A stretch of DNA of 64,000 nt from the NCBI RefSeq assembly GCF_002197845.1, contig NZ_NIDE01000019.1:124001-188000 (forward strand), in the 5' to 3' direction. Positions 1 to 64,000 of this stretch are shown in pieces (the first letter of the stretch is position 1; each line of letters opens with the position of its first letter). The DNA comes from Fimbriiglobus ruber. Its GTDB lineage: Bacteria > Planctomycetota > Planctomycetia > Gemmatales > Gemmataceae. A program made the position numbers and the translations under genes. The notes beneath the pieces were generated by a model. That model made no database searches, was not told the origin of the DNA, and saw only the letters and a program-made list of their open reading frames with translations.

Positions 1-911
1 GCCCGCTCCGGGCTGCCGAGGGCGACCGCGAAATCGAGGGTCGAGTAGTCGCCCTCCGGGTCGATGACGACGAACTGGTGGCCGCTCGCCGCGAGCCGCT
101 CCAGTAAACCGGTCGTGAGGGTCGACTTGCCGCTCCCCGAGGTGCCGCAGACCATGACGCTGCCGTCAGACGCGTCGACGCCCTCATCCCCACCGCCTTC
201 CCGGTCGCCGATCCGCGTCCGGTGGCGGGTGAGGCGGACGTCCGCCAGGTCGTTGTCGATGATGCGGCCGATCAACTCCGAGACGCCGGCTCCGTGGTCT
301 TTGGCGGTGACGATGTCGGCCCGTTCTTGCACCGGTGGCAAGGCGTTGGATACCGCGACCGCGCACTCGCAAGCGGCCAGGAACGCGTGGTCGTTCTCCG
401 CGTCACCCGCGCCCACGACGTTGTGGGCGGATAAGCCCAATTCGGTCAGTGCGGCGGCGAGTCCGGTCGCCTTGTTGACGCCGGACGGCAGGATCATCAC
501 GGCGCCTTTGTTGAAGATCACCTGGAGTTCCAGGCCGTGGTCGCGGATCACGCCGAGGACCGTTTCCTGATGGGGTTCCCACGTGGCGACGATGACGTGA
601 CCCACCGAGATGGGTCCGACGCCCCGGGCTTTCAATTCCGCCACGAATTCCGGCGGCGGTGGGGCGGCAAGGTCGCGCGTCTCTTTGGTCGACGGGTCGT
701 AAATGATGGCACCGTTCTCGGCGACGATGCGGTCGAATAGCTCAAAGTGAGAAAACGTCGTCGCCAGGTCTTCGATTTCGCGGCCGGTGACGAGTAAAAG
801 CTTGCGCCCCGATTCTCGGAGTTTTTTCAGCGCGGCAATCGTGTCGTCGTCGACGCGGCCGTTGTGGGCGATGGTCCCGTCGTAATCGGTCGCGAGGGCG
901 AAGTAACGCAA
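1..911 (-). CDS. HAD-IIB phosphatase fused to HerA/DUF87-like ATPase (C-terminus off the window)
   Basis: At least 303 residues are visible; the C-terminus lies outside the window. Residues 1-225 read as a Cof-type HAD phosphatase: DYDGT near the start (nucleophile Asp), a LLLVTGR motif II, and GAGDAENDHAF for the acidic motif IV. A linker follows, then a P-loop GTSGSGKST at about residues 256-264 and VVIDPEGDYSTL, which is typical of HerA/VirB4-type DUF87 ATPases. The start is TTG at 911, chosen because GGAG sits 7 bases upstream; no ATG fits the HAD domain. The HAD part resembles sugar-phosphate phosphatases, which would suit the neighbouring glycogen/trehalose genes, but the substrate is inferred only. 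The fusion itself is directly visible as one open frame. Confidence 0.8.
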   Translation of the reverse strand, partial: MRYFALATDYDGTIAHNGRVDDDTIAALKKLRESGRKLLLVTGREIEDLATTFSHFELFDRIVAENGAIIYDPSTKETRDLAAPPPPEFVAELKARGVGPISVGHVIVATWEPHQETVLGVIRDHGLELQVIFNKGAVMILPSGVNKATGLAAALTELGLSAHNVVGAGDAENDHAFLAACECAVAVSNALPPVQERADIVTAKDHGAGVSELIGRIIDNDLADVRLTRHRTRIGDREGGGDEGVDASDGSVMVCGTSGSGKSTLTTGLLERLAASGHQFVVIDPEGDYSTLDFAVALGSPER

Positions 912-1257
912 AGGAATGCTCCGCGAAAGAAGAATTCAAATCATCCACACAGTGAGCAGCCAGTTGCGCGGCGCTGCGCATGCTCCGACCTGCAAACGTC
1001 GAGTTTTGTTCCCAACAACGCCCGGCTCAGTGCGAAGGCCTATAGGCAAAGATCATGCCTACTCGGGGCACCGGAATTGCGTCGTGCGATCAGCAAATGG
1101 AATCGTGAAGGCGGGAAGGGATGAAAGCAGATGAAAGCCTTTCCTTGCAAAAATGCGGCAGTGATGATTTACAATGAAATGCTGTCGGTTCAGATCGAGA
1201 CAGTGAGCGTCAAGAAATTTCAGGTCTGGATGTTCGTCACCCGTTCAGGGAGCCGTC
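912..1257. other. Non-coding gap with a possible promoter
   Basis: No convincing gene is seen; short frames here lack ribosome binding sites. Near 1145-1175 there is TTGCAA, 19 bases, then TACAAT, a plausible sigma-70-type promoter for the small gene at 1258. The divergent HAD-ATPase gene must also have its promoter in this gap. Confidence 0.4.
1145..1175 (+). promoter_or_regulatory. Possible sigma-70 promoter for the 69-residue gene
   Basis: TTGCAA at 1145-1150 and TACAAT at 1170-1175, separated by 19 bases. The spacing is slightly long, so this is a weak prediction by motif only. Confidence 0.3.
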
Positions 1258-1467
1258 ATGGAAACGCAAAAAAGCCCAACGTCTTCGGCCACCCCGGAAG
1301 TTCATCCGGGTTTGCACGAAATACCGGGGCTGAATCGTATCATTGCGGAAACGCGAAACCGGCTTGGGCGAAGTGTGGAACCGGATGTCGTGCTTTCCGA
1401 CCTCCGCAACCGCGGTATTCACGCGACCCGGGAGCAAGTCGAGCAGTATTGGAATGAGCAGAACTGA
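1258..1467 (+). CDS. Small hypothetical protein, 69 residues
   Basis: A short protein rich in charged residues with no membrane segment. The middle and C-terminus (about residues 20-69) could form helices, with a pattern (VVLSDLRNRGIHATREQVEQYW) that reminds one of a small helical DNA- or protein-binding module, but the family is not recognised. The start ATG has AGGGAG 7 bases upstream, and the gene is followed 10 bases later by a strong hairpin, so it looks like a self-contained transcription unit convergent with the debranching enzyme. It is unlikely to be a shadow because the opposite-strand and other frames here have no ribosome binding site. Confidence 0.6.
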   Translation: METQKSPTSSATPEVHPGLHEIPGLNRIIAETRNRLGRSVEPDVVLSDLRNRGIHATREQVEQYWNEQN

Positions 1468-1477
1468 ATGGTCGTTA

Positions 1478-1505
1478 TGCCGGGGACGTTTCAACGTCCC
1501 CGGCA
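1478..1505. terminator. Bidirectional hairpin terminator between convergent genes
   Basis: A perfect inverted repeat, TGCCGGGGACGTT at 1478-1490 and its complement at 1493-1505, lies between the stop of the 69-residue gene and the stop of the debranching enzyme gene. There is no clear T-run on either side. Confidence 0.65.
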
Positions 1506-1542
1506 AACCTTCGGCCAGTGAAATATCGTGCGGTTTTGCTGT

Positions 1543-3645
1543 TCAGACGCCCCTCATTCTCTCATGATCGGGCTCCGTGAGTACCCAACACCGCAGCACC
1601 TCCGCCACGCTCCACGCCTGGGCCACACACCCACGGGCCGTGTAGGGAGCGTCCGCGTCGAACACCTCGCTAATCGACCCGATACACGCTTCGCTCAGGT
1701 GCTCGTCGAAGCCGGCTAGCCATTTCCGGCATTTCGCGTGGTCGCTGGGGTGTACCCGTAGCCACGCATCAATGAACGGGCCAATGAGCCAGGCCCAGAC
1801 TGTTCCCTGGTGGTAAGCCGCGTCGCGAGACCGCAGGTCGCCGTAATAGCGAGACTTGTAATCGGGGTGCCCTGGCGCGAGGGAGCGAAGGCCGACGGGC
1901 GTGAGGAGCCGGGTCCGGACCGTCTCCAACACCGTTTCCCACCGCGACTTGTCGAGGACGGGATTGGGGAGCGAGATGGCGAAGATTTGGTTCGGCCGGC
2001 AAGCATCGTCGTCGGTCCCGTTTTCGCCATCGATCACGTCGAACAGGCCGTTCTGTTTTTCGCACCAGTAGCGCTCGTTGAAGGACGATCTGGCGCGGTC
2101 GGCCGCCTTGCCGATTTCACCGGCGGCTTCATCCTTCGCTTCCCGGAGCCAGCCTTCGAGGAGCCGCAGGGCGTTGTACCAGAGCGCGTTGATTTCGACG
2201 GCCTTCCCGCGCCGCGGCGTCACCACCCAGTCGCCCACCTTCGCGTCCATCCAGGTAAGTTGGTAGCCCGGTGCGCCCTGACGCAACAGGCCGTCGCGCG
2301 GGTCGACGCCGATACCAAAGCGCGTTCCCTTCTGGTGGTGGGCGACGATGTCCTTCAGGGTCGGCAGGAGGGACCGGAGGGTCGCCGTTTCGCCCGTGGT
2401 TCGCGTGTATCGGTCGAGGGCGTGGAAGAACCAAAGGGTCGCGTCAGCCGTGTGGTAAACGCCTTCTTTTTCATGGTCCGGAAAGTAGTTCGGGATCAGG
2501 CCATCCTTAACGTGTCCGGCGAACGTCCGCAGGATGTACCCCGCTTCCGTCTGGCGGCCGGTCGTGAGGGTCAGCCCTTCCAGGCTAATCATCGTGTCGC
2601 GGCCCCAGTCGGTGAACCAGTGGTAGCCGGCGATGACCGTCCGGGCTTCGTCGCCGCCGGCGTGAGCGCGGGCCGAATCCTCAACCCGTCCCGCGGGAGT
2701 GATGATGAACTGGTCGGCCGCCAAGACGAGTTCGGCTCCCAACCCAGTTCGGGCAGCGGGGGCGGAGACGGCCACGAGGCGGGTGCGGCGGTCGAGTTCG
2801 GCGGCCCGTCCTTGGTCCGCAGTCAGGGCGGTGATGGCGTCCCACGACTCGGTCGAAGCCGTGAGGGTTACGTCTTGTCCGGCTCGCAGGTTCACGCGGA
2901 AGAGGCCCGGACTCCAGAGGGAACCCACGCCCTCATAGCCGCGGTTTTCCTCGACGCGGTAAAAGACGTCCGGTTCACGGCGGCCGTCGAGTGTGAACGC
3001 GGGTGATTCTCCGTCCATGAGTAACCGGAGGATCGGAAATCCCGGAGCGCCTCCGCTAAATTCGTACCGCCCTTCACACGCTGTTAAAACGTAAGGCCGC
3101 TCCTCGGGCAGGTCGACGACTGGGGCGTCATGGCCGCGGAAATGAACCGACGGCCGAAGCTTCACCCGCACCGGCCCCGACCCTTCCAGAAGGCGGTAGG
3201 TGATGTGGGTCGTGTTCCGCCGGTAGGGCATGAACACCCGCTTTTCGAGAACGTGCCCGTGCGCTTCGTACCGCCAGACGGGAAGGCCCATTTCGAGCCG
3301 GAATTCGGTGAGTACGTGGGCGCCGTGAATGTCCCCCGTGCGCCCGGCCCGCTCGGTCCCGCCGACCGCGACGGCGGACCAGTCCGGGAAGCGGAATTGC
3401 TCGGTCAGGTGGTTCAACATCATCACCCGCCCGAGCGGGGCGGCGTGGGCGGCGATCAGGTGCCCGTGATACCGGCGGGTGCTGACGCCTACCAGTGTGC
3501 CGCAGGCGTACCCGCCCAGTCCGTTGGTCACCAGCCACTCGCGATCAAGAAGCAGGCCCAGATCTCCACCGGCAATGCTCCGAACGGGAACGGAACCGTC
3601 CAAGGCGATGACCTTGGGGGAAGGGGCAGTCAGCGTGGCTGGCAT
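1543..3645 (-). CDS. Amylo-alpha-1,6-glucosidase-type glycogen debranching enzyme
   Basis: 700 residues. The N-terminal half matches the GDE N-terminal beta-sandwich domain (WLVTNGLGGYACGTLVG, then RRYHGHLIAA), and the C-terminal half is the (alpha/alpha)6 glucosidase domain with TDWGRDTMISLEGL, VEINALWYNAL and GTVWAWLIGPFIDAWL, all signatures of the archaeal/bacterial GDE family. It removes alpha-1,6 branch glucose from glycogen. The ATG at 3645 is preferred because GCGGAG lies 8 bases upstream; a TTG at 3690 would add 15 residues but has no ribosome binding site. It is transcribed in the same direction as the downstream-of-treZ block (treZ, the small membrane protein, then this gene), suggesting one carbohydrate operon. 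Function confidence is high; the exact substrate (glycogen or maltodextrin) is inferred. Confidence 0.93.
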   Translation of the reverse strand: MPATLTAPSPKVIALDGSVPVRSIAGGDLGLLLDREWLVTNGLGGYACGTLVGVSTRRYHGHLIAAHAAPLGRVMMLNHLTEQFRFPDWSAVAVGGTERAGRTGDIHGAHVLTEFRLEMGLPVWRYEAHGHVLEKRVFMPYRRNTTHITYRLLEGSGPVRVKLRPSVHFRGHDAPVVDLPEERPYVLTACEGRYEFSGGAPGFPILRLLMDGESPAFTLDGRREPDVFYRVEENRGYEGVGSLWSPGLFRVNLRAGQDVTLTASTESWDAITALTADQGRAAELDRRTRLVAVSAPAARTGLGAELVLAADQFIITPAGRVEDSARAHAGGDEARTVIAGYHWFTDWGRDTMISLEGLTLTTGRQTEAGYILRTFAGHVKDGLIPNYFPDHEKEGVYHTADATLWFFHALDRYTRTTGETATLRSLLPTLKDIVAHHQKGTRFGIGVDPRDGLLRQGAPGYQLTWMDAKVGDWVVTPRRGKAVEINALWYNALRLLEGWLREAKDEAAGEIGKAADRARSSFNERYWCEKQNGLFDVIDGENGTDDDACRPNQIFAISLPNPVLDKSRWETVLETVRTRLLTPVGLRSLAPGHPDYKSRYYGDLRSRDAAYHQGTVWAWLIGPFIDAWLRVHPSDHAKCRKWLAGFDEHLSEACIGSISEVFDADAPYTARGCVAQAWSVAEVLRCWVLTEPDHERMRGV

Positions 3646-3733
3646 GCTCGAAACTCCGCAAGATATGCGAGCCGTTTGAACACGGCTCAAGAGGATGTCC
3701 GATTTCTATTCCTGTTCGCAAAACGAACGGCGA

Positions 3734-4081
<348 letters not shown>

Positions 4082-4111
4082 TTAACGACTTCCCACACGA
4101 TCGAGTTTCAT

Positions 4112-6055
4112 TTACACGGGCTCGGTGCCCGGTTTGGATTTCGATTTCGTTCGCCCGCGCGGGGCAGGAACCCGGCCGTTCACATCGGTGTTCGGTGCGA
4201 ACAGGACGGCCGCTTCCGCCGGCACCCGCCATCCCTCGTCCGCCGTGACGACTGTCGCGACCCCGTGTCCGCCGTACTTCGGGTCGTCGGTCGACAGCAG
4301 CAGCGTCCAACGGGTGCCGTCGGGCGGTGCTAACAACGGCTCGGGCGCACTCTTTAAGTGCAAATCGCGACCCAAATTCACGAGAAGTAAGCGGTCGTGT
4401 CCGTTGGGCGCGAAAAAGCGAAGAAGGAATGCCTGCACGCCTAACACGGCTCCGTCTAGACCGCGTCGTTCCTGGGCGCTCAACACGGGGTCTTTCCGAC
4501 GGATCTGAAGCAGGTCGCGCGTGAGCCGATAAAGGGGGGCGTGTATTTCGCGCTCGGCGAAATCGAGTTTGCACCGGGTGAACGTGTCGGCTTCGTGCGG
4601 CTTGGCGAATACCTCGCGCATGGCCGGGTCGTGGAGGCTCTGGAATTGCTGAAGGAACTCGACCCGCCCCTTCGCGACGAGGGCCGCGAGATCAGGAACG
4701 TGATCCGCGAAAAACAGGAACGGGGCGGAGGAGGCGAACTCTTGCCCCTGAAACAACATCGGCGTACCCGGGGCGAGCAACATTAATGTCGTCATCGCCC
4801 GATATCGCCCGGGACTCGTGAGTTGGTGGGCACGATAACCGCGGCCCGAATTCGCCACCTGGTCGTGGTTTTGAATGAAGGTGACGAACGCGGGCGGATC
4901 AAGATCGAAGGCCGGGTGCCCGCGCCGCTGGTCCTGCCACGAGTACCATTGCCCCTGATAGAGGTAGCCGTACTTGACGGCCGAGATGAGTTCTTGCGGG
5001 CTGCCGCCGTAGTCGCTGCGGTACGCCTCGCTCCGGCCGGTCATCGCGACCAAGGCGGTGTGGTGGAAGTCGTCGTTCCAGAGGGCGTCGAGCCCGTACC
5101 CGCCGCGGTCGGCCGGGCGGACGAGTTTGGTCTCCTGAGGCTCGTTCTCGGCGACCAGGATTGTGGCCCGACCCCGGGCGGCCTCGCGGACGCTTCTGGT
5201 GATGACGGCCAGGATGTGGTCCGGGGAGTCGTCGTAAATGTTTTGAGTGGCGTCGAGGCGGAGCCCGTCGATGTGGTATTCGTCGACCCAAAACGCGGCG
5301 TTCATGGCGAAGAACTCGCGGACCGGCGCGCTGTTGTCGCCGTCGTAGTTGATCGCCTTGCCCCAGTCCGTCTCGTATTTGTCGGTGAAATAGGCCGGGG
5401 CGAACTGTTCGAGGTAATTCCCGTCCGGCCCGAGGTGGTTGTAAACAACATCCAGAATCACACCGAGTCCGTGGGCGTGGGCCGTGTCGACGAACTGGCG
5501 GAAGTCGTCCGGGCTGCCGTAGAGGCGCGTGGTGGCGAACAGGTTGACCCCGTCATAACCCCAGCCGAACTTCCCGGGGAACTCGGCCACCGGCATGACT
5601 TCCAAACAGGTGATGCCCAGCGCGGCCAACTCCGGCAACTCGCGTCGGGCGGCCGCCCAGGTGCCCTCTTTAGTAAACGTGCCCACGTGCATCTCGTACA
5701 AAACTTGACCGCGCAACGAAACACCTTTCCACCCCAGATCTCTCCAGATGTAGCGGTTCGGATCGACGACTTGAGACGGGCCGTGCGGCCCTTCGGGCTG
5801 GAACCGCGAAACGGGATCGGGGTAAGTATCCGGGCCGCCGTCCAGCCGAAAACGGTACAACGCCCGGTCTGTGAGCCCGGCTACAAGCCCCGAAAAGTAC
5901 CCATTCCCCTCAGCCGTTAACGGGTAGGCTTCCGAATGGGTACTTTCTTTCTGAATTGCAACTTCGACCTGCCTACGAGTGGGAGCCCATACGCGAAAAT
6001 GAACGCCATCGGCCGTTAATTCCGCTCCAACAGGAAACCGCCGGGCGACATTCAT
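4112..6055 (-). CDS. treZ: Malto-oligosyltrehalose trehalohydrolase (TreZ)
   Basis: 647 residues, normal to slightly long for the family. The enzyme hydrolyses the terminal trehalose unit made by TreY. Order: an N-terminal CBM48-like domain (FPVGAELTADGVHFRVWAP), then a GH13 barrel with LDVVYNHLGPDGNYL, the nucleophile region DGLRLDATQNI near residue 265, the acid region LVAENEPQETKL, and FIQNHDQVANSGRG. The TreZ-specific phrase GPDGNYL and GWGYDGVNLFA separate it from branching enzyme. The C-terminus ends in a basic, low-complexity tail (RGRTKSKSKPGTE). The partner genes glgX and treY start about 1.3 kb away on the other strand. Confidence 0.95.
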   Translation of the reverse strand: MNVARRFPVGAELTADGVHFRVWAPTRRQVEVAIQKESTHSEAYPLTAEGNGYFSGLVAGLTDRALYRFRLDGGPDTYPDPVSRFQPEGPHGPSQVVDPNRYIWRDLGWKGVSLRGQVLYEMHVGTFTKEGTWAAARRELPELAALGITCLEVMPVAEFPGKFGWGYDGVNLFATTRLYGSPDDFRQFVDTAHAHGLGVILDVVYNHLGPDGNYLEQFAPAYFTDKYETDWGKAINYDGDNSAPVREFFAMNAAFWVDEYHIDGLRLDATQNIYDDSPDHILAVITRSVREAARGRATILVAENEPQETKLVRPADRGGYGLDALWNDDFHHTALVAMTGRSEAYRSDYGGSPQELISAVKYGYLYQGQWYSWQDQRRGHPAFDLDPPAFVTFIQNHDQVANSGRGYRAHQLTSPGRYRAMTTLMLLAPGTPMLFQGQEFASSAPFLFFADHVPDLAALVAKGRVEFLQQFQSLHDPAMREVFAKPHEADTFTRCKLDFAEREIHAPLYRLTRDLLQIRRKDPVLSAQERRGLDGAVLGVQAFLLRFFAPNGHDRLLLVNLGRDLHLKSAPEPLLAPPDGTRWTLLLSTDDPKYGGHGVATVVTADEGWRVPAEAAVLFAPNTDVNGRVPAPRGRTKSKSKPGTEPV

Positions 6056-6354
6056 GCGATCCCGAGCCTCAACAAGTATGGAATTTCAATGACTTCAAAT
6101 TAAGCAAGGAACGTGCCCGAGCTTATTCCATTCGCTTTCGCAAGTTACGAAATCTTTCATCACGAGATTGTGGGCAAACTGCCGCGCGGCTTTGTGCGGG
6201 CCAATTCTCGTAAATTTGGCCGGTTCACTGATCGGCAGTTGTAATGAACGGCGAAAGTTTCCAGAGTGAACGGCGGCCCGGCACGACCGTTGCATTTCAA
6301 AAAGTTGCCCATGTCTTCGGAAGATTGTGACCACGTATGACAAGGAGTGGGACT

Positions 6355-6891
6355 ATGCATCGTCACCTCTACCGGTTGCTCGGCACGAGCATGTTGGCCA
6401 TGACGGTCGCCGTATTCACCGGGCGTGCGTCCGCGGCCGACGACGACAAGGATGCTCCGTTCGACGACGCGAAATTTGTCCGCCACGCGGCCATCGGCAG
6501 CATGTTCGAAATCAAAGTCGGAGAGGTCGCCCAGAAGAAGACGGCGAACGATCAGGTGCGGATGTTCGGGGCCCGGTTGGTCGAAGACCACGCCAAAGTC
6601 GGGAACGATCTCAAGGCCGTGGCCCAATCCCTGAACGTTCAGTTACCGGACCAACTGGACGAAAAGCACCAGAAACACCTCGATCAATTCGCCAATTACA
6701 AGGGCAACAACTTCGACCGCGAATTCGTAGACGCCATGGTTAAGGACCACGAACACGACATTGCCGCGTTCCGTCGGGCTTCAAAGGAAGCCAAAAACGA
6801 TCAACTCCGCACGTTCGCGACGAAGACTCTTCCGACCCTGGAAGAACACCTCCGGATCGCGAAGGAACTTCAAAACACCGTCAAGAAGTAA
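6355..6891 (+). CDS. DUF4142 family secreted protein
   Basis: 178 residues. A signal peptide covers about residues 1-27 (hydrophobic LLGTSMLAMTVAVFTG, then ASAAD cleavage region). The mature part has the DUF4142 pattern: DAKFVRHAAIGSMFEIKVGE, then VRMFGARLVEDHAKVGNDL, and late helices with FVDAMVKDHEHDIAAFRRA. The family forms a ferritin-like four-helix bundle of unknown role, thought to be periplasmic. The ATG at 6355 is preferred over the in-frame ATG at 6337, since AAGGAG falls 7 bases before it. It is monocistronic, with a strong terminator directly downstream, and sits between the divergent treZ and glgX genes without an obvious link to them. Confidence 0.85.
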   Translation: MHRHLYRLLGTSMLAMTVAVFTGRASAADDDKDAPFDDAKFVRHAAIGSMFEIKVGEVAQKKTANDQVRMFGARLVEDHAKVGNDLKAVAQSLNVQLPDQLDEKHQKHLDQFANYKGNNFDREFVDAMVKDHEHDIAAFRRASKEAKNDQLRTFATKTLPTLEEHLRIAKELQNTVKK

Positions 6892-6911
6892 CCCGTCGAT
6901 CCTCTCCTGAA

Positions 6912-6952
6912 CCCGGCCGGTGGCTCTTAGAGGGCCGCCGGTCGGGTTTTTT
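6912..6952 (+). terminator. Rho-independent terminator after the DUF4142 gene
   Basis: A 16-base-pair stem with a few G-T pairs (CCCGGCCGGTGGCTCT paired with AGGGCCGCCGGTCGGG), a 3-base loop and a T6 run. Confidence 0.85.
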
Positions 6953-7329
6953 CACGGACCCAGGTCGCAAAATGGTCCAGGTGTTCGACACGTTGTTGGC
7001 ACGTGACTTGCTCGACCGCATTTCGAGAACTCATAGTACCGCGAGGCGCTGCGATTCTTCACAAAATGGCTGAACCGGCGGATTCGGATATGGAATTGAT
7101 CGGGAGTTGGCCGACTTGCAAACGAACGCCCTTCGCGCCGTCTTGAACTACGAGAAGTCGCGCCGCTACCGAAAAACCGTTTTGGCTCAGATTGAACGCG
7201 ACTCCGTTCGAACCAGACGATCGAGTCGTAATTTCGCGGTGTACACCGAGTTTCCGGTTAGTCTGGTAATTGGTGGCGTCTACTCACGATCTGGCTGCCC
7301 GGCAAAGATGTCTCGCTCGCCAGGTTGGC
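6953..7329. other. Non-coding leader region upstream of glgX
   Basis: No gene with a ribosome binding site is visible. The region ends in the intrinsic-terminator-like hairpin at 7330-7360, so it may be transcribed as a leader or a small RNA. No known riboswitch class was recognised. Confidence 0.4.
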
Positions 7330-7360
7330 GGCCACCCACGTCTGGGTGGCCCGCTTTTTT
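7330..7360 (+). terminator. Intrinsic terminator hairpin in the glgX leader
   Basis: A perfect 9-base-pair stem (GGCCACCCA with TGGGTGGCC, loop CGTC) followed by CGC and T6. It ends 14 bases before the glgX start and directly abuts its AAGGAG site. No coding gene precedes it after the terminator at 6912-6952, so it terminates either a small RNA or a regulated leader. Confidence 0.75.
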
Positions 7361-7374
7361 CTCAAGGAGTTCGT

Positions 7375-9582
7375 ATGCGCATCTGGCCCGGCCGCTCGTA
7401 CCCACTCGGCGCCACCTGGGACGGTGCGGGTGTCAATTTCGCCCTGTTTTCAGAACACGCAAGCAAGGTCGAGCTTTGCCTTTTCGATTCCGCCGACGCG
7501 ACGACGGAAAAGCAGAAGATTTCACTGACCGAACGAACCGATCAGGTCTGGCACTGCTACCTGCCCGACTGCCTGCCCGGACAACTCTACGGCTACCGCG
7601 TTTACGGTCCGCACGAACCGGCCAAGGGCCATCGGTTCAACCCGTCCAAGGTCGTACTCGACCCGTATGCGAAATTGATCGGCCGCGAGACCAAGTGGGA
7701 CGACAGCCTCTTCGGCTACAAAATCGGGACCGACGACCTCACATTCGACGAGCGCGATAGTGCCGCCTTCGCGCCGCTCGCGGCGGTAGTCGACCCGGCG
7801 TTCACCTGGGGGGACGACCGGCCGCCGCGGACGCCGTGGCATAAGACGCTGATTTACGAAGCCCACGTAAAAGGGCTGACGATGCGCCACCCCGAGGTGT
7901 CCGAAGCGCTCCGCGGGTCTTACGCCGGGATCGCCAGCGACCCGATCATCACGCACCTGAAAGACCTGGGCGTCACCGCGATCGAAGTCCTCCCCGTCCA
8001 CTACCACCTGGACGACCGCCACCTCGTCGAGCGCGGGCAGTCGAACTACTGGGGGTACAACACGCTCTCGTTCTTCGCCCCCCAGGTCAGCTACAACTCG
8101 CGGGGGAACTCGCTCAACCCGGTGCACGAATTCAAGATGATGGTCCGCTCGCTGCACGCGGCCGGCATCGAGGTCATCCTCGACGTGGTGTACAACCACA
8201 CCGCCGAAGGCAACCAGATGGGACCGACGCTCTCCTGGCGGGGGGTCGACAACGCCGCCTACTACCGGCTGTCGCCCGACGACCCGCGGTACTACATGGA
8301 CTTCACCGGCTGCGGGAACACGTTGAACATGCAGCACCCGAAGGTCCTGCAACTCATCATGGACTCGCTACGGTACTGGGTCCAGGACATGCACGTCGAC
8401 GGCTTCCGGTTCGACCTGGCGAGTACGCTGGCCCGCGAACTGTTCGAGGTGAATCGCCTCGGGGCGTTCTTCGACATCATCCACCAGGACCCGATTCTGT
8501 CGCAGGTCAAGCTGATCGCCGAACCGTGGGACGTCGGCCCCGGCGGGTATCAGGTCGGTAACTTCCCGCCCGGTTGGACCGAGTGGAACGGGAAATACCG
8601 CGACTGCGTGCGGAAGTTCTGGAAGGGGGACGACAGCAACGTGTCCGAGTTTGCCACCCGGCTCTGCGGGTCGAGCGACCTGTACGAACAGAGCGGCCGG
8701 CGGCCGTATGCCAGCATCAACTTCGTGACCTGCCACGACGGCTTTACCCTGCAAGACCTCGTGAGCTACAACGGCAAGCACAACGACGCCAACGGGGAAG
8801 GGAACCGCGACGGGAGCGACAACAACGACTCCTGGAACTGCGGGCACGAGGGGCCGACCGACGACCAAAACGTGAACGCAATGCGCGCCAGACAGAAGCG
8901 AAACTTCGTCGCCACCCTGATGCTGTCTCAGGGTGTTCCCATGCTCTGCGCGGGCGACGAATTAGGTCATACGCAGAACGGAAACAACAACACATACTGT
9001 CAAGACAACGAACTTTCGTGGCTCAACTGGGAGTTGTCGGACAACCAGAAGCATCTCCTCGAATTCGTAAAAACGGTGGCCCGGGTGCGGTACGATCACC
9101 CGGTTCTCAAACGGCGAAAGTTCTTCCACGGGCGGTCGATCCGCGGGGAAGGCGTCAAGGACGTGTCGTGGTTCTCGCCGGCCGGTAAGGACATGGGGGA
9201 CGACGACTGGGCCGGGTTCGTTAAGTGCCTGGGCATGCGCCTGGCGGGCGACCTGATCGGCGAGACCGACGAGCAGGCCCGCCCGATCGTGGGCGATACG
9301 CTGCTCCTCCTTTTGAACGCGCACCACGAGCCGATCCCGTTCACCTTGCCCGTCACGAACCCCGGGCACCACTGGGAGCGGTTGTTCGATACCGCGGCCG
9401 ACACCATGAAACCGACCGTGCTGGACGCCGGGGCCCAGTACGATCTTCGCGACCGATCGGTGGCGGTTTTCCGCACGGTCCTAGTCGAGGCGGTCGAGCC
9501 GAACGTCTCCCCGATCCACGCCAAGGAGCTGCGGCACGAAGCCCAAAAGCCGGCGCCGCCGTTGACCCTGGCGGGGGGCTGA
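7375..9582 (+). CDS. glgX: Glycogen debranching isoamylase GlgX/TreX
   Basis: 735 residues. It hydrolyses alpha-1,6 links in glycogen and supplies linear maltodextrin to TreY. The N-terminus ([20 protein letters not shown]) is a CBM48 domain; the GH13 core shows [18 protein letters not shown], the nucleophile motif [10 protein letters not shown] near residue 341, [17 protein letters not shown] near 379, and [20 protein letters not shown] near 450, which are specific to GlgX/TreX. The ATG at 7375 is fixed by AAGGAG 5 bases upstream; the frame is open further upstream but across a terminator hairpin. treY starts 3 bases after the stop, so the two are an operon. Confidence 0.95.
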
Positions 9583-9585
9583 ACC

Positions 9586-12500
9586 GTGACTGCCAACCTC
9601 ATCGATCGACTGGGGCACGCGGCCGCGGACCTGGCGGCCGCCCGGCGCCGGCCGCCCGGCGCCACGTACCGCCTGCAAATGCACGTCGGGTATACGATCC
9701 AGGATGCGCTCAAGGCGACCGAGTACCTTCACGCCCTGGGCATCACGCACGCGTACACCTCGTCGCTGCTGGCCGCCAAGCCGGGCAGTACGCACGGGTA
9801 CGACGTGTGCAATCACGCCATCCTGAACCCCGAGATCGGCACGGAGGACGACCTTTCCGGGTGGACGGCCGCGCTCCGCGAGCGGGGCATGGGGTTGATT
9901 CTGGACACCGTCCCGAATCACATGTCCGTCGGCTGCGCGAATGCGTGGTGGACGGACGTGCTGGAAAACGGGCCGTCGTCGCCGTATTCGCAGTACTTCG
10001 ACATCGCCTGGTACGACCACCCGCGGGTTCAACTCGGGGGCAAGGTTCTTCTCCCGATTCTGGGGGACACTTACGGGCAGGTACTCGAATCCGGCCAGTT
10101 GAAGCCGGTGTTCGCGGCCGGGGCTTTTCACATCCGATACTGCGAGACCAACCTACCCATCGATCCACGTACCTACGGGTCGATCCTCACCCCGGCACTC
10201 GAATCTGCCAAGGCCGAGTTCGGCAGCGAATCGGCCGACGTGCTGGAACTGCAGAGCATCATCACGGCGGTGAGACATCTCCCGCCCCGCGACGAATCCG
10301 ACTCGGCGCGGCGGGCGGAAGGGCGGGTGGAGGCGTGCGTCATCAAGCGCCGGCTGGCCGACCTCGCGGGACGAGCCCCGGGTGTCGTCGCGCACGTCTT
10401 GCGCGAAGTCGATCGTCTGGCCGGCGACGCGAACGCGCTCGATTTCCTGTTGGAAGCCCAGGCGTATCGCCCGAGCTTTTGGCGGGTGGCCTCGGACGAA
10501 ATCAATTACCGCCGGTTCTTCGACGTCAACGACCTCGCCGCCTTGAGTACCGAATCCGAAGAGGTGTTCCGCGCGATTCATCAAAAGATCTTTGCCTGGC
10601 TCGGGGCCGGCACCGTGGACGGGCTCCGCATCGACCACCCGGACGGCTTGTTCGATCCGAAGCAATATCTCGACCGCCTGCAACAGTATTTCCTGTTAGC
10701 CTGCGCGCGGCACATACTCGAAACAAATCCCAAGGAGTACGACGGGCTGACATGGGACACGGCCGAGGGGCCGTTGCGCGAACGGCTGACAGCTACCGAC
10801 TCATCACAAACAGGCTCGAACGGGCAAGTCTCGCGGCCACCACTGTACGTGGTCGTGGAAAAAATCCTCGGCCGAAATGAACGTTTGGCAGACGACTGGC
10901 GGTGCGACGGGACGACGGGCTACGAGTTCATCAACGCGGTCAACGGCCTGTTCGTGGACGCGAAGAAAGAGGCCGCCTTGACAGCAGTTTATCAACGGCT
11001 GACGGCGTTGGACGACGCGTTCGACGAAATCGTTTACCGCTGTAAGTTCCTGATCCTTCAATCGTCGTTGTCGAGTGAGTTACACGTCCTCGCGCATCAC
11101 CTCGATCGCCTGGCTCAGGCGGAACGGTGGTCGCGGGACTATACGCTGAACGGCCTGCGGCACGCGCTCCGCGAGGTCATCGCCTGCTTCCCGGTTTACC
11201 GCTCGTACATCGCCGGGGCCGCCAGCACGGTCGATCGCACTTACGTCCTCCGTGCCATCCGCCGGGCGCGGGGGCGAAACCCGCTCCTCGGCCGCCGCGT
11301 GTTCGAGTTCATTCGCGATACCCTACTGCAGAAAGACCCGCCCTCCGGCCCGGCACCCGAGGCTTACCGGGAAGCCCAACGGCGGTTCGCCGGGAAATTC
11401 GAGCAGACGACCGCGCCGGTGATGGCGAAGGGACTCGAAGACACGTCCTTCTACCAGTTCAACCGGCTCGTGTCGTTGAACGAGGTGGGCGGCGATCCCG
11501 GTCGGTTCGGCTACACGCCGGCGGACGTCCACGCCATGTTCCGCGACCGGGCCGCGCGTTTCCCGGCCGGACTCTCCCCGCTCGCGACCCACGACACCAA
11601 GCGCGGCGAAGACGTGCGGGCGCGGATCAACGTCCTCTCCGAGATGCCGGACGAGTGGGGCCGCCGGGCGGAAATCTGGTCCGAACAGAATCGGAAGCAC
11701 AGGATTGAAGTCGAGGAAGGCGTGACGGCGCCGGACGCGAATGAGGAATACTTTCTTTACCAGACCCTCGTCGGCGCATGGCCCTTCGTCATGCAGGGTG
11801 ACGACGACCGCGCGACGTTCATTTCGCGCATTCGCGAGTACATGAACAAGGTTCTGCACGAGGCCAAGGTCCACTCGAGTTGGATCAACCCCGACGCGGA
11901 TTACGACGCGGCCGTCGGTGAGTTTATTTCCCGCATCCTCGACCCGGAAAAGTCGGCCGCGTTCCTTGAAGACTTCCGGGAGTTCCAGCAAACCGTCGCC
12001 CGGTTGGGTGTCTGGAACTCGCTGGCCCAAACGCTGATCCGCTGTACAGCGCCCGGCGCGCCGGACACTTATCAGGGCACCGAACTCTGGGATTTGAACC
12101 TCGTCGATCCCGACAACCGGCGGCCCGTGGATTATGCCGCACGGGCCTCACTCTTGAAGGGACTGGACGAACGGGCCGCAAGTGATCTTCCCGGTCTCGT
12201 CGGCGACCTCGTCGCACGTCCGGACGACGGCCGCGGCAAATTGTTCGTCACGTCGCGCGCTTTACGCTACCGCCGGGACCATGCGGAAGTTTTCGCCGGA
12301 GGATACGAGCCGGTGACGGCGACCGGGAAGAAAGCCGATCACCTGTTCGCCTATTTGCGGACGAGTTCGAGCGAAACCGTTCTTGTGGTCGCGCCCCGAT
12401 TGGTCGCGGGATTGCTGGGAGAAGAAACGAGTGCGCCTTTGGGCGAGCGTGTGTGGGCAGATACCGCACTGCAATTACCCGATCAACTGATCGGCCGAGA

Positions 12501-12606
12501 ATGGCGAAATGTTCTGACCGCTACGACCATTCGCGCCGAGGGCGCGGCACTTCGGATGGCTGAGATCCTCCAATATTTCCCCGTAGCCGTGCTCGTGCCG
12601 GTATAG
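9586..12606 (+). CDS. treY: Malto-oligosyltrehalose synthase (TreY)
   Basis: 1006 residues, longer than many TreY proteins of about 700-900. It converts the reducing end of maltodextrin to trehalose by intramolecular transglycosylation. Visible: ATYRLQMHVGYTIQDA at the start, LILDTVPNHMSV, GTVDGLRIDHPDGLFDP near residue 345 (nucleophile Asp), VEKILGRNERL with DGTTGYEFINAVNG, and the diagnostic C-terminal PGAPDTYQGTELWDLNLVDP-type segment with DNRRPVDY. The start is GTG, with a run of G (ctggcgggggg) just upstream inside glgX. With GlgX and TreZ this completes the TreX-TreY-TreZ route from glycogen to trehalose. Confidence 0.95.
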   Translation: MTANLIDRLGHAAADLAAARRRPPGATYRLQMHVGYTIQDALKATEYLHALGITHAYTSSLLAAKPGSTHGYDVCNHAILNPEIGTEDDLSGWTAALRERGMGLILDTVPNHMSVGCANAWWTDVLENGPSSPYSQYFDIAWYDHPRVQLGGKVLLPILGDTYGQVLESGQLKPVFAAGAFHIRYCETNLPIDPRTYGSILTPALESAKAEFGSESADVLELQSIITAVRHLPPRDESDSARRAEGRVEACVIKRRLADLAGRAPGVVAHVLREVDRLAGDANALDFLLEAQAYRPSFWRVASDEINYRRFFDVNDLAALSTESEEVFRAIHQKIFAWLGAGTVDGLRIDHPDGLFDPKQYLDRLQQYFLLACARHILETNPKEYDGLTWDTAEGPLRERLTATDSSQTGSNGQVSRPPLYVVVEKILGRNERLADDWRCDGTTGYEFINAVNGLFVDAKKEAALTAVYQRLTALDDAFDEIVYRCKFLILQSSLSSELHVLAHHLDRLAQAERWSRDYTLNGLRHALREVIACFPVYRSYIAGAASTVDRTYVLRAIRRARGRNPLLGRRVFEFIRDTLLQKDPPSGPAPEAYREAQRRFAGKFEQTTAPVMAKGLEDTSFYQFNRLVSLNEVGGDPGRFGYTPADVHAMFRDRAARFPAGLSPLATHDTKRGEDVRARINVLSEMPDEWGRRAEIWSEQNRKHRIEVEEGVTAPDANEEYFLYQTLVGAWPFVMQGDDDRATFISRIREYMNKVLHEAKVHSSWINPDADYDAAVGEFISRILDPEKSAAFLEDFREFQQTVARLGVWNSLAQTLIRCTAPGAPDTYQGTELWDLNLVDPDNRRPVDYAARASLLKGLDERAASDLPGLVGDLVARPDDGRGKLFVTSRALRYRRDHAEVFAGGYEPVTATGKKADHLFAYLRTSSSETVLVVAPRLVAGLLGEETSAPLGERVWADTALQLPDQLIGREWRNVLTATTIRAEGAALRMAEILQYFPVAVLVPV

Positions 12607-12738
12607 GCGGCATAATCCTTCCGGTGCGCTCCTGGGGCCGGGCGTCGTGTCGATTTCCGGCCGGTCATGTCGAATCTGCCCAGGGAATCGTTTTGATTAA
12701 AGTTGGAATTTATAGCCCGAAATGATTTGTTGCTGACC

Positions 12739-12754
12739 TTGGCACTTTGATTGC
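12739..12754 (+). promoter_or_regulatory. Sigma-54-type promoter upstream of the AsmA-like gene
   Basis: TTGGCAC at 12739-12745 and TTGC at 12751-12754 give the GG-N10-GC spacing of -24/-12 promoters. It would start transcription near 12766, about 57 bases before the TTG start. No enhancer site was identified. Confidence 0.5.
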
Positions 12755-12822
12755 GTGATAATGGATGCTGCGCACGGGGAAATTTGACCGATTTTGTGGA
12801 CTATTTCGCGCGAGGTGCCGTC

Positions 12823-15800
12823 TTGAATAAATCCTTACGTGTGTCGATCATTGTGTTGATCTCATTTTTGGGATTGGCGGTACTGGCTTATCTCGGACTG
12901 CGAATCTATCTGGGCACGGGCTCCGCAAAACAGCTCGCCGCCGAGCAAATCAGTTCCCTCCTGGGTGGGAATGTCCACGTTACCGAGCTAAACAGCGGCT
13001 TCGGATCCACCTCCGTAGATCTGGAAGTCATGGGCGGGGCCACCGCCAACGCGGCCGCTCCGGCCCAGCCGATCGTTACGGGTACGGTCGGTGTCGACGT
13101 CTCACCGCTGGGGCTGGCGACGGGTGGTGCCCCACAATCCGTTACCGTCGATAACGCAAAAGTCACGCTCCACTTCGACAAAGACAATAACATCATCGAT
13201 CAGCTCCCCAAGCCGAAAAGCGGGAATAAAGGGAGCAAGACGCCGGACATCCACGTCAAAGGGGCGGCCGTTCACTTTGTTCAGGAAGGCAAACCCGATT
13301 TTCATGCCACCGGCATTGATGTGAAGGTAATCGACAGCGGGGAGAAATACGTCGTCAGTGGGGCCGTAAACGACAAACTGTACGGCGCCTGGAAGATCGC
13401 CGGCGAGTGGGGGTCGGACGGCAAGGCCGGTGCGGTCAACCTGGACAGCGACGGCCCCGTTCACGTCACCCCGGACAAACTCAAAGCCCTCCCGTTCGTG
13501 CCGCGTGAGGTGTGGGATACGGTCGAACTCGACGGCACCGCGCCCATTAAGGTCAAGGTCGGTCGCGATGCGAACGAGAAGTGGTTCTGGCACATCGACG
13601 CCGACGTATCGAACACGAAGACCACGATTTTCCCGATCGACCTGGCTCTGAGTGACGTGTCGGGAAAGTTGGCCGTGGACGGGGCTAAAGTGACCATCAC
13701 GGGCATGCGCGGCAAGGCGGCCGACGGGGCGATCACGGCCGACGCGAACATGGATTTCGGGCCGATGCCCGCCCGGATCGAGGTCAAGGTCGGTGCGAAG
13801 TCGTTGGACGTCAAGAAGACCCCGACGTCGTGGGGGCTGGCATCCCGCGTCGACGAAGGACGACTCAACGGGTCCGGGGACATCACCCTCCTATTGGCCG
13901 ACGGAAAGGTCCAGCCACGAGGGACGGGCCGTGCCGTCATCAAAGGCAAGCTACTGGGTGGCGACGCCGAGGTCGAAGTTTACCTGGAAGGCGACGGCCA
14001 GCGGCTCAAGTTTACGGACGCACCGACCAAGTCTTCGCGGCGTGGGAACGATACGAGGACCGCGGACCCGCTCGCGGTAGCGGCCATGCTGACCGCGCTG
14101 CTCCTTCAACAGCCCACCCCCGCGACCGCAGAGAAGAAAACCCTCATCCCCGAATACGTCCGCGCCAATCTGAAGCTCAAAGACGTCGACATTGCCGAAT
14201 TGCTCAAGCGCGCCAACGTCGATCCGGGGGCCAAAATCGCGGGTAAGGTGACGCTCGAACTGGCGGCGGAAATACCGACCAGCAACCCGCGCGCGGTCAA
14301 ACTCTACCGCGCGACCGGGAAGGTGAGTACGCCGACCCTCCAAATCGAAGGGCTGACTCTCAGTGGCGTGACGGCGGACGCTCAGTTAAAGGACGGCGTG
14401 CTGACGCTCACCCGACTCGCGGCCGATTTCCCGAAGGGGCCGGACGGCAAACACTCCGGCTTCGTCGGGACGGCCACATTCGGGATCGACCCGCGGACGA
14501 ACTTGACTGCCGACCTGAAGCTCGACAATATTCCGCTCGATCAGGTGTTCGCGGCACTTCCTGGGTATGCCGGGAAGGCTGCCGGCAACCTGTCCGGGTC
14601 GTTCGATCTCAAGATCCCCGGCGACAAGTTGAGCGACCTGTCCACCTACGTTGCGAACGGGAACCTGAATTCGACCGGCTTGATGGTGTTCGGTCAGCAC
14701 GCGGACAAGGTCTCGGTCGTGTTGGCTTTGAAGAACGGCGTGGCGGCGCTGACCAAGGCGGAGATCGGAATCTACAAGGGAACGGTCGCCGGTGAAGCCC
14801 GCGTGCCTCTCGCCGGGGCCGAGAAAGGGATGGTGAATGTCGCGGTTAAGAACGTCGACGTGGCGGCCCTCGGTAAGGACATCGGAGCCAACGCGGGCCT
14901 CAAACTCTCGGGCCAGATCAACGGCAACGTGACCGCCGAGATCCCCGCGGGCAACCCGCAAGCCATCAAGCTGTACCACGGGACTGCCAAGGTTCGCACT
15001 TCGACCATCGAGATCGAGGGTTTGACACTTAGCGGACTCGTCCTCGACGCCCAACTCAACGACGGCGTTTTGTCCCTCTCGCGGCTGGCGGTCGACTTCC
15101 CGAAAGGGGTGGACGGCAAGCACGCGGGACTCGTCGGCACAGCCAAATTCGGGATCGACCCGCGGACCGATCTGACCGCGAATTTGAGCCTCGATAACCT
15201 CCCACTCGACCAGATTTTCTCGGCCGTTCCGAGTCTGTCCGGCAAGGCAGCGGGTATCCTGTCTGGGGCATTCGACCTGAAGATTCCCGGCGACAAGTTG
15301 AGCGACCTCTCTACTTACGTGATGAATGGCAAGTTAACTTCGACGGGGATCACGTTATTTGGGCAGCACGCGGATCGGGTATCGGTCGTCCTCGCATTGA
15401 AGAACGGTTTGGCGACACTGAACAAGGTGGAAGCCGACATCTACAAGGGGACGATCACCGGCGACGGTAAGATTGCCGTCGCGGGGAACGAACAAGGGGC
15501 TGTCCACATCACGTTCAAGGACGTTGACGCAGGGGCTATGAGTCGTGCGATTCCGAACAGCCCGGTCAAGATGGAAGGGCAGTTCAGTGGGAAACTCGAC
15601 GGCACTTTGCCGTCGGCCCAAAACTTCGACGCCACCAAGATCACCAGCCAACTCGACCTGGAAGCCCCGCAGCTAGTCGTTCAAGGTGTGCCCACGAGCA
15701 AGCTGAAAGGAAAGATTGGCTATAAGCCCGGGGCCATCACCTATGACCTGAAGGGCGATGCCTTCGGCGGCACCTTCGACGTGGACGGTACGTACCCCCT

Positions 15801-17121
15801 GACGGACGAAGCCAACAAGGACAAGAAGGATAACAACGCAGCCCCGGCGGGCGCGGATAAACAGGGAGCCGGAACGGTCAAAATTGAAGGGATTCGGCTC
15901 GGCCGGGTCGGTAAGGCTTTGCGGATGACCTCCCTCGACCCCCTCCGCGGCGTCGTCAATCTGACTTTGAACTATACCCTCGGCGCGAACGGGCCGAACG
16001 GAAAGGGAAAGTTGGAGATCCGCGGACTGGCCTGGGGCGAAGGCGGCACGCAAACGAACATTCTCGGCGATATTATTGTGACCCCGGCAGGGGTCGAAAT
16101 TCCTGCTTTGAATGGCAACGTGGCCGGCGGCAACCTTCGCGGGAACGTCCGTTACGACTTCGGCAAGCCGTACCGTCGGTACGTGTCCTTAGTCCTCGAG
16201 AATGCGGATGCGGCCGCCTTACTGCTACCATTCGGCGTGAGCGGCGCGTCGGGCAATATCTCTGCCAAGGCGCAGAGTTCACTCGGCCGCGAGATCAACG
16301 GGGCCGGCACCATCAGCGCGGAAAGCGCGAAAATCGGCGGCATTGATGTCACCGATTTAAATATCCCGATCTCCTGGTCGTTCGCGCCGGGCGGCGGTGC
16401 CCAGGTGAACGTGACCGAGGCGCGGGGAACCCTGGCGCGGGGGCGGGTCACCGGCAAATCAGAATTGAATTGGGGCGAGTCACTTCAAGCTAAGGGCAGC
16501 ATCAATTTCCTCAACGTAAACGTCTCGTCGCTGGCCGAGTCTTTCGGCTCCAGTAGCCACGGCGTCGGGCGCACGACCGGAAAATTTGAGTTCAGCGGAA
16601 CCAACATCCGCTCGGCCAACGATCTGACCGGCACGATCACGGCTGCTTTCGGTGAGGCTTCCGTCCGGGAATTACCCGTCTTGGCTAACATCAGCCCGTT
16701 CCTGTCTCCCGTTCAGGCGTTTACCAAGTTCCAAAAAGGGAACTTGTTGGCCCGGTTGGGCGGGGGACAGGTCCGGATCGAGAGACTGGCGATGACGAGT
16801 AGTGCGGCGAAACTCTTCGCCGACGGGTCGGTCGGGTTGAACGGCAAGCTCGATTTGTCCGTGGTTTACAACACGCAGACGATCGGAGCGAGTGCCCCGG
16901 TTCTAAACTTGGTGGCGAAGAACATCCCGGCGATCGGGCCCATCCCTGTTGGGCTGATTGTGACCGTAACGGAAGCGTTGTCGAACCGGGTCGTCCGCCT
17001 CCAGATCGGCGGAACGACAAAGGATCCGACTGTTCGCATCAACCCCGCCCGATTACTCGGCGAAAATGCGGTTCGGTTCTTTGTCGGCCAATTCGTCCCG
17101 CTCCCGCCGCCGGCGGAATGA
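12823..17121 (+). CDS. Giant AsmA-like envelope protein
   Basis: 1432 residues. One N-terminal membrane segment (about residues 6-28, VSIIVLISFLGLAVLAYLGL) anchors a very long beta-rich, Gly/Asp-rich protein. The N-terminal LLGGNVHVTELNSGFGSTSVDLEV and the C-terminal section (LTGTITAAFGEASVRELPVLANISPF, GLNGKLDLSVVYNT) are typical of AsmA/TamB-like bridge proteins, which in other bacteria take part in outer-membrane lipid transport. Two tandem units of about 223 residues occupy roughly residues 474-918. The start TTG at 12823 is chosen because GAGG lies 7 bases before it and it directly precedes the membrane segment; an upstream in-frame GTG at 12751 would overlap the promoter motif. It ends before a perfect hairpin shared with nusB. 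Confidence 0.8.
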   Translation: MNKSLRVSIIVLISFLGLAVLAYLGLRIYLGTGSAKQLAAEQISSLLGGNVHVTELNSGFGSTSVDLEVMGGATANAAAPAQPIVTGTVGVDVSPLGLATGGAPQSVTVDNAKVTLHFDKDNNIIDQLPKPKSGNKGSKTPDIHVKGAAVHFVQEGKPDFHATGIDVKVIDSGEKYVVSGAVNDKLYGAWKIAGEWGSDGKAGAVNLDSDGPVHVTPDKLKALPFVPREVWDTVELDGTAPIKVKVGRDANEKWFWHIDADVSNTKTTIFPIDLALSDVSGKLAVDGAKVTITGMRGKAADGAITADANMDFGPMPARIEVKVGAKSLDVKKTPTSWGLASRVDEGRLNGSGDITLLLADGKVQPRGTGRAVIKGKLLGGDAEVEVYLEGDGQRLKFTDAPTKSSRRGNDTRTADPLAVAAMLTALLLQQPTPATAEKKTLIPEYVRANLKLKDVDIAELLKRANVDPGAKIAGKVTLELAAEIPTSNPRAVKLYRATGKVSTPTLQIEGLTLSGVTADAQLKDGVLTLTRLAADFPKGPDGKHSGFVGTATFGIDPRTNLTADLKLDNIPLDQVFAALPGYAGKAAGNLSGSFDLKIPGDKLSDLSTYVANGNLNSTGLMVFGQHADKVSVVLALKNGVAALTKAEIGIYKGTVAGEARVPLAGAEKGMVNVAVKNVDVAALGKDIGANAGLKLSGQINGNVTAEIPAGNPQAIKLYHGTAKVRTSTIEIEGLTLSGLVLDAQLNDGVLSLSRLAVDFPKGVDGKHAGLVGTAKFGIDPRTDLTANLSLDNLPLDQIFSAVPSLSGKAAGILSGAFDLKIPGDKLSDLSTYVMNGKLTSTGITLFGQHADRVSVVLALKNGLATLNKVEADIYKGTITGDGKIAVAGNEQGAVHITFKDVDAGAMSRAIPNSPVKMEGQFSGKLDGTLPSAQNFDATKITSQLDLEAPQLVVQGVPTSKLKGKIGYKPGAITYDLKGDAFGGTFDVDGTYPLTDEANKDKKDNNAAPAGADKQGAGTVKIEGIRLGRVGKALRMTSLDPLRGVVNLTLNYTLGANGPNGKGKLEIRGLAWGEGGTQTNILGDIIVTPAGVEIPALNGNVAGGNLRGNVRYDFGKPYRRYVSLVLENADAAALLLPFGVSGASGNISAKAQSSLGREINGAGTISAESAKIGGIDVTDLNIPISWSFAPGGGAQVNVTEARGTLARGRVTGKSELNWGESLQAKGSINFLNVNVSSLAESFGSSSHGVGRTTGKFEFSGTNIRSANDLTGTITAAFGEASVRELPVLANISPFLSPVQAFTKFQKGNLLARLGGGQVRIERLAMTSSAAKLFADGSVGLNGKLDLSVVYNTQTIGASAPVLNLVAKNIPAIGPIPVGLIVTVTEALSNRVVRLQIGGTTKDPTVRINPARLLGENAVRFFVGQFVPLPPPAE
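14242..15576 (+). repeat. Two tandem units of 669 and 666 bp inside the AsmA-like gene
   Basis: Unit 1 is 14242-14910 and unit 2 is 14911-15576. Both encode the order AEIP, IEGLTLSG, FPKG-DGKH, FGIDPRT, LSGKAAG, DLKIPGDKLSDLSTYV, FGQHAD and VVLALKNG. A weak third start (GQFSGKLDGTLPS) follows at 15577. The duplication is in frame. Confidence 0.85.
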
Positions 17122-17166
17122 TTGATCCACTTCTCGCGAATGGGTGATAGACCGGGTTGAAACCAA

Positions 17167-17199
17167 CGAGCCCCCGCCCGCAATGCGGGCGGGGGCTCG
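17167..17199. terminator. Bidirectional terminator between AsmA-like gene and nusB
   Basis: A perfect 15-base-pair stem (CGAGCCCCCGCCCGC and its complement) with loop AAT, between two convergent stop codons. No long T-run. Confidence 0.8.
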
Positions 17200-17222
17200 A
17201 TGATGTGTTAGTCACTTCAGGG

Positions 17223-17684
17223 CTATTTGGTTTCATTCTGAGCCGCGACCGACTCGCCGGCCACTTCCGGCATCGCGGCTCGTTTCTTCGCAATCTTGTC
17301 CAGAATCCCGTTCGCGAACGACGGCGAGTCGGCCGTGCCGAACCGGCGCGCGAGTTCGATCGCCTCGTTCAAAATGATCGCGGGGGGCGACTGGTCCGGG
17401 CTGTGTAGCAGTTCGAACGTACCGAGTCGCAAGACGTTTCGGTCCGCCGGCATCATCCGCGTCAGCCGCCAGTTCTCGGCCGTCTCTGAAATGAGCTTGT
17501 CGATCATCGGCTGGTGGGCCACGACCCCGTCATACAAGGCCAGACAAAACGTCACCAGGTCCGGATCGCGCAGGCGGTCTCGGGTGAACTTTTCGATCGC
17601 CTTGCGCGGGACGATAATCGCGTTCTGGTCCCGTTGGAACAAAAGCTGGAGCGCGACTTCACGCGATCGGGAGCGGCGGGCCAT
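17223..17684 (-). CDS. nusB: Transcription antitermination factor NusB
   Basis: 153 residues, a normal NusB length. The protein with NusE (S10) binds boxA RNA in rRNA antitermination. RRSRSREVALQLLFQ at the N-terminus, LRLGTFELLH in the middle and ILNEAIELARRFGTADSPSF with NGILDKIAKK at the C-terminus are clear NusB signatures. The ATG at 17684 is the only start consistent with the conserved basic N-terminus. It appears to be transcribed alone, divergent from the 2-hydroxyacid dehydrogenase gene, with 129 bases between the starts. Confidence 0.95.
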   Translation of the reverse strand: MARRSRSREVALQLLFQRDQNAIIVPRKAIEKFTRDRLRDPDLVTFCLALYDGVVAHQPMIDKLISETAENWRLTRMMPADRNVLRLGTFELLHSPDQSPPAIILNEAIELARRFGTADSPSFANGILDKIAKKRAAMPEVAGESVAAQNETK

Positions 17685-17813
17685 GCGGGGCTGTCCTTGG
17701 GTCGGAACCTGGGCGTGTTGTTATGGTAGCAAGCGCGAGCCGATTCGGACCGCGGACCGTACAACGGCCGCATCGAAATGACCTCACTCACCCCCACTCA
17801 CCCAGGGGTTGCC

Positions 17814-18809
17814 ATGTCCGAGCGGTTCCGCGTCGTCATCACCGACTTCATCAACGACGACCGCGCGCCCGAGCGCGAAATCCTCGGCGACATCGCCGAC
17901 ATCGTGGCGATGGACGCCTACGCCGAGGCCGATCTGGTCGGCAAACTCGACGACGCCCACGCGATCATGATTTACCACAACATCGAGTTGTCCCGCCCGA
18001 CCATCGAGCGGCTGCGGCACTGCAAACTGATCGTCCGGTGCGGGGTCGGGTTCGACAACGTCGACCGCGTGGCCGCTCGGTCCCGCGGCATCCCGGTGGC
18101 CAACGTCCCGGATTACGGGACCGAGGAAGTCGCGGATTCCGCCATCGCGATGGCCCTGACCCTCGCGCGGGGCGTTCACCTCTGCAACTCCCGGCTGCAG
18201 CGGAAAGCCGGGCCGTGGTCGTACAGCCAGACCGTGCCCCTCCACCGGCTGCGCGGCCGCGTGTTCGGCATCATCGGCTTCGGCCGCATCGGGATGGCGG
18301 CGGCGGTGCGGGCCGTGGCGCTCGGCATGGACGTAGTGTTCTACGACCCGCTCAAGCCGGACGGGTACGACAAGGCGACCGGCGTCCGTCGGGCCGAGAC
18401 GCTGGACGAATTGCTGGCGCAGAGTCACATCGTCAGCCTGCATTGCCTGCTGTCAAACGATACGCGGCACATCATCGACGCCGCCGCGATCGCGAAAATG
18501 CCGAAGGGTTCGTACCTGGTGAACACCGCCCGCGGAGCCTGTGTCGATCTGTCCGCTATCCCGGACGCGATTCGATCGGGCCACCTCGCCGGGGCCGCGA
18601 TCGACGTGCTGCCGCACGAACCGCCGACCGACGATCACCCGCTGCTGGTCGCCTGGCGCGATCCGAATGACCCGTGCTACGACCGGCTGATCGTGAACCC
18701 GCATTCCGCGTTCTACTGCGAGGAAGGGCTTCGCGACATGCGCGTGAAGGGTGCCCAGGCGTGCCGACGGGCGTTACTCGATATCCCGATGCGCAACATC
18801 GTGAACTGA
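17814..18809 (+). CDS. D-isomer-specific 2-hydroxyacid dehydrogenase family protein
   Basis: 331 residues. Substrate-binding halves flank a Rossmann domain with FGIIGFGRIGMAAAVRA (NAD-binding GxGxxG) near residues 145-160. The catalytic Arg is in LVNTARGACVD, with the Asp/Glu and His positions in GAAIDVLPHEPP and VNPHSAFYCEE. The pattern VRCGVGFDNVD and NVPDYGTEEVADS resembles the CtBP/phosphoglycerate dehydrogenase-like branch. The substrate cannot be read from the sequence. The ATG at 17814 is selected because GGGG lies 5 bases upstream; the upstream in-frame ATG at 17778 has no site. It is convergent with the glycosyltransferase gene. Confidence 0.88.
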   Translation: MSERFRVVITDFINDDRAPEREILGDIADIVAMDAYAEADLVGKLDDAHAIMIYHNIELSRPTIERLRHCKLIVRCGVGFDNVDRVAARSRGIPVANVPDYGTEEVADSAIAMALTLARGVHLCNSRLQRKAGPWSYSQTVPLHRLRGRVFGIIGFGRIGMAAAVRAVALGMDVVFYDPLKPDGYDKATGVRRAETLDELLAQSHIVSLHCLLSNDTRHIIDAAAIAKMPKGSYLVNTARGACVDLSAIPDAIRSGHLAGAAIDVLPHEPPTDDHPLLVAWRDPNDPCYDRLIVNPHSAFYCEEGLRDMRVKGAQACRRALLDIPMRNIVN

Positions 18810-18823
18810 AACTTGGCCCAACG

Positions 18824-19981
18824 TCAGGCGGCCCGCCGTGGCTGAGCCGGGGCCGGGCCGCCGATGACTTTCTCGACGTAGCCGAACAGTTCCGCCTCGT
18901 ATCGTTCCTTGCGGAACGGCACGGCGTTCCGCCGGGCAACCCGTGGGTCGAATTCGCCAGCCTCGCGCTCGAAACGGATCACCGCTTCGACCAGGGCGTC
19001 CACGCTCTGGTCGTGGAAAAACAACCCGGTCGGGTCTGCACACTCGCCCAGGGGGCGGAGCGTTTCGGTCGCGCCGCCGCGGCCGAACGCGATTACCGGC
19101 GTCCCACACGCTTGGGCCTCGACCGGCACGATGCCGAAGTCCTCTTCGCCGGGGAATAAAACGGCCTTGCACCGCCGCAGGTGGTCGCGGATCACCTCGT
19201 CCGGCTGCCATTCCATCCAGGTCACGGTCGGTCCCGCCATCGCGCGGAGACGGGCCGCGTCTTGACCGCTGCCGATGACGACCAGCTTTTTGCCAAGTCG
19301 ATTGCACGCTTCGATCGCCAGATCGAACCGCTTGTACGGGGCAAGCGCTGAGACAACGAGGTAGTAGTCTTCGCGGTCGACGGCTGCCGGCGTAAAGAAA
19401 TCGGTGTCGACGGGCGGGTAAATGACCTCGCTGTCCCGCCCGTAACACTCCTTGATCCGATCCTGGATCGTGTGGCTGATCGCGAGAAAATGCGTGACGC
19501 GGTCGGCCGTCCGCCGGTCCCAGTCGCGAATCCTGGCCAACAAAACGTCGACCGCGGCGGAGCGCAACCGACCGAATCGCCCGCGGCCGAAATACGACTC
19601 GCGGAGATGCCAGGCGTACCGCATGGGCGTGAAACAATAACTAATGTGCGGCACGCCGACCGGCGGGATCGCGGATTTGGCGACACAGTGGCTGAAACTC
19701 AAAACCGCGTCGCAGTCGGGAATTCGCCAGCTCGCGCTAGCAGGCATAACCGGAAGGAGATAGCGATAGTATCTGGATACGCCCGGCAGGCGATTTAAAA
19801 TCCCCGCCCGGATGTCGTGTTCTTCAATCGTCGGCGTGACGGACCCCGGCGAATAGAGGAGGGTGTATAACGGCGCGTCCGGCCACATTCGGCACGCGGA
19901 TTCGAGGCACTTCTCGCCCCCCCGCATCCCGGTCAGCCAGTCGTGGACCAACATGATCCGTTGTCCCGCCCCTACACGCAT
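18824..19981 (-). CDS. Glycosyltransferase family 4 protein
   Basis: 385 residues from the ATG at 19981. The N-terminal domain starts with IMLVHDWLTGMRGGEKCLE, typical of GT4 enzymes; the C-terminal GT-B half has YYLVVSALAPYKRFDLAIEACN, VVIGSGQDAARL and FPGEEDFGIVPVEAQACGTPVIAFGRGGATETL, where the E-x7-E nucleotide-sugar motif sits. It should transfer a sugar to a cell-surface or exopolysaccharide acceptor; the donor is unknown. A GTG at 20017 would add 12 residues (RRLFFPERT); neither start has a strong site, so the N-terminus is uncertain. No polysaccharide genes are adjacent. Confidence 0.88.
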   Translation of the reverse strand: MRVGAGQRIMLVHDWLTGMRGGEKCLESACRMWPDAPLYTLLYSPGSVTPTIEEHDIRAGILNRLPGVSRYYRYLLPVMPASASWRIPDCDAVLSFSHCVAKSAIPPVGVPHISYCFTPMRYAWHLRESYFGRGRFGRLRSAAVDVLLARIRDWDRRTADRVTHFLAISHTIQDRIKECYGRDSEVIYPPVDTDFFTPAAVDREDYYLVVSALAPYKRFDLAIEACNRLGKKLVVIGSGQDAARLRAMAGPTVTWMEWQPDEVIRDHLRRCKAVLFPGEEDFGIVPVEAQACGTPVIAFGRGGATETLRPLGECADPTGLFFHDQSVDALVEAVIRFEREAGEFDPRVARRNAVPFRKERYEAELFGYVEKVIGGPAPAQPRRAA

Positions 19982-20017
19982 ATCCACCGTCCGTTCGGGA
20001 AAAAACAGCCTCCGCAC

Positions 20018-20362
20018 TCCCCGGCAGGAAGAGTGTACCCCGATTTAGGCAAGCTGGGGAAGGTGAACTCCACCCGATAGAAACAGCGCGCACCGGCGGA
20101 CATTGCATTTTACATTTTGGCGCATGGCAATTCTCGTCGCTTTGTTTTCGTTTTTTGCCGACACCCCTGAAATCATATGCCGGTCGGTTCGGGCGTGAAT
20201 TCAATCTCGTTGGTTCCGGAGTCTTGCCCGGATGCCCAAATGCGGACCTCGGACCTCGCCCAACGGCTTGCCGTCCCGGGTCCGGCGCGTTAACCTGTCG
20301 TGCGCCACTTCGCGAGTCCACAATAATCCAGCCGCCGTCGGTCCAGGATTATCGGGTACGTC
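20018..20362. other. Non-coding gap with a hairpin just before the transglutaminase gene
   Basis: No supported gene. At 20323-20352 an inverted repeat ATAATCC/GGATTAT encloses AGCCGCCGTCGGTCCA and ends 10 bases before the next start codon, where it could affect translation. A T-rich stretch (TTTTCGTTTTTTGC) lies near 20145-20158. Confidence 0.4.
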
Positions 20363-21445
20363 ATGATTACTCGAATGAGTCGATCCATTCCGTCCTGGCG
20401 GTCGCTCGCGCGGCTCTCGGACGACGAACTGAACGGCTACGATGTCGCGGCCGTGAATCTGGCGTGCGCGGCCGACCTCCCCGGGGCCGACCGGATCGAT
20501 TTCGCCCGCTGCCTCGACCGGTTAGATGGGTGGGCGAACGCGGTGGGCGAGTATACGGACCGGATGCTCCCTCAGTTCCGCCGAAGCCCGCAGCGGTACG
20601 AGAATTCGGAGGCATACTTCCGCGCACTGGCAATGATTACCGTCCTCCAACGCGACCTCGGAGTGCGCTACAATCCGGCCAAGATCGCGCCGGATGCCCC
20701 GTTCGACACGGCCGATTCGTTTATCCACGGGGTCCTTCAGGGTGACGGCGGCACATGTGCGACACTCCCGGTGGTGTACGCGGCCGTCGGCCGGCGATTG
20801 GGCTACCCGATCCGGCTGTCATCGACGCGAGGCCAGGTGTTCGCCCACGGGTTTGCGCGGTGGGACGACCAGACCACGGGCGTGCGGTTCAACATTGAGG
20901 CGATGAACCGGGGATTGTCCACGCCGCCGGACGATTATTACCGCCACGATCCGCGCCACCGCTTGTACCACTTGACCCCGGACGCGGAACGGGAGGGGTG
21001 CTACCTCGTGTCGAAGACGCCCCGGATGGAGTTGGCGGGCTTCCTGGCCGCCCGGGCGGCGCGGTGGGACGACGCCCGGAACTGGTGGCGGTGTGTGGAT
21101 TCGTGGGCGTGGGCCGCCTCGCTCGTCCCGGCCAACGAACACGTCCGCAACTCCCTGCGGCGGGCCATGACCGCCTGGGACGCCGAACTGCGGCGCACGA
21201 AACCGCTCGGGTTTCCGGATATACTGGTCCGGGCCGATGTCCGCTTGTTTCCAGACACCCTGCCGCTGGAATTGGAGCGGACGATCTTCGGCCTGACGGC
21301 GGTTCACCACCTGCTCACCGATCCGAGACTGGAAACCAAATATTGGGCGCGAATGCGGCGGGGCGACATCGCCCACACGCCGACCCGGGCCACCGCGACG
21401 TTCGCGCCAAACGAATCCTGTTCGATCGACCTGGTGTTTCATTAA
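20363..21445 (+). CDS. Transglutaminase-like (SirB1-type) protein
   Basis: 360 residues. A helical N-terminus resembles the SirB1 N-terminal fold (DLPGADRIDFARCLDRLDGWA). The core GDGGTCATLPVVYAAVGRRLGYPIRL carries the expected transglutaminase-like Cys at about residue 132, and HGFARWD a little downstream supplies the His with an Asp; the triad is therefore intact by eye. Related proteins are hydrolases or non-catalytic scaffolds; no substrate is implied. The C-terminal 130 residues (RMELAGFLAARAARWDDARNWWRCVDSW) look like a TPR-like helical pair. An in-frame ATG at 20375 is an alternative. The RHS-tip gene follows after 18 bases in the same direction. Confidence 0.7.
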   Translation: MITRMSRSIPSWRSLARLSDDELNGYDVAAVNLACAADLPGADRIDFARCLDRLDGWANAVGEYTDRMLPQFRRSPQRYENSEAYFRALAMITVLQRDLGVRYNPAKIAPDAPFDTADSFIHGVLQGDGGTCATLPVVYAAVGRRLGYPIRLSSTRGQVFAHGFARWDDQTTGVRFNIEAMNRGLSTPPDDYYRHDPRHRLYHLTPDAEREGCYLVSKTPRMELAGFLAARAARWDDARNWWRCVDSWAWAASLVPANEHVRNSLRRAMTAWDAELRRTKPLGFPDILVRADVRLFPDTLPLELERTIFGLTAVHHLLTDPRLETKYWARMRRGDIAHTPTRATATFAPNESCSIDLVFH

Positions 21446-21463
21446 CCCTCTGGAGGCGTGGCG

Positions 21464-22315
21464 ATGTTCGACCCTTCACTCGGGCGCTGGCTGACCGAAG
21501 ACCCCGTCGGGTACGACGCGGGCGACCCGAACCTGTACCGCTTCGTGGGCAATGACCCGACCGACCTCGTGGACCCGTCGGGGTTGGCACCGGAAGCCAA
21601 ATCGGGAATCAAGATTAAGGTGGTCCAAGGGCAGGATACTCAAGGCCAACATACATACCCGACGGCAACGGCGAACTGGTCGATTGACGGGATGCCAGCT
21701 TTGCCTGCTAATCTGACTTACGTCACTCTGGTCGACATGAAGTGGAAAATTGGCACCTGCGATAAGTGCGATAAGAAAGGCGAAACGACGGCCGAAGGCG
21801 GCTACAAAATGTGGTTCGCGGGTGTTGACGTTTACAGCAAACCCAAGGGAGGGGTTAACCTGGGTCCAAAGCATGGCGGACAAAATGAGTTTAATAACGG
21901 TAACAACAAAGTTGCCGGCTACCCTTCTTTTGAAAATCAGGCTCAGTTAGACCAGTACCTTGCAAATTCCTTCGGCGTTCAAGGAACGCAAGGCACGCTC
22001 TCGATTACGGTTACCGTGCGCGGCTTCAGCGGGCTTCAACTCGCCGGATTTAATCCGAAGTTAAAAAAAGAGTACGCCGGTCCTACGGAATCACCCGGCT
22101 CGATGCCCAATCCGGGAGCCAGGCCTGCAGGAGGGGTTTGGCCATCGGTTCCCACCATGCCGAATCGGCTTCGCGATTGGCGCCCCCGCCAGTTGGCGGA
22201 CTGGACCGACCAGCCACCGCCTTTCTGGGGAGGGAAAAATGACTTTGAATATTCCCAATCAGCGACACTCACTTGGGATTACTGTGGTGACAAACTGAAT
22301 TCGGAAACGAAATGA
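21464..22315 (+). CDS. Orphan RHS-repeat core tip with an unknown C-terminal domain
   Basis: 283 residues. The first 42 residues (MFDPSLGRWLTEDPVGYDAG, then DPNLYRFVGNDPTDLVDPSG) are the end of the RHS-associated core, which in full proteins precedes a variable, often toxic, C-terminal domain. Here the whole RHS shell is missing, yet GGAGG stands 7 bases before the ATG, so the fragment is set up to be translated. The remaining 240 residues contain a CDKCDKKGE metal-like Cys pair, a Gly/Asn-rich centre and a Trp/Pro-rich end; the domain is not recognised. No signal peptide. After the stop, 22320-22437 holds about 38 coding-like residues in another frame (VTLLIVGRDLGN, YSLEITVTAGR), so the 3' end may be frameshifted. 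Confidence 0.65.
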   Translation: MFDPSLGRWLTEDPVGYDAGDPNLYRFVGNDPTDLVDPSGLAPEAKSGIKIKVVQGQDTQGQHTYPTATANWSIDGMPALPANLTYVTLVDMKWKIGTCDKCDKKGETTAEGGYKMWFAGVDVYSKPKGGVNLGPKHGGQNEFNNGNNKVAGYPSFENQAQLDQYLANSFGVQGTQGTLSITVTVRGFSGLQLAGFNPKLKKEYAGPTESPGSMPNPGARPAGGVWPSVPTMPNRLRDWRPRQLADWTDQPPPFWGGKNDFEYSQSATLTWDYCGDKLNSETK

Positions 22316-22495
22316 GGCCCGGTTCGACCGGCAAGGTAGCAGGGTTACACTTTTGATCGTCGGCCGTGACCTGGGAAACGTCGCAACCAATTATGGAGAA
22401 GCCTATTCCCTCGAAATCACGGTGACCGCCGGGCGTTAAAACGTGTAACCCCGAGCCGAACCAGACCCAAAAGGATATCTGTGGGGAAACAGACA

Positions 22496-23482
22496 ATGTT
22501 TCTGGGTACCGCGGGCAGTGTGTTGGCCGTAGTCATGTCGGTCCTTCCGGCTGGTCATTGGCACGTATCTGTTGAAACGAAAGTCTTCGACACCAAGACG
22601 CATCACGCCGTCCTGTCCCTGGACGTGAGTGCCGATGTCCGCACTCTGATCGGTAGCGAAGAGTACGGGCGATTGTTTCTGATCGACATCCCCACGAAGC
22701 GGGTGACGAAGGCTCCCCACGAGGTGCCTGCGAACGATGTCTGCCTGAGCAAGAGCCGGCAACTGGTATTCTTCGGCGGGCACATCGGGGCGGACGGGAG
22801 GGAGTGCCTGGCCGTCTACGACATCCTCAAGCAGCAAGTCGTGGGTGAGGTTCGATTGGGGACTCATATCAAGAGCGTTCGTCGGGGTGACGACGGCCAC
22901 ATCCTCTGTTTGACCGGTGACGACGAAGTGATTTGTGTCGACGTGTCCGATCCAGTCCGTCCAACGGTCCGTGGTCCACGATTGACCAATGTCTACGACC
23001 TGAAAACCGACGACCGGATGCGGGCGGCGGTTCTGTTCAAAAACGGTACCTTCCTCGTAACAGACGGGAAAGAGCTTCGGTTCACGTCACCCGACCTCAA
23101 GATCACCGTGCCTACGAAAAATGTCCAGGTGTTCGGTCTGGCACAGGACGAAACTCGGCGAGTCGCGTATTGCGATTCCAATCGAGTGTACCTGGAAGTC
23201 GAGGGGCGAAGTGGCCGGCAGGTCTTGGTGGATCGACCGGACTCAAAATCCGTGGGTGTGTACGCCTGGGGAGCGGATTGGGTGATCTGTCGGACGGCTG
23301 AGATTCTTGTCCTGGACAGCCGGCTCCGTGTGAAGGAGGAAATCTCCGTCCGGGTCAAGGAGTCCGGTGATATCGCGACCGCGTCGGCCTTCACCGTGGT
23401 CAACGACGCGGCCGTTGTGGTCATAGGGAAGGACGATGGCAAAGTCGTACTGTTCACTCTCCGTCGGGCTGCGAAGAAGTAA
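22496..23482 (+). CDS. Beta-propeller-like hypothetical protein, copy 1 of a tandem pair
   Basis: 328 residues. A hydrophobic N-terminus (FLGTAGSVLAVVMSVLPAGH) looks like a signal peptide. The rest has repeated short beta segments such as VLSLDVSADVRTLIGSEEYGRLFLIDIPTKRV, LAVYDILKQQVVGEVRL and ICVDVSDPVRPTVRGPRLTNV, as in WD/YVTN-type propellers; FxGGHxGxDGRE and DAAVVVIGKDDGKVVLFTLRR are also shared with the next gene. The ATG at 22496 has GGGGA 8 bases upstream; an in-frame GTG at 22481 is less likely. Function unknown. Confidence 0.7.
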   Translation: MFLGTAGSVLAVVMSVLPAGHWHVSVETKVFDTKTHHAVLSLDVSADVRTLIGSEEYGRLFLIDIPTKRVTKAPHEVPANDVCLSKSRQLVFFGGHIGADGRECLAVYDILKQQVVGEVRLGTHIKSVRRGDDGHILCLTGDDEVICVDVSDPVRPTVRGPRLTNVYDLKTDDRMRAAVLFKNGTFLVTDGKELRFTSPDLKITVPTKNVQVFGLAQDETRRVAYCDSNRVYLEVEGRSGRQVLVDRPDSKSVGVYAWGADWVICRTAEILVLDSRLRVKEEISVRVKESGDIATASAFTVVNDAAVVVIGKDDGKVVLFTLRRAAKK

Positions 23483-23529
23483 CGGTCGGCTCGAAAGTAT
23501 ATATGCGTTTGCCAGATTGAGAGGCCGAG

Positions 23530-24534
23530 ATGTTCTCAGTTGCCGCGAGTAGTGCCCTGGCCGTGGCACTGGCAGCCTTCCCAATGGTTCATAACCAGAG
23601 CATGGCTGTCGCGACGACAGTTTTCGATACCAAAATTCATTTGGCAATCCAGTCCTTAGACGTAGACGCCGGCGGTCGGACGATCGTCGGGAGCAATGAA
23701 AACGGGCATTTGTTCCTGGTCGATATCCCCACACGGCGACTGACGAACCTTCCTTGCGATCTGGGCGCGACCACCGTTTGCCTGAGCGAGAATCGGCAAA
23801 CGGTGTTCCTCGGCGGACACGGCGGCGGAGACGACACGAAACCCGGGTGCCTGGCCGTGTACGACATTCCCAAGCAGCGGGTCGTCGGCTTATTACCGTT
23901 GGCGAAATTCGTGCGCCGTGTAATGAAAGCTGGGGCGCATCACGTTCTTTGCTTGATTAATGAAGACGAAGTTGTGTGCGTAGATGTGTCCGATCCCGCC
24001 CGCCCTACGATTCGTGGCCCGAGGTTTACCAACGTCTTGAGCCTCATAACTGACGATCAGAAACAACCTGTCCTCCTATTTAATAATGGCGGATTGTTGG
24101 TGACGGATCGCAAAAAAGAATTTCAGCTTACTGTCCCCGCACTTCGGTGCCGCACGAGCGAGCGCATCGGCGACGAATTGACTTTCGGTCTCTCTCAGGA
24201 CACGCCCAGGCGGATGGTCTCTACCAACGGGACAGTGATTCACCTGGACACCGAGGGGAGCGGCATCGGGCGAACCTCCTGGCCTTTATTGGACCGATCT
24301 CCCCTTGGTCTGTATTCGTGGGGAACGGATTGGGTGGTCTGTGACCATGAGAACCTATTCGTCCTGAACGACCAACTGAGACTGAAGGCTAAAGTGTCGG
24401 TTCGGATCAAGGAATCGAGTTTGTTCGCCACTACGTCGGCCTTCACGATTATCAATGACGCAGCCGTTGTGGTGGTCGGAAAGGACGATGGCAAGGTCGT
24501 CCTATTCACCCTCCGTCGGACGGCGAAGAAGTGA
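23530..24534 (+). CDS. Beta-propeller-like hypothetical protein, copy 2 of a tandem pair
   Basis: 334 residues, a clear paralogue of the gene 47 bases upstream: VFDTKIHLAIQSLDVDAGGRTIVGS, LFLVDIPTRRLTNLP, VVCVDVSDPARPTIRGPRFTNV and NDAAVVVVGKDDGKVVLFTLRR align along the whole length. The N-terminus (SSALAVALAAFPMVHNQ) is again signal-like. The middle, TVPALRCRTSERIGDELTFGL, is longer than in copy 1. The ATG at 23530 follows GAGAGG. Probably exported; role unknown. The two copies have diverged well beyond recent duplication, especially outside the listed segments. Confidence 0.7.
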   Translation: MFSVAASSALAVALAAFPMVHNQSMAVATTVFDTKIHLAIQSLDVDAGGRTIVGSNENGHLFLVDIPTRRLTNLPCDLGATTVCLSENRQTVFLGGHGGGDDTKPGCLAVYDIPKQRVVGLLPLAKFVRRVMKAGAHHVLCLINEDEVVCVDVSDPARPTIRGPRFTNVLSLITDDQKQPVLLFNNGGLLVTDRKKEFQLTVPALRCRTSERIGDELTFGLSQDTPRRMVSTNGTVIHLDTEGSGIGRTSWPLLDRSPLGLYSWGTDWVVCDHENLFVLNDQLRLKAKVSVRIKESSLFATTSAFTIINDAAVVVVGKDDGKVVLFTLRRTAKK

Positions 24535-24638
24535 CCACCTGTTCCCGCGACCGAAAAACCCACACGCGGTCCGTCACGTCGAGCGAGACATCTCGAAATT
24601 GGTGCGCTGATTTCGTGCCGGGATAATATCATACCCCC

Positions 24639-25244
24639 ATGTTTACTGGATTGGTACAGTCGTTGGGCAAGGTCGAATGGGTGCGGGATGACGGCCACGG
24701 CGGCCGCATTCTGCGCGTGGCGGACCCGGCTATCGCTCCCTCGCTCGTTTTGGGCGAGAGCGTGGCCGTGAACGGCGCGTGCCTCACCGTGGTCGCGAAC
24801 GACGCGACCGGGTTCGAGTTCCAGGCCGGCCCCGAGACGCTGAACCGGACAACTCTGGGGCGGACCGCAGTCGGGGATCGTGTCAACCTGGAGCGAGCGC
24901 TACGAGTCGGCGACCGGCTCGGCGGCCATTTCGTGACCGGGCACATCGACTGTGTCGGCACGATCGCCCAGAAGATTCCGAACGGCGATTGGCACACGGT
25001 CTGGTTCCAGTTACCGAGCGAGTTCGACTGCTTGCTCGTCAACAAGGGGTCGATCGCCGTTGATGGAATCAGTTTGACCCTGGTGGACGTGGAACCCGGG
25101 CGCGTCAGTGTGATGCTGATTCCGCATACGTTTTCGGCTACAACTCTGGGCTTCAAAGCCGTTGGGGGCGAGGTCAACCTGGAATTCGACCTGATCGCCA
25201 AACACGTTCAAAAACTATTCGCCACCCTGACTATCGAACTGTAA
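24639..25244 (+). CDS. ribE: Riboflavin synthase alpha chain
   Basis: 201 residues, normal length. It dismutates two 6,7-dimethyl-8-ribityllumazine molecules to riboflavin. MFTGLVQSLGKVE begins the first lumazine-binding repeat, with SVAVNGACLTVV; the second repeat shows GGHFVTGHIDCVGTI and VDGISLTLVDVEPGRVSVMLIPHT. The tandem duplication of the two halves is intrinsic to the family. No other riboflavin genes are nearby; rsmA follows 12 bases after the stop in the same direction. Confidence 0.95.
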   Translation: MFTGLVQSLGKVEWVRDDGHGGRILRVADPAIAPSLVLGESVAVNGACLTVVANDATGFEFQAGPETLNRTTLGRTAVGDRVNLERALRVGDRLGGHFVTGHIDCVGTIAQKIPNGDWHTVWFQLPSEFDCLLVNKGSIAVDGISLTLVDVEPGRVSVMLIPHTFSATTLGFKAVGGEVNLEFDLIAKHVQKLFATLTIEL

Positions 25245-25256
25245 CCATTGGTTCTC

Positions 25257-26246
25257 ATGCGACCGGACGAACAAATTCCGATCCTGCCCGCTGTCGGTTC
25301 CGAACCCCCACCCGAACCGCCCGCGCCGCCGCCTCCGCCCGAAGAGCCGGCGGTCCGGCACCCATCGCCGCGTCAGACGCTTTCGTACCTTCGTGGGCTG
25401 TTGCAAAGCCACGGGTTGGAGCCGAAGAGCAAGCTCGGGCAAAACTTCCTGATCGACCTCAATCTGCTCGACCTCACTTGCCGCACCGCGGAACTCGGCC
25501 CGGAAGACGCGGTTTTGGAAGTCGGCACGGGGACCGGCTCGCTCACGACTTTGATGGCGGACAAAGCCGGGTGCGTTTTTTCAGTCGAAGTCGACAAAGA
25601 CATCCAGCGCATCGCCCGTTACTTCGTGGGCGACCGGCCGAACGTACACCTGTTCTTCGGCGACGCGCTGGCCCGGAAAAATGAACTCCGGGCCGAAATG
25701 CTCGCCGGTTGGACCGAGTTGGCCGCACGGCACGGCTGCACCCGGCGGAAACTCGTCGCCAATCTGCCATACGTCATCGCCACGCCGATCATTAGCAACC
25801 TGCTCATCAGCGACATCCCCGTCGATCGCATGGTGGTGATGGTGCAGTGGGAAATCGGCGAGCGGATGCAGGCCCGGCCGGGCACGAAGGATTACAACGC
25901 CCTGAGCGTTCTGGTTCAGGCTCTGGCGGACATCGAAATCGTTCGCAAAGTGCTGCCGACGAACTTCTTCCCCAAGCCCAAAGTGGATTCGGCCATAATT
26001 ATGATTCGGCCGAACGCCGAAAAGCGGGCGAAAGTGGGCGATGTACCGCGGTTGCGAGTCTTCCTCCGCGACCTGTACGTACACCGGCGAAAGAACCTTC
26101 GGCAAGCTCTCTCGGGGTGGCCGACTGGGCCGAAGTCGAAGGCGGATGTCGACGCGAAACTCGCGGAACTGGGAATTGATGGCAGCATCAGGGCCGAAGC
26201 ACTCGACGTGGAACAGCACCTGCGACTCTGTCAGGTTTTCGGGTAG
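25257..26246 (+). CDS. rsmA: 16S rRNA dimethyladenosine transferase (RsmA/KsgA)
   Basis: 329 residues. The enzyme dimethylates two adenines near the 3' end of 16S rRNA. LGQNFLIDLNLLD, VLEVGTGTGSLTTLMA (SAM motif I), FSVEVDKDIQ, and KLVANLPYVIATPII (the N-L-P-Y catalytic loop) are all present, followed by FPKPKVDSAIIMIRPN. The N-terminus carries an unusual proline/glutamate-rich extension (about residues 12-35, GSEPPPEPPAPPPPPEEP) before the fold begins. The C-terminal rRNA-binding part with RRKNLRQALSG is intact. The ATG at 25257 is preferred to a TTG at 25248. Confidence 0.93.
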   Translation: MRPDEQIPILPAVGSEPPPEPPAPPPPPEEPAVRHPSPRQTLSYLRGLLQSHGLEPKSKLGQNFLIDLNLLDLTCRTAELGPEDAVLEVGTGTGSLTTLMADKAGCVFSVEVDKDIQRIARYFVGDRPNVHLFFGDALARKNELRAEMLAGWTELAARHGCTRRKLVANLPYVIATPIISNLLISDIPVDRMVVMVQWEIGERMQARPGTKDYNALSVLVQALADIEIVRKVLPTNFFPKPKVDSAIIMIRPNAEKRAKVGDVPRLRVFLRDLYVHRRKNLRQALSGWPTGPKSKADVDAKLAELGIDGSIRAEALDVEQHLRLCQVFG

Positions 26247-26278
26247 CGACCGCCGGATCGTAGTATTGCACTATCAGG

Positions 26279-26325
26279 CATGACCTTGCGACATCTCAGG
26301 TCATTGAGGATCTAGCAAGGTCATG
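26279..26325. repeat. 11-bp inverted repeat with an inner stem
   Basis: CATGACCTTGC at 26279-26289 pairs perfectly with GCAAGGTCATG at 26315-26325, with an inner CTCA/TGAG stem at 26295-26308. No T-run follows. It may be an RNA element, a protein-binding site or a remnant of a small mobile repeat. Confidence 0.6.
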
Positions 26326-26442
26326 AATCCCTTCCGACTTCGCAGCTCGGGAACTGTCTGAGAAGCCGACATTGCCCGCCTGTCGTAGTGGAAAAACCCG
26401 TCATTCTGAGTTGTCTCGAAACTGGGTACGGTGTAATGTATG

Positions 26443-26512
26443 AGTGTCCCGCCGGAAGGTAGCCTCGGTGATTGGGCGACACCGAAGTAGCCGCCGGCGG
26501 GACACTTTTTTT
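26443..26512 (+). terminator. Branched hairpin terminator after rsmA
   Basis: A 13-base-pair perfect outer stem (AGTGTCCCGCCGG at 26443-26455 with its complement at 26494-26506) encloses a second stem TCGGTG/CACCGA, and is followed by a T7 run. It can terminate the ribE-rsmA transcript upstream of mcrB. Confidence 0.7.
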
Positions 26513-26630
26513 CACCTGCTCGTGTGATTCCTGTCAGTCAGTGGATTCTAATAATCGTCCTGGGCATTTCAGCTGCATTTCTGTTACAATCAACCTAGAT
26601 TTCACAGTCCAGCGGCAGGAGGCGGCGGAC

Positions 26631-29462
26631 ATGCCGAGTCCGCGTCAGGTAGATCCGTTCGGTCCGTTGCTCGATGGCTTCAAAAACGAGCGGGAGAGCG
26701 GGGGCTTTCGTAGCGTCTCCGGGCGAGCGTCTGCGATCCGCGATGTCGCCGCCTCGTGGCTCTGCGACACTTTTCTCGATACTTGCCCGCCTCATCAACT
26801 TTCCGAGCAACTTCAGGCGTTTTACCGGGCTGTCGTGCCGTTGCCCTGGCATGTGACTAATATTGCTCGCCGGGCCGGTCTGATTCGCCACGGCATCGTC
26901 CACCTGTTGCGCGGTCGCGACCCACTTCCTGTCCGGTTGGCTCGCTGTGTGTTGCCCGGCGGGATGTATGCCGTGCCCGGTGTCGGGCCCGCGTTTTGGT
27001 CCGCAATCGCGAAGGCGACCGCCCCCGACAAAGTGCCCGATTGGACCCCAGCGGTTCAAGAGGGCTTGGCGCGGCTCAACCTCCTTGCGGACGACGGCAC
27101 TTCATCCGGTCGGCTGTCGTCTTTCGCTTCCGCACTTTCCGTTTACGAATCCCGCCCCGATTTCTCGGCCACTGACCTGGACACGTTCTTCGCCCGCGCG
27201 TCGGGCATGCGGGGCCGCGAACTGGGTTCGGTTCCCGACGCGCAGGAGCCTTCCAAGGCGATCGCCCGCGCGCTCCGCGAGGTGCGGTCGCGGGTGCCGC
27301 TCAGGAAACGTGCGACGGAGTTCGCCCAGCAACACGCCGACTACCGGGCCGCGTTCGATGCGGGCCGCGCAGCCGGCGACGGTGCGGCGATGGCCAGAGT
27401 CGTCTGGCAGTTGAGCGGGGGCACGGGGGACGCGCCGACCGTACTCGTTTCGCAAGTCTCCGGAGAAGCGTGGTTCAACGACCTCAACTGTGTGCTGGGA
27501 ACGACTGACCTGTCGGAACTCGTCGGCGGGCACGCTGGCCTGGCTGATTCCGCTGCATGGTACACGGCCGGCGTTCTTCACCTCCTCGACCCGACGCGAT
27601 TCCCGGTTTGGAACGACGCCGCGAAGCGCGGGCTGCACCTCCTCGACGACGCGGCCGACCCAGCCCTCGCACCGCTCGACCAGTATTGGCTCTATTGTGT
27701 GGTCGCGCAAGGGCTCCGCGAGGAATACCGGGTCCATCCGGGCGAGTTGCAAGCGGTCCTTGCGGCGTTGGTCGACGCGGCCCGTGTTGAACCCGCTGTC
27801 ACTCCGGCCGGGCAACCTGCGTCACGATTCGACGGGTTTTGCACGGACACATTCCGGTTCCTGGCGGAACTGTCCGGCCACAATCAGACTGGCTGGATGG
27901 CCGCGCAACGCGACCGCTATCGGTTTGTCGTCCGCGAACCGCTCGTCGAACTCTGCACGGCATTAGCCGGGCGGTACGTGCGGCCGGTTCTCGGCGGCGA
28001 ATACGGCTGGGATCTGGAAACTGATCCCCGGCCCGGCCGCACACTGGCGAGCATCCTCAAGCACGGTTCCGGTCAGCCCGGTCCCTATTCGCCGGTCCTT
28101 CGGGCGACGTTCTACCCCCGCGAGCCGGGCCGTAAGCGGGACGACGTGCAATTCTTCATCCGCGTCGACGCGACGGGCGTATCGTTCGGCTGGGAGCTGT
28201 CCCGCTCGGCGCGGGACGCTGGCCGGCGGTTCCGCAAAAACGTGCAGGAACTTGGTGAACAGCTTTACGCGGCTGTTCGCGCGACCGGTGCAATCGACGC
28301 CTGCACGTTCGCGACCGACCCGGCCGCGACAACGACCGCCCCAATCCGGTCGGCCGGTGACTTGCGCGAGTGGGCGTCGGCCAAAGACTTGATCGCGGTC
28401 CGCCACTTGCCCGCCGATTCGCCGACGCTCCGAGCCGACGATCTTGTAGGCGAGATCCTGATTCTGTTCGACCGCCTCGTGCCGTTCTTCGCGGCGGCAG
28501 TCGAGGACGACCCGCTCCCGATCCTGGCACGTCGGGCCGGCACCCTCGGCGCCCGCCCGACGTTCGGTCGGTCGGCGTTCCAGGCCGCGACTTACTTGAG
28601 TGAAGTCTGGCTGACCCGCACGCTCGACCTGCTGCGCCTCAAGAAGCAACTCGTTCTGCAGGGCGTCCCCGGCACCGGGAAGACGCACGTCGCGCGATCT
28701 CTCGCCCGGTTTTTGACCGGCGACCGGCCCGAGAACCAACGGCTCGTGCAATTCCACCCGGGTTACAGCTACGAGGAGTTCGTGGAGGGAATTCGCCCGC
28801 GGGTCATCGAGACGAACGGGCGGAGCGAGGTGAGCTACCCGGTCGAGCCCGGCCTGCTCGCCACGTTCGCCGCGCGAGCCGAGGCGCACCCGTCCGAGCC
28901 GCACGTGCTGGTGATCGACGAGATCAACCGGGGCAACCTCCCGCGAGTTTTCGGCGAGTTACTGTTTCTGCTCGAATACCGCGACCAGGAAATCCTGCTC
29001 CCGTATTCCAAGCGGCCGTTCCGGTTGCCGAACAACCTCTATTTCGTGGCGACGATGAACCCCGCCGACCGCTCGGCGGCGGGCCTCGACGTGGCCCTGC
29101 GCCGGCGGTTTTCGTTCGTGGAGATGGCGCCGGACGCCGCGCTGCTGGCTCGCTGGCTCGACGCCCATTCGCCGGCCGACGCGGATCCGACGTTCGCCCC
29201 GCGGGCCGTCCGGTGGTTCGAGGAGATGAACCGCAAACTCGCCCGGGACGCCGGCCCCGACCGGCTCGTCGGGCACAGCTATTTCATGGTCCCCGACCTG
29301 ACCGCCGACCGCCTCCAGGTCGTCTGGGATCACCACGTCCGCCCGGTGCTGGAGGACGCCTTCCCCGGCCGCCCGGACCGCATCCGCGGGTTCGACCCGG
29401 GCCGCCTCGCCAGTCCTCGTCCGATCGCTAATTCCTTGGGAAAAATCGACGAAGTGGGATAG
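26631..29462 (+). CDS. mcrB: McrB-type AAA+ restriction GTPase with unusual N-terminal domains
   Basis: 943 residues, longer than E. coli McrB. The C-terminal 270 residues are a McrB-type AAA+ domain: Walker A GVPGTGKT near residue 678, Walker B HVLVIDEINRGNLPRVFGE near 759, YFVATMNPADRSAAG near 805 and ALRRRFSF near 822. In the family this motor drives DNA translocation for the McrC nuclease. The first 390 residues are not recognised; residues about 400-540 (FRFLAELSGHNQTGWMAAQR, YRFVVREPLVELC, later GWELSRSARDAGRRFRKNV) resemble DUF2461, a domain of unknown role. The ATG at 26631 follows AGGAGG by 8 bases. It is the first gene of a collinear array that ends with mcrC 6.2 kb away. Confidence 0.88.
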   Translation: MPSPRQVDPFGPLLDGFKNERESGGFRSVSGRASAIRDVAASWLCDTFLDTCPPHQLSEQLQAFYRAVVPLPWHVTNIARRAGLIRHGIVHLLRGRDPLPVRLARCVLPGGMYAVPGVGPAFWSAIAKATAPDKVPDWTPAVQEGLARLNLLADDGTSSGRLSSFASALSVYESRPDFSATDLDTFFARASGMRGRELGSVPDAQEPSKAIARALREVRSRVPLRKRATEFAQQHADYRAAFDAGRAAGDGAAMARVVWQLSGGTGDAPTVLVSQVSGEAWFNDLNCVLGTTDLSELVGGHAGLADSAAWYTAGVLHLLDPTRFPVWNDAAKRGLHLLDDAADPALAPLDQYWLYCVVAQGLREEYRVHPGELQAVLAALVDAARVEPAVTPAGQPASRFDGFCTDTFRFLAELSGHNQTGWMAAQRDRYRFVVREPLVELCTALAGRYVRPVLGGEYGWDLETDPRPGRTLASILKHGSGQPGPYSPVLRATFYPREPGRKRDDVQFFIRVDATGVSFGWELSRSARDAGRRFRKNVQELGEQLYAAVRATGAIDACTFATDPAATTTAPIRSAGDLREWASAKDLIAVRHLPADSPTLRADDLVGEILILFDRLVPFFAAAVEDDPLPILARRAGTLGARPTFGRSAFQAATYLSEVWLTRTLDLLRLKKQLVLQGVPGTGKTHVARSLARFLTGDRPENQRLVQFHPGYSYEEFVEGIRPRVIETNGRSEVSYPVEPGLLATFAARAEAHPSEPHVLVIDEINRGNLPRVFGELLFLLEYRDQEILLPYSKRPFRLPNNLYFVATMNPADRSAAGLDVALRRRFSFVEMAPDAALLARWLDAHSPADADPTFAPRAVRWFEEMNRKLARDAGPDRLVGHSYFMVPDLTADRLQVVWDHHVRPVLEDAFPGRPDRIRGFDPGRLASPRPIANSLGKIDEVG

Positions 29463-29519
29463 ACTCCATGCTCGCCTGAAGGCGGACACCTCTCCCCACG
29501 TCGTCGAGGCCGATCCCAG

Positions 29520-31010
29520 ATGAAAAAATGGCTAAAACGCGTGGCCATTGGTTTGCCGCTAATGGTCGCGCTAGCGATCGTAATTTTTGTTGTTAACTGG
29601 TACTGGACGCGGGCGGCCGGGCTCGCCCGGCGAGATTCGTTGGTCGCGAGGCTCGACGCCGAAGACCCCGGCTGGCGGTTCGCCGACTTGATCGCCGCGC
29701 GGAATGCGACCCTCCCTCCGCAGGACCGGAACGCGGCCGAGGTCGTGGTGAGTGCGGCCAAGCTCGCGCCGAAGTCGGTCAATGGTTGGATCCGAGACGA
29801 GCAACATGCCGAGATGCTGAATTCAAATCATTTGCCGGACAAGAAAGAATATACGTCCATGACCGCCCTCAGCGCGGCGTGCGGTCCGGCCCTCAAAGCC
29901 GTGCGCCCGATCCGCGAATTATCCGGCGGCGGTTTCCGGCAGGAGTTCAGGGTTCCAAACCCTCTGACGGTTACTATGCCATATGTCGCCGATGTGGCGC
30001 AAGTTGTTCATCTCCTCGACTTGGACGCGGCCGCACGCTCGTATCAGGGGCGGCCAAACGAGGCACTGGAATCCGCGCACCTGATCTTAGGGGTCGGCCA
30101 AACCATTGGTGACGAGCCGCTGTTCGTAATGCAAGCCTACCGAATCATGGTCGGGACTTCCGCGAAGCGAGCCGTTCAGCGGACCCTCGCCTGGGGGAAG
30201 CCCACCACCGGTTTGGCGGAAATGCAAGCCGCCTTCGCGGCCGAACTCAAGTTCCCCCGGCTCCGGTGCGCGGCCCGTGGCGAACGGGGAATGTACTTCA
30301 CGGTCCTGCAGAACCTGGAAGACGATAAACTCGGCGTGGTGGATCTTGTCGAGTCGTTCGACTCGTTCGACTCCGGTGTAGCCACGGAGATCCGCGGGGG
30401 GCTACAGAATCGTATCGCGACGACGTACGTCAAGAGGGATGTTCCAGGCCATCAGGCGACGGTGCTTGAATGGTTTGACCAGTTACTCTCCTTCGACAGT
30501 CTTCCCGAACCGGAGCGGACCGCCGCGCTCGAAACCCTCGAACCTCCGTCGATCGACTTCGGCCCGGCGTCCGTTCGGTTCATGTCCAATAGCTGGAAGT
30601 ATTTTCGTACCGCCGACTTGCGAGCCCGGGCTGTCATGAGCGCAACGATCGTGGCGCTGGCGTGCGAACGATATCGCCTCAAGTTCAGCGCGTGGCCCGC
30701 GACCCTGGCGGCCATTTCACAAGACATCCTCCCCGAACTCCCTACCGACCCGTATACCGGCGGGCCGTTAGCGTACAAGATCGTACCCGACGGGGCGGTA
30801 ATCTACGCGACCGGGCCCGACCGTACCGACGACGGCGGTGTAACGCTAAATGATTTTCTCCCACTTAAGGGGGAAGACATCGGCTTCCATAAGGGGGAAG
30901 ACATCGGCTTCCGCCTCTGGAATCCGGATAAGCGGGGCTTGCCGCCACTGGCGAGCCCCGCCATAGGTGGACCTCGACTTGCCGCCGCTGATCCGAATAG
31001 CCAGCCATGA
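29520..31010 (+). CDS. Membrane-anchored paralogue 1 of 4 inside the mcrBC locus
   Basis: 496 residues. KKWLKRVAIGLPLMVALAIV is a basic cap plus a single membrane helix to about residue 27, followed by NWYWTRAAGLARRDS. The extracytoplasmic part begins with LDAEDPGWRFADLIAARNAT, has a helical middle (IGDEPLFVMQAYRI; TLAWGKPTTGLAEMQAAFAAE) and ends with ALACERYRLKFSAWPATLAA, DPYTGGPLAYKIVPDG and YATGPDRTDDGG. This end resembles the C-terminal fold of GspG-like pseudopilins, but there is no prepilin peptidase site. A 24-bp duplication gives KGEDIGFH-KGEDIGFR near the end. ATG 58 bases after mcrB; GAGG 10 bases upstream. Function unknown. Confidence 0.75.
   Translation: MKKWLKRVAIGLPLMVALAIVIFVVNWYWTRAAGLARRDSLVARLDAEDPGWRFADLIAARNATLPPQDRNAAEVVVSAAKLAPKSVNGWIRDEQHAEMLNSNHLPDKKEYTSMTALSAACGPALKAVRPIRELSGGGFRQEFRVPNPLTVTMPYVADVAQVVHLLDLDAAARSYQGRPNEALESAHLILGVGQTIGDEPLFVMQAYRIMVGTSAKRAVQRTLAWGKPTTGLAEMQAAFAAELKFPRLRCAARGERGMYFTVLQNLEDDKLGVVDLVESFDSFDSGVATEIRGGLQNRIATTYVKRDVPGHQATVLEWFDQLLSFDSLPEPERTAALETLEPPSIDFGPASVRFMSNSWKYFRTADLRARAVMSATIVALACERYRLKFSAWPATLAAISQDILPELPTDPYTGGPLAYKIVPDGAVIYATGPDRTDDGGVTLNDFLPLKGEDIGFHKGEDIGFRLWNPDKRGLPPLASPAIGGPRLAAADPNSQP
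30867..30912 (+). repeat. 24-bp tandem duplication in paralogue 1
   Basis: A 22-base unit beginning AAGGGGGAAGACATCGG occurs at 30867-30888 and 30891-30912 with a period of 24, adding 8 residues relative to the other three paralogues. Confidence 0.85.
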
Positions 31011-31103
31011 CCACGCCGGGGTAAACTGTTTTTCATCTCGGGCCACGCGGTTCAAAAGACTGCTTCCGCGAGAGATTCAGCACCCGGACAAGGTTCGTCC
31101 CTC

Positions 31104-32540
31104 ATGAAGAAATGGCTCAGGCGTGCGGCGTACGGCACAGTCGTGTTACTCGCGCTACTGGTCGTCGGCATCGTCATCGGCTGGTACAGCGTACGAGCCG
31201 TGGGCTTTTCCCGGCGCGATGCCATCATCGCGAAATTGGACGCCGAAGACCCGAACTGGCGGGCGGCGGACCTGTGCGCGACGCGCAACGCGACGTTGCC
31301 ACCCCCCGATCGCAACGCGGCTGATATCGCGGTGCGAGCCGCGACGGTGGCGCCTCAGGCACTGTTCGATTTTCGCTTCACTTATTTGCTGAGCGGGCCG
31401 CCCGACCGGAACCACTTTCCCGAAGAGGCCGATCTCGGGCCGATGGTCGAGCTACATTCCGTCTGTTCCGGGGCTTTGAAAGTCGCGCGGCCCATCAGCC
31501 ACGTCAACGGCGGCGGTCTCCGGTTCGACTTCCCCGAGCCCAACCCCCAAGTTGATTCGTTGCCGAAAAACAAGGAACTCCGCTACGCCGGGTCGTTGCT
31601 GTTGATGGACGCGATCGTTCGGGCGAACCAGGGCAAACCGAACGACGCGATCGAATCTGTCCGCGCGATTCTCAACATTGGAAAGGCGGTGGGCGACGAA
31701 CCGACCGTCCTGGCACAGATGCTTCATATGTTTCTCGCCAATCTTTCCGTTCTTGCGACCGAATGGACGCTCGGATGGGGAACGCCGACTGCAGGCTTGG
31801 AGGAATTGCAAGCGGCTCTCGCGAATGAGCTAAAAGACCCACGACTCACACACATCTTTCGCGGCAAGCGGGCGGAGTTCTTTCTCCTTTCGGAAAACCT
31901 CGATGCCGGCCAACTCAGCCTGAGCGACTTCGTCGACGAGCCGGTCGGCGACCTCCAGGACCATGTCACAACCCGCGTCTGTCGGTTGTTCGGCCCGAGC
32001 CAACAGGCGACGGTGTTCGAGGTCATAGATCGGATTCTCGCCGCCGACAAACTGACCGGCCCGGAACGAATAGCCGCATTCGACGCCGTTCAGGTTCCCA
32101 AGAACGTGAAGGACTACAAAACCATCCTGGCCGCGATGCCGTTTGTGGGCTGGGAGGCGATCAAGCGGGCCGACGATCAAGTCAAGGCGTCGCTGGGGGC
32201 AGCCGTCGTCGCGCTGGCTTGCGAGCGTTACCGTCTAAAATTTGGCTCGTGGCCCAAGTCCCTCTCGGCCATTCCGAGCGAGATTCTCACGGAAGTTCCT
32301 GTCGACCCGTACACCGGCGGGCCGCTGCTGTACAAGATCCTTCCCGATGCCGTGGTGGTCTATTCGACGGGCCCGGACATGACCGACGACGGCGGCACGG
32401 CGCTGGATACCAAAGGTGGCGCGGGCACCGACATCGGCTTCCGGTTATGGAACCCGAAATTGCGCGGCCTGCCGCCGTTGTCGAAAATGGGCGGTGGCGC
32501 AAAACCTCTCGGTACACCCAACTCAAACCCGCGACCGTGA
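31104..32540 (+). CDS. Membrane-anchored paralogue 2 of 4 inside the mcrBC locus
   Basis: 478 residues. It starts MKKWLRRAAYGTVVLLALLV, a short basic cap and one membrane helix, then GWYSVRAVGFSRRDA. It shares LDAEDPNWRAADLCATRNAT, VGDEPTVLAQML, TLGWGTPTAGLEELQAALAN and the C-terminal ALACERYRLKFGSWPKSLSA, DPYTGGPLLYKILPDA and STGPDMTDDGG with its neighbours. The ATG at 31104 has only a weak site (AAGG at about 12 bases); the gene is separated from paralogue 1 by 93 bases and from paralogue 3 by 99. Function unknown; same-strand position suggests co-expression with mcrB. Confidence 0.75.
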   Translation: MKKWLRRAAYGTVVLLALLVVGIVIGWYSVRAVGFSRRDAIIAKLDAEDPNWRAADLCATRNATLPPPDRNAADIAVRAATVAPQALFDFRFTYLLSGPPDRNHFPEEADLGPMVELHSVCSGALKVARPISHVNGGGLRFDFPEPNPQVDSLPKNKELRYAGSLLLMDAIVRANQGKPNDAIESVRAILNIGKAVGDEPTVLAQMLHMFLANLSVLATEWTLGWGTPTAGLEELQAALANELKDPRLTHIFRGKRAEFFLLSENLDAGQLSLSDFVDEPVGDLQDHVTTRVCRLFGPSQQATVFEVIDRILAADKLTGPERIAAFDAVQVPKNVKDYKTILAAMPFVGWEAIKRADDQVKASLGAAVVALACERYRLKFGSWPKSLSAIPSEILTEVPVDPYTGGPLLYKILPDAVVVYSTGPDMTDDGGTALDTKGGAGTDIGFRLWNPKLRGLPPLSKMGGGAKPLGTPNSNPRP

Positions 32541-32639
32541 CACGTCCGGTATCATCATCAACAATCGCTGCGTAGCCGACTGATCTTTCGGCATGTCACT
32601 CTTCGGAACAAAGACTCCCCCGTTCGAGGTTTGCCGGAC

Positions 32640-34085
32640 ATGAAAAAGTGGCTCAAGCGTGCGGCGATCGGGGTGGCGGTTTCGATCCTGATCACGGTCG
32701 CGGGCTTCGTTTTCGACTGGTACTGGACTCGGTCGGCCGGGATCGAGAGGCGGAATACCGCTGTCGCTAAACTCGACGCCGAAGACGCCCATTGGCGGGC
32801 CGCCGATTTGTGCGCGGCGCGGAACGCCGCGCTCCCACCGCCGGACCGCAACGCGGCCGAGGTCGCGATTCGGGCGGTGGACCTGGCACCCAAGGCGCTG
32901 ACCGATTATCGCGCGGGCGAGGAGTGGCGCGAAGCCACTCAACCCAATCACTTGCCGAACGCGGCGGACCTTCGTCCACTGATCGCCGTCCACGATCAAT
33001 GCGGGGAGGCTCTGAACCTGGCGAGGTCCGTTCGCCTGATGACCGGGGGCGGATTTAGACTCGACTTTGCCGAGCCTAATTCACTCGCGACACTTCTCCC
33101 GTACACGCAAAAGATCCGCCAGACTGGGATGCTTCTGGATATCGACGCAGTCGTCCGGGCGTACCAGGGGCGGCCGAACGAAGCCATCGAATCCGCCCAC
33201 GCCCTGCTCAACACCGGACGGGCACTCGGAGACGAACCGACGTTCATCTCGCAACTGGTCCGGATGGCGGTCGTCACCATTTCCAAAAAGGCGACCGAAC
33301 GGACGCTCGGGTGGGGTAAGCCGACGGCCGGACTGGCCGAATTGCAAGCGGCCTACGCGGACGAACTCGCCGCGCCGCGGATCACCTACGGGCTCCGGGG
33401 CGAGCGGGCGTCGCTCTTTTCCCTCATGCAGAATCTGGACGACGGTAAACTCGGTCTGTCCGGCCTTGTGGACGACAAAGTCGGTAGCGGGCTTCGGGAC
33501 CGGGCCACGACGTTATTCGGCCGGAAGTTCATCTCGGGCCAACAGGCCACGTTGCTCGAAATCTTCGGCCAACTCCTCGCGGCCGACAAGCTTTCCGGCC
33601 CGGAGCGCGATGCGGCGTTCGAAGCAGTTCCGATTCCGCCGAAAGACTTCGAGAACTTCCTGATTCGCCTACTACTCCCGGCGTGGCACAAGATGAACGC
33701 CGCCGAAAACCGGACGCGGGCCGTTCTCGGATCGACGGTCGTCGCGCTGGCGTGCGAACGCTACCGCCTCAAGTTCGGCAAGTGGCCCGCCACGCTCGCC
33801 GACATCCCGAAGGAGATTCTTCGCGAGGTTCCGGCAGATCCCTACACCGGCGAAGCGCTGCTGTACAAGATCTTGCCCGACGGTGCCGTGGTCTACGCGA
33901 CCGGCCCCGATCGGATCGATAACGGCGGCACCAGCCTCACCGACAAAATGAATGTGATTTTGGGCACCGACATCGGCTTCCGCCTCTGGAACCCGGACCA
34001 GCGGGGGCTGCCGCCGCTGCCGAAGCCGGCCTCGGACGATGGAGCACTACCGCCGCCCGGCTTTCCGCCCGGCGGTCGGCCGTAA
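32640..34085 (+). CDS. Membrane-anchored paralogue 3 of 4 inside the mcrBC locus
   Basis: 481 residues. KKWLKRAAIGVAVSILITVA forms the cap and membrane helix, followed by FDWYWTRSAGIERRN. Shared blocks are LDAEDAHWRAADLCAARNAA, LGDEPTFISQLVRMAV, TLGWGKPTAGLAELQAAYAD and ALACERYRLKFGKWPATLAD, DPYTGEALLYKILPDG, ATGPDRIDNGG, DIGFRLWNPDQRGLPPLP. It appears closest to paralogues 1 and 2. An in-frame TTG at 32631 adds three residues; the ATG at 32640 is preferred as it aligns with the MKKW start of the other copies. Role unknown. Confidence 0.75.
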   Translation: MKKWLKRAAIGVAVSILITVAGFVFDWYWTRSAGIERRNTAVAKLDAEDAHWRAADLCAARNAALPPPDRNAAEVAIRAVDLAPKALTDYRAGEEWREATQPNHLPNAADLRPLIAVHDQCGEALNLARSVRLMTGGGFRLDFAEPNSLATLLPYTQKIRQTGMLLDIDAVVRAYQGRPNEAIESAHALLNTGRALGDEPTFISQLVRMAVVTISKKATERTLGWGKPTAGLAELQAAYADELAAPRITYGLRGERASLFSLMQNLDDGKLGLSGLVDDKVGSGLRDRATTLFGRKFISGQQATLLEIFGQLLAADKLSGPERDAAFEAVPIPPKDFENFLIRLLLPAWHKMNAAENRTRAVLGSTVVALACERYRLKFGKWPATLADIPKEILREVPADPYTGEALLYKILPDGAVVYATGPDRIDNGGTSLTDKMNVILGTDIGFRLWNPDQRGLPPLPKPASDDGALPPPGFPPGGRP

Positions 34086-34226
34086 CCGGACGTCGTTTGT
34101 TTGCAGTTGGAGATCGACCATCGAGTTATGCATCTGGCACACATTCATCGGGACTTAACTGCGCGTCAGGTACCCTCAACTTCGGCCGTCGGCGTGAGGA
34201 CTGTCAGCTTGTTGAGGCTTGACGCG

Positions 34227-35678
34227 ATGAAAAAATGGCAAATCCGCCTGATACTCGGTGCGACGGGGTTGCTCGCGATCCTGGTTGTCGCGGTCGTCGT
34301 GGAATGGTATCGGGGACGGGAGGCGGGCCTCGCCCGGCGGAACGCGGCAGCCGCTAAACTCGACGCCGAAGATCCCACGTGGCGCCTGACACAGTTGTAC
34401 GCCGAACGGAATGCGGCACTCCCCCCGCCTGAACAGAATGCCGGCGTCGTCGTCGTTCGAGCCGTCGGTTTACTGGAGATGGGATACATCCCCTGGCTCT
34501 ATCCCGGCGCGAGTTTACTGGGCAAAGGACCGGTATCGAATCACCTCCCGCAGGAAGGTACCGTTGCCAGAGTGAAGGTCGCCCTTGAGGGCACACGTCC
34601 CGCGATTGAACTGGCGCGAACCGCACGGAAGTTCCCGAAAGGGGGATTTCCGAGAAATGTTGACGCTTCAACTCCGCCCGCGGACACGTCGGACAAATCG
34701 GTGGCCGTCCGCGCTGGTGCCGCTCTGCTTCGCGAAGACGCGCTCGCCAACGCGTGTGACGGTCGCGGCAACGACGCGCTCGAATCATCTGCTACCATTC
34801 TGCACTGCGCGAAGATCATCGGCGACGAACCGACGCTCTTATCGCACCTCGCCTGCCTCGGCACCACCAGCACCGCGAAAGAGAGCATCGAACAACTCCT
34901 GGCTTGGACCGAGCCGACGAGTGACGAGGCACTCGGACAGGTCCAGAAGGCCTGTGCCGACGAGTTGGCCGAACCGCGCCTCACGCAACTGCTGCGGGCC
35001 GAGCGAGCCGCACTCTGGTCTCGTCTGCAAGACTTCGACGACGGCACGACGCCCTTCAGCGGTTTGAAGACTCTACTGCCTGGCGAAGAAGCCGGGCCTG
35101 GAGGTTTAAGTGACCACGTGTTGGCCGTTTTCTACCGGAGAATCTTGCCCGACAAGCAGGCGACGGTCGCCGACCTGTTTCGAGAGATGTTGGACGCCGA
35201 TAAGTTGCCCGGCGTGACCCGCCAGGCCAAGTTTGACGAGATCGCCTCCCGGTGCCCGGCCCGTGACGACTCGGTGTTCTTTGGCGCATCGATGTTGCTC
35301 GACGTGCGAGCCCACGTCCGCCATCACGATCGGGTTCGAGCGCAAATGACCACGGCGGTAGCCGCATTGGCGTGCGAACGCTACCGGCTGAAAACGGGCT
35401 ATTGGCCTTCGGACCTTGCTGAGATCCCGAAAGATATTCTCGCGACCATCCCGACCGACCCGTACACCGGTGGACCGTTGGTCTACAAGAAACTGCCCGA
35501 CGGCTTGATGATCTATACGACCGGCCCCGATTTACACGACGACGGCGGCATCGTTCTTCGTAATCTTGAAGCACCGGGCAATGACATCGGGTTCCGGCTC
35601 TGGAACCCGGACCAGCGCCGGCAACCGCCCCTTCCAGTACCCCACGACCGCCGGAGACATCACGGCCAGCGGATGTGA
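34227..35678 (+). CDS. Membrane-anchored paralogue 4 of 4, overlapping mcrC
   Basis: 483 residues, the most divergent copy. KKWQIRLILGATGLLAILVV is the cap and membrane helix, then VVEWYRGREAGLARRN, LDAEDPTWRLTQLYAERNAA, IGDEPTLLSHLACL and ALACERYRLKTGYWPSDLAE, DPYTGGPLVYKKLPDG, TTGPDLHDDGG. An in-frame start at 34101 would add 42 residues, but the ATG at 34227 matches the MKKW family start and has TGAGG 9 bases upstream. Its stop codon overlaps the mcrC GTG by the sequence GTGA at 35675-35678, the usual arrangement for translational coupling, so this member at least belongs to the mcrC transcript. Confidence 0.78.
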   Translation: MKKWQIRLILGATGLLAILVVAVVVEWYRGREAGLARRNAAAAKLDAEDPTWRLTQLYAERNAALPPPEQNAGVVVVRAVGLLEMGYIPWLYPGASLLGKGPVSNHLPQEGTVARVKVALEGTRPAIELARTARKFPKGGFPRNVDASTPPADTSDKSVAVRAGAALLREDALANACDGRGNDALESSATILHCAKIIGDEPTLLSHLACLGTTSTAKESIEQLLAWTEPTSDEALGQVQKACADELAEPRLTQLLRAERAALWSRLQDFDDGTTPFSGLKTLLPGEEAGPGGLSDHVLAVFYRRILPDKQATVADLFREMLDADKLPGVTRQAKFDEIASRCPARDDSVFFGASMLLDVRAHVRHHDRVRAQMTTAVAALACERYRLKTGYWPSDLAEIPKDILATIPTDPYTGGPLVYKKLPDGLMIYTTGPDLHDDGGIVLRNLEAPGNDIGFRLWNPDQRRQPPLPVPHDRRRHHGQRM

Positions 35679-36913
35679 ATTTGACCCGACCCCACCGAAT
35701 CATTGTCGTCACCGAGCGCCGCCCGGTCATACGGCGACTACCCTGGGCGGACATCGACGATTTGCTCCGCTCGTTTCGCCCCCTCGTTGACATCGTGCCC
35801 ACCTTCACGCGCGGCGAATACCGGCTCACCCCACGCGGCCACGTCGGTGTTTTCCACACGACCAACTTGACCTGGCACGTCCGCCCGAAGATCGGGTGGA
35901 CGGGGTTTCGATTCCTCCTGGGAGAAGACATTCCCGCCCGAGCGGGCGGCCCCACGCAGCGCGAGGCGGACTGGCCGGCTGAGCTGGCAACGCTCGTCGC
36001 ACACCGTCTTGCCGTGCTGATGTACGAACGCGCAACGGCTGGTTTGCTCCGCGGGTACGCCGAGCGCGAGACGGTCTCCGATACCGTCCGCGGCCGCATC
36101 GACCTCGGCCGTCAGACGCGCGAAGCCGGCCGTATCGTCCATCGGTTCCACCTGATCGAAGACGAGTTCACGACTGACATCGCTTGGAACCAGATCCCCG
36201 TCACCGTGGCACATGACCTGTTACAAAGAATTGGTCTCGCGCCAGACGTGCGCCTCTTGCTCACGCGGGCTGTTGACCTTTACCCTGGCGTCACGCGGCT
36301 ATCCAGGCTCACGCCCGAATCGTTCGGGCGACTCGTTTACGACCCGCGGACCACGGCGTACCGGCCGCTCATTGAGCTATGCCGACTCGTCGATACCTCG
36401 CCAGGGCCAGCCTCCGCTTCAGATAACGAGGTCGCCCACAAAACCAGTCTGTTGCTTAACTTGGAACAACTGTTCCAACAACACGTCACCAGAATTCTGA
36501 GCCAATCAACTCGTTTGCCGGCGGGCTGGACCGTCAACCCGACTCCGCCTGTCGTGCTGCGATCGTCATCGGGCACGGGCGATCTCGAACTCTTGCCCGA
36601 CTTGCTCGTCGCGGACGCGGCAGGCGGGACACGTGGCGTTTGGGACGTGAAATGGAAGCGGCTCGCGGAAACCGGTCCGGAACCGGCGGACGCCCATCAA
36701 GCCCTCGGGTACGCGGCCGCCACCGGCTCCCGGGTCGCCGGCCTGATTTACCCGGGTCGGCGGTTTGCCGTCCGCAGCTACTCGGCCGACGGTGGGGTGA
36801 GGCTTTTCGTCGTAACACACCGAGTTGCGGGCACGGCCGTCCGCCTCGATCAAGGGATCGACCGCCTCGTACGGCTCGTTTTTACGACCGGGAATGGTCC
36901 GGCGGCTCTGTGA
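35675..36913 (+). CDS. mcrC: McrC-type nuclease subunit
   Basis: 412 residues. McrC carries the nuclease of McrBC-type restriction and stimulates the McrB GTPase. The C-terminal half shows a PD-(D/E)xK arrangement, LELLPDLLVAD near residue 306 and RGVWDVKWKRL near 322, and the rest has the family features TPRGHVGVFHTTNLTWHVRPK, LLRGYAERETVSDTVRGRIDL and EVAHKTSLLLNLEQLFQQHV. The start is GTG, overlapping the stop of the fourth membrane paralogue by four bases. It is thus separated from mcrB by four genes rather than directly adjacent. Modified-DNA specificity would come from McrB and cannot be read here. Confidence 0.9.
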   Translation: MNLTRPHRIIVVTERRPVIRRLPWADIDDLLRSFRPLVDIVPTFTRGEYRLTPRGHVGVFHTTNLTWHVRPKIGWTGFRFLLGEDIPARAGGPTQREADWPAELATLVAHRLAVLMYERATAGLLRGYAERETVSDTVRGRIDLGRQTREAGRIVHRFHLIEDEFTTDIAWNQIPVTVAHDLLQRIGLAPDVRLLLTRAVDLYPGVTRLSRLTPESFGRLVYDPRTTAYRPLIELCRLVDTSPGPASASDNEVAHKTSLLLNLEQLFQQHVTRILSQSTRLPAGWTVNPTPPVVLRSSSGTGDLELLPDLLVADAAGGTRGVWDVKWKRLAETGPEPADAHQALGYAAATGSRVAGLIYPGRRFAVRSYSADGGVRLFVVTHRVAGTAVRLDQGIDRLVRLVFTTGNGPAAL

Positions 36914-36954
36914 ACGTCTCATGAAGGCTGATCCAAGAACGGTGGCGACACTAT

Positions 36955-36984
36955 TGCGGAGCCAATTCCGCGACAGGTATGATG
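36955..36984 (+). promoter_or_regulatory. Sigma-70-like promoter for the HNH gene
   Basis: TTGCGG at 36955-36960 and TATGAT at 36979-36984 with an 18-base spacer, about 108 bases upstream of the HNH start. Confidence 0.45.
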
Positions 36985-37092
36985 TTTGTGATCGAACCTC
37001 CCGCCCCGACCGCGCGTCTTGCATAAAGACCGCCCGGCGATGGGTGCCGGCGTAGTTTGATCCCCCATCCCCGTCGAGAGGGCCGCTCACCT

Positions 37093-37728
37093 ATGAATGC
37101 CGGACATTACACGGCGCTGGACGCGAGTGTGTTGGTCCTGAACAAGATGTTCATGGCCGTCCACGTAATCAGCGTCCGGCGGGCGTTCTGCCTGTTGTGC
37201 AAGGAACTCGCCGAGGTCGTACTCCTCGAAGAAGGCCAGTACGTCTCGTATGACTTCTCGACGTGGGCCGAGGTGAGCGCGTACCGGGCCAAGCACTTCC
37301 GCAAGGAAGAGGACGACTGGGTCCGCACCGCGAACGCCGAGATCCAGGCCCCGCGGGTGATCCGCCTGCTGGACTACGACAAGGTTCCGCGGCAGACGGT
37401 GAAGTTCAACCGGCGGAACATCTTCGCCCGGGACAACAACCAGTGCCAGTTCTGCGGGAAGAAGTTCCCGACCTCCGAACTGAGCCTGGACCACGTGATC
37501 CCGCGGAGCCAGGGCGGGCAGACGACCTGGGACAACATCGTGTGCGCCTGCGTCGACTGCAACGTCCGGAAGGGCGGGCGGACGCCGCGGCAGGCGAACA
37601 TGACGCTCATCCGCAAGCCGGAGAAGCCGAAGCGGAGCCCGGTCCTGAACATGAAGATGAGCCAGAAGAAGTACCAGTCCTGGCAGTCGTTCCTCGACAG
37701 TGCCTACTGGTCCGTCGAACTGAAGTAA
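37093..37728 (+). CDS. HNH endonuclease family protein
   Basis: 211 residues. The N-terminal 90 residues (LDASVLVLNKMFMAVHVISV, RRAFCLLCKELAEVVLLEE) precede an HNH module with two Cys pairs: CQFCGKK, LSLDHVIPRSQGGQTTWDNI and CACVDCNVRKGG, which place the zinc Cys residues and the D-H...N...catalytic set as expected. This architecture is widespread in planctomycetes as a stand-alone protein, and its DNA target or role is not established. An in-frame TTG at 37057 would add 12 residues, but the ATG at 37093 with GAGAGGG upstream is preferred. It has its own promoter, so a link to mcrBC is not implied. Confidence 0.85.
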   Translation: MNAGHYTALDASVLVLNKMFMAVHVISVRRAFCLLCKELAEVVLLEEGQYVSYDFSTWAEVSAYRAKHFRKEEDDWVRTANAEIQAPRVIRLLDYDKVPRQTVKFNRRNIFARDNNQCQFCGKKFPTSELSLDHVIPRSQGGQTTWDNIVCACVDCNVRKGGRTPRQANMTLIRKPEKPKRSPVLNMKMSQKKYQSWQSFLDSAYWSVELK

Positions 37729-37770
37729 CCGGGGCCGCGGGGATCACTCCCCCCGGCCTGTTGTGTTTCG

Positions 37771-37797
37771 GGACCGTGCGACTCTCCCGCACGGTCC
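37771..37797. terminator. Hairpin after the HNH gene
   Basis: A perfect 10-base-pair stem GGACCGTGCG/CGCACGGTCC with a 7-base loop, lying between the HNH stop and the next start. No clear T-run, so termination is uncertain. Confidence 0.5.
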
Positions 37798-37819
37798 GGA
37801 ACTTTGACCGGGCGCGACC

Positions 37820-38011
37820 ATGACCGAGGCGACGACGACTACAATTCCCGACCCGACCGCCCCTCGGTGGTCGGTGTACCGCATCGACGACAACGGAAAT
37901 GTCTTCCTGGTCGCGAACCAACTCGACCGAGAAGCCGCCGACCGCATGGCCGCGACGTTCGAGGCGCGGGGGCACAAGCAGATGTACTGGGTTGAGGAGG
38001 AGAGTAGGTAG
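37820..38011 (+). CDS. Small hypothetical protein, 63 residues
   Basis: A compact alpha/beta-looking protein: WSVYRIDDNGNVFLVANQLD, then REAADRMAATFEARGHKQMYW. The pattern of two strands plus a helix ending in a hydrophobic aromatic is like a small SPOR-type or ferredoxin-like fold, but no family is claimed. There is no strong ribosome binding site, only CGGGCG upstream. The codon use matches neighbouring genes and no better frame overlaps, so it is probably real. Confidence 0.5.
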   Translation: MTEATTTTIPDPTAPRWSVYRIDDNGNVFLVANQLDREAADRMAATFEARGHKQMYWVEEESR

Positions 38012-38125
38012 CGGATCGATGCCCTATTTTCGGGCGGCATTTGGCCAAGGTGGTCGGGACACAACGTGGCCGCAGGTACTTCTCGCCACCAAGCAAGTTC
38101 GATTACCTTCAGAAGAAAATTCGAC

Positions 38126-38438
38126 TCATGAGGCGGCCGAGGTGGAAGGGCATAACCATCCGATCACAATCGCCTCCCGCACCGGCGCTCGGCGCGGGTC
38201 TCCGACCCCGCCGTTCTTCGGACCGCAGGTCTCCCACACCAGCCTGGCGCAGGCGGCGGTGTCCGAGGGGCCGAGCATCGGGAGACCTGCGGTTGGCCGA
38301 ACGGCGGGGTCGGAGACCCGCGCCGAGCGCCGGTGGCTCGCGCCGAACGGCGGGGTCGGAGACCCGCGCCGAGCGCCGGTGGCTCGCGTCGGGACGGGAG
38401 ACCTGCGGTCGGGCCGAAGTACCCGTGCCGCCTCATGA
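38126..38438. mobile_element. MITE-like repeat element with 12-bp terminal inverted repeats
   Basis: The 313-bp stretch starts with TCATGAGGCGGC and ends with the exact complement GCCGCCTCATGA. Inside, a block containing CGGCGGGGTCGGAGACCCGC followed by GCCGAGCGCCGGTGGCTCGC occurs twice as a direct repeat (about 38301-38343 and 38346-38388) and once inverted (about 38170-38212). There is no coding gene inside. A 26-base stretch from 38126 is repeated exactly at 59054-59079. This is the structure of a non-autonomous transposable repeat; the transposase is unknown. Confidence 0.7.
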
Positions 38439-39080
38439 GCCGAAGATTCTACGCGAGCCAGATTTTCGACGGGTAATTATTTGTGCATAAATCAGATTGA
38501 TTTCAGGCTGACTGTCTAGCGCTGTCCACGTCTATCTAATCTCGGCAAAACGCGACTTTTAGCGCAAAAAATACTAATAAATCCGCTCGCGCAGCCGCAA
38601 CTGCACCCGACGGCCATTAGTCTGAATTCAGAGGGACACATTCCGCGAGTGACACTTCGGAGGGGGCTGCGATGGCCGAGGGAGAGCGGGGCCGCCCGAC
38701 CAAATTGACGCCGTTGGCTCGCAAGATCATCTTGACGGCGCTGGAGGGCGGCGGAACCCGGAAGACGGCGGCCGAGATGGCCAAGGTCAGCCTGCGAACT
38801 CTCCAACTCTGGCTCCGGCTCGGACTGCAGCCGGACGCGGAGGCCGAGTACCGAGAATTCCGAACGGACGTCCTGCGGGCCGAGGCGGAAGCGATCCTGA
38901 GTTGCGTCGATCTAATTCGGAAGGCCGCGAAGAAGGACTGGCGGGCAGCAGCCTGGTGGCTCGAACGACACTGCCCGGAATACGCCAGGAACAAAACATT
39001 CGAACCGACCCGAGACGAGGATGCCGAAGAGCCGACAAGTCATCCGATTGCTGCCACGCCAACCCCGGCAAGCATTTCAA

Positions 39081-39085
39081 CGGTC
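39081..39085. repeat. Left CGGTC target-site duplication
   Basis: The same 5 bases occur at 40373-40377 on the other side of the IS; reading-frame restoration across the pair supports a genuine duplication. Confidence 0.7.
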
Positions 39086-40372
39086 AGTAGTTTCCATTTT
39101 ACGTCATCCCGTATGTGGTGACGAGTCAAGCTCTTGTGTCGCTTTCTGCAGGTAGGCGAGAAAGTCGTCGAGGACATCGCGATACCTTGGTGGCTTTGCC
39201 TTCATGCCCGCTCGCATGGCTTTTTGACCACGCTTTTTCGTCGGAATGGCCAGACGCACCAACCATTGCCACACGTTTCGCAAGAACAGCGACAGGCCGA
39301 CCAGCAACAGACGATACCGCGGGTCCCGCGACGACGTTCTCGCTCGCGACTGGTTCAACTGGCGATAACTCGCTTCGATCCCAAAGCGCTTCCGATACCT
39401 CTGCCGAGCGTCCGTCGGCGACAACCGGACTTTCCAGGTGGCGAAAAATAGCTTCTTGTTCACGCGCTTCTTGTTGCGATTGACATGAGACTTGTAGGTG
39501 ATGATCAATCGGAATTCGACCGATTCGGCGCCCGCGTGGTGCGTGTACTTGTGCGATCCCGCTTTCCAACGCCGGCACGCCCGCATCCCCTTGGCTTGGC
39601 GGCCTGGCTTCGGCTTGCGACCACGCATGACCACGGGAATGATGAACGGGAGGTTCTGATTCTGGAGCCACGTCATCACCGGCACGGTGAAGAAGTAACG
39701 GTCCAGAAGAGCCGTTTTACAGGCGATTTCGAGTTGTTTCACCTCGGCCCACAAGCGGGTGAGCACTTCCGTGGGCTTGTCCTTTTTGCGAACGTACGTC
39801 AACGCCAGTGTAAAACGCCAACCCGCCTCGACCACGCAGACCGTGGCATAGGCATGAAATCGCGTGGTGCCGCGTTCGGGCTTGCAACGATACAGTTCCC
39901 GGTCACTTTTTTTGGGGCGCCGTAATAGGGGATGAGGTGGTAATCGACGGCGACGTCGAGGCGTCGGCCCTTCAATTGGGGGCGCAGGACGGGGAGGCGA
40001 AGCAATTCGTTGAGTCGTCGTTCGAGAGCCGGCACCTGCTGGGACAAGTTGGAACGGAGAAGGTTCCAGAAGGTCTGGTCCTGGACGTCGGGGTAAAGTC
40101 GTTCGACCGCGTGAGAGAGTGACGAGGTGCGTGAGGCGGCCCAGATGAGGGCGGTCCAGAGCATGAGGGCCGTGCAGACGCACGCGTCATCAAACCGGAA
40201 CACGGCCTGACAATGTTCGATGGCGACGGAGAAGGTTTTGACGGAGCTTACGCGAAGTGGCGGCGGAGTGTAAACTCGCATGGAACACAGGCTCCTTCCG
40301 TGGACGCGGTTTGTGGCGCAAACCCTTTACCGAATGGAGCCTGTGTTCTCTAGATCAATTGGAAAGTACTGA
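39086..40372 (-). mobile_element. Insertion sequence, ISH3/IS4-like DDE type, about 1.29 kb
   Basis: The ends carry imperfect inverted repeats: AGTAGTTTCCA reading inward on the left, and (C)AGTACTTTCCA reading inward on the right. The right end also has a perfect 13-bp hairpin, GAACACAGGCTCC at 40283-40295 with GGAGCCTGTGTTC at 40336-40348, just outside the transposase start. A CGGTC duplication flanks the element, and it splits an HTH gene without loss of sequence. Confidence 0.75.
39104..40281 (-). CDS. DDE transposase read through a -1 frameshift
   Basis: Two overlapping frames form one protein of about 392 residues. The upstream frame (40281 down to about 39907) gives a helical N-terminus and the first Asp region DVAVDYHLIPYYGAP. 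The second frame continues with KKSDRELYRCKPERGTTRFH, the second Asp in TALLDRYFFTVPV, and the Glu region YRKRFGIEASYRQLNQSRA. The switch falls on an A7 run (CCCC then seven A, complement of 39907-39917); a -1 slip or one missing A gives the join. Frameshifting on A-runs is a known control in IS elements, but a sequencing deletion fits equally well. The YR-x6-E-x3-Y pattern is that of ISH3/IS4-like transposases. Confidence 0.75.
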
Positions 40373-40925
40373 CGGTCGAATTACCGGGTTCGCTCCCTGC
40401 AACCGAGTCGGTCCGGCCACCAGAGACTGACAAAGTACCCGCACCGGCGACCCCGGCTGTACGGAACGCAGAACCGTGTACACCTCCCTGCGAGACGCTG
40501 GCTCCGTTTGCCCCTAACCCGGTTCCGGGCACCAACTCCGGCACCCCTGTCGAAGCCGATTCCCGACCGGCCGCCCGTTCCGCACGGACCAAGCGGGCGA
40601 CCAATCACGCTGCCAAGCTGGCGAAACCATCCACAGTCCCGGTGCCGGCGAACCCACCGAAACGATCGAAATCCAAGCGAGGTCCCGCCGCGAAAAAGTC
40701 CGCGCGCCGTCGAAAGAGCAAATCCCGACGCCAACCGAAGCATCATATGAAAACAAGGCAATAATTGCAGTTTTTCGATCTGACTGAACCGTGGCTGAAG
40801 GTGACACGGCAGCCACGAGTTATTGAGGTTGCGGAGACGACACCGGATTCGGCAAACTGATGTGCTGTTCCGGTTCCGACCGGCGAGCGGGGGACGTCGG
40901 TCCCCGATCAACAGGGAGGTTGACG

Positions 40926-41621
40926 ATGCGGCGCATGCTGGTTTGTCTGCTGGTGGTGTTGGCGTTGACCGTCCCGGTTCAGGCCCACTTCTTCTTCATC
41001 ATCCCCGGCGACGCGACGCGGCAGACGGTCCACATGGTCTTTAGCGACAGTCCCACGCCCGACAAGGCGGCGAACGCCGATTTCGCGACGGCGGGTCAGT
41101 TCTGGACACTCGATGCGGCAGGCCAAAAACTCCTGGTCAGCCCGAGGTCTGTCGGCGACGGCTGGTTCGAGTTTCCGGACAGCGCGAACACGGCCCGCGA
41201 ACTCCACGGGATGATCGAATACGGCGTCGTCCAGCGGGGCCAGCCGGAGCCGGCCCTCATCATTCACCACCCCAAGGCGATCATCGGACCCGTCCGGCCC
41301 CAAACCGGCACAGCCGATCGAAATGCTCCCGCGGCCCTGGAGATCACCCCGGTCGTGCAACTGGCGGGCATCGCGTTCCAGGCCACGGCGAACGGCCAAC
41401 CGCTCCGCTCCACCGAACTCCTGGTCATGGCTCCCGACGACAAACGCCCCCGCGCGATCAAGACCAACGCCGACGGCATCACGCCGACGTTCGAGAAATC
41501 CGGCCAATACGCGGTCCGCTGCTACGTCGCCGAAACCAAGGACGGCGAATACCAGGGCCGCACGTACAAGCAGATCCGGCGGTACGCCACGCTCGTCGCC
41601 CGGTTCGACGGGGCCAAGTGA
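40926..41621 (+). CDS. Secreted DUF4198-like protein with an N-terminal His after cleavage
   Basis: 231 residues. A signal peptide (RRMLVCLLVVLALTVPVQA, residues 2-20) ends just before HFFFIIPGDATRQTV, so the mature protein would start with His. The remainder is beta-rich (ELHGMIEYGVVQRGQPEPAL, LAGIAFQATANGQPL, then KSGQYAVRCYVAETKDGEY), as in the DUF4198 or carboxypeptidase-regulatory-like group. DUF4198 proteins are periplasmic and often linked to metal uptake, but that link here is inference. GGGAGG lies 6 bases before the ATG at 40926. It is monocistronic. Confidence 0.7.
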   Translation: MRRMLVCLLVVLALTVPVQAHFFFIIPGDATRQTVHMVFSDSPTPDKAANADFATAGQFWTLDAAGQKLLVSPRSVGDGWFEFPDSANTARELHGMIEYGVVQRGQPEPALIIHHPKAIIGPVRPQTGTADRNAPAALEITPVVQLAGIAFQATANGQPLRSTELLVMAPDDKRPRAIKTNADGITPTFEKSGQYAVRCYVAETKDGEYQGRTYKQIRRYATLVARFDGAK

Positions 41622-41799
41622 GGCAGAATGATTAACGACTCACGTTTTGTCGGCGGCTTGTGAGCGGCATCGAAATGAACGAGCGGTTGGGTACTTGCGT
41701 GCTCGGCCGCGTCTTTTTACCGTAAAGCTAAACAGACGCTTTCATCGCGACTGCCGCGATCTCCCGCGAGTGTGCAAACCTGCCCGGCGGACGGAGTTC

Positions 41800-42378
41800 A
41801 TGATCCTCGAAGGCCTCGTTACGACGATCAGCCCGGACGGCACGCCCCGCCTCGCACCGATGGGGCCGAAGGTCGAATCGGACATGAGCCGGTTTCTTCT
41901 CCGACCGTTTCCAACTTCGCAAACGTATCAAAATCTGCTGAAACACGGCGAAGGCGTGCTACACACGACCGACGACGCCCTCATGATGGCCAAGGCCGCG
42001 GTCGGGGCGGTGGGTTCGTTTCCACCGGCGCGGGCGGCCAGCGTGGTGCGAGGATCGGTGCTAACGGGCGCGTGCCGATATTTCGAGTTCCGGGTGCGGT
42101 CGATCGACACGTCCGAACCGCGGGTGAGGATCGAAGCCGAGGTCGTGGCAACGGGCGTATTGCGCGAGTTCTTCGGGTTCAACCGGGCGAAGCACGCGGT
42201 CATCGAGGCGGCGATTCTCGCCACGCGGCTCACCTTGCTGCCGCGGGAAGAAATCGAGGCCGAGTTTCGTAAATTGCGAGTAATCGTCGAGAAAACCGGC
42301 GGCCCGGACGAGTTCGAAGCCATGACGTTTCTGGAAGCACATACCCAGCATCATTACTCCGCGGAGGCTGCGCGATGA
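41800..42378 (+). CDS. DUF447 family protein, likely tetrahydromethanopterin-linked
   Basis: 192 residues. MILEGLVTTISPDGTPRLAPMG at the N-terminus and FLLRPFPTSQTYQNLLKHGEG are typical of the DUF447 split-barrel (flavin-reductase-like) family, and the C-terminus ends in the family's helical RAKHAVIEAAILATRL. In planctomycetes and methylotrophs DUF447 genes are found with tetrahydromethanopterin genes. Its last four bases (ATGA, 42375-42378) overlap the start of the next gene, mptG, showing coupling. Upstream in-frame starts (41647) lack a site; CGGAG lies just before the ATG at 41800. Confidence 0.82.
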   Translation: MILEGLVTTISPDGTPRLAPMGPKVESDMSRFLLRPFPTSQTYQNLLKHGEGVLHTTDDALMMAKAAVGAVGSFPPARAASVVRGSVLTGACRYFEFRVRSIDTSEPRVRIEAEVVATGVLREFFGFNRAKHAVIEAAILATRLTLLPREEIEAEFRKLRVIVEKTGGPDEFEAMTFLEAHTQHHYSAEAAR

Positions 42379-43378
42379 CCCGCGTCACCGCGCCCGCCCG
42401 GTTGCACTTCGGGCTCTTGCACGTCCCGACCGGCGAGGGCGGTCGCTGGCCCGACCCGGACGGCCGTGCGGTTCTGCCCGCGCGGAAGTTCGGCGGGATC
42501 GGGTTGATGATCGATGCTCCGACCGTGATCGTCGGCGTGCGTGCAGCCGACACGTGGCAAGCCGACGGCCCCAGCGCAGAGCGGGCTCTCGCGTTCGCCC
42601 GCGATTGCGCGAAGGCACTTTCAAAGACCGATTGCCCACTCCACGTCGCGGTCGAGGAATGCCCGCCGGAACACGTCGGCCTCGGGGTCGGCACGCAACT
42701 CGGGCTGGCCGTGGCGAAGGCCGTGGTGGTCGAACTTGGCATAGGCGACATCAGTGTCGCGGAGTTGGCCCGCGCGGTCGGCCGCGGCGAGCGGTCCGGG
42801 GTCGGCGTCCACGGCTTCGCGGGGGCGGGTTCATTCTGGAGGGCGGAAAGGCCGCCGAGCGTTCGACCTCACCGCTACTCGCGCGGTACACGTTCCCGGC
42901 CGACTGGCGCATCGTGTTGGCCCGACCGCGGCACGACGGCCCGCGGTGGTCGGGCCCGTCGGAACGTCAGGCGTTCGCGCGGGCGCGATCCGCCGACGAG
43001 GTTCGTGAACTTTGCGAGCGAATGTGCCGCGTTCTCGTGTTGGGCGTGCTGCCCGCCTTGCTGGAACGCGATTGCGACACGTTCGGCGAAGCCCTGCACG
43101 AGTACAACCGCTTCGCCGGCCGCATGTTCGCCGCCGACCAGGGAGGTGATTACGCCTCGCCGGAAACTGAGCAACTGGTCCGTGCCACACGCGCTCTCGG
43201 GGCAGCCGGCACAGGTCAATCGTCGTGGGGGCCGACGGTCTTTGCCGTGTGCGCGAACCCGGAGGCCGCGGACAAAGTAAGTGGTGGTTTACGCGAGCAA
43301 TTCCCGGATTTGGACATGACCATCACCACCGCAAACAACACCGGCGCGGAGGTAAGAGCCACGGATGAACACGGATAA
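42375..43378 (+). pseudogene. mptG: Beta-ribofuranosylaminobenzene 5'-phosphate synthase gene with a frameshift
   Basis: The first frame gives TRVTAPARLHFGLLHVPTGE and EHVGLGVGTQLGLAVAKAVV, then GRGERSGVGVHGFAG, all GHMP-superfamily RFAP synthase features; the enzyme makes the first intermediate of tetrahydromethanopterin side-chain synthesis. After 42826 the frame is lost. The frame at +2 then reads GGGFILEGGKAAERSTSPLL, LVLGVLPALLERDCDTFGEA and GQSSWGPTVFAVCAN, to a stop at 43376-43378, completing a protein of about 334 residues. A single base is missing around the GCGGGGGCGGG run at 42820-42832. It is either a sequencing deletion or a real disruption; both halves are otherwise intact. Confidence 0.8.
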
Positions 43379-43379
43379 T

Positions 43380-44153
43380 TCATCCAAACACGAACCGGAT
43401 TAACCCCACCAGGAACACATCCGCGGCCAGCACGAGTAACGAGCAGACGACGACGCTATCGGTCGTGGCTTTGCCGACGCCTTCGGAGCCGCCTTCCGCG
43501 CGTAAGCCGACGAAGCATCCGGTCGCCCCGACCAGCGCGCCGAAGACGACGGTTTTCAAACCGGCCGGGATGACCTCATCAAGGCGAAGTTCCTGAAGCA
43601 ATGCGTTCTGGTATTTCAGCCACGTCGTCTGCCCCGCGATCGCCTCGGCCACATAGCCGCTGCCGAGGGCGAGAATCGTGATGAGTACGTGTAGCAGTGG
43701 CGTGGCGACGATGCACGCCAGCACGCGCGGGCCGACGAGCCGTCGGAGCGGAGAAACGCCGAGCAGTTCGAGGGCGTCGACTTGCTCGTTGACGCGCATG
43801 GCCGCCAGTTCCGCCCCCAGACTCGCACCCGTGCGTGCGGCGACAATGAGCCCCGCCCCAATCGGGGAGAGCTCGAGCAACACCGCCGCGGCGAGGAACG
43901 TGGGCAGGTAGTCGACCGCCCCGGGGCTAGTCCGCGCGAGGACGCCGCGGGTGTGGGCCCACATCACGACGCCGAGGGCCAACCCGAGTACGCACGCGAG
44001 CGGCAGACCGCCGACCAGTACGCCGTGCAAAGGGCGCAGCCAGTATGTCGGGTGAACGACGGCCGCCGCCGATGCGAACGTGGCGCGGGCGAAGAAATAG
44101 GCCCAGTCGCCCACGCGGGCGAGAGCGTCGAACAGAGCCGTGACAAAACGCAT
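43380..44153 (-). CDS. mlaE: MlaE-type ABC transporter permease
   Basis: 257 residues with five or six membrane segments. The segment VGGLPLACVLGLALGVVMWA, the conserved cytoplasmic stretch LSPIGAGLIVAARTGASLGAELAAMRVNEQVDAL (shown in parts: ARTGASLGAELAAM and VNEQVDALELLGVSPLRRLV) and GLKTVVFGALVGATGCFVGL are standard for the MlaE/YrbE family, which moves phospholipid or other lipids across the inner membrane. No MlaF ATPase or MlaD gene is adjacent. The ATG at 44153 is preferred over an in-frame TTG at 44165; there is no clear site. It is convergent with mptG, whose stop is only 2 bases away. Confidence 0.85.
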   Translation of the reverse strand: MRFVTALFDALARVGDWAYFFARATFASAAAVVHPTYWLRPLHGVLVGGLPLACVLGLALGVVMWAHTRGVLARTSPGAVDYLPTFLAAAVLLELSPIGAGLIVAARTGASLGAELAAMRVNEQVDALELLGVSPLRRLVGPRVLACIVATPLLHVLITILALGSGYVAEAIAGQTTWLKYQNALLQELRLDEVIPAGLKTVVFGALVGATGCFVGLRAEGGSEGVGKATTDSVVVCSLLVLAADVFLVGLIRFVFG

Positions 44154-44310
44154 GGTGGAACGCAACGAAGAGAATCGTGACTCGGGCGCGAATACTCTTG
44201 AACGGCGCCCATAGTTAACGGACGGCCTGAGAGCCGAATATCTGACGTGATCTTATCAGGCGTCGCGGATTTGCGTCGATCAAAGCATAACCTGGCAAGC
44301 GCCGGCGGTT

Positions 44311-44973
44311 CTAATTGTTCACAGCAGCCCAGGTCCAGTGCCGGTCGGTCGTTTGCGTCACGCTTTCGGTCGGGAAACCGAACTGTGCCACAATCGCCCG
44401 GACTTCAGCCAGCGTTAACGCCGCCCGGAGTGACTCCGCGAACATCTGTCGCTGGTGCTGGTTGGCTCCCGCGGCGTAAGTGTCAACAAGATGGTTGAGC
44501 GTCACTTCGTCGTCTGGTCGCAAAAGATCGCGGACGAAGATCGCGCCGCCGCGGGCGCAGACGCGCGCTATTTCCGCGAACACGGCCGTCGGATCGGGGA
44601 TGTGGTGAACGATGCTGTTGGAGACGACCGCGGGAAATGTTCCGTCGGGGTAAGGCAATTTTTTCGCGTCGATGTGATCGAGGCGGATGCGTTCCTGGAG
44701 ACCGGCCGACGCGACGTTTCGAGCGGCCACGGCCAGCATTTGTTCGGCCGCGTCGACCGCTACGATATTGACTTTCGCGGCCCTTCGACAAAACTCGATT
44801 GGTATCTGAGCCGTGCCGGTGCCCAGGTCAAGGATGGTGCCGCTCGCATCAGGGCGGAACGACAGGAAGTCGGTCACGAAGACGCGGTTGACGGCCGCGT
44901 GGTCCATGTCATCGTAGTCCCGGGCCTCTTCCGCCGTATCCATCACTTCGGGTTCGAGTACGCGCGGCAGCAT
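44311..44973 (-). CDS. SAM-dependent class I methyltransferase
   Basis: 220 residues from ATG 44973. GTILDLGTGTAQIPIEFCRR is SAM motif I, NIVAVDAAEQMLAVAARNV is motif II with the acidic ribose-binding Asp, and PYPDGTFPAVVSNSIVHHIP is a typical UbiE-type motif. The N-terminus with RVLEPEVMDTAEEARDYDDMDH resembles UbiE/type-11 methyltransferases of small-molecule metabolism. A longer reading from 45048 overlaps the upstream gene and lacks a site. The 131-residue gene directly upstream ends 28 bases before this start, so the pair is probably co-transcribed. The substrate is unknown. Confidence 0.82.
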   Translation of the reverse strand: MLPRVLEPEVMDTAEEARDYDDMDHAAVNRVFVTDFLSFRPDASGTILDLGTGTAQIPIEFCRRAAKVNIVAVDAAEQMLAVAARNVASAGLQERIRLDHIDAKKLPYPDGTFPAVVSNSIVHHIPDPTAVFAEIARVCARGGAIFVRDLLRPDDEVTLNHLVDTYAAGANQHQRQMFAESLRAALTLAEVRAIVAQFGFPTESVTQTTDRHWTWAAVNN

Positions 44974-45001
44974 GGGGCGGGGCTCGGACGGGGCAGAGGA
45001 C

Positions 45002-45397
45002 TTAATTGCAGGAAGCGCAGGGCAGCAGGACGTCATCCGGCTCGTCAACCCGACGGGCCAATTCGGTGCGGCACGCCTCGATCAGGTCCGACCGCAACTC
45101 GCGGTCGTGAATGCCTTCGCGGTCCCACCGAACGATGACGGACGAGGTCGCCGGGTTGAGGCCGGCGACGTGGGTCAGCCACCAGACGCCCGCTTCTTCG
45201 TTCAGGTGCCGGGTAATCGGGTGGTGCCAGGCGAGGTGAGTTGCCAGGCAGCCCATCGGCATGGCACGCGTAAAAGCCCCGTGGATAAGCAACGGGTTAG
45301 CCGTCTCCAGGAGCCCCAGGAGCCGTTTTAAACCGCTTGTGGTGGCGTGGGGGAGCCATACGGTGCGAAATTCCGTCAGGGGGGCGTTGTATGGCAT
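45002..45397 (-). CDS. Hypothetical protein, 131 residues
   Basis: PYNAPLTEFRTVWLPHATTS, then a helical middle with GLLETANPLLIHGAFTRAMP and GCLATHLAWHHPITRHLNEE, and a C-terminal Cys pair (PCASC). No family is recognised. The ATG at 45397 is firm because GAGGAGGAG stands 4 bases upstream. The upstream open frame to 45463 is not used. It precedes the methyltransferase gene on the same strand. Confidence 0.7.
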   Translation of the reverse strand: MPYNAPLTEFRTVWLPHATTSGLKRLLGLLETANPLLIHGAFTRAMPMGCLATHLAWHHPITRHLNEEAGVWWLTHVAGLNPATSSVIVRWDREGIHDRELRSDLIEACRTELARRVDEPDDVLLPCASCN

Positions 45398-45902
45398 AAT
45401 GCTCCTCCTCGCGGCGGCACGATGTCCGGGCGACCGCTGGGCGGTGCAAGGTCTTTGGTGCAATAAACTTACGGAACAAACCGGCCGAGCCGGTGGTCCG
45501 GATGGGTACGTTCTTACGGCCGTCTAACAGGCTGGACCCCGCCGCGATGGTGTGACTTTCGGCGGGACGGCTTCGTTAGGTCCGAGGCATCTTAGTTCCG
45601 TGGATTTAGAGGTGTCAAGGGTCCGCATCGCCGCCTTCGGGTCACGTTCGCCCCCGGGATTTCGGGTGGGAATCGGAACGCCTCCGGGAATTGGGAGTTA
45701 CGGAAAACGTGTCGGAAGCGAGAATTTCCCGGAAAAATATGGAAACAGACCGCCCGGAGAAGCGGAGAGAGAATTTCGCTAGAACAGACGTAAGTTAATT
45801 GATTTTACGTAAATTTATTAATTTAAATAATCGGCATATCTGACTTGTTTTCTTAGTTGCGTAATTTTTATAGTATTTTTCGTTCTTTTTGGTAACAAAA
45901 TG
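45398..45902. other. Gap with an AT-rich stretch
   Basis: No supported gene. About 45785-45900 is strongly AT-rich (for example TTTACGTAAATTTATTAATT), unlike the surrounding DNA, and may hold the promoter of the leftward genes at 44.3-45.4 kb. Confidence 0.4.
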
Positions 45903-45928
45903 AGCCCCGGCAGGTCTCTGCCGGGGCT
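45903..45928 (-). terminator. Terminator after ilvC
   Basis: An 11-base-pair stem AGCCCCGGCAG/CTGCCGGGGCT with a 4-base loop. Read leftward it is followed by CATTTTGTT. Confidence 0.7.
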
Positions 45929-45957
45929 TCGCGTGGGTCATGATTTCGTGGTGCCGA

Positions 45958-47021
45958 CTACTTCGATTCGTTGCCGTCGGCCCGTTCCGGGCGGAGGGAG
46001 CGGACCCACACGCCGGCCTTCCACATTTCGCTGTCGGCGATCGTCTTCAGTTCCTTTTCCAGCGACTCGCGGTAGTCCGGCCGGCTGTTCGCGTCGAGTA
46101 CGCGGCGGGTTTCTTCGCCCGTGGCGACCGACTCGTACAACTTCTCGAACACCGGTTTGCTGGCGTCGCGGAACTTGCCGAACCAGTCGAGCGCGCCGCG
46201 CTGGGCGGTCGTCGAGCAGTTCGCGTACATCCAGTCCATCCCCTTCTCGGCGATCAGCGGGTAGAGGCTCTGGGTCGCCTCTTCGACGGTCTCGTTGAAC
46301 GCCTCGGACGGGCTGTGCCCGTGTTCCCGCAGCACTTCGTACTGGGCCAGCCAGAGCCCGTAGATCGCGCCCATGAGGACGCCCCGCTCGCCCGTCAGGT
46401 CCGAGAACACTTCCTTCTGGAAGGTGGTTTCGAACAGGTAGCCGGAGCCGATCGCCACGCCGAGGGCGAGGCAGCGGTCCTTGGCCTTGCCGGTCGCGTC
46501 CTGGTGGATGGCGAAGCTGGAATTGATACCGCGGCCTTCGAGGAACAGGCGCCGCACGGTCGTCCCCGAACCCTTCGGGGCGACGAGGATGACGTCGATG
46601 TCCTTCGGCGGGATTACGTTGGTCTGATCGTGGTACACGATCGAGAAGCCGTGGGAGAAGTACAAGGCTTTGCCGGCCGTCAGGTGCGGCTTGATCTTCG
46701 ACCACATGTCCTTCTGCCCGGCGTCGGACAGGAGGTACTGGATGACGGTCCCCTTGGCCGCGGCTTCTTCGGGTCGAACAGCGTCTCGCCGGGCACCCAG
46801 CCGTCCTGGAGGCAGAGGTCGTAGGCCTTGCCGCCCTTCCGCTGGCCGACGATGACCTTCACGCCGTTGTCGCGCATGTTCAGCGACTGGCCGCGGCCCT
46901 GGACCCCGTACCCGATGACCGCGATGGTCTCGTTCGCGAGGATCTGCTTGACCCGCTCCGGCGGGTAGTCTTTCCGCTCGATCGCGGTCTCGTGGTTGTT
47001 CCCGAGTGTCAACTCTTTCAT
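45958..47021 (-). pseudogene. ilvC: Ketol-acid reductoisomerase gene with a single-base frameshift
   Basis: The enzyme catalyses the second step of valine, leucine and isoleucine synthesis. The N-terminal frame from ATG 47021 has IAVIGYGVQGRGQSLNMRD, the NADPH-binding GxGxxG, and ends normally through LQDGWVPGETLFDP. Then one base is missing at about 46770 (CCGAAGAAGCC). The other frame continues with EEAAAKGTVIQYLLSDAGQK, DMWSKIKPHLTAGKALYFSH, PKGSGTTVRRLFLEGRG, and a C-terminus with GYLFETTFQKEVFSDLTGER (the Mg-binding Glu/Asp region). One added G (CCGGAAGAA) restores about 354 residues. Since the enzyme is needed for prototrophy, a sequencing deletion is the simplest reading. Confidence 0.85.
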
Positions 47022-47090
47022 AGCGGCACCTCTTATTGCGGGGGAGAACGTGGCGGCCGTCCGGCCGCGACCGACCGGGGAATGTTACCC

Positions 47091-47135
47091 GGCAAGTATC
47101 TTGGAGTCAAGTATCTTGACTCCAAGATACTTGCC
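47091..47135. promoter_or_regulatory. MarR-type operator: 45-bp palindrome with three CAAGTATCTTG-like sites
   Basis: A perfect 21-base inverted repeat around TAT, 15 bases before the marR start and 70 before ilvC. It contains CAAGTATCTTG at 47093-47103 and 47108-47118 and the inverted CAAGATACTTG at 47122-47132. The ATCTTG(N)4CAAGAT core is a known MarR-family operator type, so autoregulation and perhaps ilvC control are likely. Confidence 0.75.
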
Positions 47136-47149
47136 GTTAAGGTATCTGT

Positions 47150-47671
47150 ATGGGACACGAACGCGACGCGATCGACCGGCTCATCAACGACTGGCGGGCG
47201 GCCCGGCCGGACCTCGACCCGTCTCCACTCGAATTAGTCGGCCGCGTGATCGTGCTGGCCACGTATCTGGAGCGGGGCGTGGACAAAGCCCTGGCCGTAC
47301 ACGGGCTCACCCTCGGCCAGTTCGACATCCTGGCCACCCTTCGCCGGAACGCCACGACCGGCGGGCTGACGCCGAAACAACTCCTGCGGAGCGTCATGCT
47401 CTCGTCCGGCGGGATGACCAGCCGGCTCGACCGCATCGAATCCGAGGGCTGGGTGGTCCGAAAGGCCGACCCGACGGACCGCCGTGGCGTTGTGGTGGAA
47501 CTGACTCCCAAGGGGCGAAAGGTGATCGACGCGGCGACCGCCACGCGGTTCGATCAGGCTGAGGCGGCGATCCCACCGCTCACATCGGGCGAACGGCGCA
47601 CACTCACCGAGCTTCTGCGGAAGTGGTTACAACAACTCACCGTGATGAGTAGCCTCGAAGCGGGGGCGTGA
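47150..47671 (+). CDS. MarR family transcriptional regulator
   Basis: 173 residues. A winged helix with LTLGQFDILATLRRNATTGG, LTPKQLLRSVMLSSGGMTSR (recognition helix) and LDRIESEGWVVRKADPTDRR, the MarR wing DxRG-like motif. MarR proteins are usually dimeric repressors relieved by small aromatic ligands or oxidants. The operator palindrome lies 15 bases upstream. AAGG stands 7 bases before the ATG at 47150. It is divergent from ilvC, and convergent with the Sm-like gene after it. Confidence 0.9.
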   Translation: MGHERDAIDRLINDWRAARPDLDPSPLELVGRVIVLATYLERGVDKALAVHGLTLGQFDILATLRRNATTGGLTPKQLLRSVMLSSGGMTSRLDRIESEGWVVRKADPTDRRGVVVELTPKGRKVIDAATATRFDQAEAAIPPLTSGERRTLTELLRKWLQQLTVMSSLEAGA

Positions 47672-47683
47672 TCCACCGCCCGG

Positions 47684-47947
47684 CTACTCGTCGACCACGT
47701 CGTCCATTTTGGAAATCGCGGTCACTTCGGCGCGTGAGAGAATGATCCGCTTGCGGTTTCGCTTGATCCCGGTCGCCACGGACGCCGCGACGTAATTCTC
47801 GCGAGAGGTATCGGTGTCCCGCAAGTCGTGCAGGTCGGCGTTCTTGAGTTCGAGGAAGTGTTCGTCGTACCGCTTCAAGGTTCCCAGGCAAACGTATTCG
47901 CTGCGGAAGTCGACCACGACTTTCTGATCGAGTAGTTCTTCGAGCAT
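47684..47947 (-). CDS. Small Sm-like protein, 87 residues
   Basis: LEELLDQKVVVDFRSEYVCL, GTLKRYDEHFLELKNADLHD: the pattern of five short strands with a G-x-L-x-x-(Y)D-x-F-L-E-L-x-N-A core is Sm/Hfq-like, suggesting an RNA- or nucleic-acid-binding barrel. The C-terminus with KRNRKRIILSRAEVTAISKM continues the barrel. GCGAGGA stands 5 bases before the ATG at 47947; the longer upstream frame is not used. The role is unknown. It lies just downstream of marR on the opposite strand, convergent. Confidence 0.65.
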   Translation of the reverse strand: MLEELLDQKVVVDFRSEYVCLGTLKRYDEHFLELKNADLHDLRDTDTSRENYVAASVATGIKRNRKRIILSRAEVTAISKMDDVVDE

Positions 47948-48152
47948 GGCGGTCCTCGCGAATCCAAGTCCTCGTTTCAATACCACGACCCGCGATATGA
48001 TCGGACGCCGAAGGATGTTCGTTTCGTAACTCCCACTCGCACGGTCTTGATTGAGATTAATTCGATTGTGCTGAGCGTCAACCCGGTAACAGAAACGCCG
48101 GGCGTCACTCGGTTGCGAGTGACGCCCGGCGTTTGGAATCACGTCTCAGATC

Positions 48153-48255
48153 TCAGCCGCACCCGGTCGTTTCGCCACAGGTGTCGCACTTCATGCAGGC
48201 GCCGCTACGGACCAGCGTAAGCGCGCCGCAGTTTGAACAGGGGTCGCCTTCGTAA
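48153..48255 (-). repeat. Second copy of the nrdJ 3' end (direct repeat 1)
   Basis: On the minus strand this encodes [20 protein letters not shown], then [13 protein letters not shown] and a TGA stop: identical in protein to the end of nrdJ, with all differences synonymous. Over 48160-48255 it has 5 mismatches in 96 bases to 50442-50537. It has no start codon and no body, so it is the tail of an nrdJ gene left at the far side of an inserted DNA segment. Confidence 0.9.
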
Positions 48256-48470
48256 TACTACTGTTGACAAGCTATTCGGACCAACTCGGCCGGTTCGATC
48301 CAACTTTGCCAACCGCTGATGGAGTACCACGATGGCTGATCTGACACCGAAACATCACCAGCGCAGCATTATGCTATCGTACGGCGGGATGACCTTTGGC
48401 TCTTGCCGCCGTTTTCCTTCATTGGGGCCGAATCGTAACACAACACGCGGGCAGCTCCTGTGCAGTGGTG

Positions 48471-49418
48471 CTATGCAACAGAAAGGCCAAATCGCAGCTT
48501 AGACGATTTCGCGTATTCATCAATTGCTTCGATACCCAACCATTGGCGATTCAGTCTCTCAGCTACTTCTCCCGTTGTATTGCTGCCAGCAAATGGGTCC
48601 ATTATTAAATCGTCTTCATCGGTCAAAAACCGGATAAAAAATTCGATCAACTGCTCTGGCATGACCGCTGGATGTGGTTTAATGCCCCTTTGCTTGCATT
48701 TTAGGTGATAAGGTTTTCTACTAGAGGTATTTGCAATGGGCAAGACATTTATCAGGTCTGAACTGTCTGAAGACACCAAAACATTTGGTGGTATTGAACC
48801 GCCGTTGTCTATACGAAACGTCTCATTTCCGACGCGATGTTCCGAGGGTCTGTTTCCACCGTTGAAAGTGCCTCGAGATAAAAGCTTTTTCATGCTAGGG
48901 CTGTATTCGGTTAGAATTTTTCGGTTGTCTGCTTTCGGATTGGGTGTAGGCGACATCCACCAAATTCGAGTAAAAGCGTCTTTGACTCGAATACGGCGAA
49001 CTGTTACCCATTCCGCCGGAGACGGCAGTCGTGCGGGGTTATAACAAATGAACTCTTGGCACAGATGTAGATTTGCGGCTTCTTGGAATGCTAAAAGAGC
49101 CTTGAGCCCCGCTGTGGACATCGTTGGCTCACCAACATTCCAACCGTTTCCGATTTCAAGTACAATTGAGCCATTAGGCGTAAGAAACTGTGTCCAAATC
49201 TTGGCAAATGTTGCCATCCATTCAGAGTAGGACTGGCCTGTTAAATTTCCGTATTTTTTCTCCCGCTGAAGCGGGAATGGGGGAGAAGTAAATATAAGTT
49301 GTACTTTACTTTTCCATTTCTCGAATTGTGGACTTTGCAGAATGCTTTCTCCGTTTCCAACAAACATCTGCCCCAGTGGAGTTTTGTATGCAGTACGAAA
49401 ATGCTGGATCTGATCCAC
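48471..49418 (-). CDS. Beta-type DNA methyltransferase (probably N4-cytosine)
   Basis: 315 residues. The catalytic motif IV LIFTSPPFPLQREKKYGNLT comes first (about residues 42-61) and the SAM motif I DDLIMDPFAGSNTTGEVAER comes late (about residues 277-296), which is the beta order of amino-methyltransferases; TSPPF rather than DPPY suggests N4-cytosine. GSIVLEIGNGWNVGEPT is the region after IV. No restriction nuclease gene is found nearby, so the enzyme may be solitary or have lost its partner. Codon use is AT-richer than in the neighbouring core genes. The ATG at 49418 has no clear site. Confidence 0.85.
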   Translation of the reverse strand: MDQIQHFRTAYKTPLGQMFVGNGESILQSPQFEKWKSKVQLIFTSPPFPLQREKKYGNLTGQSYSEWMATFAKIWTQFLTPNGSIVLEIGNGWNVGEPTMSTAGLKALLAFQEAANLHLCQEFICYNPARLPSPAEWVTVRRIRVKDAFTRIWWMSPTPNPKADNRKILTEYSPSMKKLLSRGTFNGGNRPSEHRVGNETFRIDNGGSIPPNVLVSSDSSDLINVLPIANTSSRKPYHLKCKQRGIKPHPAVMPEQLIEFFIRFLTDEDDLIMDPFAGSNTTGEVAERLNRQWLGIEAIDEYAKSSKLRFGLSVA

Positions 49419-49607
49419 TGCGTAAGCCCCGCGGGAATTTCAAAAAATCGAACGGCAGGGGGCGGGAATATGCTATCTTCAAAGCTATGTCAAGCTCGAT
49501 TCTGCCCGCCTAAATGGCGGCCACATACTGTCTGACGTGCTGATTTGTATTGAAAACTGGAGAGCCTCCGATCTTTAGCGGCTCTCCTATAAAAAATGGG
49601 TTGTCGT

Positions 49608-50195
49608 TCACAGGCCATCGAAAAGAGTGCGTTCTTGGTTTGACTCAGAATTCGCAAAATACACCGATTGGGATCTCCGCTCACCTTGCAGAATCCGAGA
49701 TCCTTGCTTTGTAATCACCCCGGCAACTCTCAGTTCGACGAGACGGGCGGATACAGTCTGATGACTCATGCCAAGATATGTTTCGAGTTCCCGGCATGTC
49801 AGACCATCCGGACAATTTGTGATATAGGTGCGAATCCTTGAGAGTGCCGAATCAGGATTCGCATGGGTCACTTTTCGACGGCAGGAATCGCGGTGTGAGT
49901 CGGTACAAGGTTGTCTTGCACGCCGAGGCGTATGAACTGGATCTCCGTGCAATTCCTGGTTATAGTTTTCAAGGGTTACATATACACGCCTTGACGCGCC
50001 GTCAAGATGGCGAGTAAGTGCAATGTGAACTACCACATTGTTTTCGACAAGATGCCGAAGATTTCCGGTTACAGTTTGATGGGTTGTACTGCCTAGCCTG
50101 TGCCACAAAGCGCGTTCAATTTCCAGAGATGTAACCCCAACTAATCCGGATTGACGAATGATGGTGACAATTTGGTCGTCAATAATCGGCCACAT
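49608..50195 (-). CDS. Two-winged-helix protein beside the methyltransferase
   Basis: 195 residues. Two wHTH modules are visible: residues about 1-75 (IRQSGLVGVTSLEIERALWH, TTHQTVTGNLRHLVENNVVV) and about 118-175 (CRELETYLGMSHQTVSARLV, VAGVITKQGSRI). A polar linker with Cys and His (CTDSHRDSCRRK) lies between. This is the pattern of a transcriptional regulator or DNA-recognition subunit; no nuclease motif is seen. The ATG at 50195 is chosen since AAGAGA is 5 bases upstream; the ATG at 50249 is less likely. It is in the same orientation as the methyltransferase, 189 bases upstream. Confidence 0.65.
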   Translation of the reverse strand: MWPIIDDQIVTIIRQSGLVGVTSLEIERALWHRLGSTTHQTVTGNLRHLVENNVVVHIALTRHLDGASRRVYVTLENYNQELHGDPVHTPRRARQPCTDSHRDSCRRKVTHANPDSALSRIRTYITNCPDGLTCRELETYLGMSHQTVSARLVELRVAGVITKQGSRILQGERRSQSVYFANSESNQERTLFDGL

Positions 50196-50434
50196 AAAAA
50201 TCTCTTCACGAGTACACCATCCTGGCGATAATTGCCACAATGAGTACATCTCATTATGCGCGATTCCTTCGCATTTGTTATTAATATACTTCCGAACAGA
50301 TTCTATTCAATATCAACTTGCAGCTATGGCCACAAGTTTTGCGAATTTTTCGTCTTTTCTTTGTCAAAGCAGTCCGATCTCGCCGATTATGTTTGTCGAG
50401 ACCAGGCTTTGTTATGTGCGTTTTTTATGTGTGG

Positions 50435-53400
50435 TTACCCACACCCGGTCGTCTCGCCGCAGGTGTCGCACTTCATGCAGGCGCCGCTGCGAACCAGCGT
50501 AAGCGCGCCGCAGTTTGAGCAGGGGTCGCCTTCGTAACCCTTCTGTCGGGCGACCCGGACCTTATCGGCCTGAGGAGTGTTGCCGGCTCCGTTGATCCGG
50601 TTCGTTGGGGCGGCGTGCGTGGCCGTGGCGCCGTTGCCGTTGGTCTTGCCGTGGCCATTCCCGTTGCCGTTGGTCTTGCCGTGGCCGTTACCGACCGCCG
50701 GGGCGGCGTCGGCCGACGGGGCAGGGGGCGTCGGGTTGTTCGTGGGCTTCAAGTGCGTCGACCGCGGCGGGGCCAGCGACGGCCGCGGTTCCGCCGACTT
50801 CGCGTCCACCAGCCGCTCGGAGACGATCTCCTCGGACTCGAACGCCGGCTCGTCCTCGTCGTCGTGGAGGGCGTCGCCGCGGAGGTCTTCGGGCATCACG
50901 TGGGCGAGGTCGTGCCGGCCCAGGTACGTGATCGCCAGTTCCCGGAAGATGTAGTCGATGATCGACGTGGACATCTTGATGTACGGGTTGCCCTGGACGA
51001 TCCCGTTCGGCTCGAACCGCGTGAACAGGAAGGCGTCGACGTACTCGTCGAGCGGCACACCGTGTTGCAGGCCGAGCGAGACGGCGATGGCGAAGCAGTT
51101 CGTCATGCTGCGGAAGGCCGCCCCTTCCTTGTGCATGTCGATGAAAATCTCGCCCAGCGTTCCGTCTTCGTATTCGCCCGTGCGAATGTACATCTTGTGG
51201 TTGCCGATCCGCGACTTCTGCGTGTACCCGGCTCGGCGGTCTGGTAGACGACGGCGGCGGGCGATGTAGCGGTGGATCACCTTTTCCGTGATCTTCTCGG
51301 CGATCCGCATGGGCTCGGACTTCGGCTCTTCGACCTTCTTCGCGGGAGCAGCGGTCGGTTCCGGGTCCGGCACGACCGCCGCGAGCAGCGCGGCCTCGGG
51401 CGAATCGGCCACCGAGTTCAGCGGCTGGCTCAGCTTGGAACCATCGCGGTAGAGCGCGTTGGCCTTGGTCATGAGCTGCCAACTCAGCCAGTACGCCTTC
51501 TTCACGTCTTCAATGTCGGACTCGTAAGGCATGTTGATTGTCTTCGAGATCGCCCCGCTGATGAACGGCTGGGCGGCCGCCATCATGCGAATGTGCGACT
51601 CGGGCGACAGGAACCGCTTGCCGTTCTTGCCGCACTTGTTTGCACAGTCAAAGATGGGCAGGTGTTCCGGCTTTAGGTGCGGGGCGCCTTCGATCGTCAT
51701 GGTCCCGCAGACGAACGTGTTCGCCTCGGCGATCTGTTGCTTCGTGAAGCCGAGGTAAGTCAGGAGATCGAAGGTCGGGGCGTCCGACACGTCGTTCGGG
51801 ATGTTCAGTTTGGCGGAGAAGAATTCCGTTCCCAGCGTCCACTTGTTGAACACGAACGGCAGCTCGAAGGTGCCCGGGAGTTGCTGCTCGATCTTCAGCA
51901 GCGCCTCGTCGGTGAAGCCCTTGGCCTTGAGCGTCGTCGGGTTGATGTGCGGGCAACCGGCGAGCGTCCCAGCCCCGCGGCAGTAGCGCACGATGTCGTC
52001 GATCTGCCAGGGGGCGTACCCGAGCCGCGCGAGGGCGGGGGGCACGGACTGGTTGATGATCTTGAAGTACCCGCCGCCGGCGAGTTTCTTGAACTTCACC
52101 AGGGCGAAGTCGGGCTCGATACCCGTCGTGTCGCAGTCCATGACGAGGCCGATCGTCCCGGTCGGGGCGATGACCGTGACTTGGGCGTTGCGGAACCCGT
52201 GCTTCTCGCCGAGTTCGAGCATTCGATCGGATTCGTCGCGGGCCGCCGCGAGCAGGTCGACGGGGCACGCCCGAGGGTCGATGCCGACCGGGAAAACGGT
52301 CAGCCCCTCGTACTCGGTCTGCGGCACGTTGTACGCGGCCCGGCGGTGGTTGCGGACGACCCGGAGCATCGCGTCGCGGTTCGCCTCGTACTTGGCGAAC
52401 GGCCCAGCCTCGGCCGCGATCTCGGCCGAAGCGGCATAGGCCCCGGCGTGCATGATGGCGGTCAGCGCCGCGCATTGCCCGCGACCGGCCGGCGAATCGT
52501 AAGAGATACCCTGAACCATCAGTAGGGCGCCGAGGTTCGCGTACCCGAGGCCGAGCGTCCGCGTGTCGAACGACTTGCGGGCGACGGACACGCTCGGGAA
52601 CTGGGCCATGTAGACGCTGATTTCGAGGATCAGCGTCCAGAGACGAACCGCGTGCTTGTACGCCTCCACATCGAATTTGCCGGTCGATGTGGCGTAGAAC
52701 TTGATCAGATTCAGGGACGCCAGGTTGCAGGCCGTGTCGTCGACGAACAGGTATTCGCTGCACGGGTTGCTGGCGTTGATCTTGCCCTCGCGCGGGCAGG
52801 TGTGCCACTCGTTAATGGTCGTGTCGAACTGCACGCCGGGGTCGGCACAGCTCCACGCGGCGAACGCGATCTTGTCCCACAGGTCGTTCGCCTTGAGCGT
52901 CCGCTTCGGCTTCGGCTGGCGGCCGTCGCGACGGGCGTTTTCCAGTTCCGTCCGCCAATACAAAGGCCAGTCGGCGTCGGACTCGACCGCCCGCATGAAC
53001 TCGTTGGTGATGCGGACCGAGTTGTTGCTGTTCTGCCCGGAGACCGTGAAGTATGCCTTCGAGGTCCAGTCGGTGTCGTATTCCTCGATTTCGAGGCTCG
53101 TCGCCCCCTGGCGGGCGAGCTGCATGACGCGGGCGATGTAGTTCTCGGGCACGAGCGCGGCCCGGGCGTCGAGAACGGCCCTGCGCAATCCGGCGTTCTT
53201 GGTCGGGTCGTACTGCTCGGCCGCGACCGGGTGGGTGTGGATGGCTTTGAGGATCGCGTTGAGATTTCGGTTCAGCAGCCGCGAACCGCTGACCAGTGCG
53301 GCGACCTTCTGCTCCTCGATCACCTTCCACGAGATGAACTCTTCGATGTCCGGGTGGTCGAGGTCGAGGACGACCATCTTGGCCGCCCGGCGGGTCGTGC

Positions 53401-54193
53401 CGCCGGACTTGATCGCCCCGGCCGCCCGGTCGCCGATTTTGAGGAAGCTCATCAGCCCGGACGACTTACCGCCGCCCGAAAGCGGCTCGCCGTCGCCCCG
53501 GAGGGACGAGAAGTTCGAGCCGGTGCCGGACCCGTACTTGAAGATCCGCGCCTCGCGGACCCAGAGGTCCATGATGCCGCCGTCGTTCACGAGATCGTCG
53601 GAGACGCTCTGAATGAAACAGGCGTGCGGGGCCGGCCGCTCGTAAGCGGAGGCCGACCGGGTGACTTCGTTCGTCTTCGGGTCGACGTAGTAGTGACCCT
53701 GGGGCGGCCCTTCGATGCCGTAAGCCCAGTGCAGGCCGGTGTTGAACCACTGCGGGCTGTTCGGGGCGGCCATCTGGGCGGCCAGCATGTAACAGGTCTC
53801 GTCGTAGAACGCCCGTGCGTCACGTTCGGTGCCGAAGTAGCCGGCCTTCCAGCCCCAATACGCCCAGCATCCTGCCAAGCGGTGGAAGACCTGTCGCGAG
53901 TCGTGTTCGCCTTCGAGGGGGGTGTTGGAGGAGTCCGGCTTGCTCCGCTGGAGCCAGTGCGGAACACCCTCTTCGGCAACCCGCGTCGTCTGGTGGGCGA
54001 CGCCGGCCTTGCGAAAGTATTTCTGGGCGAGGATGTCCACCGCGACTTGCGACCACCCCTCGGGCACCATGATGTCCTTCATCTCGAACACCACGGACCC
54101 GTTCGGGTTGACGATCCGCGACGTCCGGGGGACGAACGGGAGCGAGGCGAACGGGTCCTGGCCTTCGTGGGTGAAGCGACGAGTAATCTGCAT
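50435..54193 (-). CDS. nrdJ: Vitamin B12-dependent class II ribonucleotide reductase NrdJ
   Basis: 1252 residues. It reduces ribonucleotides to deoxyribonucleotides with adenosylcobalamin. Visible: [50 protein letters not shown] (active-site region), [20 protein letters not shown] and a zinc-like C-terminus with CSNCGAL, CMKCDTC. Near the end a 30-base unit is repeated twice (50631-50690), encoding [10 protein letters not shown] in tandem. The ATG at 54193 is picked over 54238 because it begins the conserved [10 protein letters not shown]; neither has a strong site. The dCTP deaminase gene lies upstream on the same strand, a nucleotide-supply pair. Its last 96 bases are duplicated at 48160. 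Confidence 0.95.
50442..50537 (-). repeat. nrdJ 3' end, direct repeat 2 (in the intact gene)
   Basis: Matches 48160-48255 at 91 of 96 bases, with all differences synonymous in the minus-strand frame. It includes the four-Cys C-terminal zinc-like region. Confidence 0.9.
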
Positions 54194-54306
54194 GGTGTTA
54201 CCGCGGGTTATCAGGACGTTTACTATTCGGCGGACCACCCGACGCGAGCGGGTCGGCGGTCGGAATCGAATTCAGCCCCAAGAGCAGTTCAAGTGACGTT
54301 GAATCT

Positions 54307-54333
54307 TGTACACTGGTATTGATCGCGTGTACA
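54307..54333. promoter_or_regulatory. Inverted repeat upstream of nrdJ
   Basis: TGTACAC at 54307-54313 and GTGTACA at 54327-54333, separated by 13 bases, about 115 bases before the nrdJ start. A possible repressor site; it does not match a clear NrdR box or a B12 riboswitch. Confidence 0.35.
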
Positions 54334-54404
54334 GATGGAATACGAGCCCGTGAGTGGGATATTGTTGCTCGCGATCCACCAGCTGCGCAACCCGAGTTCA
54401 GCCC

Positions 54405-55001
54405 TCATTTCTTGCGGGACCGACCCGGTGCCCGCGCGGGCGGTGCGTCCGGAGCCGTTTGCACAAACGGCAGAGTCAGTCCCTGCTGGTCTTGATACTT
54501 GCCCTTCTTGTCAGCGTAACTCACCTTGCACACGGCCACGCCCTTGAGGAACAGCATCTGGGCGATTCCCTCGCCGGCGTAGATCTTGGCCGGCAGGGGG
54601 GTGGTGTTCGAAATTTCAATCGTCACCCGGCCCCGCCACTCGGGCTCGAGCGGGGTCACATTCACGATAATCCCGCACCGCGCGTAGGTGCTTTTCCCCA
54701 CACAGACTCCGAGGACGTCTCGCGGGATCTCCATGTATTCGATCGTCTCCGCCAGGGCGAAGCTGTTCGGCGGGATGAGGCACGTATCCGCCTCGACGTC
54801 CACGAACGACTTGGGGTCGAAGTGCTTGGGGTCCACCGTGCTGCCCCAGACGTTCGTGAACACCTTGAACCGGCGATCCACGCGAACGTCGTACCCGTAG
54901 CTCGTCACCCCGTAAGAAATTACGCCGGGGCGGTGCATCTGTGGGGCGAAGGGCTCGATCTTGACGCCCGCTTCGATCATCCAGTCGGGTAACACGCCCA
55001 T
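54405..55001 (-). CDS. dcd: dCTP deaminase
   Basis: 198 residues. The enzyme deaminates dCTP to dUTP (or dUMP in bifunctional forms) for thymidylate synthesis. [40 protein letters not shown] and [20 protein letters not shown] with [20 protein letters not shown] are the family signatures; the S-T-Y-A-R-C motif and the E in EPEWRG are intact. The C-terminus is a basic tail (RAPGRSRKK). ATG 55001 has GGGAGG 9 bases upstream. It precedes nrdJ on the same strand, separated by about 210 bases. Confidence 0.95.
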
Positions 55002-55677
55002 GGCCGATCGCCTCCCTGCGGCCGGAAAGTTGCGAGTTCTGCCGGAGCCTCGGGAGCCGCCTGAGGTCAGAACCATTCGCATCCATGCGCAGACCCTTGG
55101 GATATCGTCATTTGGCGGTCACGAAATCGCCTAAATTACCCCACCCACCGCCCCGCGGTTTTCTCACCCGGAACCATTCGGCGTTTCGCCATCAGGTGAT
55201 TCGGATACTAGGCCGGCTGGATGTCCGAAACAACGGCTGATCGGTGGTCTTCACGGTCAACTCACCCCGATAAGAATAATCTGCTTTTTCTGTAAATTGC
55301 CGTACACTCAGGACAAACGCATAAAGAGGACTTACCAGCTGTATCAACAGAAATGTTGACGAAAAATGAAGCCCACTTCTTCGGCGTGATACCTCATCCG
55401 TCCGAGAACCGATCCTTCGAATCGGCTGCTCCCGCGATCACCATTCGATCATCCGCTTTTTGTCCCCCGGTCTCGTTTTGCCGCAGGCGGGCACAGAGCC
55501 GAGAAATCAAAAGCATTTCACTCGGATCTCTTCCCTGTTCCGCGTTCATCTGCGCGAATCTACGGCGAATGATCTTCGTTATGTTCAAAGCGTTGTGTCA
55601 TCCCAGGTTGTCAGCTCCCGGGCTGCCTGATAACTTCACTCGATGGTCCTGCGCGGACCACCGAACGAGGATGTCTC
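55002..55677. other. Non-coding gap upstream of the S1-domain gene
   Basis: No supported gene. TTGCCG at 55297-55302 and CATAAA at 55320-55325 with a 17-base spacer could be a promoter for the S1 gene with a leader of about 340 bases. A short hairpin TGGTCC-TGCGC-GGACCA lies at 55644-55660, just before the ribosome binding site GAGGA. Confidence 0.35.
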
Positions 55678-57201
55678 ATGGCCGACACGAACCAACCGCT
55701 GCCCTCCCCGCAGCCCGAACCCACTCCCGCCCCGGCCGCCCCGCAAGCCCCCGCGCCTGCCGCGACGGCGCCCGCGACCATCCTCGCCGGCCCGGGTGCG
55801 CCCCAGGCTGGCCGCCCGGATCGCGCGCCGCGCCCCGGCCCGCCGCGGACGGACGGCCCGCGCCGCCCCTTCCCGAAGGGCGACCGGCCCAAGAACGACG
55901 GGTCCAAGCCGCCACCCCTCGACATCCGCGATTTCTCCATGACGCGGCCGAACACCCGCGACCTGGACCGGTCGATCGAGGAGGAGCTGTCCGCCGCGCT
56001 TTCCGGGTTCGACCTGAAAGGGACGATGGCGACGACGGAAAGTCAGACGAAGCAACCGGCCGTTCCGGGCGTGCAGGCGAAAAAGAAGGGCCTAATTATC
56101 GGCATCCACGGCAAGGACGTGTTCGTCGAGGTGCCTGGCGGCCGCAGCCAGGGCGTCCTCCCGCTCCTCCAGTTCGAGGGCCGCAGCCCGGTCATCGGCG
56201 AAGAAGTCGAGTTCGACATCGACCACTACGACGGCGCCAACGGCCTACTCATCCTGACCATGCACGGGGCCGCCCAGGTCGTCACCGACTGGTCGAGCGT
56301 CACCCGCGGAATGGTCGTGGAAGCGAAAGTGACCGGGGTAAACAAGAACGGCACGGGGCTCCACATCGAAGTCAACGGCATCAAGGGCTTCATGCCCGCG
56401 AGCCAGATCGACATGTATCGCGTCGAGAAACTCGAAGACTTCGTGAACCAGAAGATGAAGTGCGTCGTCTCCGAGGTCGACCCCAGCGAGCGGAACCTCG
56501 TGGTCAGCCGCAAGGCGCTGCTCGAACGCGAACGCGAGCAACTCCGCGAACAGTTCTGGGCGACCATTGAGGAAGGCCAGATCAAGACCGGCATCGTCCG
56601 TAGCGTCAAGCCGTTCGGGGCCTTCGTCGACCTGGGCGGGGCGGACGGGTTGATCCCCGTCTCCGAAATGAGCTGGAGCCGGGTCGGCGACCCGAGTGAG
56701 GTCGTTCAGATTGGCCAGAAGGTCGAAGTGAAGGTGAACCGGATCGACTTCGAGGCCCGGAAGATCGGCCTCAGCCTGCGGCAACTCGTCCGCAGCCCGT
56801 GGGACGATTTCGCGGAGCGGCACAAGACCGGCTCGAAGATGGCTGGCAAGGTCACGCGGATCATGGACTTCGGGGCGTTCGTCGAAGTCGCCCCCGGGGT
56901 CGAAGGCCTGATCCACGTCTCGGAACTGGCGACCCTCCGCGTTCGCCGTGTCCGCGACGTGGTGACGGAGGGTCAGGAAATCACCGTCCAGATCCTGAGC
57001 ATCGACACGGAAGCCCGGCGGATGTCGCTGTCGTTGAAGGCGCTCCAGGTCGAAGCCGAGGCGACGAACGCCGAGCAGGAAGACGCCGAGCGGGAAGCCG
57101 ACGCGAAGGCGGCCGAGGAGCGTATGGCTCAACGGGCCGCGAACCCGAACCTGCGGGGCGGGATCGGCGCGGGGCGAATCCAGTTCGACGCGGGGGAGTA
57201 A
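55678..57201 (+). CDS. rpsA: 30S ribosomal protein S1-like protein (four S1 domains)
   Basis: 507 residues. Residues 1-75 are a Pro/Ala-rich unstructured leader (SPQPEPTPAPAAPQAPAPAA). Four S1 RNA-binding repeats follow, starting near KKGLIIGIHGKDVFVEVPGG, RGMVVEAKVTGVNKNGTGLH, KTGIVRSVKPFGAFVDLGGA and MAGKVTRIMDFGAFVEVAPG; the later two are the most canonical (GAFVDL, GLIPVSEMSW; GLIHVSEL). A Glu/Ala-rich tail closes the protein. S1 helps mRNA binding at the ribosome; four repeats rather than six is shorter than the E. coli form but common. GAGGA stands 7 bases before the ATG. Confidence 0.88.
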   Translation: MADTNQPLPSPQPEPTPAPAAPQAPAPAATAPATILAGPGAPQAGRPDRAPRPGPPRTDGPRRPFPKGDRPKNDGSKPPPLDIRDFSMTRPNTRDLDRSIEEELSAALSGFDLKGTMATTESQTKQPAVPGVQAKKKGLIIGIHGKDVFVEVPGGRSQGVLPLLQFEGRSPVIGEEVEFDIDHYDGANGLLILTMHGAAQVVTDWSSVTRGMVVEAKVTGVNKNGTGLHIEVNGIKGFMPASQIDMYRVEKLEDFVNQKMKCVVSEVDPSERNLVVSRKALLEREREQLREQFWATIEEGQIKTGIVRSVKPFGAFVDLGGADGLIPVSEMSWSRVGDPSEVVQIGQKVEVKVNRIDFEARKIGLSLRQLVRSPWDDFAERHKTGSKMAGKVTRIMDFGAFVEVAPGVEGLIHVSELATLRVRRVRDVVTEGQEITVQILSIDTEARRMSLSLKALQVEAEATNAEQEDAEREADAKAAEERMAQRAANPNLRGGIGAGRIQFDAGE

Positions 57202-57242
57202 CGGCCGAGAGTCTTACCCTGGCGTGAATACCCCCAGGCAAG

Positions 57243-57294
57243 CCATAAAACGCCGCGGCCCGTGGAAAAATCCACGGGCCGCGGCGTTTTATGG
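57243..57294. terminator. Very strong bidirectional terminator
   Basis: A perfect 24-base-pair stem with loop AAAA, including CATAAAACGCCGCGG on one side and its complement on the other, so A/T runs flank a GC core in both directions. It separates the convergent S1 and Tat-protein genes. Confidence 0.9.
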
Positions 57295-57357
57295 AAGACA
57301 GTTGCAACCGTATCTATTTCGGGGTGTAACCTCAGTCGTTGGGCAAATCCAGGCAGT

Positions 57358-58899
57358 TCACACCTTCATCAACCGGCTCGCTTCCAAATACCCCGGCGAG
57401 GGGTGGCCGTATTCGCTGGCCGTGACGCGGGCGAGGGCCACCAGTTGGCGCCAGCGGAAAGCTGGGCGCGTGGTGGCGAACTCCTCACACACCGTGCGGT
57501 AATACTTCTCCGCGTGCAACGCCCCGTCCTCGCTGCAGGCGTAGCGCAATAGCAGGTCGAAGACCGGCCGTTCCGGCAGTTTCAGTTCGCCGTAACGCTG
57601 GACCAGGGCTGCGGCCCCCGCCTGATCGCTGGCTCTGATGGCAGCCTCTGCGTCGTGGAGAAGGGCACCGGCATCTTTGGCTGTGATCTTCTCCAAGTGA
57701 GCGGGGAGCGGCATCGGCTCCTTGCTCAACGGGCCCCTGTGTTCCGGCCGCACGCACGTTTGGAAGGCCGCGACTATGAGACTGGCGAATGTGTTGCGGG
57801 AATTAGTGACCCGGGCAATGTTTCGCCAGGCGTTGGCCGCGTCGGACGCATGCACGCCGACCGAATTGCCGTGTACGCTTCCCTCGGGAACTTCCGGGGC
57901 GGACTTCATCGGGATGCGACCCTGGTCGCAAAGCACCAGTCGGTTCGAGGCCAGCGAAATCGCCTCGCCGACGTCTTCGGGCGAGAGACCTTCGGCCAGG
58001 GCCGCGGCGGCGGCTTCGGCGGCCTCAGCCGGGCTTGCGTCGTAAATCGTCAGGGCCAGCCGATCGACCCGCGCGTCTTCGGCGCGGCGGTTTCCCGGCG
58101 GCCGGTCGAGCAACTTGTACTGGTCCAGCAATTTCGGCAGCTGGGCTCGAATCCCGATCGTCGGACGATCCTGAACGCGGACGCAGAACCGGACCGACTG
58201 GCGGAGCAGGGTGAGAGCCTGGTCCTTGCCGACCACATCGATCGTCGCCCAGGCGCGCCAGGACAGAACCACGCGGTGGACGTCGATCTCGTCGTGAACG
58301 CAGAATTGTAGGTCGTTGTAGGCTTCGCCGATGGGCCCCCGCGTCAGGGCGGCGAAGGTGCGCTCGGCCGCCCCGAGATCGCCCTTGCGAAAAGTCTCAC
58401 GCAGAAGGTCGCTCCCGGGACGACCTTTCGGCAGGTCCGCCGCGACGACAGGGTGAAGCGCTTCTTTCTTGCTGCCGCCCGCTCCCTGGATGCAGCTGGT
58501 GTTACGGTACAGCACCTTGAACACGGGCAGGGCTCGGCGCGCCTCGGGCAATTCGCGCGACATTTGCAATGAAGGCAGTAAGGCCGCGAAGCAATGGTGG
58601 CCTTCGTAATCCAACCCGCCGAACGTGCGGGCGTTGGCCAAGGCGGCGGCCGCCACGAGGTCGTCGAGTTTGGCACCGCCCTGCAGCTTTTCCAAGAGAA
58701 CGGGCAACAACTTGTCGACGGGCGTGTCTTGCATCAGCCCGACCAGCGACTCGCGGTCGCCGAATAGCAAGCGTTCTGGCCCGTCGGCGGCGAATGATGG
58801 CGCCAGCCCGAGTTCGGCGGCCACGCCCGAACCGACACTGGTCAGCAGCATCCCTTTGCCCACGTCGGCAAGGAATTCCCGGCGGTTCCGATTCATCAT
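57358..58899 (-). CDS. Tat-exported hypothetical protein, 513 residues
   Basis: MMNRNRREFLADVGKGMLLT holds a twin-arginine signal (RREFL) followed by a hydrophobic stretch, so the folded protein is likely exported by Tat. The remainder is mostly helical with no recognised domain: LVGLMQDTPVDKLLPVLLEK, GHHCFAALLPSLQMSRELPE, VDRLALTIYDASPAEAAEAA and YACSEDGALHAEKYYRTVCE. Tat export often means a cofactor; ALHAEKYYRTVC and HDEIDVHRVV have His residues that could bind metal, but this is speculation. Planctomycetes encode many such proteins. The start is at 58899 or one codon later. Confidence 0.75.
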   Translation of the reverse strand: MMNRNRREFLADVGKGMLLTSVGSGVAAELGLAPSFAADGPERLLFGDRESLVGLMQDTPVDKLLPVLLEKLQGGAKLDDLVAAAALANARTFGGLDYEGHHCFAALLPSLQMSRELPEARRALPVFKVLYRNTSCIQGAGGSKKEALHPVVAADLPKGRPGSDLLRETFRKGDLGAAERTFAALTRGPIGEAYNDLQFCVHDEIDVHRVVLSWRAWATIDVVGKDQALTLLRQSVRFCVRVQDRPTIGIRAQLPKLLDQYKLLDRPPGNRRAEDARVDRLALTIYDASPAEAAEAAAAALAEGLSPEDVGEAISLASNRLVLCDQGRIPMKSAPEVPEGSVHGNSVGVHASDAANAWRNIARVTNSRNTFASLIVAAFQTCVRPEHRGPLSKEPMPLPAHLEKITAKDAGALLHDAEAAIRASDQAGAAALVQRYGELKLPERPVFDLLLRYACSEDGALHAEKYYRTVCEEFATTRPAFRWRQLVALARVTASEYGHPSPGYLEASRLMKV

Positions 58900-59575
58900 C
58901 GTGTACCTCGGTGGAGAAGTGGATTAGTCTGAGGTTGGGTGTCGCCCGTCCCAGAAGATTCAAAGGCGGGTTTTGCGACGTCGGGTGTCGCATCATGGTA
59001 AACTGATGCGAGGCGATTGCAACCAGTTTGACGCCGGGGGGAACCGGTTTGGTTCATGAGGCGGCCGAGGTGGAAGGGCGTGAACATCCCGCCGTAATGG
59101 CCCCCACGCCGAGCGCCGGTGTAAAAATGCCATGCGTCGAGAAGCGCCAAGGCATGTTTGAAATAGGCATGTCAAGAAATTGATATTTGATGCAAATATA
59201 TTTCGGAAATATTAATTTTATATATAACAGATTAATATTATCAATTTGTAGATTTGAAAAGTATCGTTACGATCCCTGTCGTTTCTTCGGTACCGTTTGT
59301 TCCGGACAGGTGGCCCAAACACCGTGCACGTCGTGCCTAGAAACGCATCGTTGATTCTGCTTTCTGTCTGGAAACGTCGTCGTAACTGATCATCTCTGGC
59401 GACTTTTTCCATACTTTTATCGCTCGCCCAAAACATATCGCTCGGGCGCGTCATTTGCAGTTTGCCGACCGAACCTAGCCATGCCGCAAATGTCATCAAC
59501 CTGCTTACCACAGGGTATTTGCGAATTTGGTGCTGTGAGAAAGCCGGACCTGTTACCTCTTCCGGGAGTCACACC
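58900..59575. other. Gap with a repeat fragment and an AT-rich stretch
   Basis: Contains the MITE fragment at 59054-59121 and an AT-rich tract near 59170-59260 (for example AATTTTATATATAACAG). No supported gene. Confidence 0.4.
59054..59121. repeat. Truncated relative of the MITE-like element
   Basis: The first 26 bases are identical to 38126-38151, and ACGCCGAGCGCCGGTG at 59106-59121 resembles an internal block of that element. The remainder of the 313-bp element is missing, so this is a deleted or decayed copy. Confidence 0.65.
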
Positions 59576-60907
59576 ATGCAGGTTGATTCCAAAGATTTGT
59601 TGGTAAAGACTCTCGGCCCCTGCCGCGTTGCGTCTCCGTTGGGCTCACTGCTGAGAGATCGTCGGCCCACTTTCCACAACGTCGCGGAAAACGATCGCGT
59701 GGTGTTCGACGACACGATCTCGGCTCTCGCCAGCCGCACGTGCGCACCAGCCGAGTTGCCGTCTTTTGAACCGGCCGGGGCGCGATCCAAAATCTTTTTC
59801 GATCCGTCCAAGACGCGGGTCGGGATCGTAACGTGTGGCGGCCTCTGTCCGGGCTTGAATGATGTGATTCGGGCGATCGTACTTGAACTCGTTGACTGGT
59901 ACGGCGTCGACAAAATCTACGGCTTTCGCAACGGTTATCAGGGATTTATCGCCTCCTACGGACGCAGTGTTGTCGACCTGACCGGACAGGTCGTCAGCAG
60001 CATCAACGAGCAAGGGGGCACGATTCTCGGCACGTCGCGCGGGCAGCAGGATCCGGCCGAGATCGTCGACTGCCTGGAGCGGATGAGCATCAACATTCTG
60101 TTCGTCATCGGCGGCGACGGGACGATCCGCGGGGCGCTGGGTATTTCGAAGGAAATTGCCGAGCGGGGAGCCAAGATCGCCGTCGTCGGCATCCCGAAGA
60201 CGATCGACAACGACATCATGTTCATCGACCAGAGTTTCGGCTTCCAGACCGCCTTCTCCGAGGCGACCAAGTCGATCCGCGCGGCCCACGTCGAGGCGAC
60301 CGCGTCCCCGAACGGGGTTGGGTTGGTCCGGCTCATGGGCCGGCATTCGGGCTTCATCGCCTGCTACGCCTCGCTCGCCATGAGCGACGCGAATTTCGTT
60401 CTGATCCCCGAAGTTCCGTTCCAACTCGACGGCGAAAACGGGTTGCTCAACGTCCTGCGAAAGCGCCTCCTCCGGCGCCATCACGCCGTCATGGTCGTCG
60501 CCGAGGGAGCGGGACAGAACGTGCTTTCGCCCGAACACGGCGGACAAGGAACGGACGCCTCCGGGAACGTCAAACTCCAGGACATCGGCCTCTACCTCAA
60601 AAAACGGATCACCGATTATTTCGCCGGCATCGGCATGGAACTCAACCTCAAGTACATCGACCCGAGCTACGCCATCCGGAGCGTACCCGCGAACCCATAC
60701 GACAGCGTTTACTGCATCCGGCTGGGCCATAACGCCGTGCACGCGGCCATGTCCGGGCGGACCGAGATGGTCGTCGGGCGGTGGAATAGCCGGTTCGTTC
60801 ACGTTCCCATGCCGCTCGCGATTCGCGAGCGTTACACGGTCGACCCGGACGGCGACCTGTGGATGTCCGTCCTCGAATCGACGGGGCAGCCGCGAAGTTT
60901 CCAGTAA
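59576..60907 (+). CDS. pfkA: ATP-dependent 6-phosphofructokinase (long-chain clade)
   Basis: 443 residues. It phosphorylates fructose 6-phosphate in glycolysis. TRVGIVTCGGLCPGLNDVIR starts the fold; LFVIGGDGTIRGALGISKEI near residue 179 has GGDGT, the ATP-type signature (PPi-type enzymes usually read GGDDT); VVGIPKTIDNDIMFIDQSFG carries the catalytic Asp; GLVRLMGRHSGFIACYASLA is the substrate loop. PKTIDND instead of PGTIDND marks the long plant/TP0108-like clade. The ATG at 59576 has GGGAG 8 bases upstream. PEP carboxylase follows on the same strand. Confidence 0.93.
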   Translation: MQVDSKDLLVKTLGPCRVASPLGSLLRDRRPTFHNVAENDRVVFDDTISALASRTCAPAELPSFEPAGARSKIFFDPSKTRVGIVTCGGLCPGLNDVIRAIVLELVDWYGVDKIYGFRNGYQGFIASYGRSVVDLTGQVVSSINEQGGTILGTSRGQQDPAEIVDCLERMSINILFVIGGDGTIRGALGISKEIAERGAKIAVVGIPKTIDNDIMFIDQSFGFQTAFSEATKSIRAAHVEATASPNGVGLVRLMGRHSGFIACYASLAMSDANFVLIPEVPFQLDGENGLLNVLRKRLLRRHHAVMVVAEGAGQNVLSPEHGGQGTDASGNVKLQDIGLYLKKRITDYFAGIGMELNLKYIDPSYAIRSVPANPYDSVYCIRLGHNAVHAAMSGRTEMVVGRWNSRFVHVPMPLAIRERYTVDPDGDLWMSVLESTGQPRSFQ

Positions 60908-61066
60908 AAAGACGGGTGGTCGCGACCGCGGCCGACCATAACGATTATTTCGATTTCGCGGCGTATGTTCGGTCGCTCGACGACCTACGCCGTTCACGCG
61001 GGCTGATCTTCAGGGCCGTTTCCCGACAATATTCTCCGAGTTTCACTGAAGGCGCGACATTACACC

Positions 61067-63892
61067 ATGAGCCTTGCGACAAAAGCTCCTCCCCCCGCCG
61101 GCGCTACCGAGCCTAAAACTTCCGCGCCGGTGGTTAACGCCACGCGGTCGCTAGAAGCCGATATCCAGTTGCTCGACCAGTTGCTCGGGGAAACGATCCG
61201 GAAGTTGGCCGGCGACGACACGCACAACCTGTTCAGCGAGATCGGCAAGATCGCGGTCGACCTCCGGACGAAACCGTCGGTCGACCAGGCTCGGGGTCTC
61301 CGCGACCGGCTAGACCAGCTCGACGTTCCGACGTTGCGGACCCTGATCCGCGCCTTCCGCGTTTATTTCGACCTGATTAACCTCGCCGAGCAACATGCAC
61401 GGGTTCGCGCAATCCGCGAGCGCGTTGCCAAAGTCGCGCCGGAGCCGATGGCCGAGAGCGCCGAGGCGGCGTTGCGACAGCTTCGCGCGAGCGGTGTCGC
61501 CGCGAAAGACCTGGATTTCCTGCTCCGGCACGCGATGATCTGCCCGGTCTTCACCGCCCACCCGAGCGAAGCCCGCAGGCTGACGGTCCTTGAGAAATTG
61601 ACGGCGATTTCCCACGAACTCGACAAGTTCGATTACTCGATCCTGCTCGCGAAAGAAAAGGTCGCGACGACCGAGGCGATCGCCGAGCAGATCGAGACGT
61701 TGTGGCAGACCGCGGCCGTCCGGACGGTCCGCCCGGGCGTTCTAGACGAGGTTCGGCAGGCGCTCGAAGTCGTCGAGGGCTGTCTGTTCGACGTCGTCCC
61801 GCAATTGTACCGCGACCTGGAACGCTCGCTCCGGGCCGTTTACCCCGAGCGCAAATGGGACGATCTGCCCTCGATCCTGAGGTTCGGCTCGTGGATCGGC
61901 GGTGACCGCGACGGCAACCCGTTCGTGACCCACGACGTGACCGCAAAAGCCGTCCGGCTTCACCAGGAAACAATCCTCAAACACTACCTGGAGCGGGTCA
62001 AAGACCTTGGCCGGCGGCTCAGTCACTCGGCCGAGTTCGTCCATGTCGGCCCGGAGTTTCAACTCTCGCTCGATCGGGACGCGAAACTCTTCCCGAACCT
62101 AGCACCCAGCGCCGGCCGCGAACCGTACCGCGGCAAATGCCGGTACATCGCGGCGAAATTGCAGCGGACGTTGGACTACCTGACGACTTTGACACCGCAC
62201 TGGAGCGAGCAACCGGTCGCTCCGCCCGCAGGCGCTTACGAAAACAAAAGTGAACTGATCGCGGACCTGGCCGTGATCGCGAACGATCTGTCGGGGCACA
62301 AGTCGGAGGCGGGACTCGGCCCGGTCCGCGAACTGATGCGGCTCGCCGACATGTTCGGCACCCACTTGATGACCCTCGACGTGCGACAACACGCCGACCG
62401 GCACCGGCGGGCCATGTCCGAGGTGCTGGCCTACGCCGGGGTCGTGCCGGCTTACGACAAACTGTCTTCCGTCCAGTGCTTCGAGTGCCTGGCGAAAGAA
62501 CTCCCGCAGACCCGGCCGCTCATCCCGGCCCATCTGCCGTACTCCGAGGAGACCTGCGAGGTCGTCCAGACGTTCCGCACGATCGCGGCCGTTCTGGAGC
62601 AGCAGTGCCCGGACGCCATCGAGACGTACATCATCAGCGGCACCGGGGACGCCGCCCACTTGCTGGAAGTCTTGTTGTTCGCGCGGGAAGCCCGGCTGTT
62701 CCGCCCCATCGACGGCGTGAGCCGGCTCAACATCGTCCCGCTGTTCGAGACCCACGACGCGCTCGTCCACGGCACGTCGATCGTCCAGGCGTTGCTGAAG
62801 AACCCGGTCTACCGTCAGCACCTCGAACTGCGAGGGAACCGACAAGAGGTGATGATTGGCTACTCGGACAGCAACAAGGAAAGCGGCTTTGTCCAGTCCG
62901 CGTGGTCCTTGTACGCGGTCCAGCGCGATCTTGCCGACCTGAGCCGCAAGACGGGCATTCAGGTCCAGATCTTCCACGGCCGTGGCGGCGCGGTCGGTCG
63001 CGGCGGCGGCCCCGCGAACAGCGCGATCCTGGCCCAACCGCGGGGGAGCATCAACGGCCGCTTGAAGATCACCGAGCAAGGGGAAATGATCGCCGACCGG
63101 TATGGCCACCCGGCCATCGCCGAACGGCACCTGGATCAAATCATCAACGCCGTACTGCGGGCGAGCCTGTCCACCGAGGAACAAAAAGTCGACCACGCGT
63201 GGGTCGGCGTGATGGACCTGATCGCGGAAAAGGCCCGGCGCCACTACCGCGCGCTCGTGTACGAGAACCCCGAATTCCTCTCGTACTTCATGCAGGCCAC
63301 GCCGATCAACGAAATCTCGCAATTGAAGTTGGGCTCCCGCCCGGCCCGGCGGACGACCTCGCCCAGCATCGAAACGCTCCGCGCGATTCCTTGGGTCTTT
63401 AGCTGGATGCAGAGCCGGCACACGCTCCCGGGCTGGTACGGTCTGGGGAGTGCGGTCACGGACGTACTGGCGGAAACCCCGGAAGCAGCCGCCACGCTGA
63501 AAGCCATGTACCAGGGTTGGCACTTCTGGCGGACCCTGATCGACAACGCGCAAATGATTCTGGCGAAGGCCGACCTGACCATCGCCCGCCTCTACGCCGA
63601 CCTGATCGACGACCAGGAAATCGCCGCCAAGATTTACGGCACCATCGCCACCGAATACCAGAAAACCGTCGACGCCATTTGTCTCACGACGGACCAGACG
63701 AACCTTTTGGAACGGGTGCCCATCCTTCAGGCGTCAATCGCGCGGCGAAACCCTTATGTCGACCCGCTCAGTTTCATACAACTTGTATTGTTGAAGCGAT
63801 TGCGCGCGGGAACCGGCTCACAGGACGAGCTATTGACCGGCGTCTTAGAAAGTATCAACGGGGTCGCGTCCGGTCTCAAGAACACCGGATGA
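61067..63892 (+). CDS. ppc: Phosphoenolpyruvate carboxylase
   Basis: 941 residues, normal length. It makes oxaloacetate from phosphoenolpyruvate and bicarbonate and so refills the TCA cycle. Visible: CPVFTAHPSEARRLTVLEKL near residue 160 (catalytic His; most enzymes read AHPTE), FGSWIGGDRDGNPFVTHDVT near 275, EVMIGYSDSNKESGFVQSAW, VQIFHGRGGAVGRGGGPANS near 635 and LKITEQGEMIADRYG. The protein ends in SGLKNTG, matching the conserved C-terminal NTG. It is 159 bases after pfkA; no terminator is seen between them. Confidence 0.95.
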   Translation: MSLATKAPPPAGATEPKTSAPVVNATRSLEADIQLLDQLLGETIRKLAGDDTHNLFSEIGKIAVDLRTKPSVDQARGLRDRLDQLDVPTLRTLIRAFRVYFDLINLAEQHARVRAIRERVAKVAPEPMAESAEAALRQLRASGVAAKDLDFLLRHAMICPVFTAHPSEARRLTVLEKLTAISHELDKFDYSILLAKEKVATTEAIAEQIETLWQTAAVRTVRPGVLDEVRQALEVVEGCLFDVVPQLYRDLERSLRAVYPERKWDDLPSILRFGSWIGGDRDGNPFVTHDVTAKAVRLHQETILKHYLERVKDLGRRLSHSAEFVHVGPEFQLSLDRDAKLFPNLAPSAGREPYRGKCRYIAAKLQRTLDYLTTLTPHWSEQPVAPPAGAYENKSELIADLAVIANDLSGHKSEAGLGPVRELMRLADMFGTHLMTLDVRQHADRHRRAMSEVLAYAGVVPAYDKLSSVQCFECLAKELPQTRPLIPAHLPYSEETCEVVQTFRTIAAVLEQQCPDAIETYIISGTGDAAHLLEVLLFAREARLFRPIDGVSRLNIVPLFETHDALVHGTSIVQALLKNPVYRQHLELRGNRQEVMIGYSDSNKESGFVQSAWSLYAVQRDLADLSRKTGIQVQIFHGRGGAVGRGGGPANSAILAQPRGSINGRLKITEQGEMIADRYGHPAIAERHLDQIINAVLRASLSTEEQKVDHAWVGVMDLIAEKARRHYRALVYENPEFLSYFMQATPINEISQLKLGSRPARRTTSPSIETLRAIPWVFSWMQSRHTLPGWYGLGSAVTDVLAETPEAAATLKAMYQGWHFWRTLIDNAQMILAKADLTIARLYADLIDDQEIAAKIYGTIATEYQKTVDAICLTTDQTNLLERVPILQASIARRNPYVDPLSFIQLVLLKRLRAGTGSQDELLTGVLESINGVASGLKNTG

Positions 63893-63921
63893 CGGATCCC
63901 AGTCTACCGACAAGGTTTACC

Positions 63922-63939
63922 CTCCCGCCCCGGCGGGAG
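63922..63939. terminator. Hairpin after ppc
   Basis: CTCCCGC/GCGGGAG, a 7-base-pair stem with a 4-base loop, 30 bases after the ppc stop. No T-run beyond ATTTC. Confidence 0.5.
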
Positions 63940-63957
63940 ATTTCACGAGAGCCATTG

Positions 63958-64000
63958 ATGTCCGACGCGTTCTCCCCGAGCCGGTTCGTCCCTCTCCCCC
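63958..64000 (+). CDS. Start of a further gene, cut by the window end
   Basis: ATG followed by SDAFSPSRFVPLP in an open frame, with CACGAGAG about 7-10 bases upstream. Only 14 residues are visible, so the identity is unknown. Confidence 0.3.
   Translation, partial: MSDAFSPSRFVPLP

Follow-up and report, generated by a model that had tools for sequence, protein, structure and literature searches.

A membrane-anchored protein with a pseudopilin-like C-terminus encoded between mcrB and mcrC in Gemmataceae

McrBC is usually regarded as a soluble two-subunit machine. What, then, are four genes for membrane-anchored proteins doing between mcrB and mcrC in Fimbriiglobus ruber, and do they belong to the system or only to its neighbourhood? 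The locus lies in a stretch of 64,000 nucleotides of the F. ruber genome, which is referred to here as the window. The name P is used for the four paralogous genes (29520-35678) and for their homologues. The features of the locus are the following:

26631..29462, + strand: mcrB, ATG start, AAA+ GTPase subunit with the NxxD signature MNPADRS and the Walker A motif GVPGTGKT
29520..31010, + strand: P1, membrane-anchored protein with a helical domain and a GspG-like C-terminus, without a curated family at E 0.001 or better
31104..32540, + strand: P2, paralogue of P1
32640..34085, + strand: P3, paralogue on which the structure prediction was made
34224..35678, + strand: P4, paralogue that shares 4 nt with mcrC
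35675..35678, + strand: GTGA overlap of the P4 stop and the mcrC start
35675..36913, + strand: mcrC, GTG start, PF10117 match and PD-(D/E)xK motif (PDLLVADAAGGTRGVWDVKW)
37093..37728, + strand: HNH gene, conserved 3' neighbour of mcrC and core gene in Gemmataceae

The open frames bear out both the gene order mcrB, four P paralogues, mcrC and the GTGA overlap between P4 and mcrC, as described in a sequence-only reading of this DNA. In the window, Pfam recognises McrB through AAA_5 (5.5e-21) and McrC through PF10117 (2.1e-27). The same reading had considered the four interposed genes to be paralogues with common conserved stretches, and this is correct: identity to P1 is 45% for P2, 51% for P3 and 38% for P4, and the stretches LDAED..WR..RNAxLPP and DPYTGxxLxY are present in all four. 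Within the F. ruber genome (12.36 Mb, 20 contigs), which contains a single McrC match, full-length P homologues occur at the mcrBC locus only; a fifth P match has an E of 0.006 and covers 47 positions.

The interposed P is no local oddity of F. ruber, and the arrangement is maintained in several genera. When homologues were searched in 95 Gemmataceae genomes, as the sequence-only reading had advised, 25 of the 42 PF10117 matches, which represent 41 mcrC genes, proved to have a co-oriented P gene 5' of mcrC. At these linked loci P abuts mcrC in 24 cases and is separated from it by an intervening gene in one; the weakest of the 25 (L081) has a gap of 0.8 kb that holds a predicted gene, and P is a contig-edge fragment in L145 and lies in two pieces in L146. 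The number of P copies per mcrB-P-mcrC locus ranges from one to four. Other Planctomycetia families served as the control, and there P lies 5' of mcrC at none of 26 McrC loci, while an McrB match is located at most 900 nt from McrC at 24 of them. This control set omits G055, whose PF10117 match falls under the cut-off, and includes one locus (L191) in which the sequence 5' of the McrC match is only ~450 nt long. Fisher's test gives 7e-8 for 25/41 versus 0/26, a figure that takes no account of shared ancestry.

The sequence-only reading had named P-less mcrBC loci and P arrays elsewhere as observations that would count against its proposal, and each was encountered to some extent: 16 of the 41 Gemmataceae mcrC genes are without P, and at least 50 P loci, tandem arrays included, have neither mcrB nor mcrC in the stretches fetched. 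In one genus (g17), five genomes have mcrC but no adjoining full-length P, and mcrB adjoins mcrC in three of these; in G030 and G102, it is mcrB that has P nearby, with mcrC on a different contig. No common partner gene of P was seen among the neighbours at those 50 unlinked loci. The largest shared neighbour cluster (34 frames, 20 loci) has a representative that is antisense to P and was rejected as a shadow. Of the smaller clusters, an ABC-type ATPase is shared by 5 loci, a kinase-like protein by 4 and a prepilin-type protein by 4; there is also one syntenic trio.

In the reading that we prefer, and whose chances we consider evenly balanced, the locus is a variant of type IV restriction that is specific to Gemmataceae and descends mainly vertically, and in which an accessory protein, P, anchored in the cytoplasmic membrane, is tied to McrC. 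What the sequence shows of this is the conserved order, the GTGA overlap of P and mcrC, their co-inheritance, and the intact motifs of McrB and McrC. The main rival, which we find rather doubtful, is an old synteny without function: in an early Gemmataceae ancestor, one copy of a planctomycete envelope family would have landed between the two mcr genes, and vertical descent would have kept the order without any role of P in restriction. That the loci occupy mostly one site fits this explanation. The HNH gene, on which the sequence-only reading had been silent, adjoins mcrC at 26 of the 42 McrC matches in Gemmataceae, and part of the flanking genes is common to g17, g33 and g56. Because the HNH gene is core in 86 of the 95 genomes, whether mcrC is present or absent, it was rejected as a subunit of the system and is a neighbour of mcrC, not a demonstrated component. 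Moreover, of 108 P copies examined among the best-scoring matches, 64 have no link to either mcrBC gene within the fetched stretches, and mcrC persists in the absence of P. An old synteny accounts less well for the junctions. The GTGA overlap of the P stop and the mcrC start is maintained at 22 of 25 P-mcrC junctions, whereas the mcrB-P junction is variable and the 4-nt overlap is rarer elsewhere (1/23 mcrB-P and 5/19 P-P junctions). A GTGA start of mcrC is not exclusive to P as the upstream gene, as mcrB overlaps mcrC likewise at three of eight P-less mcrB-mcrC junctions, which belong to another McrC lineage. Also, P remained with mcrC after a relocation of mcrB in G034, in which one contig carries P-mcrC-HNH still together and, some 10 kb off and on the opposite strand, mcrB. 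It did so too where the cassette is off the HNH site, in G065 (mcrB-P-mcrC) and G072 (P-mcrC), and is found on a contig other than that of HNH. An apparent separation of mcrB from P-mcrC in G087 was dismissed because both parts sit at contig ends.

Selection on P likewise speaks against a passive passenger. The dN/dS of P is 0.15-0.49 in five of six pairs, the sixth being saturated, compared with 0.13-0.38 for McrC and 0.006-0.117 for the AAA part of McrB, and P thus evolves at the pace of McrC. Unlinked P copies are likewise under purifying selection (0.15-0.44, seven pairs). Distances between P proteins correlate with those between McrC proteins even after HNH distances are controlled for (partial r 0.40, permutation p 0.0075; five of the 25 linked loci were dropped, which left 20); the agreement of P with McrB is weak (partial r 0.20, n=17). 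In the P tree, from which, as from the linkage tally, P stretches of less than 300 model positions were left out, the four copies of the window form one clade within a mostly mcrBC-linked clade, and therefore look like local duplications within an older mcrB-P-mcrC locus. This locus, transmitted mostly by vertical descent, is an old one, and P has probably been lost several times; one P-less locus retains a P remnant. P was rejected as a clean clade marker, since the McrC tree, computed without two of the 42 McrC rows that are fragments, requires 8 changes.

The nature of P itself was approached by sequence and by structure. At E 0.001 or better, P1-P4 have no match in Pfam, PADLOC, NCBIfam or PHROGs. 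The best sub-threshold match, a holin-like PHROG for P3 (0.005), and a spanin-like PHROG for P4 over the membrane helix (0.02) were both taken as composition, and the best match of P to the PDB by sequence is ribosomal uS2, at only E 0.09. In the predicted model of P3 (pLDDT 86), one membrane helix is followed by a helical domain of 300 residues and then by a C-terminus that resembles the GspG pseudopilin. This C-terminus superposes on the major pseudopilins 3fu1, 3gn9 and 4lw9 with an rmsd of 2.0-2.5 Å over 87-90 residues and Z scores of 8.5-8.8, which are to be read with caution in view of a designed protein that scores Z 8.1. Type II pseudopilins make up six of the first 15 structural-alignment rows, all six over this part of P3, and the GspG-like C-terminus first proposed from sequence motifs is thereby supported. 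Foldseek returned nothing below E 0.001 for the full P3 model against the PDB and viral models, nor for the helical domain alone, whose best Z (6.7) is to a designed helical protein and for which no known fold is claimed. The prepilin leader N_methyl has no match in P1-P4 at E 1 or better, and their N-termini were also inspected directly. Of 41 linked P rows, 35 show a positive-inside bias towards N-in/C-out; P rows under 90 bits, and 14 rows, several of them fragments, that have no over-threshold hydrophobic window, were excluded from this analysis. In linked P the mean charge is positive on either side of the helix (+4.1 and +1.7), and the topology is therefore not certain. The helical and pseudopilin-like domains are probably located outside the membrane according to this prediction; if so, only the N-terminal tail and the helix would be in reach of the cytoplasmic McrBC.

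This topology bears on a second alternative, that P is a brake on the dose or activity of McrC: translational coupling would let the nuclease be produced only alongside P, its membrane partner, and P would keep it inactive until infection in an antitoxin- or chaperone-like manner. The concentration of the 4-nt overlap at the P-mcrC junction and the closer tracking of McrC than of McrB by P are as expected of such a protein, but mcrC persists without P in the 16 cases mentioned and the bulk of P is predicted outside the membrane, and we consider a brake quite improbable. Hardly credible is a chance capture, by the operon, of a P array that is selfish or spreads freely, which in the form suggested by the sequence-only reading is unsupported: tandem P arrays do occur at loci without mcrBC in the fetched stretch, but the single clade of the window copies, the lack of further full-length P in the F. 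ruber genome and the lack, at E 1e-5, of a match of P3 among 50,697 phage and 72,556 plasmid records all stand against it.

Among known systems, the closest is the NxxD (E. coli-type) branch of McrBC; McrBC systems as a whole belong to the commonest of type IV restriction (PMC11090510). Of the linked loci, 20 have mcrB within the stretch; all 20 encode the signature MNxxDRS and 18 encode Walker A (the other two are truncated by a contig edge), and the PD...DxK motif, together with PF10117, is present in McrC of all 25 linked loci; as far as sequence can tell, the McrB and McrC motifs are intact. In E. coli-type McrBC, mcrB usually adjoins mcrC, whereas here P genes intervene and P overlaps mcrC. 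The CoCoPALM/CoCoNuT branch is also reported to have a membrane part, an FtsB-like fusion, as well as pilus-assembly-linked partners (PMC11090510). However, it is described there as having an NxD variant of the McrB signature and a membrane part fused to McrB, whereas linked P loci with mcrB have NxxD (20/20) and a separate pseudopilin-like protein, and the McrB of the window gives no Pfam match to FtsB up to E 1. SNIPE, a DNA-cutting defence put at the membrane by its N-terminal region, resembles the role proposed for P, but is a single polypeptide with a GIY-YIG nuclease and DUF4041 (PMC13190303), and P1-P4 have no such match. Compared with GspG/EpsG, the major pseudopilin of type II secretion, the C-terminal ~100 residues of P have a similar fold, but P is without an N_methyl match and a helical domain of ~300 residues separates its membrane helix from the pseudopilin-like part. 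The mcrB-P-mcrC layout is undescribed in the listed titles and abstract openings on planctomycete McrBC, membrane-linked McrBC and Gemmataceae defence.

Under the preferred reading of an accessory P tied to McrC, P would be made together with McrC and, with its N-terminus inside, one membrane helix, and the helical and then the pseudopilin-like domain predicted on the outer face of the cytoplasmic membrane, would place or gate the McrBC nuclease at the membrane. Incoming modified DNA would thereby be met at its entry point, and additional P copies may broaden what is sensed outside. A more specific version seems unlikely, namely that the pseudopilin-like head senses the entry of phage or DNA and signals through helix and tail to McrBC at the entry site, with duplication diversifying the sensor. 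Of the envelope-associated arm that the sequence-only reading had proposed, the conserved arrangement stands, with its linkage and overlap counts, GspG-like fold and N-in/C-out bias; what P does, including any defence role, we infer.

Since P is kept between mcrB and mcrC across genera, this restriction system may have an envelope-linked part, and as relatives that have P and relatives that lack it occur in one genus, what P contributes can be tested directly. Such a conserved partner would also offer a first way into a planctomycete protein family for which the searched libraries contain no curated model. If the proposed reading is true, restriction would be organised at the envelope in one bacterial family, through a conserved membrane partner whose gene overlaps that of the nuclease.

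The sequence-only reading had proposed that mcrB and mcrC are split by four membrane-anchored paralogues (P1 to P4, family P), the last of which overlaps the mcrC start. This order and the shared + strand are borne out by the open frames in the window, and the overlap is present in its sequence as GTGA, joining the P4 stop to the mcrC start. The features of the region are:

22481-24534: pair of similar tandem genes, with beta-propeller matches below cut-off
26631-29462, + strand: mcrB; AAA_5 match, Walker A and NxxD signature MNPADRS present
29520-35678, + strand: P1 to P4
35675-35678, + strand: GTGA overlap of P4 and mcrC
35675-36913, + strand: mcrC; PF10117 match, PD...DxK motif present
37093-37728: HNH gene directly 3' of mcrC; below-cut-off NCBIfam hits to the HNH portions of IscB and Cas9d
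39107-40183, - strand: transposase-like gene downstream of the HNH gene; DDE_Tnp_1 at 2.1e-5, barely above cut-off

P1 to P4 have no match at E 0.001 or better among the curated families of Pfam, PADLOC, NCBIfam and PHROGs, and are the only full-length members in the F. ruber genome (12.36 Mb, 20 contigs), which has a single McrC match. P1 carries a short direct repeat (30867-30914, encoding GEDIGFHKGEDIGFRL) that the other three paralogues do not have.

The arrangement recurs within the family. A search of 95 Gemmataceae genomes gave 42 PF10117 matches in 41 genomes, counted as 41 mcrC genes because L121 and L122 (genome G007) seem to be the two halves of a single gene. At 25 of these loci P is found 5' of mcrC and in the same orientation (genera g17, 14; g33, 5; g1 and g56, 2 each; g12 and g18, 1 each); it abuts mcrC in all except L081 (g18), which has a predicted gene in between. 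At 20 of the 25 loci an mcrB gene lies 5' of P within the fetched stretch; among the other five, L063, L145 and L057 stop at a contig edge with no mcrB in the stretch, L074 has mcrB about 10 kb away, and none was found in the whole genome of L081. P is absent at 16 of the 41 genes, four of which (L142, L144, L147, L148) belong to an McrC lineage of their own. Among 26 above-cut-off McrC loci from other families of the class, 24 have an McrB match no more than 900 nt away in the same orientation and none has P (25/41 versus 0/26, Fisher 7e-8, uncorrected for shared ancestry). Genomes G025, G012 and G010 have mcrB and mcrC at separate sites (L154, L155, L156 with L119, L120, L123), and P was not seen within the stretches fetched.

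The junctions differ within the same operons, in loci that share ancestry and hence are not independent trials: 22 of the 25 P-mcrC junctions are the 4-nt GTGA overlap (all but L063, L066 and L081), versus 4-nt overlaps at 1 of 23 mcrB-P and 5 of 19 P-P junctions, counts that take in the mcrB-P loci L075, L079 and L096. Counting against this contrast, mcrB itself overlaps mcrC by GTGA in three of eight P-less junctions (L142, L144, L147), all of the other McrC lineage. All five g17 loci without full-length P have a possible mcrC start that reads GTGA (at L140 as one of several starts); McrB was not found in two of these genomes (G068, G076). At one g17 locus, L139, a P C-terminal remnant (model 450-469, 12.4 bits, E 1.4e-5 in a search of six frames) ends in the overlap, which points to secondary loss of P there at least.

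The P3 model (11 sequences, pLDDT 85.8, pTM 0.85) begins with a long helix that contains the membrane segment, continues as a helical region up to roughly residue 345 and ends in an alpha/beta part. Foldseek alone gave no significant match for this model, and structure searches of the helical domain alone assigned no fold. The C-terminal part superposes on major pseudopilins (type II entries are six of the first 15 rows, best Z 8.8), although scores around Z 8 are not unusual in such alignments and a designed protein scored 8.1. The proposal that this terminus is pseudopilin-like rests on several pseudopilins agreeing on the same part, together with a sequence pattern shared with them. P is not classed as a pseudopilin, because the N_methyl leader was not matched in P1 to P4. 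Among P rows with a detectable helix, charge bias favours N-in/C-out topology in 35 of the 41 that are linked to mcrB and/or mcrC and in 53 of the 57 that are unlinked, although the outer flank in linked P is likewise positive on average. Unusual forms include a 973-aa open frame with two P domains (L066:535-3453, genome G071), apparently tandem copies fused in frame, and a homologue (L053:7414-9189) with an extra cysteine-rich, presumably zinc-finger-like stretch ahead of the membrane helix.

The locus does not belong to CoCoPALM, an McrBC branch that has pilus-assembly partners and a fusion to a membrane part, because CoCoPALM carries the NxD signature (PMC11090510) whereas the window McrB has NxxD. 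The chief alternative to an accessory role of P in McrBC is that the synteny is old and has no function, P being kept between mcrB and mcrC by descent; this is favoured by vertical inheritance of the unit, the many mcrBC loci without P and the many unlinked P genes. In the P tree (108 rows, the best-scoring P loci among the matches listed; quick method, no bootstrap), 44 rows are linked and 64 unlinked, some of the latter on short contigs where linkage is still possible. The main clade (47 rows, support 80) holds 39 linked rows, two smaller linked groups (g12/g29, g18/g57) match McrC groups of the same genera, and the window's four copies form a single clade (SH-aLRT 97). In the McrC tree, built from 40 of the 42 rows, P-linked and P-less rows are intermixed; it requires eight changes and does not distinguish gain from loss of P. 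The HNH gene belongs to the family core (86 of 95 genomes). It lies 3' of mcrC at 26 of 42 McrC matches, P-less loci included, and marks the usual site of the unit. Flanking genes are partly common to g17, g33 and g56; the window, L065 and L074 keep the unit within differing flanks. The HNH site has mcrB without P and mcrC in G088, and none of the three in G089 and G035. Taken together, the trees, the flanks and the state of the HNH site suggest an old unit, inherited mostly by vertical descent, that has eroded in some lineages.

P can also expand without mcrBC, judging from the single-contig genome G003, which has at least 14 P matches, some partial (L113, L116, L125, L128, L131, L134, L136), and no McrC match in the PF10117 search. 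In G034, P, mcrC and the HNH gene stand together with mcrB elsewhere; G030 and G102 show the reverse, with P near mcrB and mcrC on a different contig. With HNH as the control, P and McrC distances still agree (20 loci, partial r 0.40, p 0.0075), less strongly than McrB and McrC (0.80, 17 loci); P and McrB agree weakly (0.20, 17 loci). In six close pairs, dN/dS is 0.15-0.49 for P (one pair saturated), 0.13-0.38 for McrC and 0.006-0.117 for the McrB AAA part. Seven unlinked P pairs give 0.15-0.44, and P is therefore under selection outside mcrBC too.

A search of the literature on McrBC in planctomycetes and at membranes found no published description of the mcrB-P-mcrC layout. Nuclease placement at the membrane is a real strategy, as SNIPE shows (PMC13190303). 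For the Gemmataceae unit, we favour the reading that P is a membrane-anchored accessory of McrBC, which would be made in step with McrC and may place or gate the McrBC nuclease at the membrane.
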